DNA of 28,834 nt. Source: a virus. A model generated the notes under the pieces. That model had not been told where the DNA came from. It made no database searches and worked only from the letters and a program-made list of their open reading frames with translations. Of the stretch, positions 1 through 28,834 are shown piece by piece (position 1 is the stretch's first letter; each line of letters begins with the position of its first letter). The stretch is from positions 1 through 28,834 of IMG/VR virus record IMGVR_UViG_3300017740_000052; one strand, 5' to 3'. Made by a program: the position numbers and the translations under genes.

Positions 1-123
1 AAAACAAGTTGTGGATTGATGCAGGGGCAGACAACTTATACCCACATTACCTAGAAGAACTGTATGCTAGTTCAAGTATGCACGGTGCAATAATCAAGGG
101 CGTAAGCGAAATGATTTATGGTG
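1..123. repeat. Terminal direct repeat, copy 1 (same as 28712-28834)
   Basis: Bases 1-123 are identical to bases 28712-28834, the last 123 bases of the window. The portal reading frame continues in register across the join. This means the sequence is circular, or a circularly permuted or terminally redundant linear genome assembled as a circle, with a unit of 28,711 bp. A repeat this short that ends in the middle of a gene is more likely an assembler overlap than a true physical terminal repeat. Confidence 0.95.
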
Positions 124-1319
124 AAGGCTTAAATGCAATTTCCAAAGATCAACACGTTGAGCAATGGTTAAAAGTAAATTCTATTTTTGGTGATGGCACT
201 TGTTTAAAAAAAGCAGCCTTTGACTTAAAGCTATACGGTCAATGCTACTTAAATATTATTTGGTCGCAAGACAGAACTACAGTAAGTCGGGTGTATCATT
301 TGCCTGCTGCAACTATGCGATGCGGTATAGCTGATGATGAAGATAAAGTTCCGTTGTTTTATCACAAGAAAGATTGGTCAAAGCAACAAGAAGAGCCGTT
401 AGTCATTCCTGCGTATGATACAAAGGATCGAGCCGCAGCATCACAATGTTTGCATATTAAAATGTATTCTCCTTTGTCATTTTACTATGGGGCTGCTGAT
501 TACGAGTCAGGGACAGCATACGCACAGATAGAGGCAGACTTAGCCGCTTACCATCTCAGTTCGATAAACCAAGGCTTTTTTCCTTCGACTATCATGAACT
601 TCAATTCAGGCGTACCGACAGAAGAAGAACGTGCTGAACTTGAGCGATTGGTTTACAATAAGTTTGGAGGGGCAACCAACGCAGGTAAAATCTTGATGAC
701 GTTTAACGACTCGCAAGACACAGCACCTACAATCGAAAGTTTTAATTTATCTGATGCACATCAGGTATTTGATTACCTAAGCACAGAGTGCAGTAAAAAA
801 GTATTGTCAGCGCATAGAGTTACAAGCCCATTGTTGTTTGGCTTGCGTGATACAGGCGGTGGATTTGGAAACAATGCCGACGAGATGAAAGAATCGTATG
901 ACTTGTTTTACAATACGGTTGTACTTCCTTTCCAACGTCTATTGCTTGATGGTTTAAGACCTGTCTTTGCAGCAAGTAACATTACCCTTGATTTGTATTT
1001 TACTCCTATGAAGCCTGCATCGTTTGTAGAGGTAGACAATTTGTTTGACCCTGTACGAGCAGGAGACACATCAGATAAAGATGCTAGTTACAACGGAGCG
1101 CAGATTTCAAGTGCTGTTGATGTGTTAGTCAAGGTGCAAGAAGGACTAATTACTACCGATCAAGCTAAAGTGTTCTTGGTGCAGATGCTGCAATTTACAC
1201 CTGAAGTAGCAGATGCTTTGTTTGTGGAAGGCGTAGACGCAATTACCAAAGTACAAGAAGAAGAAGTTCAGGAAGAAGCGATTGCAGAAACGCAATTAAA
1301 AAAAAAGACAGCCCACTAA
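1..1319 (+). CDS. Phage portal protein (3' part; gene starts at 28645)
   Basis: This is the portal, the dodecameric ring at the capsid vertex through which DNA is packaged and which anchors the tail. The window cuts the gene. Its start is the ATG at 28645, and joining the two parts gives 461 residues, a normal portal length. The TTG at position 9 is not the start. The segment around bases 820-950 (RVTSPLLFGLRDTGGGFGNN, then a helix with LPFQRLLLDGLRPVF) resembles portal proteins of flavobacterial phages. The C-terminal tail is rich in Glu and Lys. It follows a 120-residue protein with an ATGA overlap and is followed after 8 bases by the next head gene. The family call rests on sequence feel and gene context, without a profile search. 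Confidence 0.85.
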   Translation, partial: NKLWIDAGADNLYPHYLEELYASSSMHGAIIKGVSEMIYGEGLNAISKDQHVEQWLKVNSIFGDGTCLKKAAFDLKLYGQCYLNIIWSQDRTTVSRVYHLPAATMRCGIADDEDKVPLFYHKKDWSKQQEEPLVIPAYDTKDRAAASQCLHIKMYSPLSFYYGAADYESGTAYAQIEADLAAYHLSSINQGFFPSTIMNFNSGVPTEEERAELERLVYNKFGGATNAGKILMTFNDSQDTAPTIESFNLSDAHQVFDYLSTECSKKVLSAHRVTSPLLFGLRDTGGGFGNNADEMKESYDLFYNTVVLPFQRLLLDGLRPVFAASNITLDLYFTPMKPASFVEVDNLFDPVRAGDTSDKDASYNGAQISSAVDVLVKVQEGLITTDQAKVFLVQMLQFTPEVADALFVEGVDAITKVQEEEVQEEAIAETQLKKKTAH

Positions 1320-1327
1320 AGGAAAGG

Positions 1328-1909
1328 ATGCGTTTACTCGATGCTCGTGTTAGTGAGGACTACTACCACGTAAAGTCAGAGCCAGTCGGAGATGACGGCA
1401 TCGACGCTTTACTGCACAGGAAAAAACACAAGTTTTACGAAGAGTATGCAAACGTAGATGACGTTTCAGACTATGGAGATAAAATAGCCAGTAGGGATGG
1501 CTACCTTTTTGCTGTTCGTTATCGCTATGAAGAGACAGCTACTACGCCTGCACAAAGCAATAATAGCAGGGACTTTTGCGTCGATATGATGGAACTATCC
1601 GATGATGGTGTCATCTATCGTTACGAAGACATCGAAGCAATGTATGGAGAAAACGTAGAGTTTTTCCATAAGCCGTCTATGCCTTATGACATCTTTGAAT
1701 TTAAAGGCGGAATTTATTGTAGGCACGGTTGGCAAAGAGAAATCTTTATTTACGCTCCTGACGGTGAGCCAAAGGAAATGGAGATGATAGAAATTGAAGG
1801 AAATTGGGATGATGTAATGCGTAAAGTTGGAAACAATCCTGACGTAGTACAGAAGGGAGAAGAGTACATAGCACCAATTGATATGCCTAATAGAGGCGCA
1901 TACAACTAA
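1328..1909 (+). CDS. Minor head-like protein with SR-FC / GG-CRH-W motif
   Basis: A 193-residue protein lies directly downstream of the portal, preceded by a purine-rich stretch (aaaggaaagg) that is one of the few Shine-Dalgarno-like sites here. It contains the ordered motif SRDFCVDMM (about residues 80-88), YRYEDIEAM, then FEFKGGIYCRHGWQ (about 123-136). Conserved Cys, His and Trp in a GG-x-x-CxHxW arrangement recur in C-terminal domains of phage minor head and morphogenesis proteins. The position between portal and connector fits a minor capsid protein, but the N-terminal helical domain usual in SPP1 gp7-type proteins is missing. The role is inferred and the exact family is uncertain. Confidence 0.5.
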   Translation: MRLLDARVSEDYYHVKSEPVGDDGIDALLHRKKHKFYEEYANVDDVSDYGDKIASRDGYLFAVRYRYEETATTPAQSNNSRDFCVDMMELSDDGVIYRYEDIEAMYGENVEFFHKPSMPYDIFEFKGGIYCRHGWQREIFIYAPDGEPKEMEMIEIEGNWDDVMRKVGNNPDVVQKGEEYIAPIDMPNRGAYN

Positions 1910-1914
1910 ACGAC

Positions 1915-2499
1915 ATGGCCACTACACTATACATTAGTTCAAGCAAGTTAAAGCGCGACACGGCTTTAGGAAGCACTGTTGATGACAACCTATTGCAACC
2001 TTACATTAAGATTGCGCAGGATCGGTGGATTTTGCCTGCTTTGGGCACAGAGTTAGAAAATAAAATTAGCGCATTGATTGACGCTGATACAGTAGGAGAA
2101 GAAGGTAACGAAGCCTACGCAACTCTTTTAAACGACTACATACAACCCTGCTTAGTGCAGCTTGCATTTACAGAAGTTGCCTATGTAGTTCGTATGAAGT
2201 TTGCTAATAACAGCGTAGTAGTAAACGGATCAGAACAAGGTTCTGCTGCAAGCCTGACAGATATTAAAGTTGTAGTCGAGCAGTCAAATGAAATTGGTAT
2301 GTTTTACCGTCAGCGTATGATTACGTACTTGCAGTTTAACAGCGGTTCATTCCCTGAATACACATCAAACACTGGTGCTGATCTTTCACCTTCTCAACGT
2401 AATTATTTTGGAGGACTTAACGTATACCCACGCATTCCCACTGACAATCAAGTCAAGTCAATTGCAACAGCTTTGGGCATTAGATATTACAACTCGTAA
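1915..2499 (+). CDS. Head-tail connector-like protein (DUF6712-like)
   Basis: A 194-residue protein with helical N-terminal sequence: SSSKLKRDTALGSTVDDNLL, then YIKIAQDRWILPALGTELE. This pattern of two helices with the phrase LQPYIKIAQDRWILPALG is typical of proteins placed after the portal in phages of Bacteroidota, grouped as DUF6712 and thought to act like the gp6/gp15 adaptors that bridge portal and tail. It starts 5 bases after the minor head-like gene and is followed by the fibre gene. The family name is from memory of the motif. The connector role is inferred from context. Confidence 0.6.
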   Translation: MATTLYISSSKLKRDTALGSTVDDNLLQPYIKIAQDRWILPALGTELENKISALIDADTVGEEGNEAYATLLNDYIQPCLVQLAFTEVAYVVRMKFANNSVVVNGSEQGSAASLTDIKVVVEQSNEIGMFYRQRMITYLQFNSGSFPEYTSNTGADLSPSQRNYFGGLNVYPRIPTDNQVKSIATALGIRYYNS

Positions 2500-2528
2500 T
2501 CATTGGAAATTAGAAAAGTATTTAAACG

Positions 2529-4253
2529 ATGTCGACGAAAGTAACAGATTTAACAGCGTTAGCGACAACTGATGATGCAGACGTACTACATATTATAGAT
2601 GTAGGCGATGAAACTGGTGGCGCAGCAGGTACAAGTAAAAAGATTACAGTAAGCAACTTGTTAGCCAGTGCAGGATCAGTCGATTCTGTCAATGGTCAAA
2701 CAGGTACAGTAGTTCTTGATGTTGATGATTTAGATGATGTTGACGCATCAAACCCTTCTAACAACGATGTTCTAAAATGGACGGCAGGCGTAACAAATAA
2801 ATGGCAGCCTGTTGATTGGCTTAGTGTGTTGTACACAGAGTTTAAGCTAGGAGGCAGTACGAGTATAGGCAATGGTGGGCTGACTAATTCCAATCTCAAT
2901 TTAACATCAACACAGGCAAAGCTAAAGTCAGGAATTACAGGTATTGAGATTACCGAAACAAGTCCTGGAGATATTGACCTGATTGTAGCAACAGATGCTA
3001 CGGGTAGCACAGCGTACACAGCACTAAACATTGACGGGTCTACAACGGCAAACGAGGCTGATATAAACGTGCATGGTAAGTTTTACATTCACGATGTCGC
3101 TAACACGACTAAGGCGTATATCCGTTTAAACAGCGCAGGCAATGTAAACCTAAGCCTACCTACAAGTTCAGGAACACTTGCGCTCACATCAGCAATACCA
3201 TCTGTACCTGTAGATTCTGTAAACGGTCAAACGGGAGTAGTTGTTTTAGATACTGATGATATTGCAGAAGGCACTACCAATGAATACTTTACAGATGCAC
3301 GGGTTGCAGCCAATAGCGCAGTTGCAGCTAATACGGCAAAGGTGGGCATCACAACCCAACAAGCATCAGACATTACAGCTAACAATGCGAAGATTGCAAC
3401 AGTCGCAGATGATACATCACCGCAGTTAGGAGGCAATCTCGACGTTCAAGCCCGACAAATAGACACGTCCACAACTAACGGAAACATTATTGTTGCACCT
3501 AACGGCACAGGTGTTTTCGAAGTTAAGGGTGATACGAACGATGGAGCGATTCAACTAAACTGCAATCAAAACTCACATGGTGTAAAGATTCAATCTCCTC
3601 CACATAGCGCAGCCGCAAGCTATACCCTAGTGCTTCCTGATGACACAGGAACGAATGGACAGGTTATGACTACTGATGGATCAGGCAACTTGTCTTTTAC
3701 AACGGTAAGCGGTGGGGGAGGAGGAGTTACAGCAGTTACAGGTACAGCACCGATTGTTAGTAGTGGAGGCAACACGCCTGCCATTAGCATAAACACAGCA
3801 ACTACTTCTGTAAAAGGGGCTATGTCAGCACCCGATAAAATTATCCTGAATACAATTGCAGGGGCTTTTGTTTCCGATGATGCAGGCGGTGTAAAGAATG
3901 TAGCCTTCGAATCTACGGGTGGTATTTCTGCAAGCGCAGGCGTTATAGTTAGTATGCTGCAAGACACAACAGCAGACAACACAAACGCAAATAGCAAAGA
4001 TTTTTTAGGTGTAGTAACAAGCACTTCTGATACTTGCGTTATTAATGGATTAGTTGAGATAACAGGGCAAATCCCTAACGGTGCTACAGCAGGCAGACCA
4101 TTATGGCTTGGAACTTCAGGCACGTTTATTTCGGCAGCACCAACAGCTACGAACGCTTATGCAAGAGTTGTTGGGCATTATGTAGGTCCAATATCACAGG
4201 GTACGTATGGTGTTTTTTTTAACCCTAGTAATGACTGGATTCAAATTAGTTAA
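2529..4253 (+). CDS. Tail fibre / receptor-binding structural protein
   Basis: This 574-residue protein is rich in Ser, Thr, Gly, Asn and Val, with few charged helices, as expected for a beta-structured trimeric fibre. The phrase VDSVNGQTGTVVLD (residues 51-64) is repeated almost exactly at 228-241 (VDSVNGQTGVVVLD). It is followed by EGTTNEYFTDARV and by DTSPQLGGNLDVQARQI, both common in fibres of marine phages. A Gly-rich linker (about residues 397-401) separates this shaft from a C-terminal domain of about 170 residues that could be the receptor-binding head. It sits after the connector and before an RCC1-like protein. Fibre identity is well supported, but the host receptor cannot be told. 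Confidence 0.75.
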   Translation: MSTKVTDLTALATTDDADVLHIIDVGDETGGAAGTSKKITVSNLLASAGSVDSVNGQTGTVVLDVDDLDDVDASNPSNNDVLKWTAGVTNKWQPVDWLSVLYTEFKLGGSTSIGNGGLTNSNLNLTSTQAKLKSGITGIEITETSPGDIDLIVATDATGSTAYTALNIDGSTTANEADINVHGKFYIHDVANTTKAYIRLNSAGNVNLSLPTSSGTLALTSAIPSVPVDSVNGQTGVVVLDTDDIAEGTTNEYFTDARVAANSAVAANTAKVGITTQQASDITANNAKIATVADDTSPQLGGNLDVQARQIDTSTTNGNIIVAPNGTGVFEVKGDTNDGAIQLNCNQNSHGVKIQSPPHSAAASYTLVLPDDTGTNGQVMTTDGSGNLSFTTVSGGGGGVTAVTGTAPIVSSGGNTPAISINTATTSVKGAMSAPDKIILNTIAGAFVSDDAGGVKNVAFESTGGISASAGVIVSMLQDTTADNTNANSKDFLGVVTSTSDTCVINGLVEITGQIPNGATAGRPLWLGTSGTFISAAPTATNAYARVVGHYVGPISQGTYGVFFNPSNDWIQIS

Positions 4254-4255
4254 TC

Positions 4256-5455
4256 ATGGCAGAAATTTCAGGAGTACCCACCACAGATATTGACAGCGTA
4301 GACGGGTTTTTTACTACGCAAGGAGGAAGCGGTATATCGCCATACAGTTTACCTGCATCGGGAGTTAATGGTTCGCTATTAATTGGAGGCGGTTCAATAC
4401 CTGCAAATCCTTTAGTTACACCAGACTTCAACATTGGTCCTTTGGCTTCAGTAAGTTTTGTAAAAATTATAAGTGGCGTAGCTAATACAGCCGATTCTAC
4501 TGCGTTTTTAGGACTTACTTCCAACGGTGAATTGTGGTATAATTTGCAACCGAATGTAATTTGGAAGAGTTGGGCAACGGCAGATGGCACATGGCGTAGA
4601 TATGGAACTGCTACAGATTATGATGATATATCCGTAGAACCTGATGGTGGATGTTTTGCAGCAATTCGAAGCGGTGTGTTATGGTTTGTAGGCTATGGTG
4701 CAAATGGGCAAAGAGGTGATGGATCTACAGCGTCGAGCAGCTCTTGGATTGTAGTAAACAATTCTTTGACTTGGGTTTCTGTTTCTTTAGGTATGCAAAA
4801 AATAGGCGCAGTAGATTCTAATGGTCATGCTTATTTTAGTGGTAGGCAGTACGATTATATGACAGGACAAGGTACTACGTCAGGAACTTTAACCACATTG
4901 ACGCGAGAACAGAATAGCCTTACAGGAGTAACGTATATATTCTGTGGACCTTACAGGACATCCTTAATTATAGCAAGTGGGAATCTGTATGTTACAGGCA
5001 GGAACTATAATTATAAAGGAGGAGGTCTAGTTGGCTCTGGAACTATTAACGGTCCAACATTGGGCGATAATAGCGGTGATTTCGTATCTATCCAATGCAA
5101 TTATTGGTGTTCTATGGCAATTACAACTACAGGAACTTTGAGGTTTGCAGGCTCTGCAAGTTACAAACCGCGTCCTGATGGTGGAGGCAATCAAAGCACA
5201 TCATCTAATGCATTTGATGTAATTGATGGAGGAGCAACAGGCTACACATATTTTTACCTTGGAGGTAAAAGTTCAGATGGACAATTTCCTGCTTTTGCTA
5301 TTAAAAGTGGGCAACTGAAAATGGGTGGTGGTTCTTATAGTTATGGAGTAAAAGTAGCGTTGGGTTTTGCCAGCAATAATAATTGGGTAGACGTTGGGTA
5401 TACAGGCGCAATATCTGCTGCTAGTAGTAAATATGTAAATGCCGCATCATGGTAG
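4256..5455 (+). CDS. RCC1-like beta-propeller virion protein (probable tail tip or fibre)
   Basis: This 399-residue protein begins 2 bases after the fibre gene. It shows a strand motif of the type G-x-L-W/Y-x-x-G repeated about every 50 residues: NGELWYN (90), SGVLWFVGYGANGQRGDG (139), NGHAYFSG (189), SGNLYVTGRN (241), TGTLRFAGS (292) and SGQLKMGGG (352). The second copy, with GANGQRGDG, is very close to an RCC1 repeat. Six or seven blades would make a propeller. The N-terminal 70 residues lack repeats and may attach it to the fibre. RCC1-like propellers are known in some phage structural proteins, but the binding partner is unknown. A role in adsorption is inferred from its place in the fibre cluster. 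Confidence 0.6.
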   Translation: MAEISGVPTTDIDSVDGFFTTQGGSGISPYSLPASGVNGSLLIGGGSIPANPLVTPDFNIGPLASVSFVKIISGVANTADSTAFLGLTSNGELWYNLQPNVIWKSWATADGTWRRYGTATDYDDISVEPDGGCFAAIRSGVLWFVGYGANGQRGDGSTASSSSWIVVNNSLTWVSVSLGMQKIGAVDSNGHAYFSGRQYDYMTGQGTTSGTLTTLTREQNSLTGVTYIFCGPYRTSLIIASGNLYVTGRNYNYKGGGLVGSGTINGPTLGDNSGDFVSIQCNYWCSMAITTTGTLRFAGSASYKPRPDGGGNQSTSSNAFDVIDGGATGYTYFYLGGKSSDGQFPAFAIKSGQLKMGGGSYSYGVKVALGFASNNNWVDVGYTGAISAASSKYVNAASW

Positions 5456-5700
5456 ACGAAACGTACAGAGTCATTGTTGACGAAAACACAAATTTTGAGC
5501 AAGGTTGGGTTGATCCTGCTACACCTAATATGCTCTATAATTATGATCAAACTTCGTTAGATGAATGCGAAGAAATTGATGGCGTGTATTATGCTACTTA
5601 TGCAACATGGATAGTAGAAACTGAAAGGATTATTGAAATGGCTACTGCTAACGGTATTGAATTTGTTACTATACCGATTGGTGAATACGGGAAATTATGA
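5449..5700 (+). CDS. Small unknown protein, fibre-cluster partner
   Basis: An 83-residue protein starting inside the end of the propeller gene (7-base overlap) and overlapping the next gene by ATGA. The N-terminal half (MVDETYRVIVDENTNFEQGWV) is acidic and contains Asn and Trp-Val residues of the sort seen in small proteins next to fibres. The C-terminal half is a predicted helix, ATWIVETERIIEMATANGIE. The coupling to the propeller gene suggests an accessory or chaperone for it, but no family is recognised. Confidence 0.6.
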   Translation: MVDETYRVIVDENTNFEQGWVDPATPNMLYNYDQTSLDECEEIDGVYYATYATWIVETERIIEMATANGIEFVTIPIGEYGKL

Positions 5701-5903
5701 ATTACGAATTGATTAGCGTAGCGGTGGGTGCAGTTGGTGGGATAATCGGAACTTATGTGAAGATGGAAAACGAATTGACCAAAGTAAAAAGTCGACTGCA
5801 TTCTTTAGAGAAGCAAGAAACACGTGTACAGCAAAGCCTTGATGTGTTGCTTGATGGAGTCAACGAGATTAAAATCTTACTAGCTAAAAAAGGAATTGAA
5901 TGA
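5697..5903 (+). CDS. Small membrane protein with coiled coil (lysis or holin-like)
   Basis: A 68-residue protein with one N-terminal hydrophobic segment (about residues 4-20, SVAVGAVGGIIGTYV) followed by a charged heptad-like helix, ENELTKVKSRLHSLEKQETR to about residue 60. This layout of membrane anchor plus coiled coil is common in proteins next to endolysins (XhlA-like, holin or spanin components). It overlaps its neighbours by ATGA on both sides, and the amidase lies two genes downstream. No lipobox or cysteine is present, so it is not an o-spanin. Assignment to lysis is from topology and place. Confidence 0.5.
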   Translation: MNYELISVAVGAVGGIIGTYVKMENELTKVKSRLHSLEKQETRVQQSLDVLLDGVNEIKILLAKKGIE

Positions 5904-6151
5904 AGCACAAACTGATGGCTTTAAAAGGTTTAGTTACTTGGACAAAAAAGTATAGTTACGGTTCACATTGGGTAGGTTATTTAAATATTGATCCTGACTT
6001 CACAGTAACGTTGGAACAGTATAACAATGAATGGAATCTAAAAATTGAAAAAGAATATGATGCCTATTACGTTGATTACCCAAGGACGAAACGTGATGCA
6101 GCGTATGCTATTGAAGAATGGATTGATAGAGGGATGCGAATGGAATACTAA
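5900..6151 (+). CDS. Small unknown protein between membrane protein and amidase
   Basis: An 83-residue protein rich in Tyr and Trp with alternating charged and aromatic residues (YGSHWVGYLNI, LEQYNNEWNLKIEKEYDAYY) and a C-terminal helix DAAYAIEEWIDRGMRMEY. It has no signal peptide or membrane segment. It overlaps the upstream gene by ATGA and precedes the amidase by 12 bases. The family is not recognised. It may belong to the lysis module only by position. Confidence 0.55.
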   Translation: MKHKLMALKGLVTWTKKYSYGSHWVGYLNIDPDFTVTLEQYNNEWNLKIEKEYDAYYVDYPRTKRDAAYAIEEWIDRGMRMEY

Positions 6152-6163
6152 AGGGCTAATTGA

Positions 6164-6577
6164 GTGAGAGAGATTAACCGAATCATTTTGCATTGCACAG
6201 CTACAGTTGAAGGCTTAGAATTGAAGGCATCAACTATTGATCTGTGGCACAAAAAAAGGGGATGGTCAGAAATCGGTTATCATTACGTCCTGTATGCAGA
6301 TGGCACAATAGCAACTGGTAGAGACATAAGAAAGAAAGGCGCACACGCAAAAGGTCATAACTATGATAGCGTTGGTGTAGCATACGTAGGTGGTATAGAT
6401 AAAAACAAAACACCTAAAGACACAATGACTATGCAGCAAGAAATGGCTTTCTTACATTTAGTAAATTCATTGCGTGTTGTTTTTGGCGATATGTCCGTTC
6501 ATGGACACAACGAGTTTTCAAGCAAAGCCTGCCCTAGCTTTGATGTGCAGGAGAAGTATAAATTTTTAAATAAATAA
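6164..6577 (+). CDS. Endolysin: N-acetylmuramoyl-L-alanine amidase (T7 lysozyme type, Amidase_2)
   Basis: This 137-residue enzyme cleaves the amide bond between N-acetylmuramic acid and L-alanine in peptidoglycan and is expected to cause lysis. The zinc ligands are His10 (IILHCTA), His115 (VHGHNEF) and Cys123 (KACPSFD), with Tyr39 (GYHYV) and Lys121 as catalytic residues. The spacings His10-Tyr39 (29), His115-Cys123 (8) and Lys121-Cys123 (2) equal those of T7 lysozyme. Length also fits a single catalytic domain without a cell-wall-binding domain, as usual for Gram-negative hosts. The start is GTG at 6164, because a stop lies immediately upstream in frame. There is no signal peptide, so a holin is needed for export. 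Confidence 0.92.
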   Translation: MREINRIILHCTATVEGLELKASTIDLWHKKRGWSEIGYHYVLYADGTIATGRDIRKKGAHAKGHNYDSVGVAYVGGIDKNKTPKDTMTMQQEMAFLHLVNSLRVVFGDMSVHGHNEFSSKACPSFDVQEKYKFLNK

Positions 6578-6579
6578 AC

Positions 6580-6744
6580 ATGGAATTTTTAACGATGTAC
6601 TGGAGTGAAATTTTAAATGTTGTGCTTGTTGCAGCAGGTACGCTAACAGCATTGACTGAAACAAAAAAAGACGATCGTATCGTCAATGTTCTTACACGAA
6701 TTTTGAATGCTGTTGTACTTGGAAAGAATCGAAGTAACAAGTAA
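6580..6744 (+). CDS. Holin-like small membrane protein
   Basis: A 54-residue protein that starts 2 bases after the amidase stop, after an A-rich stretch. It has one hydrophobic segment at about residues 10-26 (EILNVVLVAAGTLTALTE), then a charged TKKDDR turn and an amphipathic helix ending KNRSNK. Very small proteins with this pattern occur beside amidases in phages of Bacteroidota and are good holin candidates. The assignment is by topology and neighbourhood only. It is the last gene before the terminator. Confidence 0.55.
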   Translation: MEFLTMYWSEILNVVLVAAGTLTALTETKKDDRIVNVLTRILNAVVLGKNRSNK

Positions 6745-6766
6745 CTTGTAGACAACTTGAACCAAC

Positions 6767-6793
6767 CCGTGTTGCTCTCCTCGTGCAACATGG
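6767..6793 (+). other. Hairpin in the 3' untranslated region of the lysis operon
   Basis: An inverted repeat with arms CCGTGTTGC and GCAACATGG (one G-T pair) and a 9-base loop lies 16 bases upstream of the terminator stem. It has no T tract of its own. It could protect the transcript end or be part of a bipartite terminator. Confidence 0.4.
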
Positions 6794-6808
6794 TTCTTTG
6801 ACGCAAAG

Positions 6809-6837
6809 CCCCTGCCTAACGAGGTGGGGGTTTTTTT
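6809..6837 (+). terminator. Rho-independent terminator after the lysis genes
   Basis: An 8-pair stem (CCCCTGCC with GGTGGGGG, two G-T pairs) closes a 6-base loop TAACGA and is followed by seven Ts at 6831-6837. It ends the long structural-lysis transcript and separates it from the promoter 12 bases downstream. It is a clear intrinsic terminator by form. Confidence 0.9.
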
Positions 6838-6848
6838 GTGCTGTATTA

Positions 6849-6880
6849 TTTGCAGCATTGATTACTTTACACTATATTTG
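6849..6880 (+). promoter_or_regulatory. Bacteroidota-type promoter for the early genes
   Basis: TTTG at 6849-6852 and TATATTTG at 6873-6880 are 20 bp apart. This matches the Bacteroidota primary-sigma consensus TTTG (-33) and TAnnTTTG (-7). The predicted start is near 6887, giving a leader of about 23 bases to the ATG at 6910. It lies right after the terminator in one of the few true intergenic gaps, so it is the best candidate for the immediate early promoter and supports the host assignment. Confidence 0.8.
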
Positions 6881-6909
6881 CTGTAATTAAACGGATAAGT
6901 AAAAAGCAA

Positions 6910-7089
6910 ATGCTGTTAGATAAGAGGTTACAATTAGTTGATGGATGTGGTAAGAAAGTGTTTTTTCTGTACTCATTTGAATTTGACATAGAGATTATGA
7001 CAGATGAGTTTGGAGAAGTAATAGATTACAGTGGGTGCAGTCATAGTAAGATGGAGAAGTTGTACAACAAGCACATTAAAAAATCGTAA
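6910..7089 (+). CDS. First early gene, unknown 59-residue protein
   Basis: This is the first reading frame after the promoter, starting at ATG 6910 after the sequence aaaaagcaa. The 59-residue product has two Cys (DGCGKK and SGCSHS), aromatic beta-like sequence VFFLYSFEFDIEIM, and a basic C-terminal helix KMEKLYNKHIKKS. A first gene of an early operon is often a host-takeover or regulatory factor, but nothing here shows the function. Confidence 0.6.
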   Translation: MLLDKRLQLVDGCGKKVFFLYSFEFDIEIMTDEFGEVIDYSGCSHSKMEKLYNKHIKKS

Positions 7090-7092
7090 CGC

Positions 7093-7338
7093 ATGAAAAA
7101 TCGAATCAACATTTGGACAGAGCAACGTTGGGAAAAGCGAGCAATAGATGCTTGGGCTTTGCACGAGGATTTAAAGGAATCAGGGGATGATCCACAAATG
7201 GAATTGTGGGCTAGGGCTATTGTGACTAAATGCGAGCAAAAATTAGCTGAGTACAGCAGGCTACGAGAGCAACACACTAAGACAGTCGCAGATAATTTAA
7301 TCCTTGGAATAGATAGGATAGTAAAAAGTTTCAAGTAA
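7093..7338 (+). CDS. Unknown helical early protein
   Basis: An 81-residue, almost wholly helical, charged protein (EQRWEKRAIDAWALHEDLKE, then ATKCEQ-type helix to the end). It starts 3 bases after the first early gene and overlaps the next gene by TAATG. No signal peptide, membrane segment or known motif is seen. Confidence 0.6.
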   Translation: MKNRINIWTEQRWEKRAIDAWALHEDLKESGDDPQMELWARAIVTKCEQKLAEYSRLREQHTKTVADNLILGIDRIVKSFK

Positions 7339-7580
7339 TGGAAACAAAGTACATAGAAGTAAGTGATACGCATCACTTAGAGGTAGCATACAAGTATTAC
7401 CCACAAACATCTTCAAACGATTATGACGTACCGTCTGATCCTGAAGAGTACGAGATAGTAAGAATTGAATTAATTAGCGAGTCAGGCGTTCGCATGGATA
7501 TAACGAACGTAACAGAAGATTTGTTAGGTGTATTGCCGTGGGATAAAATCAACGAAGAAATTTCTAACCAACATAATTGA
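7338..7580 (+). CDS. Unknown acidic early protein
   Basis: An 80-residue acidic protein with a beta-rich N-terminal half (YIEVSDTHHLEVAYKYY) and a strand pair IVRIELISESGVRMDITNV. It is coupled by a TAATG overlap to the gene before and separated by one base from the SSB-like gene after. No family is recognised. It may be a small replication or host-modifying factor by position alone. Confidence 0.6.
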   Translation: METKYIEVSDTHHLEVAYKYYPQTSSNDYDVPSDPEEYEIVRIELISESGVRMDITNVTEDLLGVLPWDKINEEISNQHN

Positions 7581-7581
7581 T

Positions 7582-8031
7582 ATGAATAAAATAGTACAAA
7601 TGCAAAGCGCAGGTAAGCCTTGGAAAAACCAAGACGGGGTAGAGTGTTTTAATTTTGAAGTGCTGCTCGACGACCAAAGGTCAGGCATCATTATAGCACA
7701 GTCTGAAAAACGATGGCAAGTAACGGATGAATGCGAGGTTACCAAAGAGTGGACAGACAAGAACGGAAACAAGCGTATGTCAATAAGCAAGCCAAAGGGT
7801 GAGTGGAAAGGCAAAGGAGGTAAAAGCAATGTAGATGATGCGTTGGTTCAAAAGAACATCGGCAACTCATGGGCTATTACATCAGCACTTACTTATTTAC
7901 AGCTAGTTACTACGTCAGCAGGACAACTAACACCTGATGAAATTGCTAGGGCAGCACGTATGTTTCTTGATATGCGCGATGGCTTAGAGCAGTTTAAGCA
8001 CGAAGTAAACGATGATGATTTGCCTTTCTAA
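7582..8031 (+). CDS. ssb: Single-stranded DNA-binding-like protein
   Basis: This 149-residue protein ends in NDDDLPF, the acidic tip with terminal Pro-Phe that bacterial and phage SSBs use to recruit repair and replication proteins (E. coli SSB ends DDDIPF). The middle, residues 45-80, has OB-fold-like strands: WQVTDECEVTKEW, then NKRMSISKPKGEW and a basic KGKGGK stretch. The ATG at 7582 is preferred over an upstream in-frame ATG at 7528, because it lies one base after the previous stop. The OB fold is divergent and would need a structure prediction to confirm. The tail and the replication context make an SSB role likely. Confidence 0.6.
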   Translation: MNKIVQMQSAGKPWKNQDGVECFNFEVLLDDQRSGIIIAQSEKRWQVTDECEVTKEWTDKNGNKRMSISKPKGEWKGKGGKSNVDDALVQKNIGNSWAITSALTYLQLVTTSAGQLTPDEIARAARMFLDMRDGLEQFKHEVNDDDLPF

Positions 8032-8231
8032 TGGGAAAACTAAAGCAAACACTTGAAGACGGCTATACATTAGAGTACACGTATATCCATGAGCCTTTGC
8101 CTGAAGACCTGAAATGGGCTATCGGTCATGCGTCAACCTTCTCAAATAGCCCTGAAGAAACGAAGCAGAACGCTTTGTTGTTATTGCAAACCTTAGACGA
8201 ATTACGAAATGACTTTGGAAACTTTCATTAA
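8031..8231 (+). CDS. Unknown small early protein
   Basis: A 66-residue acidic protein joined to the SSB-like gene by a TAATG overlap. A beta segment (YTLEYTYIHEPLPEDLKW) is followed by a helix with Thr, Gln and Leu (KQNALLLLQTLDELRNDFG). It overlaps the HTH gene by 23 bases, which suggests translational coupling. No family is recognised. Confidence 0.55.
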   Translation: MGKLKQTLEDGYTLEYTYIHEPLPEDLKWAIGHASTFSNSPEETKQNALLLLQTLDELRNDFGNFH

Positions 8232-8439
8232 GATTAAGTTTGGCACACAGAACAAACTAGGTGAAGCCTTAGAAGTAGGGCAAAACACTGTAAATCGGTG
8301 GTATAATCAAGACCCGAAAAAATTCTTTTTGCACGTACAGCAGCTTTCTAAATGGGGTGATGTGCCAGTAGAAGAAGTGGTAAACATGATCGAAGAAAGA
8401 TGTACGGATGTTCGACATTTACAAGCTGTCCGTAAATGA
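8209..8439 (+). CDS. Cro/XRE-like helix-turn-helix protein
   Basis: A 76-residue protein with a helix-turn-helix in its first half: FGTQNKLGEALEVGQNTVNRW at about residues 11-31, with the pattern Q-x-x-L-A/G-x-x-L-x-V-x-x-x-T-V-x-x-W of Cro-type DNA binders. It is of Cro size and may control early transcription. It overlaps both neighbours. No divergent promoter or integrase is present, so this is not a standard lysogeny switch. Confidence 0.6.
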   Translation: MTLETFIKIKFGTQNKLGEALEVGQNTVNRWYNQDPKKFFLHVQQLSKWGDVPVEEVVNMIEERCTDVRHLQAVRK

Positions 8440-8581
8440 TCTGCGTAAACTAAGAGTGCAGCTGTACTACTTGCATGATCGGGTAGACGGTTACAAGAAA
8501 AGCATACTAGTAGAAGAGTTGAATAAAATAAATAAGCACCTGAAGGAGTTAACAGGTAAAAACCAATATCTATACCTATGA
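8408..8581 (+). CDS. Unknown 57-residue basic helical protein
   Basis: This reading frame starts at ATG 8408, inside the end of the HTH gene (32-base overlap), and ends with an ATGA overlap on the replication gene at 8578. The product (MFDIYKLSVNDLRKLRVQLY, then helices rich in Lys and Leu) has a clean helical pattern. The coupling on both sides supports a real gene. No function is recognised. Confidence 0.5.
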   Translation: MFDIYKLSVNDLRKLRVQLYYLHDRVDGYKKSILVEELNKINKHLKELTGKNQYLYL

Positions 8582-9234
8582 GCAACAGAGAATTTAAAGG
8601 CGTATGGATTCCACGCGATTTGTATTTAAACGAAGAATTGAATTGGACAGAAAAACTTCTGATTTTAGAGATTGATTCTTTTTCTAAAAACGGGATGCCA
8701 TGCTTTATAAGCAATGAGCATTTGTGCAAGCACTTAAAAGTTTCTGCAAGCACAGTTGAAAAGGCTCTAAAGAAAACTGAAGACTTGGTTTACATTAGCA
8801 GAAGCCATGAAGTAATTAAGGGACATAACCGTAGAATTTTACGGATGAAGTCCGTAATAAACAACGGGTCTATACCATCAAAAACTACGGTTGACACCCG
8901 TAAAAAAGTACGACATACTAATACAAGTACTAGTACAAGTAACAATACAATGAATATAGGGAAGCCTACAAAGATTCCTAATACTCAAGAATGTTATTTG
9001 TACTTTGCAGAATTAGGAGTTGAGAATCATTACGACGAAGCAGATGCATTTAAAGATTGGTATGATCAAACAGGGTGGAAATTAAAGGGTGGCAACAAAA
9101 TTAAAGACTGGAAAGCAACAGCGCGAAATTGGGTACGCAGACAAAAAAAATATCAGGATGGAAAAGTTAACAAGGGTTTTAAGCAATCAAACTTTAACGC
9201 TGACAACATTAAGTCATTCGTTGCTGAAGGATAG
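8578..9234 (+). CDS. Replisome organiser-like replication protein
   Basis: A 218-residue protein of the phage replication-initiator type. Residues 5-75 form a winged helix: FKGVWIPRDLYLNEELNWTE at the start and a recognition helix in NEHLCKHLKVSASTVEKALK (47-66). Residues 85-130 are a basic, low-complexity linker (TNTSTSTSNNTMN). The C-terminal part (136-190) has the FKDWYDQTGWKLKGGNKIKDW and ARNWVRR pattern, found in DnaD-like and phage replication proteins. Its likely job is to bind the origin and load the host helicase. The linker DNA carries short repeats that may be the origin. It follows the SSB and HTH genes in the early operon. Confidence 0.7.
   Translation: MSNREFKGVWIPRDLYLNEELNWTEKLLILEIDSFSKNGMPCFISNEHLCKHLKVSASTVEKALKKTEDLVYISRSHEVIKGHNRRILRMKSVINNGSIPSKTTVDTRKKVRHTNTSTSTSNNTMNIGKPTKIPNTQECYLYFAELGVENHYDEADAFKDWYDQTGWKLKGGNKIKDWKATARNWVRRQKKYQDGKVNKGFKQSNFNADNIKSFVAEG
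8827..8950. repeat. Candidate replication origin: six ACGG repeats plus palindrome inside the replication gene
   Basis: Six copies of an ACGG-type hexamer lie in 75 bases: AACCGT (8827), ACGGAT (8841), GTCCGT (8850), ACGGGT (8864), ACGGTT (8887) and ACCCGT (8896), three in each orientation. The second and third form an exact inverted repeat TTACGGA-TGAAG-TCCGTAA. About 25 bases downstream, two TACAAGTA copies flank the palindrome GTACTAGTAC, next to AT-rich DNA. The layout recalls the lambda origin inside gene O. It is an inference and no function has been shown. Confidence 0.4.
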
Positions 9235-9745
9235 CAGCATTTCCTTGTCACCTGCCCAAGCATGGGAAGAAGGAACTAACATACAGAAAGCAATTAAGAT
9301 TGCGCCTGAATTGGTGCGAGGTTGGATTGTGTCAGAAGTAGGACGAATGATCAAAGAGTTGAATTACAAGGTTACGATACAAAGCGATGAAGAACTGATG
9401 TTCTGCTGTAGGTCAATCATAGATGAACACCCTACCTTGAAGCTAGAAGAAATTCGTGTATGCTTTGATATGATACGCAAAGGCAAATATGGTAAGATGT
9501 ACGAACGCTTTAAAACGCCTGAGATACTTGACTGTTTAGCAACGTACCAAGGAGAAACTAGGGCTGAAATTTTAGAGCGTAAAGTGTCTGAAGAACAAAA
9601 GCAAAAAACACAACGTGCTGATGAATTGCTCGATCCGTTAGGCTTAGTAGAATTGTACGACAAGCTAAAACTAAAAGACCATGTGCCAACGAAAGAAGGC
9701 ATAGGTACTAGGTTGAGAAAGAAAAACGGATGGGACAATGAATGA
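9158..9745 (+). CDS. Unknown replication-module protein (start uncertain)
   Basis: The stop at 9743-9745 is clear. The start is not. ATG 9158 gives 195 residues with a 77-base overlap on the replication gene. TTG 9221 gives 174 residues and a 14-base overlap. The first residues from 9158 (NQTLTLTTLSHSLLKD) look like out-of-frame sequence, so 9221 may be the true start. The core (SPAQAWEEGTNIQKAIKIAP, then helices with CFDMIRKGKYGKMYERFKTP) is helical and charged. This kind of protein follows the replication initiator in related phages. No domain is recognised. Confidence 0.6.
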   Translation: MEKLTRVLSNQTLTLTTLSHSLLKDSSISLSPAQAWEEGTNIQKAIKIAPELVRGWIVSEVGRMIKELNYKVTIQSDEELMFCCRSIIDEHPTLKLEEIRVCFDMIRKGKYGKMYERFKTPEILDCLATYQGETRAEILERKVSEEQKQKTQRADELLDPLGLVELYDKLKLKDHVPTKEGIGTRLRKKNGWDNE

Positions 9746-9851
9746 AGAACTACTAAGTATTTGTTGTGGTACGTTACAAGTCGGAGACTATGATATTTGC
9801 GCATCGTGTGGTGAACATACAGATTTTGAATATGGTAGTGACGAAGACTAA
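9738..9851 (+). CDS. Small zinc-ribbon-like protein
   Basis: A 37-residue protein starting at ATG 9738, overlapping the previous stop by 8 bases. The Cys pattern SICCGTLQVGDYDICASCGE (CC then CxxC about 11 residues later), followed by an acidic tail EHTDFEYGSDED, resembles the tiny zinc-ribbon proteins that many phages carry. It overlaps the NinG-like gene by 20 bases. The role is unknown. Confidence 0.5.
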   Translation: MNEELLSICCGTLQVGDYDICASCGEHTDFEYGSDED

Positions 9852-10239
9852 AGCCAAGGCTAAACTTGACAAGGCGTTAAGCGACTACGTTAGGAAATCA
9901 AACGCAGATGATTTTGGTATAGCAAATTGTTTTACGTGTACAGCTAGAAAAAATTGGAAGCAATTAGATTGCGGACATTTTATAACACGATCTAAGATGA
10001 GTACAAGGTGGTTGTATAAGCCTGAAGAAGGTTTAGTTAATATGATGCCCCAGTGTAAACGTTGCAATATGACAGGAGGACAGCAGTACTTGTTTGCGAA
10101 GAGGTTAGACAAGATACACGGTGAAGGCACAGCAGATAAGATTCTACGCATGAGCAATGACATTACTAAATTTTCATTAGCAGAACTGCAAGAAATGACT
10201 GCTCACTACAATGACCTGTTTCGAAAACTTCCTAAATAA
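9832..10239 (+). CDS. ninG: NinG-like recombination protein
   Basis: A 135-residue protein of the NinG family (lambda NinG/Rap), which acts on branched recombination intermediates such as Holliday junctions. The N-terminal basic helix KTKAKAKLDKALSDYVRK is followed by zinc-binding residues CFTC (33 and 36), DCGHF (Cys47, His49) and QCKRCN (75 and 78), then NMTGGQQYLFAKRLDKIHGE, a strong family signature. The ATG at 9832 is chosen over an upstream in-frame GTG at 9766, because the added residues would overlap the zinc-ribbon gene and do not look like the family. It overlaps the sigma-like gene by 29 bases. Confidence 0.8.
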   Translation: MVVTKTKAKAKLDKALSDYVRKSNADDFGIANCFTCTARKNWKQLDCGHFITRSKMSTRWLYKPEEGLVNMMPQCKRCNMTGGQQYLFAKRLDKIHGEGTADKILRMSNDITKFSLAELQEMTAHYNDLFRKLPK

Positions 10240-10732
10240 AGAATACGATACGCTGCTTAGGTATGCAGTATATCTTGTAGGTGAAACTTGGTCAAAGGAT
10301 TTGCTTCATGATATGTCTATTACCTTGCTTGCTAGATCAGAGGCTCTTGAACCTTTGTGTCAACGGAAAGAAATGCTACCTTACATGAAACGAGCAATGA
10401 GAATTGCAAGCTATCATAAAGAAGGAAACTTTTTTAAACAGTACAGAGAGTACGAGAGAAGAAAAAAAAACGTGGACATTGAGCAGGTATTACTGAATGA
10501 CCATGAAATTATTGAATTAGAAAAACAACAACTAGGCACAGCCTACAAAATGCTTGAAGAAATTAACTGGTTCGACAGAGAGATATTCAAAGCATATTAT
10601 TTACATAGTCACACTTTAAACACATTTAGCGATGCCACAGGAATTAACAGACAAACAATCTACAGAAGCATTAGGAAAGCCCAAGCGCACCTCAAAGCCC
10701 AAGCGGAAGAAATCCAAAGGGTTAGGAGATGA
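10211..10732 (+). CDS. Sigma-70-like transcription factor
   Basis: This 173-residue protein has the two-part plan of small sigma factors. Residues 5-60 look like region 2 (FLNKEYDTLLRYAVYLVG, then KDLLHDMSITLL). Residues 118-162 look like region 4, with INWFDREIFKAYYLHSHTLN before a helix-turn-helix FSDATGINRQTIYRSIRKAQ. The middle is long and charged. Such proteins occur in phages of Bacteroidota and could turn on the terminase and structural genes that follow about 1.2 kb downstream. The start ATG at 10211 is inside the end of the NinG-like gene. Being a sigma factor rather than another HTH regulator is an inference. Confidence 0.65.
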   Translation: MTCFENFLNKEYDTLLRYAVYLVGETWSKDLLHDMSITLLARSEALEPLCQRKEMLPYMKRAMRIASYHKEGNFFKQYREYERRKKNVDIEQVLLNDHEIIELEKQQLGTAYKMLEEINWFDREIFKAYYLHSHTLNTFSDATGINRQTIYRSIRKAQAHLKAQAEEIQRVRR

Positions 10733-11072
10733 CATTGAAAAGTTCACAGAAGCCACAGGAATTAAGAAGGTGGTTGAAAAAGTGTCTGAGATAACAGGCA
10801 AAGATTGTGGATGTGCTAAGAGAAAGCAGTATCTTAATAATAGATTCCCTCGTTATGATGGCATGAGTGAAGCCGATCAGAAATTGTGGGTCGATGTGTT
10901 GAAGCCTAAGTTTTACGAAGGGGCAAATATTGGTCTAGGTTTTCAAGAAACTTTAATTGATGTATACCAAAGAACGTTCGGTGTACGCTTGAAGAAAACA
11001 CGGTGCGGCAGTTGTATGCTAGGTAAGTTGGAGCAACTAGAAAAGGCATACGCGATAAGCTGTGACAAATGA
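10632..11072 (+). CDS. Unknown Cys-rich protein overlapping the sigma-like gene by 101 bases
   Basis: A 146-residue protein. Residues 18-30 are very basic (KPKRTSKPKRKKSKG). The segment GLGDDIEKFTEATGIKKVVE followed by KDCGCAKRK and NRFPRYDG is a pattern seen in flavobacterial phage proteins of unknown function. A second pair, RCGSCML, lies near the C-terminus, so four or more Cys may bind a metal. The ATG at 10632 makes a 101-base out-of-frame overlap with the sigma-like gene. The basic stretch therefore comes from dual-coding DNA. No later in-frame ATG precedes the conserved part. It ends with an ATGA overlap. Confidence 0.6.
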   Translation: MPQELTDKQSTEALGKPKRTSKPKRKKSKGLGDDIEKFTEATGIKKVVEKVSEITGKDCGCAKRKQYLNNRFPRYDGMSEADQKLWVDVLKPKFYEGANIGLGFQETLIDVYQRTFGVRLKKTRCGSCMLGKLEQLEKAYAISCDK

Positions 11073-11434
11073 AAATCCTATGCCCTGCAATCCTTGATGG
11101 GTATCAACGCAGAAAGGATAGAAGCGTAAGTTTACGTTTGCTTACACAAGAGCAGACTAGCCAAGACCTAATGAACATTGACAGTTTGTTAGATACATTC
11201 GGTATACTGTACTTCAGGGCTGATGATGCGCCTGAAGACAGCGTAACGTTTAAAGAGTTAGACAGCATAGAGTTAGACCTGTACGATAAGAAGAAGACAC
11301 AGAGCCAAAGGTTACGTGCTGTACTCTACAAGTTGTACAAGCAAGAAGGGGGAGAGGGAGAGTTTAAAGACTACTACAAGGTAAAGACAGAAAAGATTAT
11401 TGAACATTTTAAAAGCAGACTAGAAGATGAGTAA
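11069..11434 (+). CDS. Unknown early/middle protein
   Basis: A 121-residue protein in an ATGA overlap with the Cys-rich gene. The N-terminus (MKILCPAILDGYQRRKDRSV) is followed by mixed helices and strands, YFRADDAPEDSVTFKELDS, and a long charged C-terminal helix region (KKKTQSQRLRAVLYKLYKQE). No signal peptide or membrane segment. A modulator of transcription or recombination is possible from its place, but no family is recognised. Confidence 0.6.
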   Translation: MKILCPAILDGYQRRKDRSVSLRLLTQEQTSQDLMNIDSLLDTFGILYFRADDAPEDSVTFKELDSIELDLYDKKKTQSQRLRAVLYKLYKQEGGEGEFKDYYKVKTEKIIEHFKSRLEDE

Positions 11435-11870
11435 AGCAAGCCATCAAGCCCACGAAGACATTAAGCCAAAGAAACCATCTATGGAACAACAGATACATTC
11501 TTACTTAGAAACCAAGGGGGCAACTACTTTAGAAATGCTTGGCTTCCAGTTAGGCATAAAAGCGCAAACGGCATCAGCAAGACTTAGTGAGATGCACGAC
11601 AAAGGCAAAGTTACCTTTGATCCATACGGAGCATACAGACTGACTTATGATGATGCAGAAAGGTTGGAGGTAATTAAACAACGATGTGCTGAGAGATACG
11701 GGAAATGGTCAAGGCAAGGTGAAAAAAACGGATGGATCGGTACATCTAAATTAAAGGAAGACATAAATAAACTACGTGCAATAGGAGATAGCGGAAGTTT
11801 ATTTAACGATTATGCTGAAGGCAAACGCGATGCTTACAATTTGGTTTTGCGCTTGATAGATCAGCAATAG
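11427..11870 (+). CDS. Winged-helix DNA-binding protein
   Basis: A 147-residue protein whose residues 19-70 form a winged helix: MEQQIHSYLETKGATTLEML, then GFQLGIKAQTASARLSEMHD as the recognition helix and KGKVTFDPYGAYRLT as the wing. The rest is helical and basic. It overlaps the previous gene by 8 bases and is the last gene before the late (terminase) cluster, so it may regulate the early-to-late change together with the sigma-like protein. Confidence 0.6.
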   Translation: MSKASHQAHEDIKPKKPSMEQQIHSYLETKGATTLEMLGFQLGIKAQTASARLSEMHDKGKVTFDPYGAYRLTYDDAERLEVIKQRCAERYGKWSRQGEKNGWIGTSKLKEDINKLRAIGDSGSLFNDYAEGKRDAYNLVLRLIDQQ

Positions 11871-11875
11871 TTTTA
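11846..11875 (+). promoter_or_regulatory. Weak candidate promoter upstream of the terminase genes
   Basis: TTTG at 11846-11849 and TAGTTTTA at 11868-11875 are 18 bp apart. The second box differs from TAnnTTTG only in its last base, and the spacing is one to two bases short. It lies before the 104-base gap at the early/late boundary. It could also be recognised by the phage sigma-like factor. The match is weak. Confidence 0.25.
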
Positions 11876-11958
11876 TGGATTCCCTGCTGTACATTATGCC
11901 ATGTATGAAAACGCACTGCCAATGGTGTACGGTGGGGATGTTTCCATCCTGTAAATAA
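11875..11958 (+). CDS. Possible 27-residue Cys-rich peptide
   Basis: A short frame in the 104-base gap before the small terminase, starting ATG 11875 and ending TAA 11956-11958. The product contains four Cys and one His in MPCMKTHCQWCTVGMFPSCK, which could bind zinc. There is no clear initiation signal. It may be chance, so it is recorded because it is the only frame that fills this gap. Confidence 0.25.
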   Translation: MDSLLYIMPCMKTHCQWCTVGMFPSCK

Positions 11959-11974
11959 CAGAAAAAAAACAGAC

Positions 11975-12292
11975 ATGGCTAAGTACGATAAAGGACAATC
12001 GGGTAATCCTAATGGAAGACCAAAAGGTGCTAAGGGTAAAATTTCTAGTGAGGCACGAGAATTGTTCGTGCAGGTCATGGAAGGCGAGATGGATAACATC
12101 AGAAACTCACTAGGCATATTGCGTGAGAACAGCGACGAGAAATACCTAAAGGCTTTAAGCAGCTTAATGCCATACTTTATGCCAAAGCAAGTAGAAACAG
12201 ACGTAACGATTTTAGAGGCTTCTAAGCCGCCTTCGTGGTTTGATGAGGTATTGGATAGGACAGACCAAGAAGAAGAGAACCTAACCACGTGA
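11975..12292 (+). CDS. terS: Terminase small subunit-like protein (DUF5681-type N-terminus)
   Basis: A 105-residue protein beginning MAKYDKGQSGNPNGRPKGAK. The KGQSGNPNGRPKG motif is typical of DUF5681 proteins, found just upstream of large terminases. The following helices (EARELFVQVMEGEMDNIRNS, then LRENSDEKYLKALSSLMPYF) suit a DNA-binding and oligomerisation domain. It overlaps the large terminase by 4 bases (GTGA). The small subunit recognises phage DNA and regulates packaging. Identity rests on the motif and place. Confidence 0.75.
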   Translation: MAKYDKGQSGNPNGRPKGAKGKISSEARELFVQVMEGEMDNIRNSLGILRENSDEKYLKALSSLMPYFMPKQVETDVTILEASKPPSWFDEVLDRTDQEEENLTT

Positions 12293-13440
12293 AACAGCCT
12301 AAAGCGTACTATGATGTCAAAGGCAGCAAGGCGCGTATAGTTTGCTTGCAAGGTGGCAGTAGAAGTGGCAAGACATATTCGGTCTTACACTGCCTGTGTG
12401 AATGGTGCTACACTTACCAAAACTCACAGTTTACTATAACGATTATACGCAGAAGTTTTCCTTCGCTTCGTGCTAGTGTGATGCGCGACTTCTTCAACAT
12501 CATACAAGAAGCAGGATGGTATCAAGAGAAGCACCATAACAAGACCGAGAACACATACAATCTATTTGGCAACCTAGTTCAGTTTATTAGTGCTGATCAA
12601 CCTGACAAATTTAGGGGGGCAAAACATCACTTCGTTTTTCTCAACGAGTGTACAGAGTTACAAAAAGAGGTTTTTGTTCAAATTTCTATGCGCTGCCTTT
12701 ATAAGATATTTATAGACTTTAACCCTTCAGAAGAATACCATTGGCTATACGACACGGTTATACCTAGGGATGACTGCGACTTCTTTAAATCTACGTACCT
12801 AGATAACCCGTTTCTAAACAAGGAGGTAATAGAGGAGATTGAAAGACTCAAAGACACAGACGAGAATTACTGGAGAATCTATGGACTAGGAGAAAGAGGC
12901 ATAAGTAAGGAAACTATATTTCAAACTCACGTATACGACGAACTACCCGAAAATGCTAAGCACATAGCATACGGGTTAGACTTTGGATTTGCTGCTGATC
13001 CTGCTGCCTTGGTACGGGTCAGTCAAAGGGGGGATGAACTGTACATGGAGGAGTTAATATACAGCGGAGGCTTAACCAACCAAGACTTAGGAGAGAAGTT
13101 CAAGACATGGGATATAGGAAGGCATGATGAAATTATAGCTGACAGCGCAGAACCTAAAAGCATTACTGAGTTATCGCGCATGAACTTTAACGTCAAGCCT
13201 GCACGTAAGGGAGCAGACAGCATACGCAATGGCATTGACATAATGAGAAGGCATAAGTTGTTTATCAAATCAGACAGCTTGAACTTGCAGAAGGAGTTTA
13301 GAAACTACAAGTGGAATACAGATCGAGATGGGCGTATACTGCCACACCCAAAGGACGCATGGAATCATGGCATCGACGCTGTGAGATATTGCTGCCTTAA
13401 CAAACTAGCCCACAGAAACCGTTCATACTACGTAAGATGA
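12289..13440 (+). CDS. terL: Terminase large subunit (packaging ATPase and nuclease)
   Basis: This 383-residue enzyme uses ATP to pump DNA into the prohead and cuts the concatemer. The Walker A motif is GGSRSGKT (22-29). Walker B with catalytic Glu is HFVFLNE (114-120), and a coupling-type DFNPS is at 143-147. The nuclease acidic residues are Asp231 (GLDFGF), Asp285 (IIADSAEPKS) and Asp356/Asp363 (KDAWNHGIDAVRY). This is the PBSX/Terminase_3 pattern. The start GTG at 12289 overlaps the small subunit (GTGA), and it ends with an ATGA overlap with the chaperone gene. At 383 residues it is on the short side for the family but has both domains. Confidence 0.92.
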   Translation: MKQPKAYYDVKGSKARIVCLQGGSRSGKTYSVLHCLCEWCYTYQNSQFTITIIRRSFPSLRASVMRDFFNIIQEAGWYQEKHHNKTENTYNLFGNLVQFISADQPDKFRGAKHHFVFLNECTELQKEVFVQISMRCLYKIFIDFNPSEEYHWLYDTVIPRDDCDFFKSTYLDNPFLNKEVIEEIERLKDTDENYWRIYGLGERGISKETIFQTHVYDELPENAKHIAYGLDFGFAADPAALVRVSQRGDELYMEELIYSGGLTNQDLGEKFKTWDIGRHDEIIADSAEPKSITELSRMNFNVKPARKGADSIRNGIDIMRRHKLFIKSDSLNLQKEFRNYKWNTDRDGRILPHPKDAWNHGIDAVRYCCLNKLAHRNRSYYVR

Positions 13441-14063
13441 AAGTAAGCCTACCTGAAGGTTACCACGAAATAACCATAGAGCAATACCAAAACGTTTGGA
13501 AAGCATACGAGAAATCGATGAACGCTCACGAATCAGTACGACTAGCTATTGAATGCTTAGGAGGACTAGAACAAGGCTCACTACAAAATGCCCAATGGCA
13601 CGAGATAGAAAAAGCAGGTGAATTGCTTGCGTGGTTTATATCCGATCCTGACGCTTCTACTATGAAGCAGCCATTACAAAACAAGGTCAAGCTAAATGGC
13701 AGGTGGTACGGATTCATTCCTAACTGGACAACGCTAACAGTAGGTGAATTTGCAGACTTAGACACGTACTGCAACCAAGGGATGTTTGAGAACCTGCACG
13801 TAATTATGTCTATCCTTTACAGACCAATTGCGCTTGAACGTCACGATAGTTACGAGATAGAAACATACCTGCCAAGCAAGGAAAGGAAGGCAGAAATGCT
13901 TAACTTGAAGATGGATGTAGCTATTGGAGCATTGGTTTTTTTTTGCAACATCGAAAAGGAATTAGCTATCACTATGCAACGCTCTTTGAAAAGAATGGAG
14001 CAGATGAAAAAGCCAAGACCATTCACAGCAAGTGGGGATGGTACGCCACTATCTACGAACTAG
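13437..14063 (+). CDS. Tail assembly chaperone, zero-frame product
   Basis: A 208-residue protein beginning LPEGYHEITIEQYQNVWKAY, with NGRWYGFIPNWTTLTVGEFAD in the middle and YRPIALERHDSYEIETYLPS later. This combination is common in phages of Bacteroidota and fits the G part of a G/GT-type tail assembly chaperone, which coats the tape measure before the tail tube forms. The C-terminus after residue 192 (PRPFTASGDGTPLSTN) looks like filler and is replaced in the frameshifted product. It overlaps the terminase by ATGA. The chaperone assignment rests mainly on the frameshift arrangement. The genes sit next to the terminase rather than next to the tape measure, which is unusual. Confidence 0.65.
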   Translation: MKVSLPEGYHEITIEQYQNVWKAYEKSMNAHESVRLAIECLGGLEQGSLQNAQWHEIEKAGELLAWFISDPDASTMKQPLQNKVKLNGRWYGFIPNWTTLTVGEFADLDTYCNQGMFENLHVIMSILYRPIALERHDSYEIETYLPSKERKAEMLNLKMDVAIGALVFFCNIEKELAITMQRSLKRMEQMKKPRPFTASGDGTPLSTN

Positions 14064-14197
14064 CAAATCAGAATCCTTTAAGTATTCAGAGTGTAACAGA
14101 ACTTTATATAGAAGATGTACTGACTTTCCTTTCATACGAGAAAGACGTTCGAGTATCTCAAAACATCAAGATGGATGCAGACAATACAAGACATTAA
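13437..14197 (+). CDS. Tail assembly chaperone, -1 frameshift (GT-like) product
   Basis: Reading the zero frame from 13437 to 14012 and then shifting by -1 gives a 253-residue protein (192 plus 61 residues). The added part runs AKTIHSKWGWYATIYELANQ and then ELYIEDVLTFLSYEKD. This stretch is clearly coding in character, with Trp and Tyr rich helices, and has no good start codon of its own. The WGWYATIYELA and LTFLSYEKD phrases match the downstream chaperone part in related phages. The extension ends at TAA 14195-14197 and overlaps the next gene. The exact shift site is inferred. The T run at 13936-13944 is a second, less likely site. Confidence 0.65.
14006..14042 (+). promoter_or_regulatory. 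Programmed -1 ribosomal frameshift signal
   Basis: The heptamer G AAA AAG at 14006-14012 is in the zero frame. After a 5-base spacer, a stem-loop runs from 14018 to 14042: ACCAT pairs with ATGGT, and TCAC with GTGG, with a GG bulge and the loop AGCAA. That makes 9 pairs at a usual distance for frameshift stimulators. The first base is G where a standard X XXY YYZ site would have A, so slipping relies on A-site and partial P-site re-pairing. Confidence 0.6.
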
Positions 14198-14636
14198 CAA
14201 CGCTCTACAAGAAATTGTAAACTCTCATAAAACATTGAAAAGTTTCCACACGTCTACGATTGATACATTGGACATGGAGAAGCTAAACGTAACTGACTAC
14301 CCGTTGCTGTATGGTCAATGCACAGGCGCAACGATGGAAGGTGGGGCTACTGTTTTTGCATATGAAATTATAGTGGGTGATCTTGTAATAGAGAAACAGC
14401 AGGAAATCATTACACAGATATACACGGAAACTTATTTATTGCTGCAAGACGTAGCAAGTCAGTTTGTGTTTAACGTCAACCAAGGCAGCGAAATATCGAA
14501 TGCTTGGAGTTTCGAATTGCCGTTGAACTGCACACCGTTTACAGCTAGGTTTGACAACCTGCTTACAGGGTGGAGTACACAGTTTGAGATTAAGCTACCC
14601 ACACCATTGAACCTCTGCATTGCTCCTTATGACTAA
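14175..14636 (+). CDS. Tail terminator/completion-like protein
   Basis: A 153-residue protein starting inside the end of the frameshift extension (23-base overlap). Features include DYPLLYGQCTGATMEGGATV, FAYEIIVGDLV, a helix TETYLLLQDVASQFVFNV, and near the end TPFTARFDNLLTGWSTQFEI with PLNLCIAP. This order of a beta core plus RFDN-x-x-GW-x-x-x-x-I is found in tail completion proteins of Bacteroidota phages. Such proteins cap the tail tube or join it to the head. It overlaps the next gene by 8 bases. The family call is from motif memory. Confidence 0.55.
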   Translation: MQTIQDINNALQEIVNSHKTLKSFHTSTIDTLDMEKLNVTDYPLLYGQCTGATMEGGATVFAYEIIVGDLVIEKQQEIITQIYTETYLLLQDVASQFVFNVNQGSEISNAWSFELPLNCTPFTARFDNLLTGWSTQFEIKLPTPLNLCIAPYD

Positions 14637-15240
14637 GTTAGAAGTAGAAATTAACGTAGGGCAAAACAGGTACTTGCTAAAGATGCCTAAGTTTTTGAAA
14701 GCGATCAAAGACTTGGGAGGCTATGTTGTGTCGGAGGCACAAAGCATTCTAGTAGAAAAGGACAAAGTGGTTACGGGTGCTTTGTCTGAGTCACTAGGGT
14801 TTGAACTGTCGGAAACTGCTACAGGCTTAACCATGTCATTTGGTGCTGATGTCCCTTATTGGGATTTTGTAGAGCAAGGAGTAAAAGGTGCAGCGTCTTC
14901 TGTGAAAGCACCCGACAGCGAATATCAATTTGGAAGTGGGACAGGTCAGAAGGGAGCGTTAAAGCCTGCGATTAGAAAATGGATAACAGATCGAGGCATA
15001 AGCAATCAGTCGTGGAGAGATAAGAAAGGGAGGTTTTTAAGTTACGATGCTATGTCGCAAAGGATAGCAAGAAGCGTTTACTTGACAGGCATTAAGCCTA
15101 CAGGTTATTATGCACTAGCATTTGACCATGCAGAAAAACAAGCACAGCGAAAACTAGGCACAGCGTTAACCAAAGACTTGCAGATATTCTACAACAGCAA
15201 CTTTGGCAAAGAGTATACAGTCACAATTAATTTAGGGTAA
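14629..15240 (+). CDS. HK97 gp10-like tail completion protein
   Basis: A 203-residue protein. The segment VVSEAQSILVEKDKVVTGAL followed by SLGFELSETATGLTMSFGAD and PYWDFVEQGVKG is typical of the HK97 gp10 family: a helix that ends TGAL, a beta hairpin, then the YA/PYW-x-x-VE-x-G motif. These proteins sit at the head-tail interface. The C-terminal half, with WRDKKGRFLSYDAMSQRIAR and TGIKPTGYYALAFDHAEKQ, is larger than in gp10 itself. The ATG at 14629 is preferred over an upstream TTG. A TAATG overlap couples it to the next gene. Confidence 0.7.
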   Translation: MTKLEVEINVGQNRYLLKMPKFLKAIKDLGGYVVSEAQSILVEKDKVVTGALSESLGFELSETATGLTMSFGADVPYWDFVEQGVKGAASSVKAPDSEYQFGSGTGQKGALKPAIRKWITDRGISNQSWRDKKGRFLSYDAMSQRIARSVYLTGIKPTGYYALAFDHAEKQAQRKLGTALTKDLQIFYNSNFGKEYTVTINLG

Positions 15241-16601
15241 TGGCATATCACGTAAGACAAACAAGCATAGGTTTACGCGGTTCGTATGACGAACTAATCT
15301 ATGTAGTTGAAGATGACTCAAACACAGGACTGCCTAAATACAGATATGCGTGTAGAGTAATTGTTGACTTAACTACCCAAGCTACTTTATCACAACTACC
15401 AAACAACGCAAGCTGTGCGGTTTTTAATCCACGAATCGTCGCTGCTCAAAGCGTAAAGCCCGATGAAGACAAATGGTTTTTAGGTCAATCAGCAAGCAAT
15501 TTACTGAGTACAAACACAAATGCCTTCAAGACTGTAACAATGCGCTTTGGCTATTACTCAGCAGCAGCCGCAAATTTACAGCCTACGCTAACGCTTGAAC
15601 AAGATTCAGATCAAACAGTACAGTTGGTATCAGGCAATTTTACCCTGCCTACGTCAACGGTCATTGAAACGACAGACAGCGATTCATACATACCTGATGA
15701 TTCAAACGCCTTGTTTCTTTCTGACACACCTTTAGTGGGAGGGGTGTACAAAAATTACGTGGTGTATGACACAGGCAAAACGACTTGGGCAACACTAGCT
15801 TTTATCAACACTACAGATTCTGACGCGAATTACATAAGCATTCGATATTATAATGGGTCAACGGTTTTAAGTCAAAACACACTAACTAACGAAAGTGCAA
15901 ATGGCGGTGCAACACCTAGCACTGTAACAGCAGACACTGAAAGGCTTCTTTATCTTGGAGTTGGAACAGCAAACTTTAATGGTCAATCAGGCACGTATTC
16001 ACCTGCACATTCAAGTAATGCAGGGTGGACACACTATGACATTATTTTATCAGACAACCAAGGCGATCCTTGGACATTTGCAGTTTCTGCCACATATAGG
16101 TTTGAGCGTTTAGACTGCAACAAGTTTCAGCAGGCAGGAGATTTTTACACGCTGCACTGGTGGAACAGCAAAGGTGGATTGGATAGCTTAGTGTTCAATG
16201 GCAAGTCAGAGTTAAGCCAAAACATTAGGCGCACAGAATACAGGGAGATTGGAGGTAACAGCTATGATGCAAATGGTCAAGGGGCAACGGCTTATAGCAA
16301 ATACAGCTACGAAGGAGGTAAGACACAATCAAACGCCATAACGACAACTACGTTTACATTAAATACAGCGTTTGGTGATCCTGCTACATTAAGTCCTTTG
16401 ATGATGTCGCTTATGAATAGCGAACGAGTATATATGACAGGCAGCGATAACTACGGCACAAACTCTACAGGGGCAGACAAGAACAAGACTGTACGAGTCA
16501 TAGTAGCTGACGGTTCGTTTCAACGCAAAACATCTGTCAATGATGGTTTGACTTCTTATGAGTTACAGGTAGATATTTCACGCTCACGCCCAACTAGGTA
16601 A
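15240..16601 (+). CDS. Large tail structural protein
   Basis: A 453-residue beta-rich protein. Towards the C-terminus it has DFYTLHWWNSKGGLDSLVFN followed by GKSELSQNIRRTEYR, a pattern (WxN-x-x-G-x-x-D-x-F-x-F-x-x-K-S, then R-x-x-Y) shared by tail proteins of flavobacterial phages. A Ser/Thr/Asn-rich N-terminal half suggests exposed domains, perhaps carbohydrate-binding. It lies between the gp10-like protein and the 1009-residue tail protein, coupled to both by TAATG overlaps. It could be a distal tail or baseplate component. A tail tube or sheath role cannot be excluded, although no sheath signature is visible. Confidence 0.5.
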   Translation: MAYHVRQTSIGLRGSYDELIYVVEDDSNTGLPKYRYACRVIVDLTTQATLSQLPNNASCAVFNPRIVAAQSVKPDEDKWFLGQSASNLLSTNTNAFKTVTMRFGYYSAAAANLQPTLTLEQDSDQTVQLVSGNFTLPTSTVIETTDSDSYIPDDSNALFLSDTPLVGGVYKNYVVYDTGKTTWATLAFINTTDSDANYISIRYYNGSTVLSQNTLTNESANGGATPSTVTADTERLLYLGVGTANFNGQSGTYSPAHSSNAGWTHYDIILSDNQGDPWTFAVSATYRFERLDCNKFQQAGDFYTLHWWNSKGGLDSLVFNGKSELSQNIRRTEYREIGGNSYDANGQGATAYSKYSYEGGKTQSNAITTTTFTLNTAFGDPATLSPLMMSLMNSERVYMTGSDNYGTNSTGADKNKTVRVIVADGSFQRKTSVNDGLTSYELQVDISRSRPTR

Positions 16602-19600
16602 TGGTACAATTAATAGCTAGAGAGCAAAGCGATAGTGCTGAACAAATTCAATTAGATACACCTAAAATATCTATTGAGTTAAATTTTCAGTTTCAGGATT
16701 TAGCAAAGCCGTTTGCAAGTCGAGTCCCATACAGTTTCAATTTTAAATTACCTGCTACTAGAACGAACCTAAAGTTTATGTCGTTCTATTACGACTACAA
16801 CGTTACAAAAGGAACGTTCAAAGCAACAAAACGTACTGGTGTTGACCTGTACGATAATGGCGTTTTGGTCATGTCAGGTATAATGCAACTGTTGAGCGCA
16901 ACAGAAGAAGAGTATACCGTAGTAGTATTTGAAGAGTTGGCAAGACTGTTTGAAGAAATAAAAGATTTGTCTTGGGAGCAGTTGTTTATTACTGAGGCAG
17001 GTACAGTTGATACTGATTTAGATCATTTTCTTACGTGGGACAACATCATTAGTAGTTGGTCATTAACAGACATAACTACGGGAAACGTAGGCAATGGAGT
17101 TATTGTATATCCCTTAGCAGATTATGGGGTAAGCAGCGCAACTAACGCTGAGTCAGCAGGCACAACTAGCGCAGGCTTTATGTATGATTCCGATGGTTAT
17201 AGCTTAGGAACAGGTGGATTAGACCCTGTTAACTTTAAGCCTGCCATACGTATACAGTACCTAATTAAATACATTTTTGAATACGCAGGTTTTGTATACA
17301 ACAGCACGTTTTTTGATAGCGCAGACTTTCAAAAGATTTATATGTTTCTTGCTACAGAAACAGAACGGGTACAATCAAGGGCAACATACGGATTTAAAAC
17401 AGGCTTGACTTCTGCGTTGAATATACCTACATCGCTAACGGGAATTTATCAAACCTTAAATTTTAACTTAGAAATAGGCAACCCGTTTTATGATCCTGAC
17501 GGACTGTCAACTAATGGACAATTTACAGCCCCATTTGATGGGTACTATTTACTACAAACAATGTTGCTAGTTGAAGTGCCTAACTATACTTCATTAGCAT
17601 CGTTTAACGTCAATGTTCGATTTGCTCAAAATGGAAACAGCTATAGTGGTACAAACTTTGTAAACACCTGTGACCCAACGGTAGTTAACGTAATTCAAAG
17701 TCAATCCTATTTACAGCTTGCACAAGGTGATGTAGTTGAAGTAGAATGCAGCACCAGTAATATTGATGACGCAACCCAAATTACAACAAACGATGGTAAT
17801 CTAGTTTCGTATTTTACTTTAGAAAGTTCTAGTGTTTCTACAGCTATAGTTGATGTGTCATCAAATTTTCCTGATGTTACCGTTGACAAATGGCTGAAAG
17901 CTATATTCGAAAAGTTCAACTTACGCATGGTTACTGATCGAGATGCTGTAGGCACAATTTATGTTGAGCCGTGGAATAATTGGTGGGACACGGGAGAAAG
18001 CAAGGACTGGACAAACAAAGTAGACGCTGACAGCATAACGATTGAACCAACTACTAAGTACCAAAAGAAATCAATAAAATTTTCTGATGGTGAGGGAGAA
18101 GATTTTTTAAATCAGTATTATCAATATCATCAGAAAAAAGTAAAAGGTTCATTTGTGTATGACAATGAAGACAATGATTTTGCAACTGGTGAAAGCGAAA
18201 CAAGTGATATATTTCAGCCTTTGCGTTTAAGGAAAATCTATCAAAACGCAGAAAACAACACTTCTAGTTTAGTTCCTAATGTACTTGTGCCTGTATTTTG
18301 GAGTTGGTCAGAAACCGACAACATTTATTTAAAAGAATTTGTTTCGTGTAAACCTGTGTTAGCATACTACAATGGTTTACAGTCCATAGGCAACGGAGTA
18401 ACTTTTAAATATGGCACGCAAAACAGCGCGGTTTATCCTTACTTCTCACAAAACAATAGTTACGGTGTTACAGAAAGCACTTTATCATTGTATTGGGGCT
18501 ATGGCTATCCAAGCAATTTGAACACGCCACCAATCAACGGGTACACAAAACAACAGCTATTTGACGTGTATTGGTTGCGTATGATAAATGAATTGTACGC
18601 AGAAGATAGTCGCTTAATGACAGCTAAGTTTTCACTAAACGCAGCAGACATATATAGTTTAAGGTTTAATGATCTACTGTATATCGAAGGCGCATATTGG
18701 AAATTAATAAGTCTAAAAAACTTTGCGCTTGATAATGAAAAATTAGCAAATGCAGAACTGATCAAAGTAATCAACGCACCAAATGCAAGAATTAGTTCTA
18801 ATTGTCAACTAGAAATAGCAGACTTTGGTCTGAATGCAGACGGCACAGTTGATTTTATTGACATAGAAACAGGATTGCCTGCTGATGCTACGCCTGAATG
18901 CTGTCAACTTAATGGTTTTATTTGGAGTGATTTACACAATAAATGTTTTCACAATACGGGAAATTCTCATGGTGGAGGGGGCACAAATCCAATTGGTTCA
19001 TTCGAAGATGCTGAACCAACAGGAGGCTATCCAAATAATCCTGCTGACGTAGGGGTATATAACGACATTAAAGTAACACCGTTCAATAATAATTTTATTT
19101 CAGGCGGTACGTATACAGCGGAATTTTTTGCAAGAACAACAAGTCAAAATAGCGTATCTGCTTATACAACGTCAGGCATGATGGATTTAAACGTTCCTGA
19201 TGATACGATTACTTATATTACTTATGACATAACTACAGTAGAGGTAGGGGGCACAAGTGGTACTCATGGTAATGCAGCGAATTTTACAGCGCGTACAGCT
19301 TTAGCAAACACTAGAACAGGCGCAACAACAGGCTGTACATTACGAACAATAGGCAACCCAACGATAATAAATAATCAAAGTGACGGTGGCACGCATGGCG
19401 CAATTAGCATAAATACTGCTCAACGTGGTATAGGTGCAGCAGGAACATATTCTCTGCAATGTTCAGGAAAATCAAATGTTATTGAAGATTGGTATATACG
19501 CGCAACTGTTCAAGTTGTAAGAATACCTGATGCTCAAGTAGTCCTAGGTGGCGATGCTTATTTTAATCTTACTCCTGACACAAAGATTACATTAAACGTA

Positions 19601-19630
19601 AGCCCTACAGAAACCTTAGAATTTAACTGA
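16601..19630 (+). CDS. Large tail tip / baseplate hub-like protein
   Basis: This is the longest protein here, 1009 residues. Its start (about residues 35-115) has DLAKPFASRVPYSFNFKLPA, TRTNLKFMSFYYDYNVTKGT and YDNGVLVMSGIMQLL, a domain that opens tail-tip proteins in phages of Bacteroidota. The middle holds many aromatic-rich beta segments. At about residues 780-800 there is a Cys cluster (ECCQLNGFIWSDLHNKC), then a Gly-rich linker GGGGT and a beta-sandwich-like C-terminal domain of about 190 residues that may touch the cell surface. It is placed upstream of the tape measure gene rather than downstream, which reverses the usual siphophage order. Confidence 0.6.
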   Translation: MVQLIAREQSDSAEQIQLDTPKISIELNFQFQDLAKPFASRVPYSFNFKLPATRTNLKFMSFYYDYNVTKGTFKATKRTGVDLYDNGVLVMSGIMQLLSATEEEYTVVVFEELARLFEEIKDLSWEQLFITEAGTVDTDLDHFLTWDNIISSWSLTDITTGNVGNGVIVYPLADYGVSSATNAESAGTTSAGFMYDSDGYSLGTGGLDPVNFKPAIRIQYLIKYIFEYAGFVYNSTFFDSADFQKIYMFLATETERVQSRATYGFKTGLTSALNIPTSLTGIYQTLNFNLEIGNPFYDPDGLSTNGQFTAPFDGYYLLQTMLLVEVPNYTSLASFNVNVRFAQNGNSYSGTNFVNTCDPTVVNVIQSQSYLQLAQGDVVEVECSTSNIDDATQITTNDGNLVSYFTLESSSVSTAIVDVSSNFPDVTVDKWLKAIFEKFNLRMVTDRDAVGTIYVEPWNNWWDTGESKDWTNKVDADSITIEPTTKYQKKSIKFSDGEGEDFLNQYYQYHQKKVKGSFVYDNEDNDFATGESETSDIFQPLRLRKIYQNAENNTSSLVPNVLVPVFWSWSETDNIYLKEFVSCKPVLAYYNGLQSIGNGVTFKYGTQNSAVYPYFSQNNSYGVTESTLSLYWGYGYPSNLNTPPINGYTKQQLFDVYWLRMINELYAEDSRLMTAKFSLNAADIYSLRFNDLLYIEGAYWKLISLKNFALDNEKLANAELIKVINAPNARISSNCQLEIADFGLNADGTVDFIDIETGLPADATPECCQLNGFIWSDLHNKCFHNTGNSHGGGGTNPIGSFEDAEPTGGYPNNPADVGVYNDIKVTPFNNNFISGGTYTAEFFARTTSQNSVSAYTTSGMMDLNVPDDTITYITYDITTVEVGGTSGTHGNAANFTARTALANTRTGATTGCTLRTIGNPTIINNQSDGGTHGAISINTAQRGIGAAGTYSLQCSGKSNVIEDWYIRATVQVVRIPDAQVVLGGDAYFNLTPDTKITLNVSPTETLEFN

Positions 19631-19794
19631 TGAAATACTGGATCAACGCCATAGGGTACGGCTTGCCTTTAGCTGTACGTTTAGCACAAGACGAAGAGCA
19701 AAAAGGTAAAAAGATGTGGATGCATTGGTACGGGAGACACGATTTAAAAGTTAGCGCGTTGAAGAAAATCAACTTAATACTGAAGAACAGATGA
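19630..19794 (+). CDS. Unknown 54-residue basic protein before the tape measure
   Basis: A short frame that starts at ATG 19630 in a TGATG overlap with the tail-tip gene and ends in an ATGA overlap with the tape measure gene. The product (MKYWINAIGYGLPLAVRLAQ, then KKMWMHWYGRHDLK and a basic helix) has a weakly hydrophobic first 20 residues and Trp-rich middle. Its tight coupling on both sides supports a real gene that might assist tail assembly. No family is recognised. Confidence 0.55.
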   Translation: MKYWINAIGYGLPLAVRLAQDEEQKGKKMWMHWYGRHDLKVSALKKINLILKNR

Positions 19795-21656
19795 GTAATG
19801 ACATGAACTTTAACCTGATCGGAGTCGATAAGGTTACACCTGCTGCTGAAAAAGCTACGCAATCATTAGATAATCTGAGTCAAAAAGCAGATCGTGCAGG
19901 TAAGCGAGTAGGGAAAACGGGTAGAACGGCAACAAAAGATTGGGCAGGGCTTGGTGATTTATTTTCAGGGCTATTACCTAGAGGTTTAAGTCGGACGCTA
20001 CGACAGTTTAAATCTACCCAACGATCAGTTTCACGATTAAGCAAAGGCTTTAAAGGATTAAAAAGTGCTATTGCTTCAACAGGAATTGGTTTACTTGTTG
20101 TCGCTTTGGGTGCAATCGTAGGATATTGGGATGACATATCAGCGGCAATCAACAGCGCGTCAGATGAAACAGACAAGCTAGTTGAGGAGAACAAAGAGTT
20201 AGTGCAAGCTGCAAAAGATCAGCTAGAAGCAATAAGTGCTACTGAGAATATTTTAAAATTGCAAGGAGCAACAGAAGAAGAAATCTTATCAATGCGCATG
20301 GCAGCTACAGATGAAGCTATAGCCGCGCAAAGAATCATGATTGACTCTTTAAAGCAGCAAAAGAAAGAACAAGCAGAAGCAGCACAAACAGCGAGCGATG
20401 TAGTAGCAGGTATTTTGACTTTAATTACAGCACCTATAGCAGCAGCCTTAGTAGCTATAGATGCAATAAGCGAAGGGCTAGTAAAGATTGGCGCATTAGA
20501 TGAAGCAACAAACTTAGCAGAAGGATTCTATTCAGGCATTGGTGATATGCTGTTTGATCCTGAAGGCATAGAAGAAGACGGTCAAAAGGCAATTGATGAA
20601 GCAGAAGAACAGCTTCAGCGTTTAGAAAATACACGAGCAGGCTATCAATTACGAGCCAATAAAAACGAGGAACAGGCAGAAGCAGCAGCGCAGAAGAAAC
20701 GAGATGATGCAGCTAGGAAGAGAGAGCAAGACGCGCAATTTGTAGCAGATCGGTTAGTCAAGATACAGGAAGAGATGTATTTGGCTATGATTGAGGATGA
20801 CATAATGCAGCAGAAGGAAAGGCGAAGGTTGCAGTATGAAGCAGATCAAGCAGAACTAAAAGCTAGGGGTGCAACATTTTCTCAGTTGCTAGTTTTAAAG
20901 CAACAGTATGATATGGATGTTGAGGCTTTAGACCAACAAGCACTTGACAGAAGGAATGCTAAAGAAAAAGAGCGACTAGATAAGGAGGCACAGCTTGCAG
21001 AAGAATTTCGACAGAAAGACTTAACAGATAAGCAGCTAGAAGAAGAAGCGGCATTTGCTGAATTTGAAAGACAGGAAGAGTTAGCAGGCACAAACGATGC
21101 GTTGCTGCTTGAAGCGTTTGAGGCTTACCAACTACAGAAAGATGCCATAGCTGAGAAATACAATCAAAAAGAGATTGATGAAAACCAAGAGGTAATAGAC
21201 CTTGAGATTCAAGGAAGGCAGGCACTAGCTAAAGGAGTAAGCGGTGTGTTTAAGCAAATGGGCAGGTTAGCAGAACAAAACAGCCAAGAGCAAAAGACAT
21301 TAGCTGTAGCAGACGTTTTGCTTAATCAAGCTATTGCAATGGCAAACGCAGTAAGAGGCGCATCAGAAACAGCCAAAGACCCTATTTCTTTAGGCGTGCT
21401 TATTACTACTATGGTTGGCGGTGTGCTTAGTAGCTTTGCAAGTATTAAGGGAATCCTAGATCAAGCAGGAACATCAGGCGGTAGCGTAGGTGGTGGTTCA
21501 ACTGGTCAAACGCGATCAGGCTTTAACACGCAAAGCACAGCACCTTTGCCTTCACGCTTAGAAACAGCAGGCAATGTACAGGCTTATGTAGTACAAAGTC
21601 AATTAGAAGGGCAGACAATACAATCAGAACAGTTAGCCGCTAAAACTACCCTTTAA
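19791..21656 (+). CDS. Tail tape measure protein
   Basis: A 621-residue protein, largely helical, with Ala, Gln, Glu and Lys-rich coiled coils (about 120-200 and 270-490). Hydrophobic segments lie at 98-113 (GIGLLVVALGAIVGYW), about 204-223 (VVAGILTLITAPIAAALVAI) and near 545-565 (LGVLITTMVGGVLSSFASIK). A Gly/Ser-rich stretch precedes the C-terminus. This is the standard tape measure design, which sets tail length and travels with the DNA. At about 0.15 nm per residue it predicts a tail near 93 nm, which fits a siphovirus. No lytic domain is visible. It is the last gene of the tail cluster. Confidence 0.85.
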   Translation: MSNDMNFNLIGVDKVTPAAEKATQSLDNLSQKADRAGKRVGKTGRTATKDWAGLGDLFSGLLPRGLSRTLRQFKSTQRSVSRLSKGFKGLKSAIASTGIGLLVVALGAIVGYWDDISAAINSASDETDKLVEENKELVQAAKDQLEAISATENILKLQGATEEEILSMRMAATDEAIAAQRIMIDSLKQQKKEQAEAAQTASDVVAGILTLITAPIAAALVAIDAISEGLVKIGALDEATNLAEGFYSGIGDMLFDPEGIEEDGQKAIDEAEEQLQRLENTRAGYQLRANKNEEQAEAAAQKKRDDAARKREQDAQFVADRLVKIQEEMYLAMIEDDIMQQKERRRLQYEADQAELKARGATFSQLLVLKQQYDMDVEALDQQALDRRNAKEKERLDKEAQLAEEFRQKDLTDKQLEEEAAFAEFERQEELAGTNDALLLEAFEAYQLQKDAIAEKYNQKEIDENQEVIDLEIQGRQALAKGVSGVFKQMGRLAEQNSQEQKTLAVADVLLNQAIAMANAVRGASETAKDPISLGVLITTMVGGVLSSFASIKGILDQAGTSGGSVGGGSTGQTRSGFNTQSTAPLPSRLETAGNVQAYVVQSQLEGQTIQSEQLAAKTTL

Positions 21657-21665
21657 TTTTACGGG

Positions 21666-21694
21666 TTGGTGTTACGCTTCTTTATATGTATATT
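21666..21694 (+). promoter_or_regulatory. Candidate promoter for the small-gene array
   Basis: TTGGTG at 21666-21671 and TATATT at 21689-21694 are 17 bp apart, a sigma-70-like arrangement (consensus TTGACA and TATAAT). It lies in the 57-base gap between the tape measure and the first small gene, where the leader would be about 13 bases. Bacteroidota promoters normally use TAnnTTTG, so it is a weak candidate that the phage sigma-like factor might use. Confidence 0.3.
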
Positions 21695-21713
21695 ATAGAC
21701 ATAGAACAAAGTC

Positions 21714-22007
21714 ATGAAAAAAACAGAACTATCTTATAACGGTTGGGCAAATCACGCAACATGGCTTGTTGCTGTTTGGGAATACATTGATTTAATTTCA
21801 GAAGGTTATTTTGAAGATGGTGATAAACCTGAAGATGTAAACGAGCGTGACGTAGAAGAAAGGTTTTATGATTATGTAGATGGTGAAATGCCTAACAACG
21901 GCATTATTTCTGACATGGTTAGTAACGCAACTTCAACGATTGATTGGAGAGAAATTACAGAACACGTTAAGGATCAGCTACAAGACAGGATTCTAGACAA
22001 CTTCTAA
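21714..22007 (+). CDS. Small acidic phage protein with YNGWxNHATW motif (DUF7249-like)
   Basis: A 97-residue protein with N-terminal LSYNGWANHATWLVAVWEYI. The motif YNGW-x-N-x-x-TW-x-V-x-x-W is widespread in phages in proteins of unknown function, recalled as DUF7249. The rest is very acidic: about 23 Asp/Glu against 8 Lys/Arg. It follows a 57-base gap with a candidate promoter and ends with a TAATG overlap with the next gene. It opens the array of small proteins between tail and head genes. Family assignment is from motif memory. Confidence 0.6.
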   Translation: MKKTELSYNGWANHATWLVAVWEYIDLISEGYFEDGDKPEDVNERDVEERFYDYVDGEMPNNGIISDMVSNATSTIDWREITEHVKDQLQDRILDNF

Positions 22008-22228
22008 TGAATATTCGTAGAGAACAAGATTTATTTGAAGACTACCTAGAATCGGTAGGCATGGAATATGACAGCGTATCAGGACTTACGCAGGTATTTA
22101 TGCGTTCAAATGATTACGATGTGTTCTTTACAGACAGGGGTATTGAGGTAGAAAGCTATGCACCTATGATGGGCAATGTAGAATTTATAAACGCTGATCA
22201 GTTGATTGATTGGTTTGAAGAACAATAG
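22007..22228 (+). CDS. Small acidic protein of the array
   Basis: A 73-residue acidic protein with a helix FEDYLESVGMEYDSV, then strands TQVFMRSNDYDVFFTDRGIE and a C-terminal helix NADQLIDWFEEQ. This alpha-beta pattern is compact and acidic. Its stop TAG lies inside a copy of the array linker sequence (ACAATAGAAAT) that precedes the next ATG. No function is recognised. Confidence 0.6.
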   Translation: MNIRREQDLFEDYLESVGMEYDSVSGLTQVFMRSNDYDVFFTDRGIEVESYAPMMGNVEFINADQLIDWFEEQ

Positions 22229-22232
22229 AAAT

Positions 22233-22514
22233 ATGAAGTATTTTCCACCTGCTATTATTGATGAGATTGCGGACAAAACAGATTGGAATGATCATAACGG
22301 TTCTGTTCTATTTCTTTTGATGTTTATGGACAAAGACGGAGTGCGAGGCTTAGATGGTTATATAGATGAGATTAAAGAAATTATAGAAATTCATCATGCC
22401 GCAAATTCTATGTCTACGGGATTAATTCGTCAACGTAGGCATTTAATGTTAGATGTTATGGACATTGTGTATGAGAACTACTCAAACGCAGATGAAGTGG
22501 CAATGGCTTTTTAA
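22233..22514 (+). CDS. Small acidic helical protein of the array
   Basis: A 93-residue protein starting at ATG 22233 (MKYFPPAIIDEIADKTDWND). A TTG further upstream is in frame but lies within the previous gene. The linker-like sequence ACAATAGAAAT directly before this ATG fixes the start. The product has helices SVLFLLMFMDKDGVRGLDGY and IRQRRHLMLDVMDIVYENY, and an acidic end. It is followed by the first standard 11-base linker. The function is unknown. Confidence 0.6.
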   Translation: MKYFPPAIIDEIADKTDWNDHNGSVLFLLMFMDKDGVRGLDGYIDEIKEIIEIHHAANSMSTGLIRQRRHLMLDVMDIVYENYSNADEVAMAF

Positions 22515-22525
22515 AAAACAGAGAT

Positions 22526-22711
22526 ATGGAAAATTACTTAGGACAATACATTGCTGACATTTTGCGCGATGCGTCAAGAGGAGTGTACAAAGACATTTAC
22601 AGCACAATGAACATTACTGATACTACTGATGAAATTTCAGAAGATTTTGTAGCAGCGATGGAAAATGAAATTGAAAATTTCGTTGACGATTACTTGTTGA
22701 ACCGATTCTAA
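22526..22711 (+). CDS. Small acidic protein of the array
   Basis: A 61-residue helical protein (MENYLGQYIADILRDASRGV, then TTDEISEDFVAAMENEIENF) with about 14 Asp/Glu against 4 Lys/Arg. It is bounded on both sides by the 11-base linker. It is amphipathic without a membrane segment. No family is recognised. Strong negative charge makes a DNA-mimic role possible but unproven. Confidence 0.6.
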   Translation: MENYLGQYIADILRDASRGVYKDIYSTMNITDTTDEISEDFVAAMENEIENFVDDYLLNRF

Positions 22712-22722
22712 ACAACAGAGAT

Positions 22723-22872
22723 ATGGAAAGAGAACTTTACAACCATCTTAGTGATGCTTTATCTGCCTTAGACCAAGGTATAGTTTCGGCACAAAACGCT
22801 GATAGACCTTTTATTGCAAATCTATTAGAAGATGCGTTTGACCTTGTAGACAAAGCCGAAAAGAGATTTTAA
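22723..22872 (+). CDS. Very small helical protein of the array (49 residues)
   Basis: Bounded exactly by 11-base linkers at 22712-22722 and 22873-22883, which is the main reason to call so short a gene. The product (MERELYNHLSDALSALDQGI, then NLLEDAFDLVDKAEKRF) looks like a two-helix hairpin. It resembles in length and pattern the 44-residue product at 23947, perhaps a distant duplicate. The function is unknown. Confidence 0.6.
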   Translation: MERELYNHLSDALSALDQGIVSAQNADRPFIANLLEDAFDLVDKAEKRF

Positions 22873-22883
22873 ACAATAGCTAT

Positions 22884-23705
22884 ATGTATAAATATTATTC
22901 AGCACTACAAGAAACTGATGGTTACCAAGTGTTACCACGTCCTTTGTATTTGCACAATGACAATGCAGGAGCAATTACTTTAGACATTAAACCGTTTCCT
23001 GAAAACTCGGTTATTACTTCTTTTGCTGCTACTAACACAAGTGTAGTCAGTTTATTTCCAGCATTTAGCCCACAATTGAAACAAGCACAAGTTGCTACGC
23101 AGTATACAGCGACTACAATTTCAGGTATAGGAAAGGGAGCAAAAATAACTACTACAGTGACTGAAACGCAGAATGGAAAGATCGCGACATTTCCAAGCAC
23201 CATGTCATTTACAGGTAATAATGTTGGTGCTGATCTAGCAGAATACACACCAACAACAGACGGAAGCGGTACTGGATTTGTAGTGCGTTTTTCTAATTCT
23301 GGTACTCCTCCATTTGCTCCACAGAATGTAAATATTATTTCGCAAGGCACAGGATACGAAGTTGGTGATGAACTAACATTTGTAGTTGGTGGTGAAACAA
23401 TTGTTGGAACACTAGTCACTGCAAACATTGGCTTAGGCTTTTTAGTTACAGCAGCAACGTCTTCTGCAATTGGTGACAATTATGCGGCTGGAGATATAAT
23501 TGAAATCACATTGGCAGAAACATTTGACACAGTAGAATATACTTATCCTATACGTTTAACTATTACAAATGACGTGCTAAAGGATGCAGGCGCAGTTCCA
23601 TTAAAATTAAATGCAGGTGAAACATCTGTAGTGCCTGCTCTTGAATTTGAGGTACAAGGAGCGGCAGACAAATCCGTTCTTGCCTTACTTGCAGAACCGA
23701 TTTAA
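22884..23705 (+). CDS. Putative beta-rich virion or decoration protein inside the array
   Basis: A 273-residue protein that is quite unlike its small neighbours. It has a beta-rich, Thr/Val/Gly/Asn composition. Two segments of the G-x-G-Y-x-x-GD type occur: SQGTGYEVGDELTFVVGGET and IGDNYAAGDIIEITLAE, a pattern found in phage fibre and decoration domains. The N-terminal part (PLYLHNDNAGAITLDIKPFP) suggests a compact beta domain. It starts after linker ACAATAGCTAT and ends before linker ACAGCATTGAT, the two most divergent copies. Its place before the capsid genes makes a head decoration or head fibre possible. It is not recognised at family level. Confidence 0.5.
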   Translation: MYKYYSALQETDGYQVLPRPLYLHNDNAGAITLDIKPFPENSVITSFAATNTSVVSLFPAFSPQLKQAQVATQYTATTISGIGKGAKITTTVTETQNGKIATFPSTMSFTGNNVGADLAEYTPTTDGSGTGFVVRFSNSGTPPFAPQNVNIISQGTGYEVGDELTFVVGGETIVGTLVTANIGLGFLVTAATSSAIGDNYAAGDIIEITLAETFDTVEYTYPIRLTITNDVLKDAGAVPLKLNAGETSVVPALEFEVQGAADKSVLALLAEPI

Positions 23706-23716
23706 ACAGCATTGAT

Positions 23717-23935
23717 ATGAGAGGTGAAAGTAACGCAGATTACGAACTGAATCTAATTAAAAAACAAGCACAAGATTTAACGTCTACGCTTGAAGTTTTA
23801 TTGGAATACTTCTATACTGAAGTTGATAGAGGAGCAGGATATGAAGCTGAACAAGCAGCGGAAGGCATAGAAGAATTAATTGAACAGACTGAAGGCATAC
23901 ACGAGCAAGCCCGATTTTATTACCGTTCATTTTAA
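23717..23935 (+). CDS. Small acidic helical protein of the array
   Basis: A 72-residue protein with a continuous helical pattern (NADYELNLIKKQAQDLTSTL, then LLEYFYTEVDRG and AEQAAEGIEELIEQTEGI). It is acidic, with aromatic residues at the C-terminus (ARFYYRSF). It is bounded by linkers of the array. No family is recognised. Confidence 0.6.
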   Translation: MRGESNADYELNLIKKQAQDLTSTLEVLLEYFYTEVDRGAGYEAEQAAEGIEELIEQTEGIHEQARFYYRSF

Positions 23936-23946
23936 ACAACAGAGAT

Positions 23947-24081
23947 ATGAATAGTCAAGAAATAGATACCCTACATGAGTTGCTGATGGATTTTCAGAAT
24001 ACTGTACTTGAAGGATCAATGGGCAGTGCTGAAGACCGTGCGATTAGTGTGGCAATTTCCATAATCGAAGAATATTTGTAA
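23947..24081 (+). CDS. Very small helical protein of the array (44 residues)
   Basis: The frame starts at ATG 23947 after the exact consensus linker and ends at TAA 24079-24081, followed by the next linker. The product (MNSQEIDTLHELLMDFQNTV, then SAEDRAISVAISIIEEYL) is acidic and helical, like the 49-residue product at 22723. The linker at both ends is the main evidence that it is a gene. Confidence 0.6.
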   Translation: MNSQEIDTLHELLMDFQNTVLEGSMGSAEDRAISVAISIIEEYL

Positions 24082-24092
24082 ACAACATAGAT

Positions 24093-24332
24093 ATGCAAGT
24101 AACACAAAGAGAATTAGATGTTTTTATTGACGAAGTAGAGCGTCTAGGTTATAGCGTTAGGTACGCAGGTATTAATGGTTTTGGAAACGGTGAAGCAACC
24201 ATTGACAGAAACGGTGCAGGCGATCCTATGGAATGGGAGTATGACATTAAAGACATTGTGTGGGACATGGGATTCCGAGATTATGACATAACAAGTTATA
24301 CTCAAGAAACTATCGTGATCACCTTGTTCTAA
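24093..24332 (+). CDS. Small acidic alpha-beta protein of the array
   Basis: A 79-residue protein with an opening helix (QRELDVFIDEVERLGYSVRY), strands YAGINGFGNGEATIDRNG, and EYDIKDIVWDMGFRDYDI. It ends in TIVITLF, a beta strand. The helix-strand layout resembles the 81-residue product at 24592, although identity is low. It is bounded by linkers. The function is unknown. Confidence 0.6.
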   Translation: MQVTQRELDVFIDEVERLGYSVRYAGINGFGNGEATIDRNGAGDPMEWEYDIKDIVWDMGFRDYDITSYTQETIVITLF

Positions 24333-24343
24333 ACAACATAGAT

Positions 24344-24580
24344 ATGGCATACACTACACAAGACTTTTTAGATGATTACGATGTTAGGACGCAAGACATT
24401 CCTTTTGAACGTGATCGTGGAGGAATTTCAATGGAGTACGAAGTAATTATTTATAATGATTGCACAGGAAGAGAATTGGTCGGTAATGTATGGGCAGAGA
24501 GTTATGATTTTTTACGTGACGATTTGCTTGAAATCATGTCTGATTGTGAGGCAATTGAAAACATTGCGTTAATAGTATAA
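24344..24580 (+). CDS. Small acidic protein of the array with two Cys
   Basis: A 78-residue protein with about 19 Asp/Glu against 5 Arg. Sequence features are an acidic start (TTQDFLDDYDVRTQDIPFER), a beta pair MEYEVIIYNDCTGRELVGNV, and a helix FLRDDLLEIMSDCEAIENI. It is bounded by linkers ACAACATAGAT and ACAACAGGGAT. No family is recognised. Confidence 0.6.
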   Translation: MAYTTQDFLDDYDVRTQDIPFERDRGGISMEYEVIIYNDCTGRELVGNVWAESYDFLRDDLLEIMSDCEAIENIALIV

Positions 24581-24591
24581 ACAACAGGGAT

Positions 24592-24837
24592 ATGCTTATA
24601 TCAATCAAAGGTTTATCGTTTGACGAAGTACATGACTACCTAGACTCACGAGGTGCAGGCGAAGGTGATCTAGATATTTACATAGATGACTACGGTTATG
24701 CAGATGCAGATAGTGGTGATATGCGAAGAATGGTTGAGGTAACAGGTAATCTAGATTTCGACGAAGAAGACTTTCTATTTGAAGTTATGGATGACTTGGA
24801 AAATCAAGAGCCAGACGCAGAAATTACTTACCTATAA
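24592..24837 (+). CDS. Highly acidic small protein of the array
   Basis: An 81-residue protein with about 25 Asp/Glu and only 4 Lys/Arg, a net charge near -21. It runs MLISIKGLSFDEVHDYLDSR, then DLDIYIDDYGYADADSGD and DFDEEDFLFEVMDDLENQE. Such extreme negative charge with aromatic residues is a feature of DNA-mimic proteins, including some anti-restriction proteins. It is the last small gene and is followed by the consensus linker before the protease gene. DNA mimicry is a hypothesis based on charge only. Confidence 0.6.
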   Translation: MLISIKGLSFDEVHDYLDSRGAGEGDLDIYIDDYGYADADSGDMRRMVEVTGNLDFDEEDFLFEVMDDLENQEPDAEITYL

Positions 24838-24848
24838 ACAACAGAGAT

Positions 24849-25766
24849 ATGGAGCGTAAACTTGTTGAACTACTTATTGAAGAAGATTCTACTGCATGGG
24901 GAGTAGAGGCAATTAGCCTTGTAAAGTTTCCTGCGATCGAAGAGAATTTCGTTTTCTTTAGCAAGGACGGCAACACACGCGCCATGAGTTTAGCTGCTGT
25001 AGACGAAGACCAACGTACAGTAGTAGGTGCGGCTTTAATTCCTGACAAACACATACCTAGGATTGACGAAAATACGGATGAAGAATACGATGTGTACTTC
25101 AGCAAGGAAACAGTCAAATTAGCTAGTGAGTTATTTCTAAAGCAAAACCGCACAAACGATCACACAAAGGAGCATCTCGAAAAAGTAGATGATGTAAGCG
25201 TAGTAGAGAGTTGGATAGTAGAAGACCCTGAACTTGACAAAAGCAAGGTTTACGGTTTTGCAGTACCTGAAGGAACATGGATGGTAAAGCTACAGGTTGC
25301 TAACGATGAAGTGTGGACTGAGATTAAGGAAGGCAAACTTCGTGGTTTAAGTATTGAAGGTTACTTTTCAGATAAAGTAGAAGAAATGAGTCAGTCGCTA
25401 TCTATGAAGAAAGTATTTAAAAAGTTGTGGTTTGCTGTTAAGCGCAAATTTTATCAGGAAGTAACCCTATCACAAGGCTTTACTATTGCTACTGAAGACG
25501 AGAATATGACAGCAGGCAGCACAGTATTTAAGATTGATGATGAAGGATTGCCTACCGAATTAGAAAACGGAAAGTACACAACTGAAGCAGGTTTGGAGTT
25601 AGAGGTGTACGAAGGTGTTTTAACTGAATACAACGGTGAAGTAAAAGCAGTTGAAGATCAGGTAGAGGAAGAGAACGTAGAGATGGACAAAGTAGAATTG
25701 AACCAAAGAAAGGTGAAGTTCTATACAGCGTACTTAAAGCGTAAATACTACAACACCTACGGATGA
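24849..25766 (+). CDS. Prohead serine protease (XkdF-like)
   Basis: A 305-residue protein of the PBSX XkdF type, a protease that trims scaffold and capsid proteins in the prohead. The N-terminal part has TAWGVEAISLVKFPAIEENF. Next come VVGAALIPDKHIPR and the catalytic-type His in NDHTKEH (His105 or His109), ESWIVEDPELDKSK, and the nucleophile region RGLSIEGYFS (Ser168). These are the usual XkdF blocks. The C-terminal 100 residues, with an acidic stretch and a basic end (LKRKYYNTYG), may act as a scaffold fusion. It starts after the consensus 11-base linker and ends with an ATGA overlap. Confidence 0.8.
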   Translation: MERKLVELLIEEDSTAWGVEAISLVKFPAIEENFVFFSKDGNTRAMSLAAVDEDQRTVVGAALIPDKHIPRIDENTDEEYDVYFSKETVKLASELFLKQNRTNDHTKEHLEKVDDVSVVESWIVEDPELDKSKVYGFAVPEGTWMVKLQVANDEVWTEIKEGKLRGLSIEGYFSDKVEEMSQSLSMKKVFKKLWFAVKRKFYQEVTLSQGFTIATEDENMTAGSTVFKIDDEGLPTELENGKYTTEAGLELEVYEGVLTEYNGEVKAVEDQVEEENVEMDKVELNQRKVKFYTAYLKRKYYNTYG

Positions 25767-26029
25767 ATCCATTAATAAATAGGGTTTGGTCAACATGGAC
25801 AAACAGCAGTCAGCAGGAGTTGCTAGAAATGCTGCGTGAATTTCGACTTGACTATATGTTTGATGACAGCTTTTTGCATGGCTTAGACATTATAGAAGAA
25901 GCTATTCTTGAAGAAAACTATGAACGCGCAATGATCATATTTCAGGAAATGAAACCATCGGGTATTTTTTTACCTAGGGATTTTGATTTGTTCATGGAAA
26001 TATTAGACGAAGCCAATTATGGGTATTAA
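25763..26029 (+). CDS. Unknown small protein between protease and scaffold
   Basis: An 88-residue protein in an ATGA overlap with the protease gene. It is helical and acidic (SQQELLEMLREFRLDYMFDD, then LDIIEEAILEENYERAMIIF), with Phe/Leu repeats. It lies in the head module, so it may help head assembly. No family is recognised. Confidence 0.55.
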   Translation: MNPLINRVWSTWTNSSQQELLEMLREFRLDYMFDDSFLHGLDIIEEAILEENYERAMIIFQEMKPSGIFLPRDFDLFMEILDEANYGY

Positions 26030-26051
26030 CAACCAACATATATTTAAAAAA

Positions 26052-26576
26052 ATGCGTAAGAAAAAATTCGCAGAAGACGAGGTGGTAGTTGAAGAAGAAA
26101 CTACTGTGACTGAAGAAACCGTGGAAGAAAGCCCCGACTCCCACGATCAATTTGTATCAATTTTAGTTGACATGGGGCTGTCAGCAGAACAAGCTGAAGC
26201 TGTGCATACGATGGCTATGGATTTAATCGATGCAGGCGAAGGCGAAGAAACCACTACTGAAGTGAAAGAAGAAGTAAAAGTCGAGGCTTCACGCCAACGA
26301 CGAAACCGACGAAGCCGACGAGCAGAATTTGCTCGTGAGCGACGTTCAGAGCGTCCTATGCGACGTGAACTATCCGCTACGGATAAAATGGAACAACGAT
26401 TGAATCGCTTGGAGCGTTCAAACCGTGCTTTGCGTAGTCAGCTACGCGAGTTTGGAGCAGCACCTGCTGCACGCGGTGTACGTACTGCACCTAATGTAGA
26501 TTCTAATTCTACACCAAAGCGAAATGTGAGCGACAGCACACAGGCTGCATTGGACATGATTAATAATTTTAAGTGA
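26052..26576 (+). CDS. Scaffold-like head assembly protein
   Basis: A 174-residue protein placed between the protease and the major capsid protein, the usual place for a scaffold. The N-terminal part is very acidic (EDEVVVEEETTVTEETVEES). A helix LVDMGLSAEQAEAVHTMAMD follows, then an Arg-rich region (RQRRNRRSRRAEFARERRSE) and a coiled coil KMEQRLNRLERSNRALRSQL. The ATG at 26052 is preceded by tatttaaaaaa, a good A-rich initiation site. An in-frame ATG at 26019 would add 11 residues and overlap the gene before. The strong charge split is typical of proteins that bridge capsid protein and protease. Confidence 0.6.
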   Translation: MRKKKFAEDEVVVEEETTVTEETVEESPDSHDQFVSILVDMGLSAEQAEAVHTMAMDLIDAGEGEETTTEVKEEVKVEASRQRRNRRSRRAEFARERRSERPMRRELSATDKMEQRLNRLERSNRALRSQLREFGAAPAARGVRTAPNVDSNSTPKRNVSDSTQAALDMINNFK

Positions 26577-27637
26577 TGAGTAACTATTTAACACGACGAC
26601 GACAATTTGGTAATCCTGAATTGAATCCTGACCCGTCTACATACGCAGGCGAACGAGCAGCACCTTATGTTGCACCTGCTTTAAAATTGGCAAATACCTT
26701 GCAGAATAACTATGTACGTCAAATTGACGGCATTCAAAGTAAGGCTGTAATTTCTAGCTTTTCTTCTGATACAGGAGTAATTCAAGCTGCAAACTGTGAT
26801 TGGGCTGATGGTGATAACATGACCCTTGGTGAGCGAGTTTTAGAACTTACCGATCTTGCAGTAATGGAGGCTTTGTGCCGTGGTACTTTGCTTCCAACGT
26901 GGGCAGGTATGACAGGTGCACGGGAAACCATGACAGCAGGTAATCCTGAGTTTGTTACTTTCTCTATGGCAACGGTTGCAGGCTATGCAGCACAAGGCGT
27001 AGAGAACGGAATTTGGACAGGCGGTATGGCAGCAGGTCAAAAAGGATTCCTCTCTAATGATGGTGCATGGGATTCAGCAGGATGGAATGCTTCTATCTTG
27101 GGTGCTGCTTCTGTAACTGAAAAGGTTGTAACGACAAATGGATTTGCAGCAGCAAACATCTTGAAGACTACAGGTGCATTTTACGAAGTGTATGACAAGG
27201 CTGTGACTACAGTTCCTGCTATCTTGAATAAGCCTGACATCGCATTCTATTGCGGAACAAAAGTTGCAGGGGAGTATATGCAAGCGTTGGCTACAGCAGG
27301 CGGTGGTATTTCTCACGATGGGGCAACTACAGTTTCGACGGTAGGTGCAGGTTCAGGTTCTTTGGTTACTAACCAAGCCTTTGCTTCTTTGCAATACTTG
27401 GGTATTCCAATTCAGGTTTGCCAAGGTATGCCTGCTGATGCTTTGATTTTGACGTACCGTGAAAACTTGGTGGTTGGTTCTAACTTGAACACTGATTTCA
27501 CCACGGCCCAGTACATTGACGCGTGGCAGTATGACGGTTCAGACAACATTAAGATTGCTATGCGCTTTGGATGTGGTGTACAAGTTGGCGTTCCTGCTGA
27601 TTGTGTCGTAGGTGCTTATACGGCTGTAATTGGTTAA
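26576..27637 (+). CDS. Major capsid protein
   Basis: A 353-residue protein that follows the protease and scaffold-like genes. ATG 26576 is in a TGATG overlap with the stop before. An upstream GTG is in frame but is less likely. The N-terminal part (LTRRRQFGNPELNPDPSTYA) could be cleaved, and the segment LERVLELTDLA-type helix and EALCRGTLLPTWAGMTGARE resemble capsid proteins of flavobacterial phages. Codon choice here shifts to more ttg and ggt, as expected for a highly expressed gene. The HK97 fold is inferred from length and neighbours. Confidence 0.75.
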   Translation: MSNYLTRRRQFGNPELNPDPSTYAGERAAPYVAPALKLANTLQNNYVRQIDGIQSKAVISSFSSDTGVIQAANCDWADGDNMTLGERVLELTDLAVMEALCRGTLLPTWAGMTGARETMTAGNPEFVTFSMATVAGYAAQGVENGIWTGGMAAGQKGFLSNDGAWDSAGWNASILGAASVTEKVVTTNGFAAANILKTTGAFYEVYDKAVTTVPAILNKPDIAFYCGTKVAGEYMQALATAGGGISHDGATTVSTVGAGSGSLVTNQAFASLQYLGIPIQVCQGMPADALILTYRENLVVGSNLNTDFTTAQYIDAWQYDGSDNIKIAMRFGCGVQVGVPADCVVGAYTAVIG

Positions 27638-27647
27638 TTAGTATAAG

Positions 27648-28214
27648 ATGTCTTGCGATATTTCAAGCGGACGAGTAGTCGATTGTAAAGATCAGATTGG
27701 CGGTATTAGTAAAGTTTTTATTTCAGCAACTTTTACTAGCTTGCCTAACCAAGCAGATTGGGCGGCAGCAAGTGATATAGTTACTGCTATTGCACCTGCT
27801 GATGGCACTGCCGATCTGACATTTTACCAATTTGACGTTCGTCCTGAAACTAGTTCTATGACAGTCACTTATGCAAGTGATCCTGCCAATGGGACTACGT
27901 TTTTCGAGCAAGCATTATCTTTAACATTCCAAAGGTTGGAATCGACAGATATTGCTGATATACGTTTACTGTGCCAAGGCAGACCTAACATTTGGGTTAT
28001 GGACAATAACTCTAATTTATGGTTGCTAGGTGCAGAATTTGGATGTAATGTAACGGGGGGTAACCTTGTGACAGGAACATCCTTTGCAGATTTGACGGGC
28101 TATACTATCGACTTTTCAGGTCGTGAACCCAACCCTGTATTTATTGCTAATCCACCTAGTACTGGTGGTGATGCATTATCAAACGTACAGGGTGCAGTTA
28201 TAGGAGCGCAATAA
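27648..28214 (+). CDS. Probable major tail tube or other abundant virion protein
   Basis: A 188-residue protein directly after the capsid gene. It begins MSCDISSGRVVDCKDQIGGI, and later has GTTFFEQALSLTFQRLESTD, LLCQGRPNIWVMDNNSNLWL and TSFADLTGYTIDFSGREPNP. This set of blocks is shared by proteins of Bacteroidota phages and has a tube-like beta pattern: a strand with FxxLTLTFxxL, GxEFGxxVTGG, and GYTxxFxGxE. Three Cys occur. It is followed at once by a strong hairpin and T tract, so it ends a highly expressed block with the capsid protein. A tail tube is favoured, but a decoration role is possible. Confidence 0.55.
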   Translation: MSCDISSGRVVDCKDQIGGISKVFISATFTSLPNQADWAAASDIVTAIAPADGTADLTFYQFDVRPETSSMTVTYASDPANGTTFFEQALSLTFQRLESTDIADIRLLCQGRPNIWVMDNNSNLWLLGAEFGCNVTGGNLVTGTSFADLTGYTIDFSGREPNPVFIANPPSTGGDALSNVQGAVIGAQ

Positions 28215-28235
28215 ATTTGTTTGTGGGTTAGATAG

Positions 28236-28273
28236 AAGGGGGGGAAGGTTCTGCTTTGCCTTCCCCCTTTTTT
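28236..28273 (+). terminator. Intrinsic terminator or attenuator after the capsid block
   Basis: GGGGGAAGG at 28240-28248 pairs with CCTTCCCCC at 28259-28267, a perfect 9-pair stem extended by G-T and A-T pairs, followed by six Ts at 28268-28273. The loop is TTCTGCTTTG. The next gene starts 12 bases after the T tract, with no good promoter between, so partial readthrough is likely to set the lower level of portal transcription. Confidence 0.85.
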
Positions 28274-28285
28274 AATAAAAAAAAA

Positions 28286-28648
28286 ATGATACAACTTACC
28301 AATACAGCAGGTTACCAATCATTTTATCTAAAACTAGATGGATATGATAGTACTTCTATAACTAGCGTTCGAGTTACGATGGTAAATCAATTAACTAGTA
28401 AGGTGACAAATTTTGGATTAGTTACGCCTACAGCCGCTAATGGTAGGTATACAACCATACAAATTCAAGTAGCAGCTACACCAAAACCCGTAGAAGGTTT
28501 GTATTTATTGACAGTCAAAAACAGCGGAAACAATGTAACTTACGCTACACGACTTGCATTTGTTTCTAGCACACCTGCGTTTAAAGAATCTACATATACA
28601 CCATATGAAGAAACAGATGGAAACGCTTATAACGTATACGCTCCATGA
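28286..28648 (+). CDS. Beta-rich head or neck protein upstream of the portal
   Basis: A 120-residue protein starting at ATG 28286 after a run of ten As. It begins MIQLTNTAGYQSFYLKLDGY, with VTMVNQLTSKVTNFGLV and PVEGLYLLTVKNSGNNVTYA. The sequence is Thr, Ser and Val rich with an immunoglobulin-like strand spacing, as in decoration or neck proteins. A TTG within the terminator loop is in frame, but its product would include the terminator. It ends with an ATGA overlap with the portal. No exact family is recognised. Confidence 0.55.
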   Translation: MIQLTNTAGYQSFYLKLDGYDSTSITSVRVTMVNQLTSKVTNFGLVTPTAANGRYTTIQIQVAATPKPVEGLYLLTVKNSGNNVTYATRLAFVSSTPAFKESTYTPYEETDGNAYNVYAP

Positions 28649-28834
28649 ATAAGCAAAACTTTTCGGTTATAGAATATCAATCACCGTTGCTTCCTATTTT
28701 TAAGGAAAGCCAAAACAAGTTGTGGATTGATGCAGGGGCAGACAACTTATACCCACATTACCTAGAAGAACTGTATGCTAGTTCAAGTATGCACGGTGCA
28801 ATAATCAAGGGCGTAAGCGAAATGATTTATGGTG
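28645..28834 (+). CDS. Phage portal protein (5' part; continues at base 1)
   Basis: This is the true start of the portal gene. ATG 28645 overlaps the stop of the gene before (ATGA). The first 25 residues (MNKQNFSVIEYQSPLLPIFK then ESQNK) precede the LWIDAGADNLYP segment that also begins the window. The codon frame at 28720 is the same as that at base 9, so joining gives a single 461-residue protein. Only the first 63 codons are present in this copy. Confidence 0.9.
   Translation, partial: MNKQNFSVIEYQSPLLPIFKESQNKLWIDAGADNLYPHYLEELYASSSMHGAIIKGVSEMIYG
28712..28834. repeat. Terminal direct repeat, copy 2 (same as 1-123)
   Basis: The last 123 bases equal bases 1-123, which shows that the contig closes on itself. 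It is entirely coding (portal) and has no pac or cos-like structure that I can see. Confidence 0.95.

Follow-up and report, generated by a model that had tools for sequence, protein, structure and literature searches.

The window, meaning the whole stretch of DNA analysed here, corresponds to the IMG/VR virus record IMGVR_UViG_3300017740_000052 and comprises 28,834 bases. Within it, a tape-measure gene (19791-21656) and the gene for an XkdF-type head maturation protease (24849..25766; Peptidase_S78_2, E=2.8e-17) enclose eleven genes, mostly small. The tape-measure gene lies upstream of this array, the protease is the core gene that follows it, and the array features as well as the protease gene are on the plus strand. 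A conserved non-coding stretch (21657..21713) leads from the tape-measure gene to the first array gene (21714..22007), the 97-residue product of which resembles DUF7249 slightly below the Pfam cut-off. The second gene (22007..22228, 73 residues) overlaps the first in a TAATG.

The cassette genes that follow are separated by nine TAA-N11-ATG junctions in a row, as the initial annotation had described, with the TAA at the first base of each joint. A 93-residue gene (22233..22514) ends in joint 1 (TAA-AAAACAGAGAT-ATG, 22512..22528), the gene for an acidic 61-residue protein (22526..22711) in joint 2 (TAA-ACAACAGAGAT-ATG, which is the consensus, 22709..22725), and that for an acidic 49-residue protein (22723..22872) in joint 3 (TAA-ACAATAGCTAT-ATG, 22870..22886). 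A long cassette gene of 273 residues (22884..23705), present in relatives too, runs into joint 4 (TAA-ACAGCATTGAT-ATG, 23703..23719); this variant lies 3' of the 273-residue gene in three genomes, where the downstream genes differ. Genes for four acidic proteins come next: 72 residues (23717..23935) with joint 5 (TAA-ACAACAGAGAT-ATG, consensus, 23933..23949), 44 residues (23947..24081) with joint 6 (TAA-ACAACATAGAT-ATG, 24079..24095), 79 residues (24093..24332) with joint 7 (again TAA-ACAACATAGAT-ATG, 24330..24346) and 78 residues (24344..24580) with joint 8 (TAA-ACAACAGGGAT-ATG, 24578..24594). The last cassette gene (24592..24837) encodes 81 residues with a net charge of -21, and joint 9 (TAA-ACAACAGAGAT-ATG, consensus, 24835..24851) is directly 5' of the head protease gene.

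The linker is nearly uniform, as had been noted: seven of the nine copies deviate from the consensus by no more than one base and two by three. The tenth, degenerate copy, ACAATAGAAAT-ATG (22222..22235), was also recovered, and holds the TAG stop of the preceding 73-residue gene inside it. Junctions elsewhere had been described as ATGA or TAATG overlaps only, a claim that does not stand, the gaps running from overlaps to +165; the TAA-N11-ATG form itself is absent from all other junctions of the window. Searching the window for the linker with at most three mismatches returned 13 matches against 4.4 expected, a number reached in none of 100 shuffles, and all ten array copies sit at gene starts. 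A blind search for 11-mers common to gene starts found one shared by eight genes in the window, by two when the array was left out, and by at most four in a cultured Cellulophaga phage. Chance or low complexity as the origin of the linker is ruled out by the shuffles and the blind search together. No RNA family, tRNA or hairpin element was found for the linker, and its predicted pairing (0.393) is slightly below that of its own shuffles (0.420).

Recurrence and shuffling of the cassettes in related phages

The comparison of related genomes that the initial annotation had proposed was carried out with the stop-linker-start 17-mer, and showed that the joint recurs and that the cassettes are shuffled. 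The joint, TAAACAACAGAGATATG, consists of the TAA stop, the 11-nt leader ACAACAGAGAT and the ATG start, and is referred to as dialect D1. The exact 17-mer is present in 66 IMG/VR stretches, and about 34 contigs hold at least two copies; single linker matches in large contigs are mostly chance and were set aside, which left the multi-copy contigs for analysis. Whenever these IMG/VR contigs include flanking genes, the latter encode a matching tape-measure protein, protease and/or capsid, and the array lies in either the tape-measure-protease or the protease-capsid interval. The arrays thus recur in many relatives of the same phage group, which rules out a linker peculiar to one genome. The repeated linker was not found in more distant relatives by protease (L145-L208). 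Among named phages no DNA match to the window was found, nor any match to two array proteins, and a search of genome contigs for prophages that might reveal the host found no relative. Bacteroidota phages are among the best matches of the terminase, the tape-measure protein matches Cellulophaga phages and the capsid Nonlabens phages; the host class is likely to be Flavobacteriia, judging by these three proteins.

In 24 of the closest records, the motif is restricted to the coding strand. When neither ATG nor TAA was required, ATG directly followed 181 of 200 non-redundant copies and TAA preceded 171 of them, with a single copy reversed; several of the remainder are junctions with the ATG two bases earlier (GAG-ATG). 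Conservation in 198 non-redundant D1 copies is confined to positions -14 to +3 and drops to near background on either side. These copies were selected on positions -11 to -1, so that the TAA, the bases of which are 86, 92 and 98% conserved, lies outside the selection. Of 190 D1 cassettes, 159 have a gap of 11 nt.

Swappable small-gene cassettes, one of the two roles originally suggested for the linker, are strongly supported, since the same genes are found reordered in relatives and sequence identity stops at the linker. When 81 pairs of D1 cassettes sharing 80% or more of their nucleotides were compared, 77 of 80 had different genes on the 5' side and 72 of 79 on the 3' side, fractions that are inflated by the removal of exact cassette-plus-context duplicates; the position of the drop in identity is unaffected by it. 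Identity is about 0.9 within the cassette and mostly 0.75-1.0 per base across the linker, and falls to about 0.28-0.3 from the first base outside TAA...ATG on either side. Cassettes are cleanly replaced or deleted between joints in two near-identical pairs. In the first, G017 and G023 share two genes (98.8% and 97.4% identical), which are neighbours in G023 but lie four cassettes from each other in G017, with a perfect joint in both arrangements. In G003 and G004 the flanks are 98-99% identical and the cassettes between them differ. The window and its relative G021b have in common the gene that terminates within the tenth copy (96% nucleotide identity), with unrelated genes after it. Judged by these alignments, whole cassettes are shuffled exactly at the joint, each keeping its own stop and start, and the boundaries of the joint, as they appear in the same alignments, are single-base.

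All 243 complete cassette genes, in 113 of 113 families, encode net-negative proteins, with a median charge of -12, and the array genes of the window are far more acidic than its other short genes (p about 5e-5). A convincing Pfam match was obtained for one of the 113 families (DUF3846), and PHROGs matches for four, each without a named function. The predicted fold of the 79-residue protein (24093..24332) is helix-strand-strand-helix-strand-strand (pLDDT 90), and that of the 81-residue protein (24592..24837) is strand-helix-strand-strand-helix-strand (pLDDT 91), both being small alpha+beta folds. Fold searches returned loose ferredoxin-like or PII-like matches for one model, none at E<=0.001, and no useful match for the other. 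Their acidity, size and turnover prompt the guess that the proteins might have an accessory, counter-defence or host-takeover role. It is scarcely credible that the array arose by amplification, in which one gene and its linker were duplicated in tandem and then diverged rapidly. The proteins are indeed all acidic and nearly all small, and the two modelled families share a small alpha+beta character, but the two models differ in the order of their elements and the 113 families have no detectable similarity to each other. Tandem duplication was rejected as the origin of the array.

The linker as a putative leader

The first linker copy of five related loci lacks a stop codon and stands directly behind a TATATTTG box at -25/-24, these five promoter-linked copies representing only two promoter sequences. 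The TAnnTTTG promoter box of Flavobacterium psychrophilum occupies positions -12 to -5 relative to the transcription start site (PMC9723704), and from this spacing and the position of TATATTTG the start site is predicted at the start of AAACAACAGAGAT. The transcript is accordingly predicted to begin AAACAACAGAGAU-AUG, in which case the mRNA leader would be the linker itself. The T of TAA is replaced in the promoter-linked first copies, as expected if this T is otherwise kept only as part of a stop. Among copies lacking TAA, the TAnnTTTG box was seen solely upstream of first copies, at five loci, and over all copies conservation hardly exceeds background beyond -16 on the 5' side. Another conserved non-coding stretch lies before the array in the window and its closest relatives, even where the first gene is different: positions 21657..21713 are nearly identical in the window, G002, G003, G004 and G021b, and the first gene behind them differs in G002. 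This stretch is likely to be the array promoter, and TATATTAT within it matches the TAnnTTTG box weakly.

A Shine-Dalgarno reading of the linker was rejected, as GAG (-5 to -3), the sole triplet resembling an SD site, is too near the ATG and is missing from the other dialects described below. Linkers of all three dialects (D1, D2 and D3) fold to 0 kcal/mol and are hence unstructured. Flavobacterium uses an A-rich, Kozak-like initiation context without SD pairing, in which A is favoured at -3, -6, -12 and -13 (PMC6847099). The D1 linker is similar in that it would initiate without SD pairing and has A at -6, -12 and -13 (99% at -6), but the A at -3 is replaced by G in 96% of D1 copies, and D3 has G there too. 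Furthermore, the Flavobacterium context is a general statistical preference, whereas the present linker is a fixed repeat. The promoter-linked copies, the near-constant ATG and the unstructured linkers all fit the translation element that had been proposed at the outset, which we regard as a putative role. The promoter position alone is no proof of translation, because exchange by recombination would likewise require a copy at this end of the array.

Linker dialects and the proposed mechanism

Relatives carry two further dialects at the same locus, D2 (TAAAACAACTTAAAGATG, with a 12-nt gap) and D3 (TAAACCACAACGATATG). No mixing of dialects within a locus was found (0 of 162 loci). The 268 unique cassettes form 115 families, one of which is the head protease; in the 20 families that occur with more than one dialect, the linker is that of the array, irrespective of the gene. 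One genome, L381, has a sub-dialect, CCAACAGAGAT, which begins CCAACAGAGA and makes up most of the linker copies of that genome, one copy having a further change, and this sub-dialect precedes gene families that have ACAACAGAGAT elsewhere. On the capsid tree the dialect needs at least five changes, and the deepest split has D1 on both sides, from which it follows that whole arrays change dialect. Cassettes of one family are only 57-82% identical across dialects, and no recent exchange was seen in this cross-dialect comparison. Taken together, the dialect pattern points to homogenisation or wholesale replacement rather than to independent selection gene by gene.

The view that the exact sequence matters has to be amended: the linker is uniform within each genome, but the same families use two other linkers in relatives. 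What is conserved, as far as these genomes indicate, is the sameness within an array together with the stop-leader-start form. The initial annotation had named the same genes with unrelated spacers as an observation that would speak against its reading; the other linkers come close to this, yet the spacers of the relatives are not arbitrary and the reading therefore survives.

These observations bear on the simpler explanations. It is unlikely that the linker is a translation element only, that is, an SD-less initiation or termination-reinitiation signal selected for each gene, with illegitimate shuffling from which the products with intact leaders survive. Such an element would explain why ATG and TAA are fixed at the linker ends, why conservation ends at the ATG and why a leader copy stands directly behind promoter-like boxes. 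In close relatives, however, three leaders do one job and are never mixed in a genome, and the L381 sub-dialect has spread across one genome before families that elsewhere have ACAACAGAGAT; independent selection would hardly yield such uniformity. Conversely, the single-base-sharp breakpoints at both ends, the uniform dialect of each genome and the wholesale dialect changes on the capsid tree would all be explained by a short homology that is kept or homogenised through cassette exchange and has no special role in the mRNA. We consider this quite improbable, as the T of the stop codon disappears precisely in the promoter-linked copies, where a stop is unneeded, meaning that parts of the motif follow the needs of gene expression, and as the linkers of all three dialects share A-richness and a lack of structure. 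A site for a trans-acting regulator, at which a phage or host RNA-binding protein or a small RNA controls the array and each dialect has its own factor, is very improbable. Co-evolution with one trans factor would be expected to produce uniformity within genomes and change between them, and archaeal viruses have conserved regulatory sequences before shuffling early genes (PMC11065993), but opposite-strand counts gave no complementary sequence at two or fewer mismatches in the phage records.

We therefore favour, as the probable explanation, an SD-less translation leader that is at the same time the joint at which the cassettes of an accessory array recombine. TAAACAACAGAGATATG would be a self-contained joint of stop codon, 11-nt unstructured leader and start codon, separating interchangeable small-gene cassettes in an accessory operon beside the tape-measure, head-protease and capsid genes of one clade of marine phages that probably infects Flavobacteriia. 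In the mRNA it would serve as the initiation leader for each cistron, the host being one that initiates without Shine-Dalgarno pairing, and in some relatives the first cistron has this leader directly behind its promoter. In the DNA it would provide uniform homology for the gain, loss and replacement of whole cassettes in recombination between phages, and an exchange at the joint would leave correct stops and starts in any product. The exchange route would be homologous recombination, perhaps with the help of NinG/Rap. Mosaicism of lambdoid phages is driven by phage recombinases for which short or diverged homology suffices, with Rap (NinG) as an accessory (PMC3945230). The NinG/Rap DNA junction endonuclease encoded in the window (9766..10239, plus strand; phrog_5034 2.5e-17, PF05766 6e-6) is a candidate helper for cassette exchange, and protein profile scans recognised no annealing recombinase in the window. 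A stretch of 14-17 bp is short for homologous recombination, which counts against the favoured explanation, as do the negative outcome of the recombinase scans, the G at -3 in D1 and D3, the slight margin by which predicted pairing falls below that of the shuffles, the small number of promoter sequences behind the five first copies, and the lack of signs of recent exchange across dialects. A bolder form of it, which we offer tentatively and regard as possible rather than probable, is an integron-like phage cassette system without integrase or att sites, in which the 17-bp joint would be both translation signal and exchange homology, dialects would spread genome-wide and define exchange groups, and the cargo would be a pool of small acidic proteins, plausibly for counter-defence or host takeover.

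At the sequence level, the arrays clearly exemplify phage genes that behave as interchangeable cassettes joined with single-base precision, and touch on the long-standing problem of how mosaic phage genomes keep their genes expressible. With the linker as a search key, one can reach an accessory gene pool, here of 113 families, almost none of them in Pfam or PHROGs, and this pool is a natural place to seek counter-defence genes against Bacteroidota. In addition, the linkers offer ready-made leaders for SD-less hosts, and the three dialects are a natural test of what SD-less ribosomes need.

Comparison with known systems

No description of this element was found in the open-access literature. 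The initial annotation knew of no named system of this form; an analogue can be named, the SAS of Cluster K mycobacteriophages, but its SD core and its spacing are not found here. SAS is a short asymmetric repeat before the start codons of 11-19 genes per phage (PMC3203893; also PMC11373665, PMC12699233). Its sequence, GGGATAGGAGCCC, has the Shine-Dalgarno core AGGAG, and the repeat lies 3-7 bp from the start; it occurs in one orientation before unrelated gene families of the non-structural half, for the most part where the intergenic gap exceeds 50 bp, half of the copies being accompanied by an inverted repeat/promoter (ESAS), and a role in translation initiation has been proposed, though not established (PMC3203893). 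The present linker is likewise an asymmetric repeat directly 5' of starts (200 forward copies versus one reverse, 115 families). Unlike SAS, the linkers ACAACAGAGAT, AACAACTTAAAG and ACCACAACGAT have no AGGAG core, and most D1 cassettes (159 of 190) have a gap of 11 nt, whereas SAS genes mostly lie more than 50 bp from the upstream gene. The repeat fills the whole intergenic gap, includes the previous stop and joins shuffled cassettes. In archaeal viruses, a consensus regulatory sequence with a TATA/BRE promoter precedes single anti-defence or early genes (PMC11065993). There too, one conserved sequence stands before many fast-evolving small genes of unknown function, but that element is a promoter and the present linker a leader between cistrons.

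The PeSL of T4-type phages is, as summarised in PMC4503421 (citing Arbiol 2010 and Comeau 2014), an early promoter with a stem-loop terminator. Measured against that summary, the present linker is similar as a repeated intergenic element tied to the shuffling of small accessory genes in phages, but differs in that it has no stem-loop (0 kcal/mol in all three dialects) and no promoter for each element, the cistrons staying in one operon. Integron arrays consist of tandem promoterless cassettes with a recurring joint sequence and one upstream promoter, and their order is freely shuffled. Here too, cassettes with a recurrent joint are freely reordered; however, there are no attC inverted repeats, the joint being an unstructured, non-palindromic stop-leader-start of 17 bp. 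No tyrosine integrase was present among the window proteins scanned with Pfam, which cover part of the structural genes on a contig that may be incomplete. As at least one defining feature of each of SAS, PeSL and integrons was tested and found to be absent, we file the element under none of them. Its nearest kin are SAS by position, PeSL by evolutionary behaviour and integron arrays by layout.

Long cassette and its linker variant

The sole long cassette, a 273-residue gene (window 22884-23705) whose protein is without a family match, is present in six of the arrays compared, mostly in a mid-array position. Directly 3' of this gene lies, in three genomes, the linker variant ACAGCATTGAT (window 23703-23719), which in one of them reads ACAGCATTGCT. 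The genes downstream of it differ among these genomes, so certain variants move with the upstream cassette.

Head proteases and further gene rows in relatives

Compared to the 305-residue head protease encoded after the array, two related contigs carry longer versions, of 444 residues in L144 (9992-11326) and 341 residues in L137 (9992-11014). Both contain an additional in-frame stretch C-terminal to the S78_2 domain, for which a Pfam search returned no match. Phages of the D2 linker type possess more rows of small genes beyond the protease (L138, 11077-11515; L139, 4767-6356; L320; L332; L338), and these rows have repeated upstream motifs of their own, TACGGAAATTAAA and TAATAAAAAGAAT among them. 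These repeats are possibly additional dialects, as the alternative linkers are termed.

A possible sigma factor gene and a NinG/Rap relative

The array might be controlled by a phage sigma factor, for which the candidate is a weak match to the RNA polymerase sigma factor family phrog_1740 (window 10211-10732, E=0.0066). The window also encodes a relative of the NinG/Rap DNA-junction endonucleases (9766-10239; phrog_5034, E=2.5e-17), a kind of protein tied to phage mosaicism.
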